64,000 nucleotides of DNA. Source: Collinsella ihumii (GTDB taxonomy: Bacteria > Actinomycetota > Coriobacteriia > Coriobacteriales > Coriobacteriaceae). Under the pieces are notes generated by a model that was not told the origin of the DNA, made no database searches, and was given only the letters and a program-made list of their open reading frames with translations. The DNA is taken from positions 1-64,000 of the forward strand of contig NZ_FCOU01000011.1 of the NCBI RefSeq assembly GCF_900046475.1, in the 5' to 3' direction. The translations under genes and the position numbers were made by a program. Numbering within the stretch: position 1 is the stretch's first letter; each line of letters opens with the position of its first letter. This document shows, piece after piece, positions 1 to 64,000 of the stretch.

Positions 1-5
1 AATAA

Positions 6-44
6 GGGGAGGGCCCCGTCGGAAAATCCCGACGGGCCCTCCCC
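6..44 (-). terminator. rrn operon terminator
   Basis: A GC-rich stem lies just after the 5S gene in the direction of transcription. The arms are 6-22 and 28-44, with one bulged base and a five-base loop. A T-rich tail (TTATT) is read on the minus strand at 5-1. The same stem core recurs after the aldolase gene at 9598-9623, so this is a reused terminator type in the genome. Confidence 0.75.
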
Positions 45-64
45 TGCGACGAAGCGCCGTCCAC

Positions 65-185
65 CGGTCAGCGGCGCCCTGCTCTCCCACTGGGCTTCCT
101 CGCAGTATCGTCGGCGCTGGCCGGCTTAGCTTCCGGGTTCGGAATGGGACCGGGCGTGCCCCGGCCGCCAGGACCGCTGACCGGT
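65..185 (-). rRNA. rrf: 5S ribosomal RNA
   Basis: On the minus strand the segment reads as a 5S rRNA: the conserved stretch CCCATTCCGAACCCGGAAG is present, and the two ends pair as the terminal helix (about 61-74 with 174-187). It follows the 23S gene and precedes the terminator, the usual 16S-23S-5S order. The ends are approximate because they are set by the helix alone. Confidence 0.9.
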
Positions 186-279
186 GGGCGGCGCTCCGCC
201 CCGGGGGCGCCCGCGTGCCCCTGAGGGCCGCACAGCGAGTCTCGGGAGCGTCCGCGGTCCGATGCGGTCGGAGTGATGT

Positions 280-3260
<2,981 letters not shown>

Positions 3261-3631
3261 GCCGTCTGATATCCGCGCCCCGGGGGCGTCCCCCGGGGCG
3301 GCGCGAACATACCGGCCGGGGCGGTATCCGCCCCGGCGACCAGATGCTCATTGCTACTACCCATATATAAGGATCGTTTCGATCAATCCGTGTACATGTC
3401 GCAGAATCGATATCCGTTCTTCACTCTGTCAATATCGCTATCGAATCGTATTTCGCTCTCGCCGGACGCCGTGTCGGCGTCCGGGCTCGCTATGCGGCTC
3501 TCAAGGTACGCGGGGCGACCCCGGGGACCGGACGCTGCGGGGAAACCGGGGAAGGCCGAGCGGGCACACCTGGCCGTAGCAATTGTGAGATATTCACTTC
3601 GTCTCTTCCCATGGAAGCTGTCTCTCCCTAG
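3261..3631 (-). other. 16S-23S internal transcribed spacer
   Basis: This spacer of about 370 nt was checked for tRNA-Ile and tRNA-Ala, which often sit here. Neither the TTCGA arm nor a CCA-type acceptor stem is visible. It contains GC-rich palindromes (for example near 3281-3302 and 3470-3485) that are likely processing stems. Confidence 0.6.
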
Positions 3632-5140
<1,509 letters not shown>

Positions 5141-5406
5141 TTCAAAGGCCCGCGCGAGGCGGGCCGATCAGGCCGGGGTGCCCGTCCGGCCGGCATGACG
5201 CCGATCGGATCCATCTCGTATGCGTTCGCATCTTCTGGAGTTAAAAGGAACTTCGCGGGGCCTGGCGTCAAGCCAGACCTCACTCGTCACTTGGTTCTTC
5301 TGGTACACGATCGCACCGGGATCGGTGCTCGTCTTCCCTAAAGTTCCTCGCAGTATCCGGTTCTCAAGGTGCCCGCCTGCGCGGCCCCGCCGCGCGGCAA
5401 GGAGTT

Positions 5407-5435
5407 AATTTAGCCGAATCGACTTGAGGCGTCAA
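5407..5435 (-). promoter_or_regulatory. rrn promoter, proximal
   Basis: On the minus strand a -35 TTGACG (5435-5430) and a -10 TAAATT (5412-5407) are separated by exactly 17 nt. It lies about 270 nt upstream of the 16S 5' end, leaving room for the usual rrn leader. Confidence 0.65.
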
Positions 5436-5536
5436 GGAGTAACTCCATCTCCATATCCGCTCCACAACCCCGAGGCCGCTGCATCGCCGCTTTCGCGTGC
5501 GTCGCTCGCCCGGGTCGTGCGCTTCGGCGGGTTCAT

Positions 5537-5564
5537 ATATTAGGCATTTGTCCTGAATCCGCAA
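5537..5564 (-). promoter_or_regulatory. rrn promoter, distal (candidate)
   Basis: A second candidate on the minus strand has -35 TTGCGG (5564-5559), a 16-nt spacer and -10 TAATAT (5542-5537). Tandem rrn promoters are common. The rest of 5440-5747 holds no gene that I can support. Confidence 0.4.
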
Positions 5565-5747
5565 GGCCCAATCCTGAAAACATCCCGGACCCTTGGGCAC
5601 GGGCCGCGCCCCGACCGTGTATCCCCTGCTTAAACCACCCGTTTATGCGCAGGGCCGCCCATGTGCGGCTGTGGAGGGAATGTGGAGCGGGGCCGGAAAG
5701 GAGATTCGGCCCTCCCCACAACCCCTGAGGAGCATGTCCGCGCTCAT

Positions 5748-5778
5748 AAAAAACGGGACCCTATCCAGGATCCCGTTC
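5748..5778 (-). terminator. terminator of infC-rpmI-rplT
   Basis: The stem AACGGGATCC / GGGTCCCGTT is followed on the minus strand by a run of six T (5753-5748). It lies just past the rplT stop codon and before the rrn promoters. Confidence 0.85.
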
Positions 5779-5809
5779 ATATGCCTCGATATATGTCGCT
5801 GGCGAGAGA

Positions 5810-6169
5810 TTAGGCCTCGAGCGCCTTCTTGGCGATGGCGGCGAGCTCGTTGAAGGACTCGATGTCCTCGTAGGCCATCTGAGCCAGAACCTTGCGGTCG
5901 AGCTCGATGCCGGCGAGCTTCAGGCCGTGCATGAACTTGGAGTAGGAAAGGTCGTTCATGCGGGCAGCGGCGTTGATGCGGGTGATCCAGAGGCTGCGGA
6001 TCTCACGCTTCTTGGCGCGACGGTCGCGGTACTGGTACTGCAGGGAGTGCTGGACCTGCTCTTTAGCATGCTTGTACGTACGCGAAGCGGCACCGTAGTA
6101 ACCCTTCGCGCGGCTCATTACGGTACGGCGCTTCTTCTTGGCGTTCACAGCGCGCTTGACACGTGCCAT
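5810..6169 (-). CDS. rplT: 50S ribosomal protein L20
   Basis: This 119-aa protein begins [20 protein letters not shown] and continues with [17 protein letters not shown], the signature of bacterial L20. Length is normal. L20 binds 23S rRNA early in assembly of the large subunit and, in several bacteria, represses its own operon. It is the last gene of infC-rpmI-rplT, 49 bp after rpmI, and is followed by a strong terminator. The very basic N-terminus is the part that threads into the rRNA. Confidence 0.98.
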
Positions 6170-6218
6170 ATCTGATCAACTCCTAGTCGGTCTTAGTTGG
6201 TATAGAAGGAAAAACGGC

Positions 6219-6416
6219 TTAGCGGCCAGCGAGACGAGCGTTGACGAGCTTCTTGTCGGCAGCGTCGATCTCGGTCTCCTGGCGGAAATTGCGCTTACGC
6301 TTCGTCGTCTTCTTGGTGAGGATGTGGCTCTTGAACGCCTTAGCGCGCATAAGCTTGCCCGTACCGGTGCGGCGGAAACGCTTCTTGGTGCCGCTGTGGG
6401 ACTTCATCTTAGGCAT
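6219..6416 (-). CDS. rpmI: 50S ribosomal protein L35
   Basis: This 65-aa basic protein ([20 protein letters not shown]) is a clear L35. It sits between infC (27-bp gap) and rplT, the near-universal order. An AAGGAG-like ribosome binding site lies a few bases upstream of its ATG. Confidence 0.98.
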
Positions 6417-6443
6417 GAACTTCTCCTTAATCGGTTCCTACTA

Positions 6444-7004
6444 CTATTTCTTGGTTGCAGCCTCGTCGCCCTCGACGTTGTCGAAAGCGCCCTTGATCGG
6501 GGCGAGGAGCATAAGCATGTTACGGCCCTCAAGCTTGGGGGCGGATTCGACCGTTGCGTACGGCTTCAGGTCGGCTGCCAGGCGCTCGAGGACATTCAGG
6601 CCCTGCTCGGGATGCGCCATCTCGCGACCGCGGAACATGATCGTGATCTTGACGCGCGCGCCCTTCTTGAGGAAGCGCAGAACGTGGCCCTTCTTGGTCT
6701 CGTAGTCGCCCACGTCGATCTTGGGTCGGAACTTCATTTCCTTGACTTCGACCCTCGACTGGTTCTTACGAGCCTGCTTGGCCTTCATGGCCTGCTGGTA
6801 CTTGTACTTGCCATAATCCATGACCCTGCACACCGGGGGCTCCGCGTTGGGCGCGATCTCTACCAGGTCAAGACCCTGTTCGTCGGCAACGCGCTGAGCG
6901 TCGCGGATGCCGAAAAGGCCCAGCTGCGAACCATCGACGCCAATCAGACGGCACGTGGTCGCGGTGATCTCCCCATTGATGCGGGTGGCATCAGACTTAG
7001 CTAT
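6444..7004 (-). CDS. infC: translation initiation factor IF-3
   Basis: The 186-aa product carries both IF-3 lobes: CRLIGVDGSQLGLFGIRDA at the N-terminus, then the linker helix and the C-terminal domain with RVKITIMFRGREMAHPEQG. I place the start at ATA (7004-7002), because AAGGAGG lies 8 nt upstream and the family N-terminus begins here. No ATG or GTG is suitably placed; upstream in-frame ATGs would add 9-33 non-homologous residues. IF-3 binds the 30S subunit and rejects non-AUG initiator codons. A rare start on its own gene gives the autoregulation known for E. coli infC, which starts with AUU. First gene of infC-rpmI-rplT. Confidence 0.93.
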   Translation of the reverse strand: MAKSDATRINGEITATTCRLIGVDGSQLGLFGIRDAQRVADEQGLDLVEIAPNAEPPVCRVMDYGKYKYQQAMKAKQARKNQSRVEVKEMKFRPKIDVGDYETKKGHVLRFLKKGARVKITIMFRGREMAHPEQGLNVLERLAADLKPYATVESAPKLEGRNMLMLLAPIKGAFDNVEGDEAATKK

Positions 7005-7215
7005 TGTCCCAACCTCCTTCGTTGCTGACACATGAAAATACCCGGTTGCCATGCAGACAGCAGCCGGGTACACCAAACGAAGAACAGGCAGCATTGTGCC
7101 CAAGATCTTATGTTGTGTGACCAGACAGCAGCCATGCAGGCGCCGAAAGGTGGGGGCGATTGCCCCGCTTTCGAAAACACACTGGAATCAGTGCGTTGGT
7201 TATACTAACACAACA
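7005..7215 (-). promoter_or_regulatory. structured leader of the infC operon
   Basis: The leader upstream of infC folds into several stems on the minus strand. One is a long stem at about 7142-7174 (CGAAAG paired with CTTTCG around GGGGC/GCCCC). Another is a stem TACCCGG / CCGGGTA (about 7042-7069) followed by TTTT, which looks like an attenuator. The element GCTGCTGTCTG occurs twice. A TATAAC near 7204-7199 could be a -10 but has no good -35. An L20- or IF-3-responsive leader is a reasonable guess, unproven. Confidence 0.4.
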
Positions 7216-7289
7216 TGCATCGCTCGGCCGCGCTTCACGCTTTCACCACGAGTGGGAGCCCCGGGAGCCCGAACGATGTCATGCATCCC

Positions 7290-7631
7290 CTACTCCCAGC
7301 CCTTCCAGACATCGGGTTGATACCCGACCGTTGCCTTGCGGCCGTTGCGCACGATGGGCTCGCGCAGCACCTGCTGGTTCTCGAGGAGCTTGTCGAACTT
7401 CTGGCTTTCAGCGAGGTAGGTGATGAGCGAGACGGTATCTTGGTCTTTGGCCTTGGGGTCGATCACCTCATCGAGACCGCCGACTGCCTGGACGACGCTT
7501 TGCAGCTCGCCCTTGCTCATCTCCTTTTCCTTCAGGTCGATGAACTGGAACTTGATACGACGCTCCTTGAAGTAGCGCTGCGCCTTCTTGGTGTCGAAGC
7601 TCTTCTTGGTTCCGAAGATCTGGATGTTCAT
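7290..7631 (-). CDS. ArsC/Spx-like thioredoxin-fold protein lacking cysteine
   Basis: A 113-aa protein starting MNIQIFGTKKSFDTKKAQRYF. The fold pattern is that of the ArsC/Spx family: the opening strand, the helix, the middle LREPIVRNGRKATVGY and the end all fit. The family motif GTxxCxxCRK reads GTKKSFDTKK here, and there is no cysteine in the whole protein. It therefore cannot do the thiol chemistry of arsenate reductase or the redox switching of Spx. I chose the start at 7631 because a GAAAGG site lies upstream; the longer form adds 11 unrelated residues. It may act as a binding or regulatory protein. Single gene on the minus strand between infC and tRNA-Leu. Confidence 0.8.
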   Translation of the reverse strand: MNIQIFGTKKSFDTKKAQRYFKERRIKFQFIDLKEKEMSKGELQSVVQAVGGLDEVIDPKAKDQDTVSLITYLAESQKFDKLLENQQVLREPIVRNGRKATVGYQPDVWKGWE

Positions 7632-7664
7632 GGATCGCGTGCCTTTCGTCGCAGGGAGCTTCAA

Positions 7665-7934
7665 TCATACCGGAAGACTCGAACTGCGGCCTGCGCACAG
7701 GAAGACCCCGTCGCCGGGGCCCTGGTTGCTCACTATGGCGCCGGGAAGAGAGCCGTCCGACCTCATCGAGCGCGACGCGGTCGTCTACTGGATCGAGAAG
7801 ATGCTGAAGGAGAAAAACATAGCGGCCCTCGCGAGGTCCTTCGCTTCGCGCATCACGCTCACGAAAGACGGGCTCGTAAGAGCCGCTTTCAATGCAAACT
7901 ACCAGGTCGGAAACGGTGTTTGCTTCGTTTCATC
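7665..7934 (+). other. gap with a possible gene remnant
   Basis: No complete gene is visible in this interval. A plus-strand frame (about 7736-7900, from MAPGREPSDLIERD to FNANYQVG) has protein-like composition. It has no stop of its own and runs on into the antisense of tRNA-Leu, and I do not recognise it. It may be a decayed gene next to the tRNA, or chance. Confidence 0.2.
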
Positions 7935-8021
7935 TGGTGCCCGAGGCGAGACTCGAACTCGCACGATGTCGCCATCGGTGGATTTTGAGTCCACTGCGTC
8001 TGCCAATTCCGCCACTCGGGC
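7935..8021 (-). tRNA. tRNA-Leu (anticodon CAA)
   Basis: An 87-nt tRNA on the minus strand, with acceptor stem GCCCGAG/CTCGGGC, encoded CCA (7937-7935), anticodon loop CTCAAAA giving anticodon CAA, a long variable arm typical of type II leucine tRNAs, and a T-arm with GAGTTCGAGTC. It decodes UUG. Single copy and standing alone. Confidence 0.95.
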
Positions 8022-8057
8022 ACAGCACGCGGACTAGTGTAGCATACGCGGCGGCGG

Positions 8058-9482
8058 TTATGCCTCGCGCATTTCAATCAGCTCGATGCCGCGGCGCATC
8101 TCGTTCTCGTCGCATCCGCGCCCATCGACGCTCGCTTCGCCCATCTGGTTGTCGAAGGGATCCCAGCGGACGCCGTCGCACGCCGGCTCGAGCTCCGCCT
8201 GGAACTGCGTGTTCGCCACCATGCGCCACGGATCGAGGTTGCCGAAGTAATGCAGGCGCCTGGCCTCGTCGCCCTCTCGACGCGCCGAGGACCCGAACGA
8301 GCAGTCGGCCCACAGCCAGCCGTACTCTTCGGTATAAAACATCGCCCAGTCATGCGGCCCCACATGGTCGGGCGCAACGTACAGGCCCGACTGCCAACGC
8401 GCGGGGATGCCGGCGATGCGGCACATCGTGATGAACGTGAGCGCCATCACGCCGCAATCGCCGCGCAGGGATTTCGCGCAGGTGTCGGCGATGCAATCGA
8501 GCTGGGCGTACGAGGGCTGGTAGCGGTAGTCGACGTTCTTGGTGATGTAATCGTAGACGGCGCGCGCCCGGTCGATGGGCCGCTCGATGCCTGCGACCAC
8601 ACGCTGGGTCAGCGTGACGAGATAGGGCGTGAACACGATATGGGGAGCGAGCTCGCACAGATCGGCATCGGTCACGGTATCGTCCGACACCACATGCTTC
8701 TCCGGAGCGGGCGCCAATGTGTCCACATACGGCGCGCGAATGCGGTAGGTGTACGTCGCCTCGAAGTCGTGATGCTCGCGCGAGCCCCAAAACGCCGTGC
8801 GGGAGGGCGCTCCCTCCTTCGCCACCAGCACGCCGGGGGTCCAATCGGTCACCTCGATATCGGACTGCTGGGGGCATGCGGTGGGAACCGGCAGCCAGGC
8901 GCGCAGCATCTCGCCCGGCTGAGCACCCGGAACGGAGATCGACGCCTTGAGCGTGATGACGCGCTCGGCGCCCCCGCGCTCATGCATGCCCTCGAGCATG
9001 GCGGAGCGGGCGGCGGTATCCACGGGATCCGCCGGCTTGAGACCAGGGACCTCCTTGGGATAGACGCGCAGCGAGTCGATGAAATTCTCGAGGAAGCGCT
9101 GCTCCCCATCGATATAGCGCCAATCGATGCGCCTGCGCGCGATCAGGCCGTCAAGCTGGCCCTCGGTGAACTCCGGCCACTCCCTGCGGATCGCCTCGAG
9201 CGCCGCGGCACGGGTCACGCAGAACTGCTGCGCGAGGCGTCCCATGCGATGCCGTTCGACGCGAAGGCAGGCCGCCATCTCCGACGTCGGGCTCTGCGCG
9301 AGCAACGCGTCGCAGGCCTCGATCGCCTGGGTGAGATGGCCCGCCGCCTTGAGCCGCTCGACCTCGGGCGGAAGCCCTATCACCAGATACGGATAATCCG
9401 CGTTGGAAACCTCATCCATGCAGCCCACGGGCCCCGACGTCACGAGCTTCCCCTCTTCTGGCCATACCGTTTGAACAGCCAT
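8058..9482 (-). CDS. transglutaminase-like domain protein
   Basis: A 474-aa protein. The C-terminal half carries a transglutaminase-like core of the cysteine-protease fold. The catalytic triad is visible as Cys in LRGDCGVMAL, His in VGPHDWAMFY and Asp in GWLWADCSFG. The N-terminal half is alpha-helical (AAGHLTQAIEACDALL suggests a TPR-like start) and is followed by a beta-rich region (LKASISVPGAQPGEMLRAWLPVP). No signal peptide is visible, so it probably acts in the cytoplasm. The start at 9482 has AAGGGGGAG upstream; a longer frame runs into the aldolase gene antisense and is not coding. Substrate unknown; a peptidase or deamidase role is as likely as cross-linking. Confidence 0.85.
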   Translation of the reverse strand: MAVQTVWPEEGKLVTSGPVGCMDEVSNADYPYLVIGLPPEVERLKAAGHLTQAIEACDALLAQSPTSEMAACLRVERHRMGRLAQQFCVTRAAALEAIRREWPEFTEGQLDGLIARRRIDWRYIDGEQRFLENFIDSLRVYPKEVPGLKPADPVDTAARSAMLEGMHERGGAERVITLKASISVPGAQPGEMLRAWLPVPTACPQQSDIEVTDWTPGVLVAKEGAPSRTAFWGSREHHDFEATYTYRIRAPYVDTLAPAPEKHVVSDDTVTDADLCELAPHIVFTPYLVTLTQRVVAGIERPIDRARAVYDYITKNVDYRYQPSYAQLDCIADTCAKSLRGDCGVMALTFITMCRIAGIPARWQSGLYVAPDHVGPHDWAMFYTEEYGWLWADCSFGSSARREGDEARRLHYFGNLDPWRMVANTQFQAELEPACDGVRWDPFDNQMGEASVDGRGCDENEMRRGIELIEMREA

Positions 9483-9597
9483 GTTCTCCCCCTTATGCAT
9501 GTGCGCCCCCGGCGCACGTATTCCTGACCGCCCCATTGTACGCAACGGATCTGAGCAACAACGACCCCGTCCCAAAAAGCGCCAAGAGACGAGAAAG

Positions 9598-9623
9598 GCC
9601 CGTCGGAAAATCCCGACGGGCCA
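9598..9623 (-). terminator. terminator of the aldolase gene
   Basis: A perfect 10-bp stem (GGCCCGTCGG with its complement) and a five-base loop lie about 30 bp past the aldolase stop, followed on the minus strand by TTTCTCGTC. The stem core matches that of the rrn terminator at 6-44. Confidence 0.75.
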
Positions 9624-9651
9624 AGATGCGAGCTCAACGAACAGGCGGAAT

Positions 9652-10518
9652 CTACGCCTTGTTGACGGAACCGAACTCCTCCATGAGCTCCTTGGTGCGC
9701 GCGACGATCGCGTCGCGACCGGGCTTGAGGAGCTTGCGGGGGTCGTAGCCCTTGCCCTGCTGGTCCTTGCCGGCCTCGATGTACTCGCGCGTAGCGGCGG
9801 CAAAGACGAGCTGCAGGTCGGTGTTGACGTTGATCTTGGAAACGCCCATGGAGATGGCCTTCTGGATCTGGTCGACGGGGATGCCGGTGCCGCCGTGAAG
9901 GACGAGCGGCAGGTCGCCGACCTTCTCCTTGATCTCGGCCAGACGGTCGAAGGACAGGCCCGCCCAGTCGGCAGGATAGACGCCGTGGATGTTGCCGATG
10001 CCGCAGGCGAGGAAGTCGACGCCCAGGTCGGCGATCTGCTTGCACTCGTCAGGATCGGCGAGCTCGCCGTTGGAGGCCACGCCGTCCTCGACGCCGCCGA
10101 TGCCGCCGACCTCGGCCTCGATGGAAATGCCCTTGGAGTGGGCGAGCTCGACGAGCTCCTTGGTGCGGTCGAGGTTGATCTGGAAGGTCTCCTCATGGGA
10201 GCCGTCGTACATGATGGAGGTGAAGCCCGCCTCGATGCACTTGAAGCAGTCCTCATAGGAACCGTGATCGAGGTGCAGGGCGACCGGGACGGTGATGCCC
10301 AGGGCCTCGACGGCGGCCTTGACCATGTCGGCGCAGACCTTGTAGCCGCCCATCCACTTGGCGGCGCCGCCGGTGCACTGCATGATCAGCGGGGACTTGG
10401 CCTCCTCGGCGGCGGCCAGGATGGAAAGCGTCCACTCCAGGTTGTTGGTGTTGAAGGCGCCGAGCGCGTAGTGGCCGGCCTCGGCCTTCTTGAGCATGTC
10501 TGCTGCATTGACGAGCAT
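9652..10518 (-). CDS. fba: class II fructose-bisphosphate aldolase
   Basis: This 288-aa protein has the class II zinc aldolase motifs: NTNNLEW near residue 23, HLDHGSYED (zinc-binding His), MYDGSHEE, and the C-terminal VLHGGTGIP and INVNTDLQ. It splits fructose 1,6-bisphosphate into glyceraldehyde 3-phosphate and dihydroxyacetone phosphate in the cytoplasm, or runs in reverse for gluconeogenesis. Length is normal. AGGGAGG sits just upstream of the ATG. It is a single-gene unit with its own terminator. A tagatose-bisphosphate or ketose aldolase of the same family cannot be excluded by motif alone. Confidence 0.93.
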   Translation of the reverse strand: MLVNAADMLKKAEAGHYALGAFNTNNLEWTLSILAAAEEAKSPLIMQCTGGAAKWMGGYKVCADMVKAAVEALGITVPVALHLDHGSYEDCFKCIEAGFTSIMYDGSHEETFQINLDRTKELVELAHSKGISIEAEVGGIGGVEDGVASNGELADPDECKQIADLGVDFLACGIGNIHGVYPADWAGLSFDRLAEIKEKVGDLPLVLHGGTGIPVDQIQKAISMGVSKINVNTDLQLVFAAATREYIEAGKDQQGKGYDPRKLLKPGRDAIVARTKELMEEFGSVNKA

Positions 10519-10641
10519 GTAAAACCTCCCTGTAGGTTTGCTCTGGTACTTCGATTGATTTTACCACTGTCCAAACTGGCCAGATATCGCAATTGAAGAA
10601 CCAAGGACCGGATAACACCTACCATGTTGCGACCCGCCCCG

Positions 10642-11322
10642 TCAAGCGGCGACCTCTTTGGCCCGCATGCTCTCGTGGTACCTGCCCTCCACACCGATCA
10701 CGTCGCGCACGAGGCGCATGTAGAAGCCGGCGAACTCCGCTTCGGGCTTGCGCAGGTAGTCCTCCGGATGCATCTCCCCCGGGCCGTCGGACTGGTACGC
10801 CGACGGGCTTGAGCGGTCGTAGAGGTACACCTGCCCGACCGCCTGCCACGCGCCGTCCACGCATGCGATCCGCACGCCGATCGACCCGTCGACCCAATGC
10901 TCCACCTCGCAGATATGGGGGTCGTACACGTCGTAGCGCCTGTCGGTCCGCACGTCCACAAGGACCACCATGCCCGTCTCGCGGTCCTTGTCCTTGATGG
11001 CGAAGCGCGAGAACAGCTGTGTCTCGTCGATCTGGCGCAGCACGTCGGCAGCGCCCGCGGGCGCGTCCGAGGGAGGCTCGTCGGCGAGCATCTGCAGCGG
11101 CGTCCTCCCCCGGCGCAGCGGACGCTCGAACAGGACCCATTCGGTGAAGCACATGTTGAGGTAGACGACGTCGCCCTCCGTCAGGCAATCCTGATAGCAG
11201 ACGGCCGGATCGACGAACTCCATGAACTCCTCGTTGGCCTCGTTCAGAAACGTCCATTTCCGCTTGACCCACCACTCCGCAGCAAACTGAACGGCATCTT
11301 TGACATCTTGATAATTTCCCAT
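10642..11322 (-). CDS. uncharacterised protein
   Basis: A 226-aa soluble acidic protein that I do not recognise. It begins MGNYQDVKDAVQFAAEWWVKRKWTFLNEAN and has no signal peptide or membrane segment. The middle (TGMVVLVDVRTDRRYDVYDPHICEVEHWVDGSIGVRI) is predicted to be mainly beta. The start at 11322 has AAAGGAA 6 nt upstream; the longer frame adds a non-coding-looking stretch. Codon use matches its neighbours, so it is probably a real native gene. It lies alone between the aldolase and MBL hydrolase genes on the same strand, with no operon link. Confidence 0.6.
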   Translation of the reverse strand: MGNYQDVKDAVQFAAEWWVKRKWTFLNEANEEFMEFVDPAVCYQDCLTEGDVVYLNMCFTEWVLFERPLRRGRTPLQMLADEPPSDAPAGAADVLRQIDETQLFSRFAIKDKDRETGMVVLVDVRTDRRYDVYDPHICEVEHWVDGSIGVRIACVDGAWQAVGQVYLYDRSSPSAYQSDGPGEMHPEDYLRKPEAEFAGFYMRLVRDVIGVEGRYHESMRAKEVAA

Positions 11323-11496
11323 GATTCGTTCCTTTCGCTTTGGATTAATTGGGTATCCAAAGCTTACGTGCCTGACGATGGAACGAACCGAGACTGGGAT
11401 AATTAGGGATGTGGACGCTGACGCATCTCGCATGCATCCTTGCGCGCATCCGACCCGCATCCGACAAGGACCCTACAAGCGCGGGTCAGACGATGA

Positions 11497-11528
11497 GGCC
11501 CGGCATCTCGCAACCGAGATGCCGGGCC
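11497..11528 (-). terminator. terminator of the MBL hydrolase / relA run
   Basis: A perfect 14-bp stem GGCCCGGCATCTCG with a four-base loop, about 54 bp past the MBL hydrolase stop. The T-rich tail is weak, but the stem is very stable and could stop transcription from both sides. Confidence 0.6.
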
Positions 11529-11581
11529 CCGCCTCATGGAACCTATCGAATCTGCACGCAGGCACAAAATGCCGGCGGCGG

Positions 11582-12289
11582 TCAGTAGCCCATGCTGAGG
11601 GCGCGCCGGACGAAGACGTTGTTCTCGAGCTCGGCGGACACGGTCGTGTTGTCGTTGTGGCCGACCAGGCAGAGCGTGTCGGGCGGCAGCAGGCGGAACA
11701 TGTGCGCCAGCGAGTGCATGATGGTGGTCTCGTCGCCGCCGGGAAGGTCGGTGCGCCCGTGGCTGCCCGGGAACAGCGTGTCGCCGCAGAAGGCCACGTT
11801 GCCGGTCTCGGTCGCGGCGAACAGCACGATGCCGCCGGGCGTGTGCCCCGGGGTGGCGATGACCTGGAGGCGCACATCGCCGAACGCGACCACGTCCCCC
11901 TCGGCGAGCAGGCGATCGGGCTCCGGGGGCTGATCGGTCGCGATCCCCCACATCTCGCGCAGGGAGGCGGGATGCGTGGCGGCCGTCTCGACATCGTCCG
12001 CCGAGATCATGAAGGGGATCTTCTCGCCCAGGACCCGACGCAGCCCCGCCAAGCCCCCGGTATGGTCGGCATGGCCGTGCGTGCAGACGAACGCCACCGG
12101 GCGCACGTCGGGATGGCGCGCCGTGAAACGGCGCGCGAGCTCCTCGCCCTCCCACGCGGGATCGATGATCACCGCTTCGTCGCCGGAGATGACGAAGTAC
12201 GTATTGGTCTGGATGGGACCGTTCACGACGCGCTCGACGGCAAGCGAGCCGTGCGGCGCCATATCGAGCTCGAACGGCGTGGTATCCAT
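11582..12289 (-). CDS. MBL-fold metallo-hydrolase (glyoxalase II-like)
   Basis: A 235-aa protein with the metallo-beta-lactamase zinc motif THGHADH near residue 71, followed by the downstream ligands PGHTPGG, FCGDTLFPGSHGR and GHNDN. This pattern is that of the glyoxalase II-like family that hydrolyses thioesters such as S-lactoylglutathione, though members act on varied substrates and this lineage is not known to make glutathione. No signal peptide. It follows relA/spoT by 33 bp on the same strand and probably shares its transcript, an arrangement seen in other bacteria. Confidence 0.9.
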   Translation of the reverse strand: MDTTPFELDMAPHGSLAVERVVNGPIQTNTYFVISGDEAVIIDPAWEGEELARRFTARHPDVRPVAFVCTHGHADHTGGLAGLRRVLGEKIPFMISADDVETAATHPASLREMWGIATDQPPEPDRLLAEGDVVAFGDVRLQVIATPGHTPGGIVLFAATETGNVAFCGDTLFPGSHGRTDLPGGDETTIMHSLAHMFRLLPPDTLCLVGHNDNTTVSAELENNVFVRRALSMGY

Positions 12290-12322
12290 GGAAATCCTTT
12301 CTGATGGGACGACGCGGCGGCG

Positions 12323-14710
12323 CTACCCGCGGCGGCGCATGGTGATGTTGCCCTCGCCGGGCATGAGGCGGCGCACGTCGTAGACGCTTTCGACGGCGGA
12401 GATGGCGGAGAACAGCGGCTCCAGTCCGCTCGCGTCGGAAATCTCGACGAGGAAGCGCAGCGTCGCGATGCCCTCGCGGTCGGTGGCGGTCGCCGCCGAC
12501 AGGATGTTGCCGCCCGAATCTCCGATGGCGATCGTCACGTCCTTGAGCAGCCCCATGCGGTCGAGGCACTCGACCACGATCTCGACCTGGAACAGGGCGT
12601 CGGCGTCGTTATCCCACGCCACGTCGATCATGCGCTCGGGATGCTCCATGAGGCCCTTGACGTTCGGGCAGTTGGCACGGTGCACCGACACGCCGCGACC
12701 GCGCGTGATGAAGCCCACGATGTCGTCGCCCGCCACCGGGTTGCAGCAGTGCGCCAGGCGCACGAGCAGGTCGTCGCCGTGCTCGCCCTTGACCACGACG
12801 CCGCTTTTGGACTTGCCGGCGCGGGGCTTGCGGTTGGAGCCGCGCGGGGGCTGCTTCACGGTCTCGGCGATGGCCTCGGCCTTGCTGACGGGCGCCTCGG
12901 GCTTGGGGTCCAAGATCTGCTCGACCTTGTTGCCCACCATGCGCACGGCGAGCTTGCCCGCGCCGATGGCGGCGAATATGTCCTCGGGGCGCTTGTAGTT
13001 GAGCTGCTCGGCGACCGTGTTGAGCGCGCGCGTCGTGCGCTGCGTGGAGATGCCGTAGCCGCGCTTCCGCAGGTCCTTCGCGAGCATGTCGCGGCCGGCC
13101 GCCGCGTCCTCGTCCTTGGTGACCGTCGCGAAGTAGCGGCGGATCTTGGACTTCGCAGACGGCGTGCGCACGATGTTGAACCAGTCGCGCGAGGGCTTGG
13201 CCGCCTTGTTCGTCATGATCTCCACGCGGTCGCCCGTCGTCAGCTTGTGCGATAGCGGCGCCACCACGCCGTTCACCTTGGCGCCGACGCAGTGGTTGCC
13301 GACCTCGGTGTGGACGGCGTAGGCGAAGTCGAGCGGCGTCGACCCGGCGCGCAGGCTCATGACCTCGCCCTTGGGCGTGAACACGAAGATCTCCTGGTCG
13401 TACAGGTCGGTCTTCAGCGTGTGCAGAAACTCCTTGGGGTCCTCGATTTCGTCGGAGGCGACCCAGTCGAGCGAATGGCGCAGCTGGTTGATCTGGTCGT
13501 CGAGGCGCTGCGCCTCGGAGGTCTTGGATGCCGACGAGCCGCCCGAGCGCTTGTACAGCCAGTGCGCGGCGATGCCGTACTCGGCCTGCTCGTGCATCTC
13601 GTAGGTGCGGATCTGGATCTCGAGCGGGCGCGCGGTGGGACCGATGACCGTCGTGTGCAGCGACTGGTAGTTGTTCAGCTTGGGCATGGCGATGTAGTCC
13701 TTGAAGCGCCCGGGCATGGGATGCCACAGGGTGTGCACGGCGCCCAGAGCCGAATAGCAATCGCCCACCGAGCCGGTGATGACGCGAAGCGCGACGAGGT
13801 CGTAGATCTCGGAGAACTCCTTGCCCTTGCGCTTCATCTTCTGGTAGATGGACCAGTAGTGCTTGGAGCGGCCGTTGATCTGGTAGCCGGTGAGGCCCAC
13901 GCGCTTGAGCTCGTCATCGAGCGTCTTGATGGTGTCGGCCAGGAAGCGCTCGCGCACCTCGCGGGACTCGGCCACCATGCGCGCGATGCGCTGGTAGGCC
14001 TCGGGTTCCAGATAGAAGAACGACAGGTCCTCGAGCTCCCATTTGATGGAGGAGATGCCCAGGCGGTCGGCGAGCGGCGCGTAGACGTCCATGGTCTCGC
14101 GCGCCTTGAACAGGCGGCGGTCTTCGCGCAGGGCCGCCAGCGTGCGCATGTTGTGCAGGCGGTCGGCGAGCTTGACGATCACGACGCGGATGTCGTGGCT
14201 CATGGCCAGAAACATCTTGCGCAGGTTCAGGGCCTGCTTCTCGTCCATGGTGTCGACGTCGATGTTCGTGAGCTTGGTCACGCCGTCGACGAGCTCGGAG
14301 ACCGTGTCGCCGAAGATGCCGGCCACGTCGGTGAGCGACGTCTCAGTGTCCTCGACCGTGTCGTGCAGCAGCGCCGCGCACACCACGTCGCAATCCATCT
14401 TGAGCTCCGCCAGGATGATGGCGACCTCGACGGGATGGTTGATGTACATCTCACCGCTGCGGCGCCGCTGCTTGGCGTGCTTCTCGGCCGCAAAGCAGTA
14501 CGCGCGCTCGGCCTTGGCGCAATCCGCCTCGCTCATGTACTTGCGGCAGAGCTCAGCCAGACGGTCGTAGTTGTCCGCCATGATCTCGTAGGGCAGGTCG
14601 TCCGCATGGGTGTAGTGCACAAGTGCGGAGTTGGGCTGCAGCGAGCCCCGCTGGTTGGTGTGCTCGACCGGGCGCGCGCCCGTTGCCGTCTTGTTCGCAG
14701 AGGCGTCCAT
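12323..14710 (-). CDS. relA: bifunctional (p)ppGpp synthetase/hydrolase RelA/SpoT
   Basis: A 795-aa long-form RSH protein. The N-terminal HD hydrolase domain shows HDTVEDTETSL near residue 115 and KLADRLHNMRTL. The synthetase domain follows, with YWSIYQKMKRKGKEFSEIYDLVALR and GRFKDYIAMPKLNNYQSLHT. Next comes a TGS domain (IFVFTPKGEVMSLRAGSTPLDFAYAVHTEVG), a zinc-finger-like segment (LAHCCNPVAGDDIVGFITRGRGVSVHRANCPN) and a C-terminal ACT domain. It makes and degrades (p)ppGpp, controlling the stringent response on the ribosome. The HD residues are intact, so both activities are expected. The start lies 13 bp past the recJ fusion stop, indicating one operon. Confidence 0.97.
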   Translation of the reverse strand: MDASANKTATGARPVEHTNQRGSLQPNSALVHYTHADDLPYEIMADNYDRLAELCRKYMSEADCAKAERAYCFAAEKHAKQRRRSGEMYINHPVEVAIILAELKMDCDVVCAALLHDTVEDTETSLTDVAGIFGDTVSELVDGVTKLTNIDVDTMDEKQALNLRKMFLAMSHDIRVVIVKLADRLHNMRTLAALREDRRLFKARETMDVYAPLADRLGISSIKWELEDLSFFYLEPEAYQRIARMVAESREVRERFLADTIKTLDDELKRVGLTGYQINGRSKHYWSIYQKMKRKGKEFSEIYDLVALRVITGSVGDCYSALGAVHTLWHPMPGRFKDYIAMPKLNNYQSLHTTVIGPTARPLEIQIRTYEMHEQAEYGIAAHWLYKRSGGSSASKTSEAQRLDDQINQLRHSLDWVASDEIEDPKEFLHTLKTDLYDQEIFVFTPKGEVMSLRAGSTPLDFAYAVHTEVGNHCVGAKVNGVVAPLSHKLTTGDRVEIMTNKAAKPSRDWFNIVRTPSAKSKIRRYFATVTKDEDAAAGRDMLAKDLRKRGYGISTQRTTRALNTVAEQLNYKRPEDIFAAIGAGKLAVRMVGNKVEQILDPKPEAPVSKAEAIAETVKQPPRGSNRKPRAGKSKSGVVVKGEHGDDLLVRLAHCCNPVAGDDIVGFITRGRGVSVHRANCPNVKGLMEHPERMIDVAWDNDADALFQVEIVVECLDRMGLLKDVTIAIGDSGGNILSAATATDREGIATLRFLVEISDASGLEPLFSAISAVESVYDVRRLMPGEGNITMRRRG

Positions 14711-14723
14711 GGCGAATCCCCTC

Positions 14724-17700
14724 TTACATGGTTCGAGGCGTGATGGGTTTGTTCACTCGGTCAAGCATATCAGATGCAGGCGCGCTCAGCGCCCAACTCC
14801 TGAACGCGGCGAACTCCATGCGGGCATGGAGCCCCTCGAGGTAGCGGATCGAGCAGGTGAGGTCGACGCGCCCGGGATGCTCGGTCATCTGGATGCGCCG
14901 CCGCTCGTCGGCACCCGTCACGCGGGCGAAGCCGAGCTCCTCGAACACCGCGAGCCCGCACGACACCATCCGCTCCTCGACGGGGCGGCGGGCATCGATG
15001 GCGAGGCACATCTGGGCGATATCCAGATCGGACGCCTGGAAGCTGTCCTCGCCGGTGCGCGAGCGGTTCGCGCGCCACATGGTCTGCAGGGCGCGGTACA
15101 GCGTCACGAGCTCCTCGCGCTCGGGCGCCGCCGAGTCGAGCAGGCGCTCGTTGATGCGCGCGTCGCGCGTGGAATAGAGCAGGTGGATGCGCGCCGGCTT
15201 GCCGTCCCTGCCCGCACGGCCGCTCATCTGATTGAACTCGATCGACCCGAACGGCATGTGGTAGAGCACCACATGGCGGATGTCGGGGAGGTTGACGCCC
15301 TCGCCGAACGCGGAGGTCGACACGATGCAGGACAGCGCGCCGCTGCGGAACGCGTCCTCCACCCGCCTGCGGTCCTCGCGCGGAAGGCCGGCGTTGTAGA
15401 ACGCGATCGAGGCGGCGAGCTCGGGGACGCGGCGGCGCAGCATCCGGGCAAGCGACATGGACTGCTCGCGCGAGTTGACGTACACCACGCACTTCTCGCC
15501 GGTCGCGACGATGGACACCAGCCGGTTCTCGCGGCTCGACAGGTCGCGCTCGTCCTCGAGCTCGAGGTTCTCGCGCACCGTGTCGTCCACGATGACCCGG
15601 TCGATGGGGATGAGACGGCGGATCTCGTCGCACACGCGGTCGTCTGCCGTCGCCGTCGCGGCGAGCACGGTGGGGCCGCCCATGCCCTTGAGGACTTCCG
15701 GGATGTCGAGATACGCGCTGCGCTCTCCCCCGCGGGCGAGCCCCGCGTGGTGCGCCTCGTCGATCACCACGAACCCGATGCCCGCGGCCTCGGCGAAGCG
15801 GCGGCCGTTGACAACCAGGAACTCCGGCGTCGTGAGGATGACGTCCACTTCGCGGCGCGCCAGGCGCGCGAAGGCGCGATCGCGCGCGGGACCCAAGGTC
15901 TCCCCCGTGAGCACGACGACCCTGAGCCCCAGGTCGGCCAAGGCCGAGATGAGGTGGAACGACTGGTCGGCGACGAGCGCGCGCAAGGGGTACACCAGCA
16001 CGCTCGAGCGTCGGCGGGCCAGGGCCTCGCGGGCGGCGTGCACGTGGAAGATGAGCGATTTGCCGCGGCCCGTGCCCATCACGGCGAGCACGTTCTCGCC
16101 CGCCGCGAGGGCGTCGAGGGCCTCGACCTGCGCCCGATGCGGGCGCGCCGTCCCGATGAACGCATGGATGAGCGTGCGCGTGAGCTCGTCGTAGGAAAGC
16201 TGGGACAGGATGGAGCGCCGGTCGAGAGCCAAGACGGGGTCCGCCTCGCGGGGCGCCGCGTGCACGCGGCACGCCTCCTCGAGCCGCCGCTCCGTCTCCT
16301 CGTGCTCCGACGCGTCGGGGCTGTCGCACGAATGGCACAAGATGTCCTTCACCATGAGCTTGGGCTTGACGCGCCCCTGCCAGTGCTCGGCGACCGCCTC
16401 GAAGACCAGGTCGACCACCGAGTCGCAGCAGACGCGCTCGGCGATGTCGGGCACGCGGAACATGATGGCGGGCACGCTCGAGACGCCATCGGTCGCCGTA
16501 AAGCGCATGTGCTCTCCCCCGCGGCCGACCTGGGCGCGATCGCACATGGTCACGCCCGTGGCGGCGAGCAGAGGGACCTTGTTGCCCTGGCCGAACGGCT
16601 CGAGCCGGCCGATCTGCTCGATGGTGTCGATGTCGAGCTCGGACAGCGAGACCGTCGCGGCGACCTCGTGCTTGTCCTCGAAATCCTCCGCGGGGAGCCG
16701 GCCGAGCACGTCGGACAGGCGGGCGCGCAGATCGTCCAGACGGTCCGCCTCGACGGTGACGCCCACCGCGCCCGCATGGCCGCCGAACCGGATGAGCAGG
16801 TCGGAGCACTGCTCGACGGCGTCGAACAGGTTGACCGACCCCACCGAGCGCCCGGAGCCGCGCGCGACGCCGTCCGCGATGGAGAACAGCAGGACCGGCA
16901 CGTGGTAGCGGTTGGTGATGCGGCTCGCCACGATGCCCTTGACGCCCTCGTGCCAGCCCTCCCCGCCCACGACGATCACGCGGCCGCCGTCATAGGTGCG
17001 CTCGACGAGCGCCATCGCCTCGTCGGTGAGCTTCGCCTCGATGTCGCGGCGCTCCTGGTTGATCTGCTCGAGCTCGGCGGCAAGGCGGCCGGCCTCGACG
17101 GCGTCGGTCGCGAGGAGCAAATCGAGCGCCAGCGTCGGGTCGGCCATGCGCCCCGCCGAGTTCAGGCGCGGGATGAGCGAGAACGACAGGGCGTCGGCCG
17201 TGATGGTCGCCAGGTCGGTACGCGAGATCCCGGCGAGCGCCAGGTAGCCGGGGCGCGAGGTGGCGCGCATGTGGGCGATGCCGTCGGCGACGAGCGCGCG
17301 GTTCTCGGGCGTGAGCGGCATCATGTCGGACACGGTGCCCAGAGCCGCAATCTCGGTATAGGAGCGCCACAGATCGGGCATGCCACGGCGCGCGCCGAGC
17401 ACCTGCACGAGCTTGAGCGCCACGCCGGCGCCGGCGAGCTCGCGGCTCGGGCTTTCGGCGGCGAGCTTGGGGTCGGCCACCGGGATGCCGCGCGGGACGA
17501 GATCCGAGGGCTCGTGGTGGTCGGTCACGGCGATGTCGATCCCGAGCGCCGTGAGCTGCTCGACCTCCTCACGGGCGGCGATGCCGTTGTCGACCGTCAC
17601 GATCAGCGAGGGGCGGCACTTCTCCGCCACGCGGGCGAGCGCGGCCGACGTGAGGCCGTAGCCCTCCTCGAACCGATGCGGGATGAACGGGTGGACCGTA

Positions 17701-18035
17701 GCGCCCATGGTGCGCAGGGCCTCGGTGAGAAGGCAGGTCGACGTGATGCCGTCGACGTCGAAATCGCCGAAGACCGCGATGGACTCGCGCTCGTCGAGCG
17801 CGCGCTCGATGCGGTCCGCGACCTCGGCCATGCCGGGGATGATGGCGGGGTCGGCCCAGTCGCGCTCAAGCGACGGGGTCAAGAACAGCCGACCCTCCTC
17901 GGGCGTGCGGATCCCGCGCGCGACCATGATGCGCGCGACGAGCGGCGCCACGCCGAGCTCATGGGAGAGTTTCTGCTCCAGGTCGGGATCGTTTTGGGCC
18001 ACCGTCCAGCGGCGCGATGTCTTAAGCGATGCCAT
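14724..18035 (-). CDS. recJ: RecJ exonuclease fused to RecQ-like helicase
   Basis: A 1,103-aa protein, about twice the usual RecJ length. Residues 1 to about 560 are RecJ: VFGDFDVDGITST (DHH motif I), VTVDNGIA, the TDHHEP signature and the DHHA1 part RVIVVGGEGWHEGVKG. The rest is an SF2 helicase: Walker A MGTGRGKS, FVVIDEAHHAG (motif II, DEAH), LAATATADDR (motif III), STSAFGEGVNLPDIRHVVLYHMP and QMSGRAGRDG (motif VI). RecJ degrades single-stranded DNA 5' to 3' and normally needs a RecQ helicase to open the duplex, so the fusion joins the two steps of end resection. First gene of the recJ-relA-MBL run. Confidence 0.95.
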   Translation of the reverse strand: MASLKTSRRWTVAQNDPDLEQKLSHELGVAPLVARIMVARGIRTPEEGRLFLTPSLERDWADPAIIPGMAEVADRIERALDERESIAVFGDFDVDGITSTCLLTEALRTMGATVHPFIPHRFEEGYGLTSAALARVAEKCRPSLIVTVDNGIAAREEVEQLTALGIDIAVTDHHEPSDLVPRGIPVADPKLAAESPSRELAGAGVALKLVQVLGARRGMPDLWRSYTEIAALGTVSDMMPLTPENRALVADGIAHMRATSRPGYLALAGISRTDLATITADALSFSLIPRLNSAGRMADPTLALDLLLATDAVEAGRLAAELEQINQERRDIEAKLTDEAMALVERTYDGGRVIVVGGEGWHEGVKGIVASRITNRYHVPVLLFSIADGVARGSGRSVGSVNLFDAVEQCSDLLIRFGGHAGAVGVTVEADRLDDLRARLSDVLGRLPAEDFEDKHEVAATVSLSELDIDTIEQIGRLEPFGQGNKVPLLAATGVTMCDRAQVGRGGEHMRFTATDGVSSVPAIMFRVPDIAERVCCDSVVDLVFEAVAEHWQGRVKPKLMVKDILCHSCDSPDASEHEETERRLEEACRVHAAPREADPVLALDRRSILSQLSYDELTRTLIHAFIGTARPHRAQVEALDALAAGENVLAVMGTGRGKSLIFHVHAAREALARRRSSVLVYPLRALVADQSFHLISALADLGLRVVVLTGETLGPARDRAFARLARREVDVILTTPEFLVVNGRRFAEAAGIGFVVIDEAHHAGLARGGERSAYLDIPEVLKGMGGPTVLAATATADDRVCDEIRRLIPIDRVIVDDTVRENLELEDERDLSSRENRLVSIVATGEKCVVYVNSREQSMSLARMLRRRVPELAASIAFYNAGLPREDRRRVEDAFRSGALSCIVSTSAFGEGVNLPDIRHVVLYHMPFGSIEFNQMSGRAGRDGKPARIHLLYSTRDARINERLLDSAAPEREELVTLYRALQTMWRANRSRTGEDSFQASDLDIAQMCLAIDARRPVEERMVSCGLAVFEELGFARVTGADERRRIQMTEHPGRVDLTCSIRYLEGLHARMEFAAFRSWALSAPASDMLDRVNKPITPRTM

Positions 18036-18365
18036 GGTTCACCGCCGATGGCTGAAGCGGCATGAACATGCCGCGCGACGAAAGCATGCTGTGCATGGGA
18101 ACACGTCCTTGGAATATGGCCCGCTGCGGCAGGCCGTGCTGTTGAACGCCTTCCATTATACGCATGGCGCGGACAGCTGCGCCGCGCCTCCGGCCGGCGG
18201 TGCCTTTTGGGGCGGGGTCGTGCCCACGCCGGTCAAGCGGAGGCAAGAAAACGAACAGTTGAAAAATGTTCGCTGAGACAACACGGGGACGGCGCGTTCG
18301 CGGCAGCGGTGCGGTAGCATGACTCTTGCTGCCTTTTTTCGTTCATATGGAAAGGTCATCCGTCC

Positions 18366-19385
18366 ATGGCAAACCGCTATCAGCAGCTGGGGTCGTTTCT
18401 CCAGAGCCACATGACGATCTGCGTGCCCGCATGCGTCGCCGTCGGCGTGCTGCTGCCGCAGGTCTTCGGCCCGGTTTCGGCCGTGGGCCCCCTCATGTTC
18501 GCCATCATGACGTTCCAGGGCTCGCTCAACAACACGTTTCTCCAGCTCATGCAGGTGTTTCGCCATCCTTTGCACCTGCTGATCATCCTCGGCGTCATCA
18601 TGGTCCTCATGCCGGCGCTCGCCTTTGCGTGCGCGTCGGCGCTGTTCGCCGGCAACCCGGACCTCATCACCGGTATCGTGCTGGAATACAGCGTCCCCAT
18701 CGGCGTGGTCAGCTTCATGTGGGTCGGCATGTACCGCGGCAACACCTCGCTCGCGCTGGCGGCGATCCTCGTCTCGACGGTCGTCTCGCCGCTCACCATC
18801 CCCGCCACGCTCTCGATCCTGCTCGGCGCCACCGTGCACATCGATGCGCTGGGCATGGTCGTGGACATGATCTTCATGATCGCCGTGCCCGCGATCGCCG
18901 GCATGGCCGTCAACGAGCTCACCCGCGGCTGGGGCCATGAGAGGCTCTCGCCCGCCATCAGCCCGGCGTGCCGCGTGCTCATGCTGCTCAACATCACGGC
19001 AAACTCCACCAAGATGAGCGCCTACGTGCTCGATATGAATCTGCAGCGCATCGAAGCCGCCTTGTTCGTGCTGGTATTCGCCACGTCCGGGTTCATGATC
19101 GGGCTCGCCATCGCCCGCCTGCTGCACGGATCGCAGGACCTGCTCGTCACCATGAGCTTTGACTGCGGGCTGCGCAACATCTCCTCCGGCGCGACGCTGG
19201 CGGCGCAGTATTTTCCCGGCGAGGCGGTCTTCCCCATCATGTGCGGCACGATCTTCCAGCAAGTTCTCGCGGCCACGTTCGGACGCACCATCGAACGCAT
19301 CTGCAGCGAGGACACCGCCGAGCGCGACCGCAAGATCGGGATCGCCAAGGCGCTCGTGAGCAGGCACCGGCAGCAGCGTCGATAA
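18366..19385 (+). CDS. bile acid:sodium symporter family transporter, copy 1
   Basis: A 339-aa protein with 9-10 hydrophobic segments spanning nearly its whole length, of the BASS/SBF type. Motifs FAIMTFQGSLNNTFLQL, GIVLEYSVPIGVVSFMW, DCGLRNISSGATLAAQYFPGEAVFPIMCGTIFQQ fit the family, whose GLRN-type core binds sodium and substrate. Members move bile acids, pantoate, pyruvate or keto-acids; the substrate here is not readable. AAAGG lies upstream of the ATG. It is followed 30 bp later by a close paralogue, so the pair is a tandem duplication and probably one transcript. The C-terminal tail is charged and cytoplasmic. Confidence 0.85.
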   Translation: MANRYQQLGSFLQSHMTICVPACVAVGVLLPQVFGPVSAVGPLMFAIMTFQGSLNNTFLQLMQVFRHPLHLLIILGVIMVLMPALAFACASALFAGNPDLITGIVLEYSVPIGVVSFMWVGMYRGNTSLALAAILVSTVVSPLTIPATLSILLGATVHIDALGMVVDMIFMIAVPAIAGMAVNELTRGWGHERLSPAISPACRVLMLLNITANSTKMSAYVLDMNLQRIEAALFVLVFATSGFMIGLAIARLLHGSQDLLVTMSFDCGLRNISSGATLAAQYFPGEAVFPIMCGTIFQQVLAATFGRTIERICSEDTAERDRKIGIAKALVSRHRQQRR

Positions 19386-19415
19386 TCGAGAGCACGAACC
19401 CTACGAGAAAGGCGG

Positions 19416-20429
19416 ATGGACCCAATGGAACAGTGGAAGCAGATGGGCGCGTTCATCGGCAGGCACATGGCATACTTCGTCCCGCTCTGCGTGATCGCTG
19501 GCGTCATGTTCCCCAGCGTGTTCGGGCCGCTGAAGGCCATCGTGCCGTTCATTTTCGCCGTGATGACGTTCCAGGGAGCGCTCAACAACACCTTCAAGCA
19601 GCTTGTTGCCGTATTTCGCCATCCCTTGCGCCTGCTGGTCATCCTCGCGGTTGCCGAGATCTTCATGCCGTGTCTGGCCTACCTGCTCGGCTCGCTGCTG
19701 TTCGGCGACAACGTGAACCTGCTGACCGGCGTCGTTTTGGAGTACAGCGTGCCGATCGCGGTCATCAGCTTCATGTGGGTCGGCATCTACGACGGCGACG
19801 GCCCGCTGTGCCTGGCATCCATCCTGGTATCCACCGTCATCTCGCCCGTCACGATCCCGGCCACCCTGTCGATCCTGCTCGGCGCCTCCATCCATATCGA
19901 CGCGATGAGCATGGTCAGCGACATGGTGGTCATGATCGCCCTGCCCGCGCTCGCCGGCATGCTCGTCAACGAGTTCACGCGCGGCTGGGGCCACGAGAAG
20001 CTCTCGCCGGTGCTCAGCCCGGCAAGCCGGCTCATCACCATCGTGCTCATCACGGCCAACTCGACGTCTATGAGCGAGTACATGCTGAACATGAATTGGC
20101 AGCGCCTCGAGGTCGCCCTGTTTATCCTCGTTTTTGCCACGAGCGGCTTTTTCTGGGGCCTGCTCGCCGCTCGCATCCTGCACGGCTCCCAGCCGCTGCT
20201 CGCCACCATGAGCTTCACCTGCGGTCTGCGAAACATCTCGTCCGGAGCGGTGATCGCCGCGCAGTACTTCCCGGGCGAGACCGTGTTCCCGGTCATGTGC
20301 GGTACGCTGTTCCAGCAGATCCTCGCCGCCACGTTCGGCCACATCATCGAACGGCTGTGCGCGGAGGACACCGACGAGCGCGAACGCAAGGTGTCGATCG
20401 CCCAGCGCATCCTCAAGCGCAGGCGCTGA
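19416..20429 (+). CDS. bile acid:sodium symporter family transporter, copy 2
   Basis: A 337-aa paralogue of the preceding gene, aligned end to end with no gaps of note (FAVMTFQGALNNTFKQL, VVLEYSVPIAVISFMWVGIYDGDG, CGLRNISSGAVIAAQYFPGETVFPVMCGTLFQQ). The same number of membrane segments is predicted. Differences cluster in loops and at the N-terminus, suggesting diverged specificity rather than a recent copy. The pair could also work as a heteromer. The start ATGGACCCAATGG has GAGAAAGGCGG upstream. Confidence 0.85.
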   Translation: MDPMEQWKQMGAFIGRHMAYFVPLCVIAGVMFPSVFGPLKAIVPFIFAVMTFQGALNNTFKQLVAVFRHPLRLLVILAVAEIFMPCLAYLLGSLLFGDNVNLLTGVVLEYSVPIAVISFMWVGIYDGDGPLCLASILVSTVISPVTIPATLSILLGASIHIDAMSMVSDMVVMIALPALAGMLVNEFTRGWGHEKLSPVLSPASRLITIVLITANSTSMSEYMLNMNWQRLEVALFILVFATSGFFWGLLAARILHGSQPLLATMSFTCGLRNISSGAVIAAQYFPGETVFPVMCGTLFQQILAATFGHIIERLCAEDTDERERKVSIAQRILKRRR

Positions 20430-20439
20430 GGACGCGCCG

Positions 20440-20463
20440 TCGCCGACCCGAGACAAGGTCGGC
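20440..20463 (+). terminator. candidate terminator of the symporter pair
   Basis: The stem GCCGACC / GGTCGGC with an eight-base loop lies 11 bp past the stop of symporter copy 2. There is no clear T-run, so the call is weak. Confidence 0.4.
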
Positions 20464-20517
20464 GGCGCCGTCCTGCCCTCTATTGAGCCGGAGGGCCCCG
20501 GACGGCACCCTCTCCTG

Positions 20518-20736
20518 GGGAAAGTGGCTAGAAATTTCTGTTTTGCTGTTGCGGTGCCGCGCAATCGGGCCCAAAGACCGTCGTCGGCGCCGCCTCTCCC
20601 CTCGCCAGGGCCGTATCTGAGGCATTTGAGGTCATGCCGGGTGCATCATGAGCGGCCAATACAGATATACCGGTCAAAACGAACACCCTTATCCGAGCCG
20701 GCTGACAGCAGAATAGAAATTTTAAGCCACTTTTCC
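20518..20736. repeat. 219-bp element with 32-bp imperfect terminal inverted repeats
   Basis: The ends 20518-20549 and 20705-20736 are inverted copies (core AAAGTGGCT...AATTTCT...TGCTGT) with about five mismatches. The interior of about 155 bp has no gene. This is the shape of a MITE-like non-autonomous element. It fills the gap between the symporter pair and the HAD gene. Confidence 0.55.
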
Positions 20737-20799
20737 GGAGTGAAGATGCGGCCGGAGCGGCGCGAAGATCGCGGGTGCCCGCTCCGATACCGCAGGACA

Positions 20800-21609
20800 T
20801 CAGATCAGGTCGAAGTGCTCCAGTGCACGGGCCAGCCCGTCGTCATCGATGTCGCCGCACACGTAGTCGGCGGCGGCGCAGGCGGCGGGATCGCCGTTGC
20901 CCATGGCGACGCCCGTCGCGACGAAGCGCAGCATGTCGGCATCGTTCTCGCCGTCCCCGAAGGCCATGGTCTCCTCGCGCGCGATGCTGTACAGGTCGAG
21001 CAGGGCCCTCATGCCCGCGACCTTGCCGCCCCGGGCGGGAACGATGTCGTACGCGCCGCGATGCCAGCGGGTCGCCTTGCAGCCGGGCAGACGGCGCATC
21101 AGGTCGTCCTCGCGCAGGGAGTCCTCGTAGACGATGGCCTTGAGCACCTTATGGCCCGGCAGCGGCACGTCGACGGGCGGCACGGGCGTGGACACCTCTT
21201 CCTCCACCCTGCGGACATGGTCGTTGATGAAATTGGCGTACATCCGGGTCGACTCGTAGAACAGGATGGGACGGCGCCGGGCGGAAAACTCCTCGAGCAG
21301 CACGTCCAGGTCACGTCCCCCGATGGGATCGGAGAAGACCACGTTGCCCCGGGCGTCTCGGGCCTCCTGGCCTCCGACCAGCACGTATCCGTCGAAGTCG
21401 AGTCCGTCGAGAGGAAGGAAACCGAATTCCGGCAGCGAGCGCCCCGTCGCCACGAAGACCTTGCACCCGCGGCGGTGCAGCTCTGCCAGAGCCGCCACGG
21501 TACTCGGCGGAACGCGCCCGGCGCGATGGGAGACGAGCGTCCCGTCGACGTCGAAGAACACGGCGCGGGGCGCCGGGGCCAGCTGGCACCGCTGTTCGTA
21601 ATCGGTCAT
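20800..21609 (-). CDS. HAD superfamily hydrolase (Cof-type, IIB)
   Basis: A 269-aa cytoplasmic protein with the four HAD motifs. Motif I is FFDVDGTLVSH with the nucleophile Asp and the acid/base Asp; motif II is FVATGRSLPE; a conserved Lys lies in RGGKVAGM; motif IV is FGDGENDADMLRFV. The large alpha/beta cap between motifs II and III is that of subclass IIB (Cof/YidA-like), which dephosphorylate sugar phosphates or pyridoxal phosphate. Substrate unknown. The start at 21609 has AGGAGGG 7 nt upstream, which decides against a start 34 codons earlier. Single gene. Confidence 0.9.
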   Translation of the reverse strand: MTDYEQRCQLAPAPRAVFFDVDGTLVSHRAGRVPPSTVAALAELHRRGCKVFVATGRSLPEFGFLPLDGLDFDGYVLVGGQEARDARGNVVFSDPIGGRDLDVLLEEFSARRRPILFYESTRMYANFINDHVRRVEEEVSTPVPPVDVPLPGHKVLKAIVYEDSLREDDLMRRLPGCKATRWHRGAYDIVPARGGKVAGMRALLDLYSIAREETMAFGDGENDADMLRFVATGVAMGNGDPAACAAADYVCGDIDDDGLARALEHFDLI

Positions 21610-21721
21610 GAGACGGCCCTCCTGCCTGCTCGATCCTGTCGCTGCGCAGATTATAGCGTGCGCGCCGGGAACGTGCGCCGCCGTTCGCCTCGCCCCCTTG
21701 GCGGACATCCCGCGAACCGCG

Positions 21722-22342
21722 TCACGCCGTCGCCGGCCGAGGCGCGCGGTCGTCTTTGATCCAGCGGTCGAACGTGCTCACGCACACGCCGAGCTGCCCC
21801 GCGGCGGCCTGGCGCGTCGTCTCCCCGCGCAGATACGACGCCTTGACCGCCGTGTACGACGCGGGCCTCGCCTTCCTCGGCCTGCCGAATTTCACGCCGC
21901 GCGCATGCGCCGCGGCGATGCCTTCCGCCTGCCGTTGCCGGATGTTCTCGCGCTCCACCTGCGCCACGTAGGAGAGCAGCTGAAGCACGATGTCGGCGAT
22001 CAGCATGCCCGTCACGCCATCGTGCTCGCGGCGCGTATCCAGAAGCGGCATGTCCAGCACCACGATGGCCGTGCCCTTCACGCGCGTGATGATGCGCCAT
22101 TCGTCGAGAATCTCCTCGTAGTTGCGCCCCAAGCGGTCGATGCTCTTGATCACCAGCACGTCGCCGGGCTCCAGCGCGTCGAGCAACCTGCGGTAGGCCG
22201 GCCGCGCGAAATCCTTTCCGCTCGCCTTGTCCGCAAACACCCTCTCCTCCTCGACCCCAAACGCGCTCAGCGCGTCCATCTGCCGATCGAGGTTCTGCTC
22301 GCGCGTAGAGACGCGCGCGTATCCGTACACCCTGTCTGCCAT
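21722..22342 (-). CDS. small serine recombinase (resolvase/invertase family)
   Basis: A 206-aa protein with the serine-recombinase catalytic domain. The nucleophile Ser is in YGYARVSTREQNLDRQ, followed by DKASGKDFARPAYRRLL, VIKSIDRLGRN and ERENIRQRQAEGIAAA. A C-terminal helix-turn-helix follows (GETTRQAAAGQLGVCVSTFDRWIKD). The length is that of Hin/Gin and gamma-delta resolvase. It cuts and rejoins two short sites by a 5'-serine linkage. No invertible segment is obvious next to it, but a 20-bp-armed hairpin (22371-22414) lies just upstream and could be a site. It may be the remains of a mobile element. The start at 22342 has AAGGAAGGAAG upstream. Confidence 0.9.
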   Translation of the reverse strand: MADRVYGYARVSTREQNLDRQMDALSAFGVEEERVFADKASGKDFARPAYRRLLDALEPGDVLVIKSIDRLGRNYEEILDEWRIITRVKGTAIVVLDMPLLDTRREHDGVTGMLIADIVLQLLSYVAQVERENIRQRQAEGIAAAHARGVKFGRPRKARPASYTAVKASYLRGETTRQAAAGQLGVCVSTFDRWIKDDRAPRPATA

Positions 22343-22370
22343 GGTTCTTCCTTCCTTACGCGGTACACGA

Positions 22371-22414
22371 ACAGGGGCGGTTGCTCGGCGTATTCGCCAA
22401 GCAACCGCCCCTGT
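22371..22414. repeat. 20-bp-armed hairpin upstream of the recombinase
   Basis: The arms 22371-22390 and 22395-22414 pair with one wobble around the loop TATT. The arm contains GGCGGTTGCT; the hairpin at 35138-35181 shares the GGTTGCTT end of the arm. It lies between the start of the recombinase and the end of the telA-like gene. Confidence 0.6.
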
Positions 22415-22489
22415 GCAACAGCGTAGAAAGGGCACCTGCACTGGGTGGCATGGCAGTGAGGCAAAGGGATTGTCGCCCCGGCCGCTTGA

Positions 22490-23747
22490 TTACTGGCCGG
22501 CGGCCTCGAGCAGGGCGGTCTTCAGGTCGGACTCGATCTGGCGCATACGGCCCGCGGCGTCCTCGCGGGCGGCGCGGCCCTCCTGCTGGATCTTGATCGT
22601 CTCGTTCAAGGTGTCGATCAGGCGCTTGTTGACCTCCTCGAGCGTCTCGATATCCACGCTGCCGCGCTGCGTGGCGCGCTCGGCGTCGACCGCGCCCTGC
22701 TGCAGCGCCTCGGCGTTGGCACGCAGCAGCTTGTTCGTAGTGTCATCCACATGGTTCTGCAGGTCGAGTGCGGCGCGCTGGTTGGCCAGGCCGAGCGCGA
22801 TCACCATCTGGGACTTCCAGAGCGGAATCGTGGTCGAGATGGTCGTGTCGATCTTGTCCGAGATGCTCTTGTCGGCGTTCTGCAGCAGCTTGATCTGCGG
22901 CGCCATCTGCAGGCTCACGATGCTCACACGGTCCAGATCGTCCAGACGCTTGTCGAACCGGTCGAGCTTGTCCTTGAAGTCCTTCAGCACCTGCGCGCCC
23001 ATGGCGTCGCCGGTGGATGCCGCCTCGGCCTCGAGCGCGGGGAGCTGCTCGGCGCGGAGATCCGCCAGCGCCTGGCGGCCGGCGGCGATATAGACCTTAA
23101 GCGAGCGGTACTGGTCGACATTGCGCTGGTACATGGTGTCGTACATGGCGATATCGGCGATCATCTGCGCCTGTGCGCGCTCGAGCTTCTCCACCACCTC
23201 GTCGACCTGCGGGGCCACCTTCTGGTAGGTCCGGCGCAGCTTGTCGATACCCACCACGACCTTGCCGATGATGGGGATCTGCTTCACGCCGGAAAGCTCG
23301 GCGCTCTCCACGTCGACCAGAAGCTCGCGCAGCAGCGCCCCGGCCTCGCCCGTAGCCTTGTTCGACGTCTTGGCGAGCACGTTGTCGGCGAAATCCGACA
23401 TGGACCGCTGGGCGTCGCGCGCATAGGTGCTCTCGATGCCGCTCTTAGTGAAGTCGATCGTGGCGGCGAGCTCGCGGGCGCGCTGCTGGTCGGCAGGCGA
23501 GAGCACGACCGAGGGGGGTTGCCCTCCTGCCCGGCGGCCAGAATCTCGGCGGTCGTGGGCGAGGTCGTCTCTCCGTCCTCGTCCGCCCAGCCGCTGTCTC
23601 TTATACACATCTAGATGTGTATAAGAGACAGGCCGGCGGCGGGCCCGCACGCGCGGCCCCCTGCGAGGCCGCGATATCGGCCAAGCTGACCCTCTTTGCC
23701 GGCACAGCCTGCGCCTCGACGGGCATGACCTCGTTATTCGTATCCAT
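22490..23747 (-). CDS. TelA-like toxic-anion resistance protein, frame broken by a sequencing-adapter artefact
   Basis: The C-terminal 340 residues (PPSVVLSPADQQRARELA onward, with KQIPIIGKVVVGIDKLRRTY and SQMVIALGLANQRAALDLQ) match the TelA/YceH family of soluble, mostly helical proteins in tellurite and envelope-stress clusters. The true N-terminus is MDTNNEVMPVEAQAVPAKRV at 23747, with AAAGGGGAG upstream, and it ends in RAGPPPA. Between them lies foreign DNA (23519-23630). Taking out those 112 bp joins PPPA to PPSVV in frame and gives 381 aa. The peptide SYTHLDVYKRQ in the naive translation is the adapter read as protein. The living gene is therefore probably intact. Last gene of a four-gene cassette, 48 bp after the solute-binding-like gene. 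Confidence 0.88.
23519..23631. other. assembly artefact: Nextera mate-pair junction plus displaced copy of 26761-26835
   Basis: Positions 23594-23612 are the 19-bp Tn5/Nextera mosaic end CTGTCTCTTATACACATCT. Positions 23613-23631 are its exact reverse complement, so two mosaic ends abut. The 75 bp before them (23519-23593) repeat 26761-26835 with one mismatch, in the same orientation. A circularised fragment from 23632 to 26835 (about 3.2 kb) would give exactly this join. Confidence 0.95.
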
Positions 23748-23795
23748 AGCACTCCCCTTTCGCGAGAGGTTCTCCAGCGTATCGAAGCGGGCGCG

Positions 23796-24890
23796 TCACG
23801 ACCCGCTGACCACCTCGATCAGGCGCTGCATGGCCGCGGGCGCGGGAAGCTCGACCGCCGCGGGCACGCGCTCGGCAATGCCTGTCACCTCAAAGCGCTC
23901 GGCGCCGTCGGTGCCGAGCTGGGACGCGCCGCGAAAACCGTGCCGTTCCCAGGCGAGCTTCTGCACCTCGTCGCTCATCAGAAACTCGCTGAGCTGCTCG
24001 CCCGCCTCGTCGAGCGCCATCAGCACGTGCGTCGACCAGACCGTAGGCGTGGTGTAGGCCACCACGAGCGTATCGGCCACCTGCTCGAACAGGTCCGGCT
24101 CGTTCACGGACAGGTCGAGCACCTGGCTCTCGTAGCCCACCATCATGGGTTTGGACCCCTCGCCCAGCGTGAGGAACTGGCGAAACGAGTCCTCTGAGCT
24201 CGTCTCCATCCAGCCGGATTTGGAGAAGACCTTGCGGATGGACTCCGCGTCGCGCTCGACGGTCTCCACCGTGGCGGGCTGCCCGCCGGCAAGCGAGTTG
24301 GCGATCAACGCCGCCCATTCGTTACCCGAGTTGGACTCGGCCGGATCGGTGCTGTCGATGCGGAACTGCCCATAGCCTGCGGCGTAGCCGAGGTCGACCC
24401 ATGTCTTGTCGGCGAGCATGGCGGAAACCGCCGCGTCGACATCAAGCGTGTAGATGTCGCCGTCTTTGGCCATGATGCCGGAGCCCACCAGCGCGTCGGC
24501 AACGTCGCGATAGGTGTAGATCACGATGGGCGAGTTGAGCACGATCTGCTCAGAGACGGGCTCGATCCCCCGCTCGTGGCCGTACTCGACCGCCGCCTGC
24601 GACGAGGGGAGCAGATAGCTCATGCCCTCGATCGAAGCGTCCATCATGGCGAGCGAGCCCGCCTTGCGGTAGTCGATATCGAGCCCCGCAGCAGCTGCGA
24701 GCTCGGTAAACTGCGCGTCCTCAAACAGCGAGACCTTCTCGCCACCGAGGTATCCCGAAACCGTCGTGGGCTCCGCCACGGGCTCCGGTGCGGGCTGGGC
24801 CTGGCGCATGACGAACACACCGCCGATGATCGCCACCGCGGCGAGCACGCAGACCAGGCCGACGATCTTGCCCTTGGACCCCTTCATCAT
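23796..24890 (-). CDS. membrane-anchored solute-binding-like protein
   Basis: A 364-aa protein. It has one N-terminal membrane segment (KIVGLVCVLAAVAIIGGVFVM), then a proline- and glutamate-rich linker and a type II periplasmic-binding fold. The binding fold contains a PAESNSGNEWAALIANSL segment, SKPMMVGYESQVLDL and YTTPTVWSTHVLMAL. The ESNSG stretch parallels QSNSG in the vWA lipoprotein of the same operon, so the two carry related binding domains. No lipobox; it is held by the uncleaved anchor with the domain outside. Start 24890 overlaps the XpaC-like stop as ATGA, showing translational coupling. Ligand unknown. Confidence 0.75.
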   Translation of the reverse strand: MMKGSKGKIVGLVCVLAAVAIIGGVFVMRQAQPAPEPVAEPTTVSGYLGGEKVSLFEDAQFTELAAAAGLDIDYRKAGSLAMMDASIEGMSYLLPSSQAAVEYGHERGIEPVSEQIVLNSPIVIYTYRDVADALVGSGIMAKDGDIYTLDVDAAVSAMLADKTWVDLGYAAGYGQFRIDSTDPAESNSGNEWAALIANSLAGGQPATVETVERDAESIRKVFSKSGWMETSSEDSFRQFLTLGEGSKPMMVGYESQVLDLSVNEPDLFEQVADTLVVAYTTPTVWSTHVLMALDEAGEQLSEFLMSDEVQKLAWERHGFRGASQLGTDGAERFEVTGIAERVPAAVELPAPAAMQRLIEVVSGS

Positions 24891-25576
24891 CTCTCCCCTC
24901 TGCCGGCACGCGCGGCCCCGGCAGCCGTATCGGTATCGCCTTTCACGTCGGCGCCGTCTGGTGCAGCCGGCTCGTCCGGGCGGTAGCCATCCATCTCCAT
25001 CAGGCGTTTGATGGCCTCCGAGCTCGCCTCGAGATCGGCCGCCTTGGCGCCGGTCGCCCGCGCGAGCTCGCCTTGCGCCGCGCCCTGCAGCGCGCAGAGC
25101 GCCTCGATCGCGTCTTCGCGCGCACCGTGCACGAGCTCGGGCGTGGCCAGGCGCTCGACGCTCAGGTACCCGTCGAGCATGCGCACGCACTGCTCGCCGT
25201 AGGTAGACAGGAAGTGCGCGAGCCTACGGTAGGTCGCCGGCTGCTCCTCCACGCAGGCGATAAGCGCCTGGATATCGTGCTGCAGATCCTCGGTTTCGCG
25301 TCCGACCTGCGCATCGCAGATCTTGGCGCGACGCCGGCCGATCTGGCGATCGAGCTCGCGCGCCGCGTCGATGCGCTCCGTGGCGGCCTCGCCGTCGGGC
25401 AGCATGCTTGCCACCACGCCGCCGAGCTTGCGCTCGGGCTTCAGCAGTTGGCCCACGCCGACATAGAGCAGCGCGGCCGCGGCCAGACCGGCCACGATGC
25501 CGACCACGCCGCCCACCGCGACGATGCACGCCGCACCCGCGACAACACCCAGAAACGCCCCCAGTACGTACCCCAC
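24887..25576 (-). CDS. XpaC-like membrane protein
   Basis: A 229-aa protein from a GTG at 25576 (AGGGAC 6 nt upstream). Two hydrophobic helices open it (GYVLGAFLGVVAGAACIVAVGGVVGIVAGLAAAALLYVGVGQLL). A cytoplasmic helical domain follows: ELDRQIGRRRAKICDAQVGRETEDLQHDIQALIACVEEQPATYRRLAHFLSTY. This layout is that of the XpaC (5-bromo-4-chloroindolyl phosphate hydrolysis) family, commonly found beside telA; the enzymatic name is historical. A start at 25618 would overlap the vWA gene by about 30 bp and is less likely. Coupled by ATGA to the next gene. Confidence 0.75.
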   Translation of the reverse strand: MGYVLGAFLGVVAGAACIVAVGGVVGIVAGLAAAALLYVGVGQLLKPERKLGGVVASMLPDGEAATERIDAARELDRQIGRRRAKICDAQVGRETEDLQHDIQALIACVEEQPATYRRLAHFLSTYGEQCVRMLDGYLSVERLATPELVHGAREDAIEALCALQGAAQGELARATGAKAADLEASSEAIKRLMEMDGYRPDEPAAPDGADVKGDTDTAAGAARAGRGER

Positions 25577-25586
25577 GGCCGCGTCC

Positions 25587-27332
25587 CTAGTTGTAGCCCT
25601 TGACCTGGCGGAACACATCGGCCAGGTCGCCCTCGCGCCCGTCGAACGTCCGCCCGTTGGTGAGCGTCGTCAGCTCGTCGAGCTGGGTGGGATCCGCTTC
25701 GCCGAACATGATGGAGAAGATCGGCACGTCAACGCCCGCCTGCTCGTAGGCGGACACGAACTCGTCGCGCGCGTATGTGTCCGACTGACCGTCGGTCATG
25801 AGCACAATCGCCACTGTGTAGCCACCGTCGGCCACAGCCTGGCGCGCCAGGTCGAGCGCAGTCGAGAGGCCCGAGTACATGTCGGTGCCGCCGATCGCCT
25901 CACGCGAGCGCGCGTAGTCGAGCAGCGCCGCCGTATCGGACCCGTTGGCGGTAATCGGGCTATCGACCACATGGGTGAACGGGATGAGCACGTTGACGTC
26001 GCCCTCGTTGGGCTGGATGAGCGCCTCGGCGGCAAGCGTCGGGTCGAGTGCCTGCTCAAGACCGGCGACGACCCCCTCCTTACCCGTGCCGAGCATCGAG
26101 CCGGAATAGTCGACCACCCACAGCGTGTAGGAGGGCTTCTTCAGGCCGGTCTGGTAGAGCGTGAGCGCCTGCGAGATCACCTCGCCCGCAGGCAGCGGGA
26201 TGGACTTCAGCACACTCGCGTCCGGCACGATGCCCCATGCGGGGTTGAAGGCCGCCGCGACCTCGTCGTCGTCCGCGTGGACCACCTTGCCGCCCAAGCC
26301 GCAGCGCCTGCCCACGCGCTCGAGCTCGAGGGTCGCCGTGTCGTCGGCCAGCGCCTGCTGGATTGCGGAAAACGCCGCTTCGACCTGCTCGCCCTGCCCG
26401 TGTTCGACATAGGCGAGCGGACTGTCGGACACCGCGATGCCGTCGGCCGGGTACACCACGACCATCGGCTCGTGCCCGGCCTCCTTAAGCTCGCGATTCG
26501 CCTGTGACACGAGCGATTCGTAATTGACCATGGCCTGATGCGTGTCCGGATCGGCCACGACCATCTCCTTCAGCCAGTCGGAGGAGCCCGACGAGCGGTC
26601 CACGCCCGAAAGCAGGCTCGCAACCTGCCCGGTGAGCTGCCCGTTGGCGAGGTCCTCAGCGGTCAGCGGGCCGTCGGTTCCCGACAGCGCCGTCAAAAAC
26701 GCTAGGTAGGCCGACGCGCCGCTGTTGGACTGCGTGGCCGATGTCATGGCAAAGGTGAGCTTGCCCTCCTGCACGGCGGCCAGAATCTCGGCGGTCGTGG
26801 GCGAGGTCGTCTCTCCGTCCTCGTCCGCCCAGCCGAGCTCGATCGCCTTCGATTTCGCGATGCCGAACACCACCGGCGTGGTCGAGGTCGACTGCGCGTC
26901 GCGCACGATATGGTGCGTGTCGCCCATGGTGATCCACATGGAGGACGCCGGCCACACCGCGTCGTAATCCTCGCCGCCCGCCTCGAGCACATCCATGATG
27001 TCGAGCGAGCCCATGTAGTGCATCTCGAGCGCCACGCCGGTCTTGCCGACCGCGTACTCGATGGCCCGCGCGGCCTCTTTGTTCTCCGATCCGGACGCGA
27101 CCCGGATGCGCGTCTTCGCCGACCCATCGGCCGGTTCGAACAGCTGCACGGTGCCCGAGGTCTGCACGTCCACGTCGGCCACGTCGGCTTCCACCTCGTG
27201 CGTGGCCTCCTGCTCCGCAGCCTCGGAACCGCTCGTATCCGGCGCGCCCGAGCACCCGGTCAAAAGCCCCAGCGCCAGACAGAAGACGAACATGCAGGCA
27301 ATGGCGACAATGCGCGATACGGACCGCTTCAT
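25587..27332 (-). CDS. lipoprotein with solute-binding and von Willebrand factor A domains
   Basis: A 581-aa exported lipoprotein. The signal peptide ends in the lipobox LLTGC (Cys about 27), followed by an acidic linker. Residues of about 70-350 are a type II solute-binding domain (TRIRVASGSENKEAARAIEY, VWPASSMWITMGDTHHIV, TSATQSNSGASAYLAFLTALSG, VVVYPADGIAVSDSPLAYV). Residues of about 385-570 are a vWA domain with an intact metal site: DYSGS, then GGTDMYSGL and LMTDGQSD. The vWA domain binds a divalent cation and usually a partner protein. First gene of the vWA-XpaC-binding protein-TelA cassette. The start at 27332 has CGGAGGTC upstream. Confidence 0.88.
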   Translation of the reverse strand: MKRSVSRIVAIACMFVFCLALGLLTGCSGAPDTSGSEAAEQEATHEVEADVADVDVQTSGTVQLFEPADGSAKTRIRVASGSENKEAARAIEYAVGKTGVALEMHYMGSLDIMDVLEAGGEDYDAVWPASSMWITMGDTHHIVRDAQSTSTTPVVFGIAKSKAIELGWADEDGETTSPTTAEILAAVQEGKLTFAMTSATQSNSGASAYLAFLTALSGTDGPLTAEDLANGQLTGQVASLLSGVDRSSGSSDWLKEMVVADPDTHQAMVNYESLVSQANRELKEAGHEPMVVVYPADGIAVSDSPLAYVEHGQGEQVEAAFSAIQQALADDTATLELERVGRRCGLGGKVVHADDDEVAAAFNPAWGIVPDASVLKSIPLPAGEVISQALTLYQTGLKKPSYTLWVVDYSGSMLGTGKEGVVAGLEQALDPTLAAEALIQPNEGDVNVLIPFTHVVDSPITANGSDTAALLDYARSREAIGGTDMYSGLSTALDLARQAVADGGYTVAIVLMTDGQSDTYARDEFVSAYEQAGVDVPIFSIMFGEADPTQLDELTTLTNGRTFDGREGDLADVFRQVKGYN

Positions 27333-27395
27333 ACGAGACCTCCGAACGTTGTGGTCAGGCCATCGTATCAAACGCACATCAGGGCAATGTAAGCC

Positions 27396-27483
27396 GGCGT
27401 GACCGTAAGGCAGAGAAATAGTCACCCCGGGGCAGTCGGTTAGCCGCCCCGGGGTGACCCTTCCTCTGTCTTGCCGTCACGCC
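27396..27483. repeat. long inverted repeat after cutC
   Basis: The arms 27396-27432 and 27447-27483 are 37 bp each and pair with about seven mismatches around a 14-bp loop. The inner part GTCACCCCGGGG / CCCCGGGGTGAC is perfect. It spans the whole gap between cutC and the vWA gene and probably also ends cutC transcription. Confidence 0.65.
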
Positions 27484-27487
27484 TCAG

Positions 27488-28174
27488 CTAGCGGATGTTG
27501 ACGATCTTGGTTCCATGGGCCTCGGGCGCGCCGATACCGGAGACAACCTCGTCCACGTTCTCGTAGGTGATACCGGCACCCGGCAGGATGATGAGGCGGC
27601 CGGCTGCATACTCGGTGAGCTTGCGCAGGCGGTCGATGTTGCCCATGATGGGGGTTCCGGCCACGCCGCCGTGGGTGAGGATGCGCGTGACGCCGAGCTC
27701 GGCCAGCGTGTCGATGGCGGGCTTTTGCGCCTCAGGCGGCAGCGCGTCGAAGGCCATGTGGAACGTCACGTCGAGATCGTCGAGATCGAAGGCGTCGGCA
27801 GCGCTGGCAGCCACCGTCATGAGGCGCGCGCAGGCCTCCTCGTCCAGCCGGTAGCCGCCCTCCTCGTCACCAAGCAGGCAGCCGAACACGATGCCGTCCG
27901 CCTCGGCTTCGCAGGCCGAGAAGATGTCGGTCTCCATCATGGCGAGCTCGACGTCGCTGTACACGAAATCGCCGCCGCGCGGGCGGATCATGCACATGAC
28001 GCGCGCGCCGTTCTCATGCGCATAGGCCACCGTCTGCTCCACGACGCCGAGCGAGGGCGTGGTCCCTCCCACCGCGAGATTGTCGCACAGCTCGATGCGG
28101 CGCGCGCCCGCCTCGATGGCGGCCGGCACGTCCGTGAAGTTCTCGGCGCAGAACTCGCGCAGGATGTCGCTCAT
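27488..28174 (-). CDS. cutC: CutC family protein
   Basis: A 228-aa TIM-barrel protein beginning MSDILREFCAENFTDVPAAIEAGARRIELCDNLAVGGTTPS, the CutC signature, with VMIRPRGGDFVYSD-type and FHMAFD motifs and ILTHGGVAGTPIMG near the end. CutC was named for copper homeostasis in E. coli; a direct copper function is disputed. Length is slightly below the usual 240-250. AAAGGGG lies 5 nt upstream of the chosen ATG; an earlier in-frame GTG or ATG exists. Cytoplasmic, single gene. Confidence 0.9.
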   Translation of the reverse strand: MSDILREFCAENFTDVPAAIEAGARRIELCDNLAVGGTTPSLGVVEQTVAYAHENGARVMCMIRPRGGDFVYSDVELAMMETDIFSACEAEADGIVFGCLLGDEEGGYRLDEEACARLMTVAASAADAFDLDDLDVTFHMAFDALPPEAQKPAIDTLAELGVTRILTHGGVAGTPIMGNIDRLRKLTEYAAGRLIILPGAGITYENVDEVVSGIGAPEAHGTKIVNIR

Positions 28175-28216
28175 TAGATCCCCTTTCATGGGCACGGCAA
28201 ACGTGAACGCGGCGCG

Positions 28217-28297
28217 TCAGCGCGAATCGTCCGAATGGTCGGCAACCCAGCAAATCGCCCATGCGATCGTCAAGAACAGCCAGTACGGAACATCCAT
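28217..28297 (-). CDS. possible 26-aa membrane peptide
   Basis: A short frame upstream of cutC encodes MDVPYWLFLTIAWAICWVAD plus a short polar tail. It is one hydrophobic helix flanked by charges, as in small bacterial membrane proteins. GAGG lies 5 nt before the ATG. Length alone makes it doubtful; composition supports it. Confidence 0.3.
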   Translation of the reverse strand: MDVPYWLFLTIAWAICWVADHSDDSR

Positions 28298-28387
28298 AGC
28301 GCCTCGCCCGCCTCTCCCCCACAGTGTACCCCCAGCGGACGCGAACAGAAACCCACCCGGGAAACATCGAGCGGCCTCCCTCGCCGC

Positions 28388-28425
28388 GAAAAAAGGCGAG
28401 GCCCCATCCGAGGCCCCGCCCGCCT
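28388..28425 (-). terminator. terminator of the liv operon
   Basis: A GC-rich stem (GGCGGGGCC with GGCCTCGCC, one mismatch) is followed on the minus strand by TTTTTT. It lies about 35 bp past the livF stop. Confidence 0.75.
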
Positions 28426-28456
28426 TGCGCATATGAAACCCGGAACGACCGCGCGA

Positions 28457-29157
28457 TCAGCCGCCGAGGTACGCCTTGCGCACGTCGTCGTTGTGCAAAA
28501 GCTCCTGACCGGTACCGGAAAGCATCACCTTGCCGGTCTCCATCACATAACCGCGCGTGGCGATCGAGAGCGCCGCCTGGGCGTTCTGCTCGACGAGCAG
28601 GATCGTGGTGCCCGCCTCGTGTAGCGCCTGGATGATCTCGAAGATCTGCTCAACGAGGATGGGCGCGAGTCCCATCGACGGCTCGTCGAGCATGAGCAGC
28701 TTGGGGTTGGCCATGAGCGCGCGACCCATGGCGAGCATCTGCTGCTCGCCGCCCGACAGCGTGCCGGCAATCTGGCGACGACGCTCCTCGAGGCGCGGGA
28801 AGTGCTCGTACACGCGCTCGAGGTTGCCGGCGATGGTATCGCGCGGCTGCGTGTAGGCGCCCATGTCGAGGTTCTCCTCGACCGTCATCTGCTGGAAGAT
28901 ACGACGGCCTTCGGGCACGTGCACCAAGCCGTGCTCCACGATCTTCTCGGCAGACATGTGCATGATGTCTTGGTCCATGAACTTGATGGAGCCCGAACGC
29001 GAGCGCAGCAGGCCCGAGAGGGTCTTCAACGTCGTGGACTTGCCGGCGCCGTTCGCACCGATAAGTGCCACGATCTCGCCGTCGTTGACCTCGAAGGAGA
29101 CGTTCTTGATGGCGTGGATCGCCCCATACCACACGTTGATGTTATAGACGGAAAGCA

Positions 29158-29158
<1 letters not shown>
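28457..29158 (-). CDS. livF: branched-chain amino acid ABC transporter ATPase LivF
   Basis: A 233-aa ABC ATPase: Walker A GANGAGKST, signature LSGGEQQMLAMGRAL, Walker B LLMLDEPSMGLAP, and the H-loop region ILLVEQNAQAAL, all typical of LivF. With LivG it powers uptake through LivHM. It starts at a GTG whose first base is the last base of the livG stop (TAGTG), so it is tightly coupled. Last gene of livJHMGF. Confidence 0.96.
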
Positions 29159-31114
<1,956 letters not shown>

Positions 31115-31122
31115 AGTCTCAC

Positions 31123-32004
31123 CTACACCTTCTCGTTCACGGGCTTGCCGAGCAAGCCGGCCGGACGGATGAGCAGCATGACGATGAGCACCGCGAAGAC
31201 CACGGCGTCAGCGAGCTGCGTGGAGATGTAGGCGCGGGCCAGGATCTCGATGATGCCCAGCAGCACGCCGCCGAGCGCCGCACCGGGAATGGAGCCGATG
31301 CCGCCGAGCACCGCCGCCGTGAAGGCCTTGATGCCGGGCATGGAGCCGGTGGTGGGCATGAGCGTGGGGTACGCGGAGCACATGAGGATACCCGCAATGG
31401 CCGCGAGGCCCGAGCCGATGGCGAACACCATCGAGATGGTGGAGTTCACGTTGATGCCCATGAGCTGAGCGGCGTCGCGGTCCTCGGAGCAGGCGCGCAT
31501 GGCCTTGCCCATCTTGGTCTTCGTGGTGAAGAGCGTGAGCGCGACCATGATGATCACGCACGCGAGGATGGTGATTACCGCGGTGGCGCTGATGGTGAGA
31601 CGACCGTCAAAGAGCTGCAGCGCAGGCAGGGCGATGATGGACGAGAACGACTTGGGGTCGGAGCCCATGATGATGAGCGCCGCGTTCTGCAGAAAGTAGC
31701 TCACGCCGATGGCGGTGATGAGCACGTTCAGCGACGGGGCGTTGCGCAGGGGCTTGTAGGCGAGACGCTCGACCACGATACCGAGCACCGTGCAGCCGAC
31801 GACCGAGAGCAGAACACCCGCGAGAGCTGGGAGCCCCAGGTAGCTCACGGCGCAAAAGCAGATGTAGGCGCCCACCATGATGACGTCGCCGTGCGCGAAG
31901 TTGAGCATCTTGGCGATGCCGTACACCATGGTGTAGCCCAAGGCGATGATGGCGTACACACTGCCCAGGCTCGCGCCGTTGATGATGTTGGCGAGAACTT
32001 CCAT
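31123..32004 (-). CDS. livH: branched-chain amino acid ABC transporter permease LivH
   Basis: A 293-aa permease with eight or so membrane helices: NIINGASLGSVYAIIALGYTMVYGIAKMLNFAHGDV is the LivH N-terminal signature, and VLGGIGSIPGAALGG is the ATPase-contact loop. The start at 32004 has GAAAGGAGGGG upstream, which rules out the longer frame. Confidence 0.95.
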   Translation of the reverse strand: MEVLANIINGASLGSVYAIIALGYTMVYGIAKMLNFAHGDVIMVGAYICFCAVSYLGLPALAGVLLSVVGCTVLGIVVERLAYKPLRNAPSLNVLITAIGVSYFLQNAALIIMGSDPKSFSSIIALPALQLFDGRLTISATAVITILACVIIMVALTLFTTKTKMGKAMRACSEDRDAAQLMGINVNSTISMVFAIGSGLAAIAGILMCSAYPTLMPTTGSMPGIKAFTAAVLGGIGSIPGAALGGVLLGIIEILARAYISTQLADAVVFAVLIVMLLIRPAGLLGKPVNEKV

Positions 32005-32036
32005 GGCCCCTCCTTTCTTCCAATTCATAAACCGAA

Positions 32037-32070
32037 AGCGGAGGCCGCCCTGCGGCAGGCAGCCTCCGCT
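32037..32070 (-). promoter_or_regulatory. hairpin between livJ and livH
   Basis: The stem GCGGAGGC / GCCTCCGC with inner pairing lies between the binding-protein gene and the permease gene. Such stems usually stop part of the transcripts or shield the upstream mRNA, so the binding protein is made in excess. Only a short T-stretch follows. Confidence 0.5.
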
Positions 32071-32094
32071 CAATCCGTACGTATGCGTTAAGCC

Positions 32095-33354
32095 TTAGGC
32101 ATCGAGCGGCATGTAGACGCCGTCCTGAATGACCATGCCCATGGGCTGCTTGGAGATCTCGCCGGTATCGGACCAGGTGGCAGCCTCGCCGGCGGTGGTG
32201 AGGCCCGTGAACGAGAAGTCACCGGAAGTGAAGACCTCGACGAGCGCGTCGCAGATGTCGGAGTAGTCCGTATCGGGGGTGACACCAGCCTGCTCGAGCG
32301 CGCTCTTCAGCGCGTAGATGCAGTCGTAAGCGTCGGCGGCGAACTGATTGGGGGTCTCGCTGGCGACCTCCTCGAACTTGGCGACGAAGTCCTGGGTGGC
32401 CTCGTCCTCGGCGGTGGCGACGAACGGGGTCAGCAGCATGCAGCCCTCGGCGAGCGAGGTGTCGAAGCCCTCGACGGTCAGCAGGCCGTCCATGCCGTCG
32501 ACGCCGAACCACTTGGGCGCATAGCCCATCTGGTTGGCCTGGGTGAGGATCAGCGAGATCGGGGTGTAGTAAATCGGCAGGAACACCAGGTCGGCACCGG
32601 CGTTCTTCGCGTCGTTCAGCTGCACGGAGAAGTCGGTCGCGGAGTCATCGGTGAAGGTGGTCTCGGACACGATCTCCAGACCGTCGGCCTCGGCCTCGGC
32701 CTTGAAGCTGTTGTAGATGCCGGTGGAGTAGGTGTCGGAGTTGTTGTAGATGATGGCGATCTTGGTGCCAAGCGCCTGCTCGGAGATGTACTGCGCAGAG
32801 GCCGCACCCTGGTTGGGGTCGGTGAAGCACATCTGGAAGACGTTCTCCTTGCGCGGCGTGGAGATGTTGCCGTCCGCGTCGGGCTGGCCGCCGATGACGT
32901 CGGTCGAGGAGCCGGACGGGGTGATCTGGAACATGTTGTCGGCGTTGGTCTCGGAGGACACGGCCACGCACGGGGTGGTGGTGACGGTGCCCATGAGGAT
33001 CTGCATGCCCCAGTCCTTGAGGTTGTTGTAGGCGTTGACGGAGCGCTCGGCGTCGTTCTCGTCGTCCTGGAAGTTGAGCTCGAACTGGACGTCGCCGCCC
33101 TCGGCGTTGATCTCGTCGACAGCGATCTGGGCGCCGTTCTTCACCGCGTTGCCGTAGATGGCCGCAGCGCCGGTGGTGGGTCCGATGCCGCCGATCTTGA
33201 AGGTGGCGCCGGACGCGGAGCCCGACGAGCTGCCGGCGGACGACGAGCTGTCGTCGTTGGAACAACCGGCGAGCACGCCCGCGGCGCTCAGGCCGGCGAG
33301 GCCCGCGATCAGGGTCCTACGGCTCATCGACGGATTGAAAATACGGCTCGACAT
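32095..33354 (-). CDS. livJ: branched-chain amino acid-binding lipoprotein LivJ-like
   Basis: A 419-aa exported lipoprotein. Twin Arg (SRRTLIAGLAGLSAAGVLAGC) precedes a lipobox LAGC at about Cys 31, so export could be by the Tat or Sec route. A serine/glycine linker follows, then a type I periplasmic-binding fold (FKIGGIGPTTGAAAIYGNAVKNGAQIAVDEIN, YNNSDTYSTGIYN, FVAKFEEVASETPNQFAADAYDCIYAL). It delivers Leu/Ile/Val or related amino acids to LivHMGF. The ligand could also be another amino acid or a short amide. It heads the operon. Confidence 0.93.
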   Translation of the reverse strand: MSSRIFNPSMSRRTLIAGLAGLSAAGVLAGCSNDDSSSSAGSSSGSASGATFKIGGIGPTTGAAAIYGNAVKNGAQIAVDEINAEGGDVQFELNFQDDENDAERSVNAYNNLKDWGMQILMGTVTTTPCVAVSSETNADNMFQITPSGSSTDVIGGQPDADGNISTPRKENVFQMCFTDPNQGAASAQYISEQALGTKIAIIYNNSDTYSTGIYNSFKAEAEADGLEIVSETTFTDDSATDFSVQLNDAKNAGADLVFLPIYYTPISLILTQANQMGYAPKWFGVDGMDGLLTVEGFDTSLAEGCMLLTPFVATAEDEATQDFVAKFEEVASETPNQFAADAYDCIYALKSALEQAGVTPDTDYSDICDALVEVFTSGDFSFTGLTTAGEAATWSDTGEISKQPMGMVIQDGVYMPLDA

Positions 33355-33722
33355 GTGCTTCTCCTCTCACATGAAGCCGGGCCTCATCGGCCCTGCGTTA
33401 TCCCCTACAGATGCCACGGCGAGCCGAGAGGCCATCTTCCCGAAATCTCGCGTCTCGTGGTTCGGTTTACCTTACTCGTTTTGTGGAAAAAACGTAAGGT
33501 GGCTTTTGACAAAACGGCGTGTCCGCGCAGGTGAGTGCTTGCTCGCACTAAAGTCGACCTGCGGTTTTGGTGCCCTTATCATGCAGACCCCCTGTGTTAC
33601 ATCTTGGTTACGCGCGCGCGTACCTAAAAGACATTTGGGCGCCGGGCCGCTCAAATGGGTATGCGGCACGCAACACCGTCGTTAGAATATCAAGGACATC
33701 GAATCCGAGCGAAGGAGCACCT
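33355..33722. other. divergent intergenic region, livJ / hom
   Basis: This 368-bp gap must hold the promoters of both the liv operon (minus) and hom (plus). It is less GC-rich than its surroundings, with A/T tracts near 33470-33520. A TTAGAAT at about 33684 could be the hom -10 and a TTGACA at 33506 has no good partner. No gene, riboswitch or T-box is evident. Confidence 0.4.
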
Positions 33723-35060
33723 ATGGACAGCACCGCACGCACCGTAAACGTCGGCCTCATCGGCCTGGGCACCGTGGGCGGCGGCGTTGCCCGCCTCATC
33801 GAGCGCCATCGCGACGAGTACCTCAAGGCCTACGGCATCGACCTGCACCTCAAGAAGGCCAGCGCGCTCGAGCCCGGCCGCGCCGCCGAGCTCGGCATCG
33901 CGCCGGAGAACTTCACGACCGACTGGCACGACGTCGTCGCCGATCCCGATATCGACATCGTGATCGAGCTCATCGGCGGAGACCACCCCGCCACCGAGAT
34001 CTTCGAGGCGGCGCTGACCTCCGGCAAGCACATGGTCTCCGCCAACAAGGCGCTGCTCGGCCGCCATGTGGAGCGCCTGGCCAAGCTCGCCGCCGAGCAC
34101 GGCGTCCAGATCCGCTGCGAGGCCTCGGCGGGCGGCGGCATCCCCATCGTGAACGCGCTCGAGCACGCGCTCGTGGGCAACGAGATCCTGACCGTGGCCG
34201 GCATCCTGAACGGCACGACGAACTACATCCTCACGCGCATGGCATCCGAGGGCCTCGACTTCGCCGAGGTGCTCGCCGACGCGCAGCGCCTGGGCTACGC
34301 CGAGGCGGACCCCACGGCCGATGTCGACGGCTTCGACGCCGCGAGCAAGGTGGCGATCCTGTCCTCCATCGCCTTCCACACGCGCGTCACGACCGACGAC
34401 GTGTTCCAGGAGGGCATCCGCAACGTGTCGGCCGCCGACATCGCGCAGGCGAAGAGCCTGGGCTACGTGGTGAAGCTTTTGGGCATCGCCCGCAACACCG
34501 CCGACGGAGTCGACGTGCGCGTGCACCCCACGATGATCCCCGCCGACCACATGCTCGCCAGCGTGAGCGGCGCGATGAACGCCGTGTACGTGGTGGGCGA
34601 CGCCGTGGGCGAGACCATGTTCTACGGCGCCGGCGCGGGCTCGTTCCCCACCGCCTCTGCCGTGGTGGGCGACGTGCTGGCGCTCGCCGACGCCATCTCC
34701 CACAACGACAAAGTCCAGGCGGAGATCGAGCCCTACCAGCGCGTGCTGCCGCTGCGCCCCATCGACGAGCTCGAGACCCGCTACTACGTGCGCCTGCTCG
34801 TGAAAGACGAGGTGGGCACGCTGGCGCCGGTGGTCGACGCCTTCGCCGCGCACGGCATCTCGATCTCGCAGATCAACCAGCTGCAGGACGGCGACGGCAG
34901 CCGCTGCTCGGTCGTGTTCCTGACGCATACGGCGCGCGAGCGCGACATGGCGGCCGCGCGCGCCGCGCTCGAGGCGCTCGACGCGGTGGAGTCCGTCGCG
35001 AGCGTCATCCGCATCGAGGACGTCGCCTCCTGGGCCGACGGAGCCGAGAAGAACGACTAG
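33723..35060 (+). CDS. hom: homoserine dehydrogenase
   Basis: A 445-aa protein. It has an N-terminal Rossmann domain (VNVGLIGLGTVGGGVARLIERH), a catalytic domain with the family signature (AGILNGTTNYILTRM, EADPTADVDGFDAASKVAIL) and a C-terminal ACT domain (YYVRLLVKDEVGTLAPVVDAFAAHGISISQINQ) for feedback control, normally by threonine. It reduces aspartate semialdehyde to homoserine for Thr and Met synthesis. The start at 33723 has AAGGAG upstream. Single gene; monofunctional, with no aspartokinase part. Confidence 0.97.
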   Translation: MDSTARTVNVGLIGLGTVGGGVARLIERHRDEYLKAYGIDLHLKKASALEPGRAAELGIAPENFTTDWHDVVADPDIDIVIELIGGDHPATEIFEAALTSGKHMVSANKALLGRHVERLAKLAAEHGVQIRCEASAGGGIPIVNALEHALVGNEILTVAGILNGTTNYILTRMASEGLDFAEVLADAQRLGYAEADPTADVDGFDAASKVAILSSIAFHTRVTTDDVFQEGIRNVSAADIAQAKSLGYVVKLLGIARNTADGVDVRVHPTMIPADHMLASVSGAMNAVYVVGDAVGETMFYGAGAGSFPTASAVVGDVLALADAISHNDKVQAEIEPYQRVLPLRPIDELETRYYVRLLVKDEVGTLAPVVDAFAAHGISISQINQLQDGDGSRCSVVFLTHTARERDMAAARAALEALDAVESVASVIRIEDVASWADGAEKND

Positions 35061-35137
35061 GCAGACGCTGCCCGGCGATTCTCGTTGATTCATGAATAAG
35101 CACGTGGGTCAATCAATAGCGACCTGGTGTTTTGATA

Positions 35138-35181
35138 AAGCAACCCCCTCTTTCGTTCATGAATGAAAGAGGGGGTTGCTT
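35138..35181. repeat. 21-bp-armed hairpin after hom
   Basis: The arms 35138-35158 and 35161-35181 pair with one mismatch (AAGCAACCCCCTCTTTC and complement). No T-run follows, so it may or may not end hom transcription. The arm end GGTTGCTT is shared with the hairpin at 22371-22414. Confidence 0.6.
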
Positions 35182-35355
35182 GATGAGAGAGGGTGAGCCG
35201 CAAGCTCGATACGCGATGGCGGCGGCGATCCATGCGGTTCGGGCCCTGGGTTCCGTAATCACATCACCATTATGGTACGCATACCAATTCCCGCGCATCA
35301 AAAGGAACCTAGAATGGTCTACTACTCTATGGGTCCGCACATCTCAAGGAGCACT

Positions 35356-35736
35356 ATGGCCTGGATTCTCGCCGCCGTCGTCTACGTGCTGGTCGCCGGC
35401 GCCTCGGCATTCGCCGTCTTTTCCGGATCGCCGTTCAACCTGGTCACCCTCGCGGCGGCCTGCCTTGCCGCCGGCTTGCGCACGGCGTTCATGATGCACA
35501 TCTACAAGATGCAGGGTGCGCTTCCCGCACGCCATCACGGGCTGTCGCTCAACGTTCTGGCGGCCGGCGTGTGGATCTACATCGAGACGGCCCTCGCCTG
35601 CGTGCTCGCCGTCTACGGCATCGGCCTGATCTGCGCGCACGAGACCACGAGCTCGGCGGCCATCGGCGTCGCCTTCGCCGCGTTCCCGGTGGGCCTCATC
35701 CAGCCCTGGAAGGCGCCGAGCGCGACCGAGGGATAA
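35356..35736 (+). CDS. small integral membrane protein, unknown function
   Basis: A 126-aa protein with four predicted membrane helices (AWILAAVVYVLVAGASAFAVF; LVTLAAACLAAGLRTAFMM; VLAAGVWIYIETALACVLAVYG; TSSAAIGVAFAAFPVGLI). Charged residues are few and lie at loop edges. AAGGAGC lies 5 nt before the chosen ATG. A longer frame starts at 35272 without a ribosome site. I do not recognise the family. It is followed by a convergent gene. Confidence 0.6.
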   Translation: MAWILAAVVYVLVAGASAFAVFSGSPFNLVTLAAACLAAGLRTAFMMHIYKMQGALPARHHGLSLNVLAAGVWIYIETALACVLAVYGIGLICAHETTSSAAIGVAFAAFPVGLIQPWKAPSATEG

Positions 35737-35760
35737 AGAAAGCGAATCGGAGACGGGCGC

Positions 35761-36156
35761 CTAATAGCCCATCGCCTCGAGAACCGCCTCGTCGTTGCCG
35801 AAGAAATGGCCGATCTCGTGGATCACGGTCTTGCGAACCTCGGCGTGGATGGCATCGCGCTCCTCGAAGCACCGCTCATGGGGCCCTTTGAAGATCGTGA
35901 TCACGTCGGGCACGTCACCTTCGCCGTAATACACGCCGCGCTCGGTCAAGGGAATGCCGTCGTACAGGCCGAGCAGCTCGTCGTCGCACACCTCGGCCAG
36001 ATCGCTGTCGATCGCGGCGAGCTGGTCGTCGTCCGGCTCGTCGGCAACCGTCACGATCACGTTGTCGAGCGCCTCGAACAGATGGTCGGGGATCTCGTCG
36101 AGGGTATCGGCCACGACGCCCTCGAACTCTTCGTCGGTCATGCGATACATCGGCAT
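35761..36156 (-). CDS. zincin-like metallopeptidase family protein
   Basis: A 131-aa acidic protein with a C-terminal HExxH zinc motif (RKTVIHEIGHFFGNDEA). This is the compact minimal-zincin family (PF06262 type): an N-terminal helical half EEFEGVVADTLDEIPDHLFEALDNVIVTVADEP, then YGEGDVPDVITIFKGP. Small size and lack of a signal peptide suggest a cytoplasmic housekeeping or stress peptidase; targets are unknown. Its ATG overlaps the esterase stop as TGATG, so the two genes are translated together. Confidence 0.85.
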   Translation of the reverse strand: MPMYRMTDEEFEGVVADTLDEIPDHLFEALDNVIVTVADEPDDDQLAAIDSDLAEVCDDELLGLYDGIPLTERGVYYGEGDVPDVITIFKGPHERCFEERDAIHAEVRKTVIHEIGHFFGNDEAVLEAMGY

Positions 36157-36980
36157 CAGCCCTCGTCCAGCCACTCGAGCGCCAGGTCGAGCCAGCGCGC
36201 CACGTGCGCATCCACGTGCTCCTCGTCGGCACCGGTCTGGTCGGTCGCGAGCGACAGGCCGTGGCGGCCATGGTGGAAGATGTGGCAGTCGACGTCCACG
36301 CCCACGCTGGTGAGCGCCTCGACGTACACCAGCGTGTTGGACACCGAGACGAAGCCGTCGTCGGCCGTGTGCCAGATGAACGTGCGCGGCGTGTCCTTCC
36401 CCACCAGCATCTGCGCCGCAGCGTATCCGGCGTCGTCGGTCAGCGCCTGCGCGTACACGTCGTCATTTGGCCAGCCGCAGGAGAAGTCGATCACCGGGTA
36501 CCCCAGGATCTGCGCCGATACGGACAGGTCGCGCCCGAGTCGGCCCATCTCCAGCGCGAACGGCCAATCGTGGGCGACCGAGGCGTACACGGCGGCCAGG
36601 TGCCCGCCGGCGGAGAAGCCCGCGAGCACGATACGGTCCTCGTCGATGTCCCACTGCTCGGCGTTCTCGCGCACCTCGAGCACCGCATGCGCCAGGTCGC
36701 GCAGCGCATAGGGCAGAAGCGTCTTGTCTTGGGCGGCCTCCGCCGGATCGAGCACGGTGTAGTCGAGCACGAACGCCTGGAACCCGCGCGCCGCGAACGC
36801 GAGCGCCACCGGTTCGCCCTCGCGCTCGGAGCACATGTGGTACCCGCCACCCGGGCAGATGATCACCGCTGGGCGCAGCCGGCCCGCCTGGGCGGGGATG
36901 TTGTCCTGGAGATAGCAGGTGAGCGTCGCCACCTTGTCGCCGTAGTCCTGACGCGGCAGATCGATGGTCATGAAGCGCAT
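36156..36980 (-). CDS. alpha/beta hydrolase (acetyl-esterase type)
   Basis: A 274-aa alpha/beta hydrolase. It has the oxyanion motif PAVIICPGGGYHMCSEREGE, the nucleophile elbow VLAGFSAGGHLAA (Ser about 123), an acid in TFIWHTADDGFVSV and the His in FHHGRHGLSLA. This set is typical of the BD-FAE/acetyl xylan esterase-like group. No signal peptide, so it acts inside the cell, perhaps deacetylating imported sugars. It is coupled to the downstream metallopeptidase gene by TGATG. Confidence 0.88.
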   Translation of the reverse strand: MRFMTIDLPRQDYGDKVATLTCYLQDNIPAQAGRLRPAVIICPGGGYHMCSEREGEPVALAFAARGFQAFVLDYTVLDPAEAAQDKTLLPYALRDLAHAVLEVRENAEQWDIDEDRIVLAGFSAGGHLAAVYASVAHDWPFALEMGRLGRDLSVSAQILGYPVIDFSCGWPNDDVYAQALTDDAGYAAAQMLVGKDTPRTFIWHTADDGFVSVSNTLVYVEALTSVGVDVDCHIFHHGRHGLSLATDQTGADEEHVDAHVARWLDLALEWLDEG

Positions 36981-37043
36981 GGGGTTTCCTCTCGTGTTGT
37001 CGACAGTCTAAGAATACCCGCTCGCGCCCCGCTCATTCCGAGG

Positions 37044-37400
37044 CTACTCACCCGTCCACATCACCTGTCCCGCCTCATCGATCAACCCGGTTGCCAGCGC
37101 CTCCCAATCACGCTGACGATACGCCTGGACGTGGCGCTCGACAAACTGAGCCGTGATGTCGTCACCTTCGTCATCCAGGACCTGAACGTCCCGTTCGGAA
37201 GCCTGCTCGAACACGATCTGCATCATCTCGCGAAACTTCTCGCTCTGAGCAATCTCGCGTGCCAGCTGCTCTTCGGAAACGGCAGGCGGCTCCCACGTCT
37301 GCCGCGCGGGCACAAGCACGTCGCGGGCCATGGCGCCGAAACCAATAACGATGGTGACGGCGATAAGAATCCCTATGATCGATTTCGCACGTTTCATCAT
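37044..37400 (-). CDS. small membrane-anchored protein, unknown function
   Basis: A 118-aa protein with one N-terminal hydrophobic segment (SIIGILIAVTIVIGFGAMA), then an acidic helical domain (SEEQLAREIAQSEKFREMMQIVFEQASERDVQ). No lipobox Cys, so it is anchored by the helix or released after cleavage. GGGGGCAG precedes the ATG. It follows the double LuxR gene by 66 bp on the same strand and may be co-transcribed or a target. Confidence 0.55.
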   Translation of the reverse strand: MMKRAKSIIGILIAVTIVIGFGAMARDVLVPARQTWEPPAVSEEQLAREIAQSEKFREMMQIVFEQASERDVQVLDDEGDDITAQFVERHVQAYRQRDWEALATGLIDEAGQVMWTGE

Positions 37401-37465
37401 CTGCCCCCCTTAAGCGAGATCTCCACTCATTTTGCTGCGCAAACACATCTCTATGATGCAAGGGC

Positions 37466-40400
37466 TCATCGACGACCCTGTTCGACCATGTATAGCAATG
37501 CCTCGGCAAGCTGATTTCTAGAATGAACACCCAGCGTGCGATATGCCGATCGAAGCTGGGACTTCACGGTGTTCCTGCTGACAAACCTGTCCGATGCGAT
37601 GTCGTTTGTCCGAGCTCCACTGGCGTACGATACCGCGACTTCAGCCTCCGCCCAAGAAAGGCCTGCCTGCTGGGCGATCTCGACGAGCGCTACCCGACCC
37701 CGCCTCACTAAATCGCTGCGCACGCCCTCTTCTCTCAACAAGGAAACCAATGCCCAGCATCCCATGGGCACCGCAAGCGAGAACAGCGCATACGCCGCAT
37801 TGCCGGCGCTTCCGGCAAACCATCCGAGAACAAGCGTTGCGAATGGAGAGGCTGCGGCACCTACAAGAAGGGGAATCAGCATCGGAAGCATGACCGCCCG
37901 CCCTGCGCCCTGAGGCATACTCTCGAATGCAAGGGCGCCCTGAAGCACGGCTCCCATCATCGCAATGGATATGATTCCCCATCCAAAAGCATCGATGAAG
38001 CCGCCTGATGCACCTAAAAGGACGAGCGCGCATGGGACCGCCAACAGGGAAACGAGCGCTGGGCGCGTGCGGAGCAGGCTCGTCTGAGCCAGCCGACCCT
38101 GAAGGAGAAGCATGACGATGCGGACCATCAATCCTATGACGCATGCAACGAGCAACGAGCCGATATCCGAGCGAAACGGCACCCCACCCCGGGCAATCGC
38201 CAATCCGACGCACCCCTCCCACATCCCACATGCAAGCAAGGCGAACTGCCGAAGCGCATCGATGCGCTTCCATTCCGTGAGACGGCACGGCATCGAACCT
38301 GTGGGCGATGCGGTCTTGTCCGCACAGTCAATCCCACCTTGAACGCTGCCAATCCCGCCGCAAGCGATGAGGCGAGCCGCAATCGAGCACATTCCAGACA
38401 GGGCGATACACGCGACCGAAACGAACATGTCTGAAGCGCCAAGCGCTCCCGCGATCAGCAGGGCGATAAAGGCAGAAGGGATGGAGGCGATCCAAGCCCA
38501 ACAAGCATGGCGTGACACAAGCGCATTCGTGCGGATCACAAAGGCGGTGTGGAATCCTATGAGAGCAATCGACACCAGTGCAGCCAGCAGGCTTATCCCC
38601 GAGCGCACATGCGATATGTCAAAGAGGTTGCGCACGGCATCTTGCGTATCCAAGGGTCGATCCTCTGGAAGCAGCAATACCCATACCACCAGGCAGAGCA
38701 GCAGGCAGCACCCAAAGCATCCCATGAGGCGGAATCGACCAGTACTGTCACCCGTGATAATCTTGCCTCCCGTGCGCTTCGCGGAGACAAAATCCCTACC
38801 AAATATCGAGCACGCAATCACGAGAAGCATAAGACCGACCGGCACCTGCTCTGCAATAGCGCGGAAGTAGGAGGCCCCCTGCAGCGAAACTACGCGCGTC
38901 GCCGCAGCAAGCCATGAAACCGCCAGCGCTATCACCGCCACAGCGGAAAGGGCTTGCCCAACGCGCGTCGCATTCTCTGGAACCAACGTTTCCCTTGGCG
39001 CAACGAGGTTCTTCGCTGCCTCCTTGCACCATTCAGGCGTGCGATCTTCGACGTAAAGCGAAACGGCATCTTGTGGGATGTCTCTCGCCATCTTATCGAT
39101 CGCCTCGGCCCGGTTCTTCACGCCGAGCTTTACATAGGCGCGCGACGCATAGCTCGCCACGGTCGACTTTGCCAGGCCAAGGCCCCGCGCGATAGCCGCG
39201 AGCGATTGTCCGTCACCGATGTAGGACAAAACTCGAGCTTCTCCGGAAGACAGCGCCCAGTTTTCCCTCATCCATTGCGCACGCGGCCCATCAGCGCCCT
39301 CGCCATCCGGCCCGGCCGTTCCCTCAACGTGACCAGGATCATCAACGCAGCCATCGGAACGACGACGTAACGCAAGCATTCCTATTGCACACAAGGCCAA
39401 AAACACAATTCCGCAGCTCAGGATATCGCGCGTCGTCGCCGCATAGAGCGCGGACGTAAGAAGCATCGCCGCAACTGAATATACGGGAAGCAGTATGAGG
39501 GCGCGCGCAACCGCTGGAGCGTCAATCCCGTCAGACTCGTCATGCATGGCAAGCCGCATCATCGCTACCGTCACCAACGAAAGAGCCGCATGAACAAACG
39601 CGGCGTCGTGCCCGCCGCAGAATCGCGCCACTTCGATTCCAAACGTCCACACCGCCACACAGCAAAACGTGCGCAGAACCGATGCGCCGTCCACCTCAAC
39701 GTGCCAATAGCGAGAAAACAGGGTCATCGGCATGACCACCAGCAGCGCTCTGAGAACGATGAAAAGATACGGATGCGACTCTGCTCCCCACGGCATTTGC
39801 GCCGTGGCGTTCACCGCATATGCGACCTCACTATATGCAGCGCAAAGCATAAGCAGCGAGAGGCTCCGCAGCATGATATCGGGCACGTGCAGCACATAGC
39901 GAATTTGACCGTCAAGCGGCTGAGCGCGCCTCCGTCCCGCACCAATAGAAATCGCTCGGCACGCAAAACCGAATCCGACCACGTAATACGCCGACATTCC
40001 GCCAAAGAGGAGGAGGACTGACAGCCCTATGAAAAGGGTGGTCGCCGCAGTCATCAAGAAGCGCGGTCCACGCCCCTTCGCAATTGTCACCACGTCGCAA
40101 ACCAGCACGCCCAACGTCAGCACGCGCAAGATTCCAGTGACCGCAACCATGTAGCAGGCAGCTGTCAGCGCCGAACCGATATGCGCTGCAGATAGCAGCA
40201 CATACACAAACAATCGCGTGGCAGAAGCCGAGCCCCACGTCCTCACGCGGTACGAGCGCCACCAAAGCGTGCAGACGAGAAAAGCCGTCAGTCGAACGAC
40301 AACATGGTAGGCGGGAAAATCAAGGTCGATGCTCCACGCCACAAAACCCGACAGGAAAAGATCCTGACCGGAGAGATTGACAAGCCCCACGCAAACCTGC

Positions 40401-40483
40401 GCAAGATATCCGACGACGAGGGCGAGATATACCGCATCGGGAACGTTCGACAACTTAGGCGACACTGCCCGAATCGTTCTCAT
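37466..40483 (-). CDS. double-unit membrane LuxR-family regulator
   Basis: A 1,005-aa protein built of two similar units. Each is a block of about 10-12 membrane helices followed by a LuxR-type helix-turn-helix. The first helix-turn-helix is near residues 405-470 (ALSSGEARVLSYIGDGQSLAAIARGLGLAKSTVASYASRAYVKLGVKNRAEAI), and the second is at the C-terminus (GLSWAEAEVAVSYASGARTNDIASDRFVSRNTVKSQLRSAYRTLGVHSRNQLAEAL). Coriobacteriia commonly have single-unit forms of about 480-520 aa; this one looks like an in-frame tandem fusion. The membrane part presumably senses a ligand and the helix-turn-helix domains bind DNA at the membrane. The start at 40483 overlaps the upstream gene as ATGA and has GGAG 5 nt before it. 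Confidence 0.8.
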   Translation of the reverse strand: MRTIRAVSPKLSNVPDAVYLALVVGYLAQVCVGLVNLSGQDLFLSGFVAWSIDLDFPAYHVVVRLTAFLVCTLWWRSYRVRTWGSASATRLFVYVLLSAAHIGSALTAACYMVAVTGILRVLTLGVLVCDVVTIAKGRGPRFLMTAATTLFIGLSVLLLFGGMSAYYVVGFGFACRAISIGAGRRRAQPLDGQIRYVLHVPDIMLRSLSLLMLCAAYSEVAYAVNATAQMPWGAESHPYLFIVLRALLVVMPMTLFSRYWHVEVDGASVLRTFCCVAVWTFGIEVARFCGGHDAAFVHAALSLVTVAMMRLAMHDESDGIDAPAVARALILLPVYSVAAMLLTSALYAATTRDILSCGIVFLALCAIGMLALRRRSDGCVDDPGHVEGTAGPDGEGADGPRAQWMRENWALSSGEARVLSYIGDGQSLAAIARGLGLAKSTVASYASRAYVKLGVKNRAEAIDKMARDIPQDAVSLYVEDRTPEWCKEAAKNLVAPRETLVPENATRVGQALSAVAVIALAVSWLAAATRVVSLQGASYFRAIAEQVPVGLMLLVIACSIFGRDFVSAKRTGGKIITGDSTGRFRLMGCFGCCLLLCLVVWVLLLPEDRPLDTQDAVRNLFDISHVRSGISLLAALVSIALIGFHTAFVIRTNALVSRHACWAWIASIPSAFIALLIAGALGASDMFVSVACIALSGMCSIAARLIACGGIGSVQGGIDCADKTASPTGSMPCRLTEWKRIDALRQFALLACGMWEGCVGLAIARGGVPFRSDIGSLLVACVIGLMVRIVMLLLQGRLAQTSLLRTRPALVSLLAVPCALVLLGASGGFIDAFGWGIISIAMMGAVLQGALAFESMPQGAGRAVMLPMLIPLLVGAAASPFATLVLGWFAGSAGNAAYALFSLAVPMGCWALVSLLREEGVRSDLVRRGRVALVEIAQQAGLSWAEAEVAVSYASGARTNDIASDRFVSRNTVKSQLRSAYRTLGVHSRNQLAEALLYMVEQGRR

Positions 40484-40749
40484 GCTTTCTCCGCCCTTTC
40501 CAAAGCGCGCCATGATGGTGACAACATGCCGCCGATCAAACGCTCTATCAATATGGCAAACAGGAGCTCTTCATCTTCTTCATAAGTGTATTGATGTTCC
40601 AGCGCGCGTATGCCGTACGGCAAGGGTGAAATGCGGTTTTCCCAGACCTTTGCGAGATCTGCGAGTGGCCGCCGTCCTTGACTATCCGAAATCCCGCCTT
40701 GCAGATACATCTGCTCCGGCTCATCCCCGTAAAACGCCGGGCACCGCAT
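40480..40749 (-). CDS. small uncharacterised protein coupled to the LuxR regulator
   Basis: An 89-aa protein (MRCPAFYGDEPEQMYLQGG...ALEHQYTYEEDEELLFAILIERLIGGMLSPSWRALERAEKA), acidic and soluble, which I do not recognise. GGAGA lies 6 nt upstream of the chosen ATG. Its stop overlaps the regulator's start as ATGA, so the two are translated together and it may be a partner of the regulator. Confidence 0.6.
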   Translation of the reverse strand: MRCPAFYGDEPEQMYLQGGISDSQGRRPLADLAKVWENRISPLPYGIRALEHQYTYEEDEELLFAILIERLIGGMLSPSWRALERAEKA

Positions 40750-40915
40750 GGGCTCTCCGCGCGAATGTCCGTGCGGGCGCACCGTGCCCGCAGCATCTGT
40801 CGTATCATGAAAGGGTTATCAAACCGCATGGCTGAAGGTACCGGGCGCCCGCGCGCCATCCGGCATCCGCCGCCCCGCGGAACAAGACCGCATCTGCACA
40901 GGAAGGCAGGAATCA

Positions 40916-43900
40916 ATGGTCCAACGCATCTATGTGGAGAAGAAGCCGGGCTTTGACGTCGAGGCCGCGCAGCTCAAATCCGAGCTCGTGGGCATCCTGG
41001 GCGTCGCGCGCCTCGAAGGGCTCCGCCTCCTCAACCGCTACGACGTCGAGGGTGCCGACGAGGAGCTGTTCGCGCGCTGCACGCCTGTGGTGTTCTCCGA
41101 GCCCCAGGTCGACGTCACCTATGATGAGCTGCCCGAGGTGCCCGGCGCCACCGTGTTCGCGGTGGAGTTCCTTCCCGGCCAATTCGACCAGCGCGCCGAC
41201 TCCGCAAGCGAGTGCATCCAGCTCATCAGCCAGGGCGAGCGCCCCGTCGTGCGCTCCGCCAAGGTCTACATCCTCACCGGCGAGCTCACCGATGACGACG
41301 TCGAGGCCATCAAGCACTACGTGGTGAACCCGGTCGAGGCGCGCATCGCCTCGCTCGATAAGCCCGAGACGCTCACCACCGAGATCCCCGATCCCGAGCC
41401 GGTCGAGGTCCTTCACGGCTTCTGCGAGCTCGACGAGGCGGGGCTGTCCGCGATGATCTCCGACCTGGGCCTTGCCATGGACGAGGCGGACATCGCGTTT
41501 TGCCAGGAGTACTTCCGCGGCGAGCATCGCGACCCCACCATCACCGAGATCCGCGTGATCGACACTTACTGGTCCGACCACTGCCGCCACACCACCTTCG
41601 GCACCGTGCTCGACGAGGTGAAGATCGACGACGCGGTGGTGCAGGCCGCCTTCGACCGCTACATGGAGATCCGCCATGAGCTCGGCCGCGACGAGAAGCC
41701 GGTGTGCCTCATGGACATGGGCACCATCGGCGCCAAGTACCTGAAGAAGACCGGCCAGCTCAAGAACCTCGACGAATCCGAAGAGATCAACGCCTGCACG
41801 GTCAAGGTGACCGTCGACGTGGACGGCGAGGACCAGGACTGGCTGTTCCTGTTCAAGAACGAGACCCACAACCACCCGACCGAGATTGAGCCGTTCGGCG
41901 GCGCGGCGACCTGCATCGGCGGCGCCATCCGCGACCCGCTCTCCGGCCGCAGCTACGTCTACCAGGCCATGCGCGTCACCGGCGCCGCAGACCCCACCGT
42001 CCCGGTGTCCGAGACGCTCGCCGGCAAGCTGCCGCAGCGCAAGCTCGTGACCACCGCCGCCGCGGGCTATTCGTCCTACGGCAACCAGATCGGTCTGGCA
42101 ACCGGCCAGGTCTCCGAGCTCTATCACCCCGGCTACGTGGCCAAACGCATGGAGATCGGCGCCGTCGTGGGCGCCACGCCCGCCGACCACGTGCGCCGCG
42201 AGTGCCCCGCGCCCGGCGACAAGATCATCCTGCTCGGCGGCCGCACCGGCCGTGACGGCATCGGCGGCGCCACCGGCTCGTCCAAGGCGCACAACGTCGA
42301 GTCCATCGAGAAGGACGGCGCCGAGGTCCAGAAGGGCAACGCCCCGATGGAGCGCAAGCTGCAGCGCCTGTTCCGCCGCGGCGACGCGTGCCGCCTCATC
42401 AAGCGCTGCAACGACTTCGGCGCGGGCGGCGTGTCTGTCGCCGTGGGCGAGCTTGCCGACGGCCTGTACATCGACCTGGACCAGGTGACCAAGAAGTACG
42501 AGGGCCTGGACGGCACCGAGCTTGCCATCTCCGAGAGCCAGGAGCGCATGGCCGTGGCCGTGGCCGAGGACGACGTCGACGAGTTCATGGGCTATGCCGC
42601 CGAGGAGAACCTCGAGGCCAACGTCATCGCCGAGGTCACCCATGAGCCGCGCGTCCGAATGGCGTGGCAGGGCGTGGCCATCGTCGACCTCACCCGTGAG
42701 TTCCTCGCCTCCAACGGCGCCCCCAAGCACCAGGCCGCACATGTCGGCGCCCGCTCCGTGTGGCAGCCGGCCTGGGGCGGCGAGACGCTGTCCGAACGCA
42801 TGAGGAACCTGGTCGGAGACCTCAACGTGTGCTCCAACAAGGGCCTCTCCGAGCGCTTCGACTCCACCATCGGCGCGGCGACCGTGCTCATGCCCTTCGG
42901 CGGGCGCACGCAGCTCACGCCGGCCGAGGCCATGGTCGCCAAGTTCCCCGTGGACGGCGAGACCACCACGGCGTCCGCCATGGCATGGGGCTTCAACCCC
43001 TTCCTGATGGAAGCCGACCAGTTCGCCGGCGCGTACCTGTCGGTCGTCGAGTCCGTCTCCAAGCTCGTGGCCGCGGGCTTTGCGCACGAGGACGCCTACC
43101 TCACGTTCCAGGAGTATTTCGAGCGCCTGCGCACCGAGCCCGAGCGCTGGGGCAAGCCCGTCGCGGCGGTGCTCGGCGCCCTCATGGCGCAGGTCGACCT
43201 CGGCATCGGCGCCATCGGCGGCAAGGACTCCATGTCCGGCTCGTTCGAGGACCTCGACGTGCCGCCCACGCTCGTCTCGTTCGCCGTGGCCGTGGGTGAG
43301 GCCTCCGGCGCCGTGTCACCCGAGTTCAAGGGCATCACGCACCGCGTGGTGCGCATCGCCCCGTCCGTCTACGGCGAGGACTGGCGCCCCGACGCCGCCC
43401 AGCTGCTCGACACGTTCAAGCTCGTCGAGAAGCTCGCCGACGCGGGCTGTGCGCTCGCCATCTCCACGCCGGGCTACGGCGGCAGCGCCGAGGCGCTGTT
43501 CAAGATGTGCCTCGGCAACCAGATCGGCCTGGAGCTCGCCGAGGACGTCGACATCGACAGCCTGTTCGAGCCGATGTACGGCAGCTTCATCGTCGAGCTT
43601 TCCGACGACGCCGACGAGGTGCTCGCCGGCGCGCCCGACGACCTCGTGATCGAGCCTATCGGCACCACGGTCGAGGCGTACGTGCTCGACACCGCCGACG
43701 AAACCATCGACCTCGCTGAGCTGCAGGAGGTCTGGGAGAGCGCCATCGAGGGCGTGTTCCCCTACCGCACGCCTGCCGACGAGGCCTCGCAGCTTCCCAC
43801 AGTGGAGCCTGTCACCTTCAGGGCTTCCGCGCCGCATGTGTACACAGGCGAGAAGTTCGCACGCCCGCGCGTGATCATCCCCGTGTTCCCGGGCAACAAC

Positions 43901-44659
43901 TGCGAGTACGACACCGCGCGCGCCTTCCGCGCTGCCGGCGCGGTGGCCGACACGTTCGTCATCAACAACCTCACGCCCGAGGCGGTCGCCGATAGCACGC
44001 GCGAGCTGGCGCGCCGCATCCGCGAGAGCCAGATCGTCATGATCCCGGGCGGCTTCTCCGGCGGCGACGAGCCCGACGGCTCCGCCAAGTTCATCACGGC
44101 GTTCTTCCGCGCGCCTGAGGTAACCGAGGCGGTGCGCGAGCTGCTGCAGAGCCGCGACGGCCTGATGCTCGGCATCTGCAACGGCTTCCAGGCGCTCGTG
44201 AAGCTGGGGCTCGTGCCCTACGGCGACATCGTCGACGCCACGCCGGATGCGCCCACACTGACGTTCAACACCATCGGCCGTCACCAGAGCCGCCTGGTGC
44301 GCACGCGCGTGGCGAGCAACCTGTCGCCCTGGCTGTCCGCCTGCACGCCCGGCGACGTCTACACCGTCGCCATCTCCCACGGCGAGGGCCGCTTCGTCGC
44401 CAACGACGAGGTGCTCGCCAAGCTCGTGGCGGGCGGCCAGGTCGCCACGCAGTACGTGGGCGAGTCCGGCGTGCCTTCCATGAACCTTGACGTGAACCCG
44501 AATGGCTCCGTTGCCGCCATCGAGGGCATCACCTCGCCCGACGGGCGCGTCTTCGGCAAGATGGGCCATGTCGAGCGCCGCGGCGAGGGCCTGTACGCCA
44601 ACGTCCCGGGCAACAAGTTCATGCCGATCTTCGAGAGCGGCGTGGCGTACTTCGCGTAA
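40916..44659 (+). CDS. purL: phosphoribosylformylglycinamidine synthase, single-chain
   Basis: A 1,247-aa protein holding the whole FGAM synthase in one chain. It begins with a PurS-like domain (VQRIYVEKKPGFDVEAAQLKSEL). The ATP-grasp-like PurM-type domains follow (TYWSDHCRHTTF, NETHNHPTEIEPFGGAATCIGGAIRDPLSGR, NDFGAGGVSVAVGEL, GGKDSMSGSF). A C-terminal class I glutaminase closes it: nucleophile in MLGICNGFQAL and His in ISHGEGRF. It converts FGAR to FGAM with glutamine and ATP in purine synthesis. This single-chain form is the one seen in clostridia and Coriobacteriia. A terminator follows. purF lies about 19 kb away in this window. Confidence 0.97.
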   Translation: MVQRIYVEKKPGFDVEAAQLKSELVGILGVARLEGLRLLNRYDVEGADEELFARCTPVVFSEPQVDVTYDELPEVPGATVFAVEFLPGQFDQRADSASECIQLISQGERPVVRSAKVYILTGELTDDDVEAIKHYVVNPVEARIASLDKPETLTTEIPDPEPVEVLHGFCELDEAGLSAMISDLGLAMDEADIAFCQEYFRGEHRDPTITEIRVIDTYWSDHCRHTTFGTVLDEVKIDDAVVQAAFDRYMEIRHELGRDEKPVCLMDMGTIGAKYLKKTGQLKNLDESEEINACTVKVTVDVDGEDQDWLFLFKNETHNHPTEIEPFGGAATCIGGAIRDPLSGRSYVYQAMRVTGAADPTVPVSETLAGKLPQRKLVTTAAAGYSSYGNQIGLATGQVSELYHPGYVAKRMEIGAVVGATPADHVRRECPAPGDKIILLGGRTGRDGIGGATGSSKAHNVESIEKDGAEVQKGNAPMERKLQRLFRRGDACRLIKRCNDFGAGGVSVAVGELADGLYIDLDQVTKKYEGLDGTELAISESQERMAVAVAEDDVDEFMGYAAEENLEANVIAEVTHEPRVRMAWQGVAIVDLTREFLASNGAPKHQAAHVGARSVWQPAWGGETLSERMRNLVGDLNVCSNKGLSERFDSTIGAATVLMPFGGRTQLTPAEAMVAKFPVDGETTTASAMAWGFNPFLMEADQFAGAYLSVVESVSKLVAAGFAHEDAYLTFQEYFERLRTEPERWGKPVAAVLGALMAQVDLGIGAIGGKDSMSGSFEDLDVPPTLVSFAVAVGEASGAVSPEFKGITHRVVRIAPSVYGEDWRPDAAQLLDTFKLVEKLADAGCALAISTPGYGGSAEALFKMCLGNQIGLELAEDVDIDSLFEPMYGSFIVELSDDADEVLAGAPDDLVIEPIGTTVEAYVLDTADETIDLAELQEVWESAIEGVFPYRTPADEASQLPTVEPVTFRASAPHVYTGEKFARPRVIIPVFPGNNCEYDTARAFRAAGAVADTFVINNLTPEAVADSTRELARRIRESQIVMIPGGFSGGDEPDGSAKFITAFFRAPEVTEAVRELLQSRDGLMLGICNGFQALVKLGLVPYGDIVDATPDAPTLTFNTIGRHQSRLVRTRVASNLSPWLSACTPGDVYTVAISHGEGRFVANDEVLAKLVAGGQVATQYVGESGVPSMNLDVNPNGSVAAIEGITSPDGRVFGKMGHVERRGEGLYANVPGNKFMPIFESGVAYFA

Positions 44660-44698
44660 CGAGGCGCTTCCTGCCGGCAGGGGTGTCGCAGGGGCGTT

Positions 44699-44737
44699 AG
44701 GGCGGTCCGGATGCATCCGGGCCGCCCTCTTTTTTGG
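44699..44737 (+). terminator. purL terminator
   Basis: The stem AGGGCGGTCCGGATG / CATCCGGGCCGCCCT is followed by CTTTTTT. It lies 40 bp past the purL stop. Confidence 0.9.
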
Positions 44738-44769
44738 CGCGTCGGGCTCGCGACGCCGACCCTGCGCAA

Positions 44770-44802
44770 TGGGTTGGTTGGGGACGGGTTCGTTCCAACC
44801 CA
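44770..44802. repeat. 33-bp palindromic repeat, copy 1 (REP-like)
   Basis: The ends TGGGTTGG and CCAACCCA pair, and the interior carries GGGGACGGGTTCGTT. Near-identical copies occur at 56669-56699, 60880-60912 and 63391-63423, all between genes. Confidence 0.75.
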
Positions 44803-44848
44803 TATCGGCCCCGGAAGGCGCCCAGAGGTGGCTCCGCCGCCCAGAATT

Positions 44849-44997
44849 GCTGAAAAATCGACGTTATGAGCGAGTGGGATCCGAGGGCCGATGAATCCGC
44901 ACCCGCCGCGCGGCCGCGACCTGCGGAAACGCCGGAGCTGATGGCGCCGTTTCCGGCGGGTCCGGAATCAACCCGCTCATAACGTCGATTTTTCAGC
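44849..44997. repeat. 149-bp element with 27-bp inverted ends
   Basis: The ends 44849-44875 and 44971-44997 pair with one mismatch (GCTGAAAAATCGACGTTATG and complement). The interior is GC-rich and has no gene. It looks like a small non-autonomous element or a structured RNA. Confidence 0.65.
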
Positions 44998-45124
44998 GAT
45001 ACTTCCGCCCGAAACCGCCGCTGGGGGCCACGGGCGGCATGCACCCCGCCCTGGGCATCCCGTTGGCGCCGGCCGCCCGCCGGACCGGCTGGGGCGAGAC
45101 GGATCGAACAGCGTTTCCCAGACT

Positions 45125-45220
45125 GGGGCCGATGACACAGAGCGGACGGTCTGACACACTAACAGCAATTTGCAGACCCCCTATAGCGTGTCAAAGCGTC
45201 CGCTCTGTGACATCGGCCCC
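45125..45220. repeat. hairpin element, family A, copy 1
   Basis: The arms 45125-45161 and 45184-45220 pair over 37 bp with about five mismatches around a 22-bp loop. Outer (GCCGATG.CACA) and inner (GACAC.CTA) stem parts match the element at 63119-63199, while the middle of the stem differs in sequence but still pairs. The gap 44660-45369 is otherwise without genes. Confidence 0.7.
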
Positions 45221-45369
45221 GTGGTGAAAACCTTAAGTCAGTGTTTCCCAAGGACATCGTTGAACACGCCGCCCCTTCTCAGGGCGGGAATCGATTCGGA
45301 AACACACGCCTGCTACCATCGTGATCAGGGGCCGATGTTGTGCCCGTTCCGCAAGAGAAAGGACGACCC

Positions 45370-46119
45370 ATGAGCCTGTGGACCGAACTCGACAAGCTGA
45401 AGAGCGCCACCTGGGTGGAGCTCTCCCATCCGCTTACCGACGACAGCCCGTACTGGGCAGGCATCCCGGCGGGGTCGGTGGAGCTCTGCCGCACCGTGTT
45501 CGACTACGACGAGGAGATGCTCTCCTGCCGTATCCATACCTACAAGTTCCCGGGTCAGTTCGGCACGCATATCGACTTCCCCAACCACTTCACACCCGGC
45601 GCCGCCGGCGCCGAAGCATACGGCGCCACCGACATGGTGATGCCGCTCGTCGTGATCGACCTCACGCCCAAGATCGCGGCAGAAGGCCCCGACGTGGCCA
45701 TCACGGTCGACGACATCGAGGCGTGGGAGACGGAGCACGGCCGCATCCCCGCCGGCGCGTTCGTGGCGCTGCGCACCGACTGGTCGAAGCGCTGGCCCGA
45801 CAACGAAGCGCTCAACAACTTCGACGACGAGGGCGGCGAGCACTGCCCCGGATGGTCCATGGGGGCGCTGCAGTTCCTCTACAACGAGCGCGACATCGCC
45901 ATGAACGGCCACGAGACGTTCGACACCGACGCGAGCTATCTTGCCGCCGAGGCAGGCGACCTCGCCTGCGAGCGATGGGTACTCGACCAGGGCCACCTGC
46001 AGGTCGAGGTGATGGACAACCTCGACAAGGTGCCGGCGACCGGCGCCATCGTGTTCGTGAGCTGGCCGCGCATCGAGGGCGCCACCGGCCTGCCTGCGCG
46101 GGTTGTCGCGGCTTATTAG
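45370..46119 (+). CDS. cyclase family protein (kynurenine formamidase-like)
   Basis: A 249-aa protein with the metal-binding signature of the cyclase/KynB family, GQFGTHIDFPNHF (HxGTHxD type). WVELSHPLTDDSPYWAG lies at the N-terminus, and FVALRTDWSKRWPDNEALNNF and GHETFDTDAS come later. Members hydrolyse N-formylkynurenine, isatin or cyclic amides using zinc or manganese in the cytoplasm. The substrate is not readable. AAAGGA lies 7 nt before the ATG; an earlier in-frame ATG at 45340 lacks a site. Single gene. Confidence 0.88.
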   Translation: MSLWTELDKLKSATWVELSHPLTDDSPYWAGIPAGSVELCRTVFDYDEEMLSCRIHTYKFPGQFGTHIDFPNHFTPGAAGAEAYGATDMVMPLVVIDLTPKIAAEGPDVAITVDDIEAWETEHGRIPAGAFVALRTDWSKRWPDNEALNNFDDEGGEHCPGWSMGALQFLYNERDIAMNGHETFDTDASYLAAEAGDLACERWVLDQGHLQVEVMDNLDKVPATGAIVFVSWPRIEGATGLPARVVAAY

Positions 46120-46141
46120 TTTTTGCTTTGGTGAGATTGAG

Positions 46142-46190
46142 GACCGTCCCCGCCTCCGGAGCGCTTGATGCCGCCGGGGCGGGGCTTTTC
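46142..46190 (+). terminator. terminator of the cyclase gene
   Basis: The stem CCCCGCCTCCGG / CCGGGGCGGGG is followed by CTTTTC, about 25 bp past the stop. From there to 46600 no gene is visible. Confidence 0.6.
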
Positions 46191-46555
46191 ATGGTTTGGG
46201 GCTTCCGAAACGCGTAAGGGAATCGCTGTACCCGCCCGTGCACGAAACCGCACCTTGGTAAAAGGTTTTAGCAAGGTGCGAGAGCACTTCGTTTTGAATT
46301 TGGTATCAACTCTTGGGCAATAAGGGCCGCTTTTGGGCGAATCGGAGGCGCCTCCCGGGCCCCCTGAGATAAACCAAGCAGAGAACCCGCAGGTCACAGT
46401 CTTGTCAGATATGGCCGTTTCCCATCTATACTTCCCGATTTGATACCAAATTCATTTTTTGAATATAGTAACCCCCTCTGTCCTGCGGTTTTGCGGCGCG
46501 ATTTCCCCACCGCGCTCTTAACGGTAGCTTCGGATAGGCCTACAAGCCCTTTTGA

Positions 46556-46581
46556 ACATCGCTCTCAGAAGCGATGTTCGG
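46556..46581 (-). terminator. hairpin after the HipB-like gene
   Basis: The stem GAACATCGCT / AGCGATGTTC lies about 20 bp past the repressor stop. No T-run follows; it may be a weak terminator or an operator-like palindrome. Confidence 0.4.
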
Positions 46582-46600
46582 TTGCGACCCCGCTGCCCCA

Positions 46601-46816
46601 TCACGCCCTCCGCTCTGCATACAAATCCATACCCAGCATCGTCAGCACGTTGAGGGCTTTGCCTATCTCGGCGGTCTCCTTGCCGTTTTCCAGCTGCGAG
46701 AGATACGTGATCCCCACGCCCGACACATCCGCAAGTTCCGTTTGGGTCATGTGCTGCCGTTTTCGCTCGTCTCTGATAAGGCGGCCGAGGTCGGCCGTGT
46801 CGGAAAGCGGGATCAT
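46601..46816 (-). CDS. HipB-like XRE-family repressor/antitoxin, orphan
   Basis: A 71-aa helix-turn-helix protein: LGRLIRDERKRQHMTQTELADVSGVGITYLSQLENGKETAEIGKALNVLTMLGMDL is the XRE/HipB (y4mF-like) pattern, close in length to HipB antitoxins. Such genes are normally followed by hipA, a Ser/Thr kinase toxin, but the next 480 bp hold no hipA. The toxin is lost, or the regulator now works alone. Two perfect 20-bp inverted operators lie directly upstream, one over its ribosome site, pointing to autorepression. Confidence 0.88.
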   Translation of the reverse strand: MIPLSDTADLGRLIRDERKRQHMTQTELADVSGVGITYLSQLENGKETAEIGKALNVLTMLGMDLYAERRA

Positions 46817-46824
46817 GGGGACTC

Positions 46825-46881
46825 CTTATGCGTTCGCATAAACTGGCAGTGATTCGAGTTTAGTTTATGCGAACGCATAAG
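46825..46881. promoter_or_regulatory. twin palindromic operators of the HipB-like repressor
   Basis: CTTATGCGTTCGCATAAACT (46825-46844) and its exact reverse complement (46862-46881) are separated by 17 bp. Each is itself a near-palindrome (TTATGCG..CGCATAA). Their centres are 37 bp apart. The first ends 8 bp before the repressor's start codon. Confidence 0.8.
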
Positions 46882-47298
46882 GCAAACTGATGCGTGTTGG
46901 CTGTTGAGATACTCCGAGATCCTCGGTGAAGTCTGTTGCGGTCCTCGTTTTTTTCAAAAAAGTCTTATGCCAACAATTCATTTTGTATATACTGCCGCGC
47001 ACGACGGCAGCTGCGTCCGCCAAACGCATGCGAATCGAAGTTCACCGATTCTGGAGTATGGAGCACCGCCTGCCCAGAAATGTTATGGCATCATGGGCGA
47101 TCTCACGCGCTGACTTCAATCAACAATCGGCTAAGTGATTGACACCCTATGCCAGTGGTATCGTGTTAATGAGTGCCCCGGTGCGACCGCTGCTTGCAAG
47201 TCCCCGGGGCCAAGCGCTATCTACAGAAAGCGCCTATACGCTGGAAGCAACCGAAATCGAGTAGTAACCCAATCTGGTAACGCCAATCAGCCCGAACG
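46882..47298. other. remnant region, no intact gene
   Basis: The region is lower in GC and has no gene that I can support. It holds a segment at 47081-47114 that recurs at 48781-48813, and a hairpin CCCCGG...CCGGGG at about 47176-47210. It looks like scar tissue around a degraded insertion sequence. Confidence 0.45.
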
Positions 47299-47299
47299 G

Positions 47300-47797
47300 T
47301 ACCGCCTGTCAACAACCGGCGGTACCGCGAGCAGGCTCCCCTGGTACCGATGCGGCTTCCTCCGCTTCGCGAAATACTCGCGCATGCTCGGCCCGTCGAG
47401 GTCGATGCGGCGCGTTCCGGTCACCCATCATGTCGGCCAACCTGGCGAAGCACGCGGTGAACAGCCCGCGGCACACAGCGTCACCGAGCGTCCGTCCGAG
47501 GAAGCTCTTGCTGCACCCCATCTTCGAGATCATGGCGACGACCTCGCAGGCCTCGACCCGCTCGCACTCCGAGAGACGGGCGACGCGGCTGCGGCCGAGT
47601 TTTCGCTCCCTCGGGAACGCGACGCCCTCGACGCAGGTGGAGGGGGACTTGAGGCGGACGTCGCGCACGAGCTTGGCGACCTTGCGGTCGCGACAGGCGG
47701 AGGTCTCCGCCTCGATCGGCATCTCCATCCGCTCCTCGAAGGCATGGCGATCGCAGAAGTCGTCCTCGACCATTTCGCGGAGCCTTTCGTCCATCGC
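47300..47797 (-). pseudogene. istB: IS21-family istB remnant
   Basis: On the minus strand the frame MDERLREM...FEERMEMPIEAE, then RRDRKVAKLVRDVRLKSPSTCVEGVAF and LSECERVEACEVVAMISKMGCSKSFLGRTLGDAVCRGLF, follows the N-terminal half of IstB. The Walker A TGPTGVGKT has decayed to ISKMGCSKS. After LADMMGD the frame shifts and RRIDLDGPSMREYFAKRRKPH, the IstB C-terminus, appears, so the middle is deleted. The partner transposase istA is absent. Not functional. Confidence 0.7.
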
Positions 47798-47843
47798 TTG
47801 AGTGGTGATATTGGCTGTTAATCAGCTCAATCGTTTGTTTCTA

Positions 47844-47912
47844 ATGCATATGCATAGCGATTATAGGGTAGATTGCTATATAGCTAAAATAGTCCAGTAG
47901 AAGGAGCTGACC
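47844..47912 (+). promoter_or_regulatory. promoter/operator of the relB-yafQ pair
   Basis: A low-GC stretch upstream of relB contains the palindromes ATGCATATGCAT (47844-47855) and GCTATATAGC (47875-47884), likely binding sites of the antitoxin. AAGGAG precedes the relB ATG by 6 nt. A TTATAG near 47861 is a possible -10. Confidence 0.5.
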
Positions 47913-48203
47913 ATGAGTACAACCACCATCACACTTGATGACGACGTTAAGCGCCAGACCGTCGAAATTCTCGACTCCATCGGCATGTCGCTGAGCGGCT
48001 ACTTTAACCTCGCCGCGCGCCAGCTCTGCATCACCCGGCGCGTGCCGTTCGACATCGTCGCGCCCGAGCCCGAGCCCACCGAGAAGACGAGGCGCGCACT
48101 CGTCGCTGCAGAAGCCAAGGCCCTCGGCCTTATCCCCGATGACGCCCCCGGCTTCACCGATGCAGACGAACTCATCTCGTTCCTCGACAGCCAGGGGGAG
48201 TAA
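47913..48203 (+). CDS. RelB/DinJ family antitoxin
   Basis: A 96-aa protein with an N-terminal ribbon-helix-helix (STTTITLDDDVKRQTVEILDSIGMSLSGYFNLAARQL), as in DinJ, and a charged C-terminal tail that would wrap the toxin. It binds its own operator and neutralises the YafQ-like toxin encoded 2 bp downstream. Length is typical. The pair sits in a scarred, lower-GC island, suggesting horizontal arrival. Confidence 0.92.
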   Translation: MSTTTITLDDDVKRQTVEILDSIGMSLSGYFNLAARQLCITRRVPFDIVAPEPEPTEKTRRALVAAEAKALGLIPDDAPGFTDADELISFLDSQGE

Positions 48204-48205
48204 CC

Positions 48206-48514
48206 GTGTATGAGGTCAAACCCGAACCGCAGTTCCAGACCGACTACCGGCGCGTGATGCGTGAACACCCCGAGCTAAAACCTGAATTCCGGGCCGCCGT
48301 CCGCGAACTCATGCAGACGGGCAGCGTCTCGGAACACTACCGGCCCCACGTGCTGCAAAACCCCGGAGGAAACTACAACGGGCATATTGATTTCCATCTC
48401 TCCGACGGCAAAACAGATGTGATCGTCCTCTACGTCCCCCACAAGACGAACCCGATAATCCGTCTCGTCCGCATGGGATCGCATGACGAGCTGTTCCGTG
48501 GCAAGGTGCGGTAA
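48206..48514 (+). CDS. YafQ-like RelE-superfamily mRNA interferase toxin
   Basis: A 102-aa protein of the YafQ branch: FQTDYRRVMREHPEL...VRELMQTGSVSEHYRPHVLQNPGGNYNGHIDFHLSDGKTDVIVLYVPHKTNPIIRLVRMGSHDELF. The C-terminal GSHDELF contains the catalytic His of YafQ, and the inner His residues are also present. It would cleave mRNA in the ribosomal A site when free of antitoxin. It starts at GTG 2 bp after relB, with GGGGGAG upstream. Confidence 0.92.
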   Translation: MYEVKPEPQFQTDYRRVMREHPELKPEFRAAVRELMQTGSVSEHYRPHVLQNPGGNYNGHIDFHLSDGKTDVIVLYVPHKTNPIIRLVRMGSHDELFRGKVR

Positions 48515-49202
48515 TTGGACGAAGCGTTTTCGATACATGCATTCGATCTCTTCTAGAAATGCAAAACGAACCGTTGAAGCATCGGATCGAACTCGCCGGG
48601 AGTCTGCTACCCTCGCGAAGAATGGCGCTATTCGCCGTTTCCACACATGTTGCGCAAGTGCACAATAAAACAATCTGCCCCGTCTGGTTGCAGGCGTGTG
48701 CTCCTTAATTGGAGGTCTCCGAAAGTCTGCCTTTCGCAATGAATCCCTCGCCGCATAGGATGACCGGAGGCAGCAGGAAGTTGTTGGCATCATGGGCGAC
48801 CTCACGCGCCGACATAATATGGTTCCATCTTCTGCAGCTCGAGCGTCGTATTGTCCGGCGCGATCAATTAATGCGTACTCCCACCCTAGGTTACCGCCCA
48901 ACGTGGCAAGGACGGTCCGGGGGATAAAGCCACTCAATACGAGCCCTACGACGACGTCCCGACCATCGGTTTCATCGTTATATTTCGAGGAATACCTCCG
49001 CAGCAACGCGCACCTTATCTACCGGTGCGCCGCGAGCAAAGGGGTCGGAGTCGCCTAACCCAATTCTTGTAGAGCGATATCGTACCCGCTCCGGTGCTCA
49101 CTCGCTGTCGTCGTCGCACAGCACGCGCTCACCATCCACCAAACTCAGCACCTCATGAAACAAGGCCGCTTCCTTTGTGGGCGCACCATAGCCGCATGGT
49201 CC
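48515..49202. other. remnant region, no intact gene
   Basis: About 690 bp with no gene that I can support. Minus-strand frames near 48700-49000 (for example NIMSAREVAHDANNFLLPP and MLRRYSSKYNDETDGRDVVVG) read like broken pieces of real proteins but are not recognisable. The stretch at 48781-48813 repeats 47081-47114. Confidence 0.4.
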
Positions 49203-49964
49203 TCATGCCCCCAGCGAGGGGTCGATTGCCAGATACTCATCCAGCCGAGTCTCCTCAAGCGCAGCCACCATATCCGCAAAGGGGCCGAGCTCGCCGTGCA
49301 CGGCATGCGCCTCAAGCGCATCGTAGTACTCGATTCGCTGCTCCTTCGCAACGGGCACCGGCAGAAAGCCGGCGAGCATGAGCTGGTAGTTCATGAGCAT
49401 GCGCGCCGTGCGCCCGTTGCCGTCCACAAACGGATGGATGCGCACGAGCTCAGCGTGGGTCCATGCCGCAAGCTCTATGGAGTTGCTGTCCGCCGTCCCG
49501 GCAAGACGCGCAAAGAATTCCTTGACCTGCGCGTGCATATCCTCCCCAACAGGCGGCACAAAGCCGGCGCCGGGTATACGCACCCCCACGTTGCGATATG
49601 TACCGCCCGGCAGGATATTCTCGAGCAGGAGCATGTGGATATCCTTGGCGATGTTCTCCGTTGGCGCATCGCCCTTGGCAACGTGTTCTTTCACGTAGTT
49701 GAACGCCTTGCGATGGTTTGCTACTTCGTAAATCTCGCGCAGGAACTTGCCGCCGACCGACAGTCCGTCCTCCAAGATCGCCTTGGTCTGCACGAGCGTA
49801 AGCGTGTTGCCCTCGATGGCGGTGGAGTTGTGCGCATATTCAACGTCAAAGCTGCGCTCGAAGCTCTCCAGCGCCACAGGATCGATAGCGCCCAAGATGA
49901 CGTGCAGCCGATCACGCTTGCCGCATATGCGGCTGTAGTCCATATGAAGCGTGCCTCGTTTCAT
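49203..49964 (-). CDS. Fic family protein (class II)
   Basis: A 253-aa protein with the complete Fic core motif HPFVDGNGRTAR (catalytic His). The inhibitory motif STAIEGN lies near residue 47, N-terminal to the core, so this is a class II Fic whose own helix blocks ATP binding. Fic enzymes usually transfer AMP from ATP to a protein hydroxyl group. No separate FicA antitoxin is needed. There is no extra DNA-binding domain. GAGGAA precedes the ATG. Its place at the end of the toxin-antitoxin island suggests an accessory regulatory or defence role; the target is unknown. Confidence 0.93.
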   Translation of the reverse strand: MKRGTLHMDYSRICGKRDRLHVILGAIDPVALESFERSFDVEYAHNSTAIEGNTLTLVQTKAILEDGLSVGGKFLREIYEVANHRKAFNYVKEHVAKGDAPTENIAKDIHMLLLENILPGGTYRNVGVRIPGAGFVPPVGEDMHAQVKEFFARLAGTADSNSIELAAWTHAELVRIHPFVDGNGRTARMLMNYQLMLAGFLPVPVAKEQRIEYYDALEAHAVHGELGPFADMVAALEETRLDEYLAIDPSLGA

Positions 49965-50442
49965 CGACCGGTTCCTCTACTCCATCATGAAGCAAAGCCC
50001 GCACCGCCCTGCCACCATTATGGAGACACGACGGACACAACCGCACCGGTTCTGCCGTCACGCAGAGGGTCATGAATATGTATGGCTCAACCCAGCGCTA
50101 GATTCAGGCAATTTGACAGGCATGAGATGGGGACCGGAAGATCAACGCTGGACCCAGCATGAAACGACCCTGTATAACGGAGAAAAGGTACACATTTTGA
50201 AGGGGTGTCCGTTTAACAAAAGGCAAGAGTGGGCCACGCGTGAGGAGCTGCGGTTTCTTTACACGCCGCATCGCGTCCGTGTGTATAATGGGGTCCGTAA
50301 TATGAACCTAAAAAGGTGTACTTTTTGATGTCCTCGCCAGGCCCTCTACCTGCGCGAACACCTCGCTTCGCATGCCCGCGACCCAAAACAACGGACCGCG
50401 CATCCACCGGCGCGCCAAAAACTCCCTCACACACCGACACAC
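49965..50442. other. intergenic region, nothing recognised
   Basis: About 480 bp between the Fic gene and the fructose PTS terminator. Frames here lack ribosome sites and family resemblance. Two similar A-rich blocks (near 50183-50200 and 50309-50328, AAAAGGTACAC / AAAAAGGTGTAC) are the only feature noted. Confidence 0.4.
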
Positions 50443-50482
50443 AAAAAAGACCCGATCCGGCACATGACCGAATCGGGTCTTC
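50443..50482 (-). terminator. terminator of fruRKA
   Basis: The stem AAGACCCGAT / ATCGGGTCTT with a short loop is followed on the minus strand by TTTTTT. It lies about 60 bp past the fruA stop. Confidence 0.9.
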
Positions 50483-50544
50483 CCCAACATATATCTAACG
50501 CGTGCCGAACTACGCGGCCCCGTTCGCACCAGGCTCAGCTGGTA

Positions 50545-52575
50545 CTAACGCTCCAAACCGGACACCTCTGCAGGCAGCGGCTTCTTCAAGAAGGACAGGA
50601 TCAGGCAGGCGACCACCGCGCCGACAACGAGCGCGAGAAGGTACATGACCGGGTTGCCGATGACCGCGATCACCCAGGCGCCACCATGGGGCGCAGGACT
50701 CGTGCAACCAAAGCCGGCAGACATCGCGCCCGCGATCGCGGCGCCGACGATGCAGGAAGGCAACACGCGCCCGGGATCGGCCGCGGCGTACGGAATCGCG
50801 CCCTCGGTGATGAACGACAGGCCCATGATGTAGTTCACGATGCCCGCCTTGCGGTTCTCGAACGTCCAGCGGTTCTTGAAGATCGTCGTGGACAGGGCGA
50901 TCGCCAACGGCGGGACCATGCCGCCGATCATGACGGAGGCCATGATGATCTGACCGGTCGTGGTGCCGTCGGCGAGCATGGCGGTGCCGAACACGTACGC
51001 GGCCTTGTTGAACGGGCCGCCCATGTCGACCGACATCATGCCGGCGACCACGGCGCCCAGAAGCACGAGGTTGGTCGTGCCCATGCCGTTCAGGGCGGCC
51101 GTGAGCCACGAGTTGATGGCTGCAAAGATCGGGTTGAGGGCAAGCATCACGAGCCCGATCAGGAAGATCGCGATCAGCGGATACAGCAGCACCGGCTTGA
51201 TGCCCTCAAGCGAGTCGGGCAGCTTATCGCACAGCCTCTCGAGGCCATACGTCAGGTAGCCGGCGGCGAAACCCGCGAACAGCGCCGCGATGAAGCCGCC
51301 CGAGATCAGCGCGGCCTGCGCGTCGGCGTCCATGGCGCTGGAGAGGTAGCCGAGCGTGAAGCCCTGCTTGGCGATCCAGCCGCCCACAAAGCCAGGCGCC
51401 AGGCCGGGGCGGTCGGCGATGGACATGGAGATGAAGCCCGCGAGGATCGGCAGCATGAAGTTGAACGCCTGGTTGCCGACGAGGTTAAAGAACGCGGCGA
51501 GCGGGGTGCTGGAGCCATAGGAGCTCGTGCCCATGCCGGCCTGGTCGAGCAAGAAGGAGATGGCCATGAGGATGCCGCCGCCCACGACGAACGGCAGCAT
51601 GTGGGACACGCCGTTCATCAGGTGCTTGTAGACAGTGGAACCGATGCCCTCGGTCGAGGCGGACGCCGCCGGCGCGGACGAGCCGCCCTCGGCGTGGCAG
51701 ATGGGCGCCTCCCCGTTCATGATGATGTTGATGAGACGCTCCGCGTCGTTGATGCCGGCAGAGACGTTGGTGGAGTACAGCGGCTTGCCGTTGAAGCGGG
51801 AGAGCTCGATGCCCTTGTCGGCGGCGATGATGATGCCGCGGCACGCGGCGATCTCCTCGGCTGTCAGCGCGTTCTTGGTGCCGACCGAGCCCTGGGTCTC
51901 GACCTTGATGGTGACACCCATCTGCTCGGCGACCTTCTCGAGGTTCTCGGCTGCCATGTAGGTGTGCGCGATGCCCGTGGGGCACGCGGTGATGGCGAGC
52001 ACCTGCGGAAGGCCCGGATCTGCTGCGGCGTCTGTGCCGGCTGCGGCAGCGGCAGCCGCCTCGCGGGCGGCCTTGGCCTCGGCGGCCTTCTTCTCCTTCT
52101 CCGCCTGCTCGGCATCGTGGGCGGCCTCGGCCGTATCGATCACCGACAAAAACTCGTCGACCGTCTTGGCGGCGCGCAGGGCATCGGCAAAGTCCTCGTG
52201 CATGAGCAGCATCGAGAGCTTGGCGAGCACCTCGAGGTGCACGTTGGCCTGACCCTCGGGGGCCGCGATCATGAAGATGAGGTCGGAGGGCTTGCCGTCC
52301 GGCGCGTTCCAATCGACGCCCGCGGGAACCGTGATGGCGGCGAGACCGGGGCGCACGACGGCGTCGGTCTTGGCGTGCGGGATGGCGACGCCCTCGCCCA
52401 CCGCGGTGCTGAACTGCGACTCACGCTCGAGCACCGCCGCGCGGTACTTCTCGCGATCGCTGATGGTGCCGCTCGCATCGTGCAGGTCGACCAGCACGTC
52501 GATGGCATCCGCCTGCGTGGCGGCCGCGACTCCCAGCTTTACCCCATTCTTACTGAACAACTCGGTTATTTTCAT
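50545..52575 (-). CDS. fruA: fructose PTS enzyme IIABC
   Basis: A 676-aa fused permease. The IIA domain (1-150) has the phosphorylated His in VAIPHAKTDAV. An Ala/Lys-rich linker (about 155-185) leads to IIB with the phosphorylated Cys in AITACPTGIAHTYMAAENLE, then IIC with about ten membrane helices (PFVVGGGILMAISFLLDQAG, GFVGGWIAKQG, MSVDMGGPFNKAAYVFG, ITEGAIPYAAADP). It takes up fructose and phosphorylates it to fructose 1-phosphate using HPr. Last gene of fruR-fruK-fruA, 105 bp after fruK. Confidence 0.96.
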   Translation of the reverse strand: MKITELFSKNGVKLGVAAATQADAIDVLVDLHDASGTISDREKYRAAVLERESQFSTAVGEGVAIPHAKTDAVVRPGLAAITVPAGVDWNAPDGKPSDLIFMIAAPEGQANVHLEVLAKLSMLLMHEDFADALRAAKTVDEFLSVIDTAEAAHDAEQAEKEKKAAEAKAAREAAAAAAAGTDAAADPGLPQVLAITACPTGIAHTYMAAENLEKVAEQMGVTIKVETQGSVGTKNALTAEEIAACRGIIIAADKGIELSRFNGKPLYSTNVSAGINDAERLINIIMNGEAPICHAEGGSSAPAASASTEGIGSTVYKHLMNGVSHMLPFVVGGGILMAISFLLDQAGMGTSSYGSSTPLAAFFNLVGNQAFNFMLPILAGFISMSIADRPGLAPGFVGGWIAKQGFTLGYLSSAMDADAQAALISGGFIAALFAGFAAGYLTYGLERLCDKLPDSLEGIKPVLLYPLIAIFLIGLVMLALNPIFAAINSWLTAALNGMGTTNLVLLGAVVAGMMSVDMGGPFNKAAYVFGTAMLADGTTTGQIIMASVMIGGMVPPLAIALSTTIFKNRWTFENRKAGIVNYIMGLSFITEGAIPYAAADPGRVLPSCIVGAAIAGAMSAGFGCTSPAPHGGAWVIAVIGNPVMYLLALVVGAVVACLILSFLKKPLPAEVSGLER

Positions 52576-52680
52576 AGCGAACCCCTTTCCCCGGCATAAG
52601 CCAGCCCAGCCGCCAATATCTGACGGGCTCTGTAGGAACAGATTTGATATGGGCGACGCGCGAATTTTGCGCGCGAGCCG

Positions 52681-53592
52681 TTAACGATTGAAGGCGGCGA
52701 GCAGCGCCTCGACCTGGTCTCGCTCGGCGAGGCCCAGCGAGAACGCGCTCGCGGACCCCGTGCAGACGCCCATGGCAAACGCCCGCTCGACATCGCCTGC
52801 GCTCTCCAGCCAACCGGCAATGAAACCCGCGACCATCGAGTCGCCCGCGCCCACCGAGTTCACCACAGTGCCCGCGGGCGAGGGCCCTTCGACCACCTGG
52901 CCGTCCTCGGCGACCAGAACCGCGCCCTCCCCCGCCATCGAGACGAGCACGTTGCGCGCGCCGCGCTCCTGGAGCTTCTTCGCGTACGGAACCACCTCGT
53001 CACGTCGCTTGAGCTCAACGCCGAAGATCTCGCCCAGCTCGTGGTTGTTCGGCTTGATGAGGAAGGGCTTGAACGGAAGGACGTTGACGAGCAGGTCGCG
53101 CGTGGCGTCGACCACGATGCGGATGCCCCGGCCCTCCAGGCGCTTCATGATGCGCTCGTAGATGTCGCCGGGAAGCGCCGCGGGCACGCTGCCGGAGATG
53201 ACCAGGATGTCGTCGGTAGCGAGCGCATCGAGCTTGGCGTACAGTTCATCGATGTCGCGCTCGTCGATATCGGGGCCGATGCCATTGATCTCGGTCTCCT
53301 CGTTCGACTTGACCTTGACGTTGATGCGGCTCATGCCGTGGCTGACCTCGATGAAGTCGGTGTCGATGCCCTGCAGCTGAAGGCGGCGCGCGATCTCGTC
53401 GCCGGTGAACCCGGCAAGAAAGCCGAGTGCGCAGCTCGGGTGGCCGAGGTTCTTGAGCACGATGGACACGTTGATGCCCTTGCCGCCCGCCATGACGGTC
53501 TCGCGCGTCACGCGGTTGACCGCGCCGAGCGCAAGGTCGTCGACTGCCACGACGTAATCGAGGCACGGGTTGAAGGTGACGGTGTAGATCAT
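52681..53592 (-). CDS. fruK: 1-phosphofructokinase
   Basis: A 303-aa PfkB-family kinase starting MIYTVTFNPCLDYVVAVDDL. It has GGKGINVSIVLKNLGHPS near residue 38, NVKVKSNEETEING and the C-terminal signature VNSVGAGDSMVAGFIAG with the catalytic Asp. It converts fructose 1-phosphate, the product of FruA, to fructose 1,6-bisphosphate. A start 9 codons upstream lacks a ribosome site. A tagatose-6-phosphate kinase role is possible by family but unlikely beside fruA. Confidence 0.95.
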   Translation of the reverse strand: MIYTVTFNPCLDYVVAVDDLALGAVNRVTRETVMAGGKGINVSIVLKNLGHPSCALGFLAGFTGDEIARRLQLQGIDTDFIEVSHGMSRINVKVKSNEETEINGIGPDIDERDIDELYAKLDALATDDILVISGSVPAALPGDIYERIMKRLEGRGIRIVVDATRDLLVNVLPFKPFLIKPNNHELGEIFGVELKRRDEVVPYAKKLQERGARNVLVSMAGEGAVLVAEDGQVVEGPSPAGTVVNSVGAGDSMVAGFIAGWLESAGDVERAFAMGVCTGSASAFSLGLAERDQVEALLAAFNR

Positions 53593-53635
53593 GGAAGGGC
53601 TCTCTTTCTTGGTCGACATGCCTGGTTTCTAGCGC

Positions 53636-54397
53636 CTAGCGCCCGTCCTGCCCGACTGCGGCGCAGATGATGTTCGCTGCGTCCGCGAGCTCGGGCGGGA
53701 TGGACTCGGTGATGACGGTCGCATCGTCGAAGTCGGCGAAGGCGACCGGGGAGACGACGGAGAACTTGCTGGAATCGCAGAGCACGAAGGGGCGCAGGGT
53801 GCGCGAGAGCGCGATGCTCTTCACGACCGCCTCGCCGGTTTCGGGCGTGGTGAAGCCTTCGTCCGGCGTGGCGCCGTTCGTGCCGAAAAAGCCGATGGTG
53901 AAGCGGTAGCGGCGCAGCGCCTCGACCGTCTGCTCGCCCACAAGGGCCTCGGTGACCTGCTTGAGCTCCCCTGCCGGCACGAGCACGCGGCAGCCTTTGA
54001 CGAGCAGCGCATGGGCGTTGGCGATGGAGTTGGTGAGGTAGGTGGCGTGCGTCTCCGTGATGAAATCGACGAGGCGCTCGGTCGTGGAGCCGGAGTCGAT
54101 GTAGACGAAATCGTCGGGACTGATCAGCGAGGCGGCGCGGCGCGCGATCGCCGTCTTGGCCTCGGTGTTGACGCCATGCCGCTCGTTGACGGATTGATCG
54201 GACGCGACAACGGTGCGCGCGACGGCGGTGGCGCCGCCGTGCACCTTCACGATACGGCCCATCTGGGCAAGACGGGTCAGATCGCGGCGCACCGTGGATT
54301 CAGAGGCGTCCAGACGCTCCATCAGCTCGTTTGCCGTCATGGACCCATGCTCGTTGACCAGGTTGACGATGGTTTGAAGACGATCTTCCGCAAGCAT
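53636..54397 (-). CDS. fruR: DeoR-family fructose operon repressor
   Basis: A 253-aa regulator. It has an N-terminal DeoR helix-turn-helix (RLQTIVNLVNEHGSMTANELMERLDASESTVRRDLTRLAQMGRIVKVHGGA) and a C-terminal sugar-phosphate isomerase-like sensor domain (YIDSGSTTERLVDFI, FFGTNGATPDEGFTTPE). It likely represses fruRKA until fructose 1-phosphate binds. AGAGGAG precedes the ATG. The upstream region is full of GTTCA/TGAAC repeats. It leads the operon, 43 bp before fruK. Confidence 0.94.
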   Translation of the reverse strand: MLAEDRLQTIVNLVNEHGSMTANELMERLDASESTVRRDLTRLAQMGRIVKVHGGATAVARTVVASDQSVNERHGVNTEAKTAIARRAASLISPDDFVYIDSGSTTERLVDFITETHATYLTNSIANAHALLVKGCRVLVPAGELKQVTEALVGEQTVEALRRYRFTIGFFGTNGATPDEGFTTPETGEAVVKSIALSRTLRPFVLCDSSKFSVVSPVAFADFDDATVITESIPPELADAANIICAAVGQDGR

Positions 54398-54424
54398 CTG
54401 CGCTCCTCTCTATCGTGTCCAGCG

Positions 54425-54570
54425 AATGGCATCAAAACCATTCAAAAACATTCTAATTCGTTCACAACGAGAGCTTAGCACCAGAACCGTTCACTATCGG
54501 TCAAAATCGTTCATCGTACGTGAACGGTCGATTTCTCCAGGTGAACGGTTTTGAACGTCTCTGACCGATT
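54425..54570 (-). promoter_or_regulatory. fruR operator cluster
   Basis: Upstream of fruR at least seven CGTTCA/TGAACG half-sites occur in about 145 bp, including the tandem TGAACGGTTTTGAACG at 54542-54557 and GTGAACGG at 54519-54526. Spaced repeats of this kind are the binding pattern of DeoR-type repressors. The strand is that of the operon. Confidence 0.6.
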
Positions 54571-54572
54571 TT

Positions 54573-54640
54573 GGTGCAAATTGGGGACGTACCTTGCGCG
54601 TGCATTCATGCACGCGCAAGGTACGTCCCCAATTTGCACC
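54573..54640. repeat. perfect 32-bp-stem hairpin
   Basis: The arms 54573-54604 and 54609-54640 are perfectly complementary around the loop TTCA. No T-run follows. It separates the divergent fruR and azlC promoters. The GGGGACG block also occurs in the 33-bp palindromes. Confidence 0.85.
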
Positions 54641-54741
54641 ACGTCATCGGCCCCGGCAGCGTCCGACCCCAACGGCGCACCGCTTGCGCTATCCTTGTTC
54701 TTCGTATGCAACCCAACCGTATGGAAGGCAGGCGAATCCCC

Positions 54742-55488
54742 GTGACGAGACCCGGCACCAAGACCGCTGCGTTCAAGCAGGCCCTGCCGCTGTGCGTCCC
54801 CATCATGGCGGGCTTCGTCTTCCTCGGCATCACGTGCGGCGTGTACTCGAGCTCGCTCGGGCTGCCCTGGTGGATGCCGACGCTCATGTCCATCGCCATC
54901 TTCGGCGGCTCGGCGGAGTTCGTCGTCGCGTCCATGCTGCCGGGCGCGTTCGACCCGCTCACCGCCTTCCTCGTCGTCCTCGTGGTGCAGGCGCGCCACC
55001 TGTTCTACGGTCTGTCCATGCTCGAGCCGTTTCGCGGCATGGGCAAGAAGAAGCCCTACCTGATCTACGCCATGTGCGACGAATCGTTCTCCATCAACTA
55101 TTCGGCCCACGTGCCCGCCTCGATCGATCGCGGCTGGTTCATGACGTTCGTGAGCCTGCTCAACCAGGGCTCCTGGGTCGTCGGGTGCACGCTCGGCGGC
55201 ATCTTCGGCAGCATGATCCCCTTGCATGTCCAGGGCATCTCGTTCGCCATGACGGCCCTGTTCGTCGTCATCTTCATGGACCAGTGGCTCTCCGAGCCGA
55301 GCCACGCGAGCTCGCTGACCGGCCTTGCCGCCACGGCGCTCGCCCTCATGGTCTTCGGACCCGACAGCTTCTTGATCCCCGCCATGGTCCTCATCCTGGT
55401 CGTGGTCACCGCGGCGCGCGCCAAGCTGGAGCCCGTGTACGGCGATGCGGGCGAGGCGGGCGACGATTCGGAGGGTGAGTGCGCATGA
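54742..55488 (+). CDS. azlC: AzlC family branched-chain amino acid exporter subunit
   Basis: A 248-aa membrane protein. The AzlC hallmarks are ALPLCVPIMAGFVFLGITCGVY, then FGGSAEFVVASML and VQARHLFYGLSM, with YLIYAMCDESFSI. About six to seven helices are predicted. With AzlD it exports branched-chain amino acids or their analogues. The start is uncertain: I chose GTG at 54742; ATGs at 54706 and 54721 are in frame. It overlaps azlD as ATGA. Confidence 0.9.
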   Translation: MTRPGTKTAAFKQALPLCVPIMAGFVFLGITCGVYSSSLGLPWWMPTLMSIAIFGGSAEFVVASMLPGAFDPLTAFLVVLVVQARHLFYGLSMLEPFRGMGKKKPYLIYAMCDESFSINYSAHVPASIDRGWFMTFVSLLNQGSWVVGCTLGGIFGSMIPLHVQGISFAMTALFVVIFMDQWLSEPSHASSLTGLAATALALMVFGPDSFLIPAMVLILVVVTAARAKLEPVYGDAGEAGDDSEGECA

Positions 55489-55808
55489 CGGTCATCCAGC
55501 AGATCATCACCGTGCTCGTGGCAGGCGCCGCAACCGTCCTCACCCGCTTTCTGCCGTTCGCGGCGTTTAGGCACGGCGCCCCGCGCTACATCCGCTACCT
55601 CGGCGACGTGCTGCCCGGGGCGGTCTTCGGCCTGCTCGTGGTCTACTGCGTGAAAGACGTCGACGTCATGGGAGGCTATCACGGCGCGCCCGAGGCCATC
55701 GGCATCCTCATCACCGCGCTTTCCTACCTGTGGCGCCGCGACATGCTGACGTCCATCCTCGCGGGCACCCTGTCCTATATGGTCCTCGTCAATCTCGTAT
55801 TCGTCTGA
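55485..55808 (+). CDS. azlD: AzlD family branched-chain amino acid exporter subunit
   Basis: A 107-aa protein with three to four helices: IITVLVAGAATVLTRFLPFAAF, YLGDVLPGAVFGLLVVYCVKD, AIGILITALSYLWRRDMLTSILAGTLSYMVLV. This is AzlD, the small partner of AzlC. It is coupled to azlC by ATGA and to the next gene by TGATG. Confidence 0.92.
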   Translation: MTVIQQIITVLVAGAATVLTRFLPFAAFRHGAPRYIRYLGDVLPGAVFGLLVVYCVKDVDVMGGYHGAPEAIGILITALSYLWRRDMLTSILAGTLSYMVLVNLVFV

Positions 55809-56653
55809 TGCGGGCGGCACGCGCAGCCCGCCTTGAGGAGATGACCGTCTTGCACATCGATCGCACGCGCGCCCTCGAGGCGTTCAACAGCTACGTCGCG
55901 CCCTACGACGCGGGCAATCCCCGCATCGCACTCAAGGTGGCGCACACCCTGCGCGTCGCGGACGTGTGCGATGCCATCGCACGCGACGAGGGCTTGGGCG
56001 ACGAGGGCTGCGACCTCGCGTGGCTGTGCGGCCTGCTGCACGACCTCGGCCGTTTTGAGCAGCTGCGCCGATGGGACACCTTTGACGACTCCTGCAGCGC
56101 CAGCCATGCCGCGCTCGGCGTGCGCGAGCTGTTCGAGAGCGGCCCCGAGGCCGCGGGCAGCATCCGGCGCTTTAGCCCCTCGTCCGAGGAGGACGACCTC
56201 ATTCGCGAGGCCGTCGGGCAGCACAGCGCACTGCGCGTGGACGATCGCCTCGATGCGCGCACGCGGCTGTTCTGCGACCTCGTGCGCGACGCCGACAAGA
56301 TCGACATCCTGCGCGTGGCGAGCGAGAGCAGCGTGCAGACGATTCTGGGCATCGACGAGCACGCGTTTTTGGACAGCAGCATCTCGGACGGCGCGCGGCG
56401 CGCCTTTGCCGAGCGCCGCTGCGTGGCGCGCTCCGAGCGCACCGAGCCCGCCGACTTCCTCGTCGGGCTCATGGGGTTCATCTTCGAGCTCAGGTTTGCC
56501 GCGAGCCTCCGCCTCGTGCGCGAGCAGGGCTACCTGTACCGCATCCTCGACAACCCCTTCGGGCTCGGGCGCCCCTTTGCCGATCCTGCGACGCAGAAGA
56601 CGTGGGAGCGCATGTGCGCCGAGATGAGGGAACTGGTCGAGAAGGACGCCTGA
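55808..56653 (+). CDS. HD-domain phosphohydrolase
   Basis: A 281-aa soluble protein with an HD metal site: a first His in KVAHTLRVADVCDAIA, HD in GLLHDLGRFEQLRR, then DLVRDADKIDILRV with the final Asp. The HD family hydrolyses phosphate esters, often nucleotides; the substrate is not readable. The start at 55808 overlaps the azlD stop (TGATG). An internal ATG at 55841 is possible but has its purine run directly abutting. Linkage to an amino acid exporter may be only transcriptional. Confidence 0.85.
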   Translation: MRAARAARLEEMTVLHIDRTRALEAFNSYVAPYDAGNPRIALKVAHTLRVADVCDAIARDEGLGDEGCDLAWLCGLLHDLGRFEQLRRWDTFDDSCSASHAALGVRELFESGPEAAGSIRRFSPSSEEDDLIREAVGQHSALRVDDRLDARTRLFCDLVRDADKIDILRVASESSVQTILGIDEHAFLDSSISDGARRAFAERRCVARSERTEPADFLVGLMGFIFELRFAASLRLVREQGYLYRILDNPFGLGRPFADPATQKTWERMCAEMRELVEKDA

Positions 56654-56668
56654 CACCCTCGGCGGAAC

Positions 56669-56699
56669 GGGTTGAAACGAACCCGTCCCCAACCGACCC
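56669..56699. repeat. 33-bp-type palindromic repeat, copy 2
   Basis: A slightly shorter copy in the opposite orientation, with GGGTTGAAACGAACCCGTCC and the closing AACCGACCC. It lies 16 bp past the HD gene stop. Confidence 0.7.
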
Positions 56700-56700
56700 C

Positions 56701-56803
56701 TAAATACCCGCTAAGTGTACCCAGCAAGTGTACCCAGAAGCAGCAGTGAGGGCCCTCTGAGAACGATCTCACTCGCACTTCTGGGTACAGTTAGCGGGTA
56801 TTA
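56701..56803. repeat. hairpin element with a 13-bp internal duplication
   Basis: The left arm starts TAAATACCCGCTAA and carries GTGTACCCAG twice, 13 bp apart. The right arm (about 56768-56803) matches only one of the two copies. It lies between the convergent HD and etfA genes and could serve as a two-way stop. Confidence 0.6.
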
Positions 56804-56830
56804 CACCCCATGTGCACCGTGGACAGCCCA

Positions 56831-58025
56831 TCAGGCAAGTGCGTCGATCAGGGCCTCGGCCACCTCGATGCAGTCGCCGACCACCTTGTAGTGCGCCGCG
56901 CCGAATATGGGGGCCTCGGCGTCCTCGTTGACGGCGATGACGGTCTGCGCCCCTCCGATACCGGCCAGATGCTGGATGGCGCCGGACACCCCGAGGCTCA
57001 CCAGCAGCTTTGGCGCCACCGAGACGCCCGTCTGCCCCACCTGATGCGGGTACTCCAGCCAGCCCGCCTCCACGAGCGGGCGCGTGCAACCGAGCTCCGC
57101 CCCGAGCGCGTCGGCGAGCCTGCGGGCGACCGCGAGGTTCTTCTTGGACCCGATGCCCCGGCCCACGACCACCAGGCGCTCCGCATCGGCGATCGAGCGG
57201 CCAGCGCCCACCGGCTCCGCGTCCACAACGCGCACGCGCGGCGCCACGGACGCATCGAGCGTCACGTACCTGATCTCGCCCGCGCGGGTCTCGTCTGCCG
57301 CGGGTGCGGCGAAGATACCGGGCCTCACCGTCGCCATCTGCGGACGATGGGCCGGGCACACGATCGTGGCCATGAGGTTTCCGCCGAACGCGGGCCTCGT
57401 CTGCTGCAGCAGGCCGGTTTCCGGATCCATCGCGAGCACCGTGCAGTCGGCCGTGAGCCCGGTCTTGAGGCGTACCGCCACGCCGGGCGCCAGCTCGCGC
57501 CCGAATGCCGTGGCGCCGTACAGGATGACCTCCGGCCGGAAGGCGCGTGCCAGATCGCAGATCCAGTGCGCGAACACCTCGGCGTCCGGGCGGGCAAGGC
57601 GCGCATCGCGGCAGACGAGCACCTCGTCGGCACCGGCGGCGACGAGGTGCCGCGGTACGGGTCGTGATGATCGTCGGCGTCTGTCCTGGATACAAGAGTG
57701 GCTGGTGATAAGAGAGAGGCGAGCGCGCGCGCGGGAGCAGCTGGAAGGCGACGTCCATGACATGACCGTCGGCATCCACCTGCGCGAACACCCATATGTC
57801 CCGATAGCTCGCCAGCTCCTGCGCATCCGCGGCGCCATCCTTGGCGATCGAGATGGCGTCGACCGGGCACGCGTCGACGCAGGAACCGCAGAACACGCAG
57901 GCGTCGCTCACCTGTGCGAACTTGCGCGGACCTTCCCATACCAGCTTGAGCGCGGACGACGCGCACGCCTTCACGCAGCGGCCGCATCCGATGCACCGCT
58001 CGCGATCGATCGTAAGCCCGCTCAT
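56831..58025 (-). CDS. etfA: electron-transfer flavoprotein alpha subunit with N-terminal ferredoxin domain, frame broken
   Basis: The start at 58025 overlaps the etfB stop (ATGA) and has AGGAGGG upstream. Residues 1-65 form a 2x[4Fe-4S] ferredoxin (CIGCGRCVKAC and CVFCGSCVDACP). The EtfA N-domain (IWVFAQVDADGHVMDVAFQLL) follows. The C-terminal FAD domain (VVVGRGIGSKKNLAVARRLADALGAELGCTRPLVEAGW, GVSGAIQHLAGIGGA) lies in another frame. The length 1,195 is one base more than a multiple of three. Removing one base of the GGG at 57659-57661 joins the frames as TTVPRHLVAAG and gives 397 aa. It may be a sequencing error or a real mutation. The ferredoxin-EtfA form is known from electron-confurcating lactate dehydrogenase (LctC). 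Confidence 0.85.
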
Positions 58026-58822
58026 CGACATCCCTCCTCGATCAACGCCGCGAGAGCCGCCGCCTGCTCGGCGGGAGAGCCCTCGATGGCGACCGCCTCC
58101 TGCGAGCGCTCGGGAACAAACGACCGCACGACCTGGGTGGGCGAGCCCGCAAGCCCCGTCCGCGACGTGTCGGCGTCGACGTCGGCGGCCGTCTTGACCG
58201 CAACGGGCGCTGCTTCCGCCGCCAGCACGCCCGGGATGCTCGGCATCCTCAGCTGCGCCGCGTCCTTGGCGACCGTGATGACCGCGGGGAGATCGACCTC
58301 GACGGTCTCGCGACCCCCGTCGCACGCGCGCCTCGCCCACAGGATGCGCCCACAGACCACCGGCTGCTCCTGCACATCGGTGATGCAGGGCATCTCGAAT
58401 GCGCCGGCGAGCTCCGGGCCGATCTGCGCCGTGTCGCCGTCGACGGCCATCTTGCCGCACACGATCAGGTCGACCGCCTCATCGAGCTGGGAGATTCCGC
58501 AGCTCAGGGCATAGGTCGTCGCCAGCGTGTCCGCGCCCGCGAACGCGCGGTCGGAAAGCAGCAGGGCGTCGTCGGCACCGCGCGCAATGCAGTCGCGCAG
58601 AAGCCGCTCGGTATCGGGGATTCCCATGGACATGACGCTCACCCGAGTGCGCTCGCCCGCAGCGGAGCGCGCGTCCTTGATCGCCAGCGCGACCTCGAGC
58701 GCCGTGGCGTCGAACGGGTTGATGACCGATGCGCGGCCGTCGCGCACGATCGTATGGGTTTCCGGGTCCATCTTGACCTCCGTGGTCGAGGGGACCGCCT
58801 TGACGCACACCACGATATGCAT
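58022..58822 (-). CDS. etfB: electron-transfer flavoprotein beta subunit
   Basis: A 266-aa EtfB starting MHIVVCVKAVPSTTEVKMDPETHTIVRDG, with NPFDATALEVALAIKDA, LLLSDRAFAGADTLATTYAL and AVDGDTAQIGPELA, the AMP/FAD-binding segments of the family. It pairs with EtfA to take electrons from the FAD oxidase encoded upstream. AGGAGG lies 11 nt upstream of the chosen ATG; a GTG four codons earlier is in frame. It overlaps etfA. Confidence 0.93.
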   Translation of the reverse strand: MHIVVCVKAVPSTTEVKMDPETHTIVRDGRASVINPFDATALEVALAIKDARSAAGERTRVSVMSMGIPDTERLLRDCIARGADDALLLSDRAFAGADTLATTYALSCGISQLDEAVDLIVCGKMAVDGDTAQIGPELAGAFEMPCITDVQEQPVVCGRILWARRACDGGRETVEVDLPAVITVAKDAAQLRMPSIPGVLAAEAAPVAVKTAADVDADTSRTGLAGSPTQVVRSFVPERSQEAVAIEGSPAEQAAALAALIEEGCR

Positions 58823-58826
58823 GGCC

Positions 58827-60416
58827 TCACGCACCTCCTTCGCATAGATGCGGATCGAACAGGTTGCCGCGCCCCAGCTGGCAGAAGGGATCGAGCGCGA
58901 GCTTCACGCGCGCCATCTCGCGCACGTGGTCCTCGCCGTACATGGCGACAAGGAAGTCGCGCTTGAGCTTGCCGACGCCATGCTCCGCCGAGACGGCGCC
59001 GCCCATGGCACTGACCTGCGCCGCCCATGCGCCGAAGAGCTCCTTGCCCGCCTCATAGTCGGCCATGGAGCGCGGCAGCACGTTGACGTGCAGGTGGTTG
59101 TTGCCGATATGGCCCCATGCCGCCGACTCGAGGCCCGCCTCGGCAAGGCCGGTCCGGTAGAGCTCGATGACGTCGCGCAGCCGGTCGTCGGGCACCGACA
59201 TGTCACTGCCGAGCTTGGTGATGCGCGCGTCGGTGCGCCGGCGCTCGTCGATGAGCATGTTGACGCTCTCGGGGACCGCGTGCCTGAAGAAGCGCTGCGT
59301 CTCGCGGTCGGTGTCGGTGCGCGCGACCCAGGTGCGCTCCGCGCTGCCGCCTTGCTCGTCCAGCACGTTGCGCAGACGGGCCAGGTCGGCCAGCGCCTGA
59401 GATTCGCCATCGCAGGCGAGCTCGACGTACACGCAGCAGCCCCACGCGTCGTCGAGGGCGGGCAGCGACGAAAAGGCGGTGCTCGCCGTGCGCTGGCGGC
59501 GCAGGATGTTCAGCGCCTGCGCGTCGAAGTACTCGAACGCCGCGGCGTCGCTGAGTGCGGGGCGCGCCGCGACCGTGAAGTCGACGGCCTGCGCCTCGTC
59601 GGCAAAAAAGCAGCTCACACCCCACGTGACGGTCGGAACCGGCATGAGCGCCACCTCGAGCTCGCTGATGACGCCGAGCGAGCCGTCCGACCCGATGAAC
59701 AGGTCGACGGCATCCATGTCGTCCTCGACGAAATAACCCGAGGCGTTTTTGGTGCTCGGCATGGTATAGGTGGGCAGGTCCAGCTCGATGGCGCGCCCGC
59801 CCTCGGTCGTCAGCACGAGGTGCCGGCCGGTCGCGCGCACCGCCCCGCGGGGCAGGTCGAGCACGTCACCGTTCGCGAGCACCACGCGCAGCGCGCTTAT
59901 GTGCGGGCGCATCGGGCCGTAGCGGTAGCTGCGTGCGCCGGAGGCGTTGCAGGCGGCCATGCCGCCCATGCAGGCCGAGATCTCGGTGGGATCGGTGGCG
60001 AAGAACTGCTCGGGCCCGTCGTACATGTGCTTGAGGACGGCGAGGCTCTCGCGGTCCCACCCGTCGGTGGGTAGCGTCTTGTTCGCCAGATGGCGGCGAA
60101 GCTCGGACAGGATCACGCCCGGCTGCATGCGCAGATAGTAGGTCCCCGCGTCGTCTCGACGAAGGCCCAGGTATCTATTTGCCCGCGAGAGGTTCATGAT
60201 GTGGCCGCCCGCGGGAACGGCGCCCGCCGCGAGACCGGTGCGCGCGCCCTGCACCGTCACCGGGACGTGCTCGGACGCGGCCGCAATGCTCGTCAGCACC
60301 TCGCGGATCTCCTGCTCATCGCGCGGAAACGAGATCGATTGCGCGTCGCCCGTGCTGCGCGACTCGTCGCGCAGATACGCCTCGTATTCGGCCGTCATCG
60401 GTTTTATGTCCACCAT
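58827..60416 (-). CDS. FAD-linked oxidase, D-lactate/glycolate dehydrogenase type (GlcD-like)
   Basis: A 529-aa flavoenzyme of the GlcD/DLD family. It has the PCMH FAD-binding fold (SISFPRDEQEIREVL, VPVTVQGARTGLAAGAVPAGGHIMNLSR, GGMAACNASGARSYRYGPMR, LFIGSDGSLGVISELEV) and the C-terminal domain (AAWGHIGNNHLHVNVLP, GGAVSAEHGVGKLKR, DPFCQLGRGNLFDP). Next to EtfB and ferredoxin-EtfA it should oxidise lactate with NAD+, driven by reduced ferredoxin, as in the Acetobacterium LctBCD complex. Glycolate or another 2-hydroxy acid is an alternative substrate. The start at 60416 has GAAAGGTG upstream. First gene of the operon. Confidence 0.9.
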   Translation of the reverse strand: MVDIKPMTAEYEAYLRDESRSTGDAQSISFPRDEQEIREVLTSIAAASEHVPVTVQGARTGLAAGAVPAGGHIMNLSRANRYLGLRRDDAGTYYLRMQPGVILSELRRHLANKTLPTDGWDRESLAVLKHMYDGPEQFFATDPTEISACMGGMAACNASGARSYRYGPMRPHISALRVVLANGDVLDLPRGAVRATGRHLVLTTEGGRAIELDLPTYTMPSTKNASGYFVEDDMDAVDLFIGSDGSLGVISELEVALMPVPTVTWGVSCFFADEAQAVDFTVAARPALSDAAAFEYFDAQALNILRRQRTASTAFSSLPALDDAWGCCVYVELACDGESQALADLARLRNVLDEQGGSAERTWVARTDTDRETQRFFRHAVPESVNMLIDERRRTDARITKLGSDMSVPDDRLRDVIELYRTGLAEAGLESAAWGHIGNNHLHVNVLPRSMADYEAGKELFGAWAAQVSAMGGAVSAEHGVGKLKRDFLVAMYGEDHVREMARVKLALDPFCQLGRGNLFDPHLCEGGA

Positions 60417-60681
60417 GGGCGCACCTTTCTTTACTGAGGTAAAGTGGCAGTGCCCTCGATTATATGAAACGCCGAGGTGGGTTCTGTTGTGGAACGCAAT
60501 TATGACAAGTGCGTGAACAGCGCATTTTCTATGCAAAACAGAATCTTTTACTAATAGTCACGCCGTCTACCAGCGCGTTTGGGCGATCTGTCGGATGCGC
60601 GTCGGAAGCGGGGCAAGAAGCGGCTGCTAGGCTGGGCGCGCTGCTTGCTGCGCGACCGCGCGCCCACGTGAAGGAGGCCCC

Positions 60682-60879
60682 ATGGCTCTGTATCTGCCGA
60701 AACAGCACATCGTGATCGACGTCGTGGACGACCCGTGCTCCTCTCCGGTCGATCCGGATGCGTTTCCCGGTCTGACGGTCGTGCCGGTCACCTGCGACGA
60801 ACTCGCACATCCCGAGCTCATATCGGAGATCTGCGGCCTGCAGTTTCCGCACGTGGCCGCGCCCGCGCAGCAAGCCTGA
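60682..60879 (+). CDS. small uncharacterised protein, 65 aa
   Basis: Begins MALYLPKQHIVIDVVDDPCSSPVDPD and ends with FPHVAAPAQQA; soluble, with two or three Cys. An ideal AAGGAGG lies 6 nt before the ATG, which supports a real gene. Not recognised. It sits divergent from the lactate dehydrogenase operon. The 265 bp before it (60417-60681) hold both promoters and nothing else that I can identify. Confidence 0.55.
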   Translation: MALYLPKQHIVIDVVDDPCSSPVDPDAFPGLTVVPVTCDELAHPELISEICGLQFPHVAAPAQQA

Positions 60880-60912
60880 TGGGTTGGCTGGGGACGGGTT
60901 CGTTTCAACCCA
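60880..60912. repeat. 33-bp palindromic repeat, copy 3
   Basis: Same orientation as copy 1, with two base differences. It starts at the stop codon of the 65-aa gene. Confidence 0.75.
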
Positions 60913-61091
60913 TCGATCGTCGCCGCCCCTCGTCATTTGCTACTATTCCATAGTCGTGAAGATCCCGCCTCCGGCACGATCGGGGGCGTTTTTTCTGGAA
61001 ACTGCCGATCGACGCCTTCCGAGCCCACCGCGAGAGACCGGCTCGAATAAGGACCGACCGGCATCCCCCACAACTGCAGGAGGTCGTCGGC

Positions 61092-61811
61092 GTGATCGGA
61101 CTGGGAACGCTCATCAACGTAGCGTGCATCCTCGCCGGCGGCGTCGCGGGCCTTTTCGGCAGGCGCCTTCTGGTCCCCCGCGTGCAGGAGACCCTCATGA
61201 AGGCGACGGGGCTATGCGTCATCTTCGTCGGTCTCGCCGGCACGCTCGAGGAAATGCTCACCGTGAAAGACGGCGCCCTTACCAGCGGGGGAACCGCCAT
61301 GATGATCGTCTCGTTCGCCGTCGGCTCTGCCATCGGCGAGCTCATCGACCTCGACAGCCGCTTTGTTCGACTCGGCAAATGGCTCAAGGAAAAGACCGGG
61401 AGCGAAGGCGACGCGGGATTCGTCAACGGGTTCGTGAACGCATCGCTGGCGGTCAGCATCGGGGCCATGGCAATCGTCGGCGCCATCCAAGACGGCATCG
61501 CGGGCGACTGGGGCACGCTTGCCTTGAAGGGCGCACTCGATGCCGTCATCGTCTGCGTGATGAGCGCCTCGTTTGGGAGGGGCTGCCTGTTCTCGGCGCT
61601 GCCCGTGGCGGTCATCCAGGGCTCCATCACCCTGCTTGCCCAGCCCATCCGCCCCATCATGACCGAGGCGGCGCTTTCCAACCTCTCGCTCGTAGGGTCC
61701 ATGATCATCTTCTGCGTGGGCGTGAACCTCATCTGGAAGGGCACGTTCAAGCCGGCGAACATGCTGCCCGCCGTGGTGATCGCCGTCATCTGGGCGCTCG
61801 TGGTGCCATAG
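61092..61811 (+). CDS. DUF554 family membrane protein
   Basis: A 239-aa membrane protein with about seven helices. It matches DUF554 (YdfK-like) in GLGTLINVACILAGGVAGLFGRRL, FVGLAGTLEEML, AVGSAIGELIDLDSRFVRLGKWLKEK, GFVNASLAVSIGAMAIVGAIQDGI and FCVGVNLIWK. Function unknown; a transporter role has been suggested for the family. GTG start at 61092 with AGGAGG 8 nt upstream. Confidence 0.9.
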   Translation: MIGLGTLINVACILAGGVAGLFGRRLLVPRVQETLMKATGLCVIFVGLAGTLEEMLTVKDGALTSGGTAMMIVSFAVGSAIGELIDLDSRFVRLGKWLKEKTGSEGDAGFVNGFVNASLAVSIGAMAIVGAIQDGIAGDWGTLALKGALDAVIVCVMSASFGRGCLFSALPVAVIQGSITLLAQPIRPIMTEAALSNLSLVGSMIIFCVGVNLIWKGTFKPANMLPAVVIAVIWALVVP

Positions 61812-61852
61812 GGAAACACTGATGGGGACCGCCGATAATCGATTGATTTCGC

Positions 61853-61892
61853 GCCGGGTTCCCCTGTGGTGGGCGCCCGGCGCGAAGTGAAC
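61853..61892. terminator. hairpin between convergent genes
   Basis: The stem TTCGCGCCGGG / CCCGGCGCGAA lies between the DUF554 gene (plus) and the deformylase gene (minus). It can end both transcripts. T-runs are weak. Confidence 0.55.
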
Positions 61893-61906
61893 TGGCCAGC
61901 GGTTAA

Positions 61907-62326
61907 CTAGACCAGCTTGCCGTTGCAGTGGTCAATCATGTGCTGGATCATCTGGGCTTCCCAATCGGTGAAGTCGCGACGACGGTTCTTGAGGGCGCCG
62001 TCGACCAGCTCGTCGTAGCTGACCTTGATCTTGATGAAGCGGGTGACCTTGTGGGCGTCCTCGTGCGACAGGCAGCGCTCCTCGCACTTGAACGCGCCGA
62101 GGCCCAGCATCATCTTGGGGTTGTACATCACGTGAACCTGGTCGTTGTCGTCCTTGTAGACGGCGACGGCCTTGGTCACGCCGATCTGGTTGGCGGCCAG
62201 GCACACGGCGTCGTCGATGGACTCCATGGTATCGATCAGGTCCTGGGCGATGGCGGCATCTTCGGCCGTCGCGGGCTCGCAGGGCTGAGAGAGGATGGCG
62301 TCGTCGTGCACGAGCTCTTTGATCAT
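61907..62326 (-). CDS. peptide deformylase homologue with altered active site
   Basis: A 139-aa deformylase-fold protein. Motif 1 reads CLAANQIG (usually GLAAPQIG), motif 2 EERCLS (usually EGCLS, with the metal Cys kept), and motif 3 QHMIDH (usually QHEIDH). The two metal His are kept but the catalytic Glu is Met. Length is about 10-30 residues shorter than usual. The start at 62326 has GGGACAG upstream. It may be a catalytically weak or repurposed form. If it is the only deformylase in the genome, the chemistry must be done another way. Confidence 0.85.
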   Translation of the reverse strand: MIKELVHDDAILSQPCEPATAEDAAIAQDLIDTMESIDDAVCLAANQIGVTKAVAVYKDDNDQVHVMYNPKMMLGLGAFKCEERCLSHEDAHKVTRFIKIKVSYDELVDGALKNRRRDFTDWEAQMIQHMIDHCNGKLV

Positions 62327-62482
62327 GAACTGTCCCTTCAAAACGTGCAGGTTGGGTGCGGGCGCATTGCGCGCCCCAAGATAGTAGCGCAAAACGCACG
62401 GTAAGGCGGCGCGCCCACGTAAAGAGCAGCAGCGTGCTACCTTAAGGGAGCCGCATCAGACACCGACCTCATGGAGGGGCGC

Positions 62483-63097
62483 ATGCTCAACATCGTGCTT
62501 TTCGAACCCGAGATTCCCGCCAACACCGGCAACATCGGCCGGACCTGCGTGGTGACTGGCGCGCACCTGCATCTGATCGAGCCGCTCGGGTTCTCGCTCG
62601 ACAGCAAGATGCTGCACCGCGCGGGCCTCGGCTATTGGGACAACCTCAACGTGACGGCGTATGCGAACTGGCAGGATTTCCTCGATCGCTGTGGGCTCGC
62701 CGACGACGCGGGACTCAAGCGCCTGCATCTGCTCACCAAGAAGGCGCAGCGCACCTACGTGCAAGCGACCTATCGCGACGGGGACTACCTCGTCTTCGGA
62801 AAGGAGAGCTCGGGGATTCCCGAGGAGCTGCTCGCCCGCTACCCGCAGCGCTGCGAGCGGATACCCATGCTGCCCGACGAGACGGCGCTCGCCAACCGCG
62901 ACAGCTGGCAAGCGCACGAGCAGGCCTTGCACCCCAATGCCGAGCGCGCGGCCTCTCCCCTGCTCAGGCAGGATATCTGCGGGAACTTCATCGACACGAG
63001 CGACTATCGCATCAGCGCCCTCAACCTCTCGAACGCCGCCGCCGTCGTCTTGTTCGAGGCCCTGCGGCAAACGGGCTTCCCCGGGATGGGCGCCTAG
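62483..63097 (+). CDS. trmL: tRNA (cytidine(34)-2'-O)-methyltransferase TrmL
   Basis: A 204-aa SPOUT methyltransferase: LFEPEIPANTGNIGRTC, HLIEPLGF, VFGKESSGIPEELL and YRISALNLSNAAAVVLFEALRQ are the TrmL/YibK motifs, the last forming the trefoil knot that binds S-adenosylmethionine. It methylates the ribose of the wobble base in leucine tRNAs, which include the tRNA-Leu(CAA) type encoded at 7935-8021. Start at 62483 with GGAGGGG upstream. Confidence 0.95.
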   Translation: MLNIVLFEPEIPANTGNIGRTCVVTGAHLHLIEPLGFSLDSKMLHRAGLGYWDNLNVTAYANWQDFLDRCGLADDAGLKRLHLLTKKAQRTYVQATYRDGDYLVFGKESSGIPEELLARYPQRCERIPMLPDETALANRDSWQAHEQALHPNAERAASPLLRQDICGNFIDTSDYRISALNLSNAAAVVLFEALRQTGFPGMGA

Positions 63098-63118
63098 AAA
63101 AAGGGGCGGGGGAGGCCG

Positions 63119-63199
63119 ATGACACAAAATGGGCAGTTTGGCACGCTAAAGGGGGCCTACAAGCACTCTTAGCGTGCCAAACTGCCCATTTTGTGTCAT
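63119..63199. repeat. hairpin element, family A, copy 2
   Basis: The perfect 30-bp arms 63119-63148 and 63170-63199 enclose a 21-bp loop. It shares its outer GCCGATGACACA and inner CACGCTA with the element at 45125-45220, while the middle of the stem differs. Only weak T-tracts are nearby. Confidence 0.8.
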
Positions 63200-63302
63200 T
63201 GACCCCCCCTTTCTCTGGATCTCTGGGGAAGGCGGGGGATACCCCGTTTGCATCATCGGCCAATACCCAGACGACACTCGAAGAAAGTCCTGTCGTCCTT
63301 CT

Positions 63303-63364
63303 CTATAAAAACCGTCGCCGGCGCCAGAAGGTCGAAAACTCGCGACCTCCCAACGCCGGCGACG
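63303..63364 (-). terminator. purF terminator
   Basis: The stem CCGTCGCCGGCG / CGCCGGCGACGG, with an inner AGGTCG/CGACCT stem, is followed on the minus strand by TTTTTATAG. It lies about 60 bp past the purF stop. Confidence 0.8.
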
Positions 63365-63390
63365 GATACTCGCTTACCTGCGGGGAACGA

Positions 63391-63423
63391 TGGGTTGGAA
63401 CGAACCCGTCCCCGATCAACCCA
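63391..63423. repeat. 33-bp palindromic repeat, copy 4
   Basis: In the reverse orientation relative to copy 1, between the purF stop and its terminator, so it lies within the purF 3' untranslated region. Confidence 0.75.
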
Positions 63424-63427
63424 TCGG

Positions 63428-64000
63428 TTACTCTTTGCCGTCCCAGCAGTAGGTGCACACCTTCGACGGATCGATGCCGATCGCCTCGAGCATGCCGGAC
63501 AGGCTCTGGTAGCCCAGGCTGTCGAAGCCGAGCTGTTCGCAGATGCGGCGTAGCAGGCAGCCTCCGCGCTCGGTGGAGCTGTCGGCGTACTCGTCGAGGT
63601 GCTTGTCGCCCTCGGGACCCTCGAGCTCGCGCACGACGCGGCGGGCGATAAGGTCCATGTCCGACTTGCCGCGCGAGAACGACAGGTACTTGCAGCTGAA
63701 CATGATCGGCGGGCACGCGGAGCGCATGTGCACCTCTTTGGCGCCGGCCTCGTACAGGAAGTTGACCGTCTTGCCGAGCTGCGTTCCGCGCACGATGGAG
63801 TCGTCGACGAACAGCAGCTTCTTGTCGCGGATGAGCTCGGGCACCGGAATCTGCTTCATCTCGGCGATACGGTCGCGCACGCTCTGGTTGGTCGGCATGA
63901 AGGAGCGCGACCAGGTGGGCGTGTACTTGATGAACGGGCGGGCGAACGTGGCCCCGCACTCGTTGGCGTAGCCGATGGCGTGCGGCAGGCCGGAGTCGGG
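63428..64000 (-). CDS. purF: amidophosphoribosyltransferase, C-terminal part
   Basis: The C-terminal 190 residues of PurF; the 5' part lies beyond the window. PDSGLPHAIGYANECG and KKLLFVDDSIVRGTQLGKTV (the PRPP-binding loop) are diagnostic, followed by GAKEVHMRSACPPIMFSCKYLSF. It makes phosphoribosylamine from PRPP and glutamine, the first step of purine synthesis. The tail (CTYCWDGKE) is of usual length. Confidence 0.96.
   Translation of the reverse strand, partial: PDSGLPHAIGYANECGATFARPFIKYTPTWSRSFMPTNQSVRDRIAEMKQIPVPELIRDKKLLFVDDSIVRGTQLGKTVNFLYEAGAKEVHMRSACPPIMFSCKYLSFSRGKSDMDLIARRVVRELEGPEGDKHLDEYADSSTERGGCLLRRICEQLGFDSLGYQSLSGMLEAIGIDPSKVCTYCWDGKE

Follow-up and report, generated by a model that had tools for sequence, protein, structure and literature searches.

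The window, which is the whole 64,000-nucleotide stretch of the Collinsella ihumii assembly that was analyzed, contains a TelA-like gene on the reverse strand. Its assignment was based on the match of 22493–23500(-) to the TelA profile (PF05816), which scored 306 bits against a curated cut-off of 30 (E 3e-91). The neighbors of this gene, in the region 22490–27425, encode one solute-binding-like protein, one small protein that is probably a membrane protein and one solute-binding/VWA fusion protein. Within the TelA-like gene we identified two exact 19-bp Tn5 mosaic ends lying head to head with 0 bp between them. The first, at 23594–23612 on the forward strand, matched CTGTCTCTTATACACATCT exactly, and the second, at 23613–23631 on the reverse strand, was the exact reverse complement of CTGTCTCTTATACACATCT. 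These ends correspond to the first and second halves of the kit junction adapter, and 23594–23631 as a whole matches the 38-bp junction sequence of the Nextera mate-pair kit exactly. Mosaic ends had a chance expectation of 0 in shuffled sequence, even with three mismatches allowed, and the GC content of the 38-mer was 37%, versus 65% for the genome. The initial annotation had described a 38-bp palindrome of head-to-head mosaic ends at this position, and the exactness and spacing of both ends confirmed it.

The 75 bp immediately preceding the linker (23519–23593) were a chimeric copy of 26761–26835, with 74 of the 75 positions identical; the sole mismatch is a C at 23531 where 26773 has an A. 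The genuine copy of this segment, 26761–26835, lies within the solute-binding/VWA-domain gene at 25587–27425(-), and the sister homologue of the 23519–23593 segment also sits in the VWA/solute-binding gene, outside telA. As the right flank of the linker begins at 23632 and the left flank copies 26761–26835, the two flanks represent both ends of one fragment, 23632–26835, of which 23519–23593 carries the far end. This geometry points to a DNA fragment of 3204 bp, circularized during library preparation, with its flank copies in a direct, outward arrangement. Both the 75-bp copy and a circularized fragment of 3.2 kb had been proposed from the letters of the window, and our computation agreed with each.

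The linker had marked consequences for the open reading frames at this locus. As assembled, the frame beginning at the ATG at 23747(-) encountered a stop after 48 codons, within the adapter, and the N-terminal piece of the TelA-like gene is accordingly truncated to 23601–23747(-), with its end inside the adapter. The remainder of the gene is contained in a spurious 420-aa ORF at 22490–23752(-), which comprises the true TelA-like (PF05816) C-terminal part, translated adapter and out-of-frame sequence, and in which we found the adapter peptide SYTHLDVYKRQ. The earlier claims that the junction breaks the telA-like gene, and that it creates false proteins that include this peptide, were both upheld, the former also by the insert-free gene of sister genomes. 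A further claim, that deletion of 112 bp gives a single 381-aa frame, stood in part: joining the flanks by script with the 112 bp omitted produced a frame of 381 codons, but the length is not unique, as any deletion with the same remainder modulo 3 as 112 bp also restores the frame. Since the sequence around the join is G-rich and 112 bp is one of several frame-restoring lengths, this assembly does not allow exact recovery of the native bases at this spot. We also surveyed the literature on the adapter peptides VYKRQ, YTSRCV and LSLIHI, the titles and abstracts of which held nothing about assembly artifacts.

The TelA-like gene was found in only three of the 44 other members of the genus, where the protein was 87–89% identical. 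A comparison with the same gene in sister genomes had been suggested in the initial annotation, and it showed telA to be uninterrupted, without the insert, in all three of these same-genus sisters. In one of them, G021 (L194), the TelA-like gene was a single 384-aa frame within the same four-gene neighborhood as in the window. The spacer between matching anchors was ~68 bp in the sisters versus 165 bp in the window, making the window ~97 bp longer, and the spacer of the sisters at the join was slightly longer than that of the window after removal of the 112 bp. Conservation of the whole neighborhood of the TelA-like gene was seen in at least one of the three genus members with the gene.

The assembly from which the window derives comprises 2.84 Mb in 35 contigs, and is larger than that of every other genus member searched (1.6–2.5 Mb). 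Mosaic ends were found throughout it: there were 83 matches at up to three mismatches, while the reversed control pattern had 0. In the stretches fetched around these mosaic ends, to which the junction analysis applied, about 41 distinct head-to-head pairs were identified at up to nine mismatches, and no such pairs occurred in reversed and shuffled sequence even at 12 mismatches. Mismatches within the linkers were chiefly A>C, A>G, T>G and T>C, which is compatible with poor-quality reads. Four of the junctions were near contig ends, at distances of 8, 16, 35 and 83 bp. The junctions at C3:369332–369662 and C8:62139–62469 of the same genome had two linker errors in common, and their 250-bp right flanks were identical; it seems that a single chimeric read or repeat was used twice.

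In a mate-pair junction, the base to the left of the linker is the far end of a fragment and the base to its right the near end, so the flank copies should be direct and outward. That is, any repeat of the left flank is predicted downstream in the same orientation, and any repeat of the right flank upstream of the linker. This arrangement was found at 19 of the 41 sites, with implied fragments of 1735–7187 bp (median 3938 bp), sizes like those of the kit, versus 1, 2 and 0 in three sets of 41 random-position controls. None of the 41 sites had same-contig flank copies solely in some other arrangement. Counting against the mate-pair reading, at six junctions the flank matched on other contigs only, and at the remaining 16 a second flank copy was undetected in the stretches examined; nearby contig ends, flanks left too short, or partner ends lying beyond those stretches could explain both groups.

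These observations bear on whether the sequenced strain carries a real Tn5-derived insertion in its TelA-like gene, either a laboratory transposon or an excision scar. Tn5 mutagenesis is common in laboratories, and the mosaic end, itself a transposon end, derives from those of Tn5/IS50. However, with 0 bp between the two ends there is no transposon body, transposase or marker, and a 9-bp target duplication was absent from the window site (GCCCAGCCG versus GCCGGCGGC) and found at 0 of 40 sites. In addition, about 41 sites in one strain would have to be accounted for, and transposition does not yield copies of flanks kilobases away in one fixed geometry. The end sequence is itself artificial, as the hyperactive mosaic end was substituted in vitro for the natural Tn5 ends (PMC4248319). 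Based on the missing target duplication, the missing body and the number of sites, we rejected a real insertion, which is very improbable.

The other adapter sequence in the assembly was informative as to the type of library. An exact and complete TruSeq adapter was identified at C2:61595 (L199 1501–1850), extending through the index CAGATC and flow-cell sequence, and was followed by a poly-A run and then by AT-rich run-on of ~200 bp, although the contig has 65–70% GC. A built-in TruSeq adapter with such run-on indicates that adapter trimming had been omitted for some, if not all, of the reads that went into the assembly. A search of the same assembly for Nextera index tails identified none. 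In the mate-pair kit, mosaic-end junctions go together with TruSeq outer adapters, and TruSeq sequence in the absence of Nextera tails is what a mate-pair library that had not been trimmed should leave. Ordinary paired-end Nextera libraries contain the same 19-bp end, and read-through of their adapter could be considered in place of a mate-pair junction. Such read-through would, however, place index tails after the mosaic end, and nearly all of the mosaic ends in this assembly were in head-to-head pairs with kilobase-scale flank copies. We rejected it on the absence of the tails, and judge it very improbable as well. That the linker is physically in the DNA of the strain, for instance through repeated in vivo insertion of adapter-like DNA that left dozens of mosaic-end pairs enclosing nothing and having flank copies at distant sites, is barely conceivable.

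Among species-representative genomes, at least 111 stretches contained the exact 38-mer; they belong to unrelated species, cyanobacteria, enterococci, Streptomyces and MAGs among them, and other public assemblies with it include those of Enterococcus sp. 10A9_DIV0425, Bittarella massiliensis GD6, Olsenella massiliensis SIT9 and Scytonema tolypothrichoides VB-61278. It was also present in seven stretches of viral contigs and in five plasmid records (NZ_CP032357.1, NZ_MT039157.1, NZ_KY978628.1, NZ_MF589339.1 and NZ_MF918372.1). This spread across assemblies is the distribution of a reagent and not of a lineage. The least probable reading of all is that the 38-mer represents a natural family of palindromic repeats, either a short mobile element or a binding site, as its ~41 dispersed copies within one genome might suggest; we rejected it on the absence of the sequence from the 44 other genus members and all 66 family relatives searched (0/66) and its presence in the unrelated assemblies listed above, and it is further opposed by the lack of the 38-mer in the complete E. 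coli genomes and phage records searched, by a GC content of 37% inside a 65% GC genome, and by the outward flank copies, which a natural repeat leaves unexplained.

Together, the observed match to the kit sequence, the arrangement of the flanks, the recurrence across the genome and the comparison with sisters indicated that a Nextera mate-pair library junction left untrimmed before assembly accounts for the feature in the window, an explanation to which we assign a probability of about 0.985. The initial annotation had made the same claim, and each testable prediction of such a junction, in sequence, geometry, contig ends, relatives and adapters, agreed with what we found. In the chemistry described for NextClip, tagmentation attaches a biotinylated 19-bp adapter to both ends of a fragment and circularization joins them; mate-pair reads cross the junction adapter, hence the need for trimming (PMC3928519). 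The window feature resembles the known junction in its 19+19 bp head-to-head adapter from tagmentation and circularization and in having flanks from both ends of a kilobase-sized fragment (PMC3928519, PMC6298255). It differs in that the known junction occurs in raw reads, whereas here it was retained inside contigs.

In the kit, transposase adds a 19-bp mosaic end to each end of kilobase-sized fragments, circularization brings both mosaic ends of a fragment head to head, and the junction-spanning piece is then sequenced. A read from the circle 23632–26835 would consist of the far end, 26761–26835, the two mosaic ends, and then the near end from 23632 onward. We infer that the assembler used such a junction read at this spot; bridging of the GC-rich stretch of the TelA-like gene with it would have left the contig carrying the 38-bp linker together with 75 bp from a distant site.

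A mate-pair junction of this kind has no biological meaning, yet it has corrupted annotation, with a TelA-family gene broken and false proteins with adapter peptides created, and about 40 further sites in the same genome are affected. Artifacts of this type are already known and are present in many public genomes. Where the 38-mer stands in public records it can make genes look interrupted or duplicated when they are not and create spurious peptides shared between records; searching for the 38-mer would be a simple way to catch such artifacts.

The other assemblies with the same 38-mer resemble this one in having the exact junction within contigs, many with flank copies that are adjacent or distant. 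In genomes of other species, the same flank was present on both sides of the linker (X-linker-X) at 35 of 138 junctions, against 2 of 138 controls; the site in the window does not show this pattern. In these cases scaffolding or gap filling probably used the adapter to join contig ends. At least two of the five plasmid records with the 38-mer were described as complete sequences, and one had two junctions within 530 bp.
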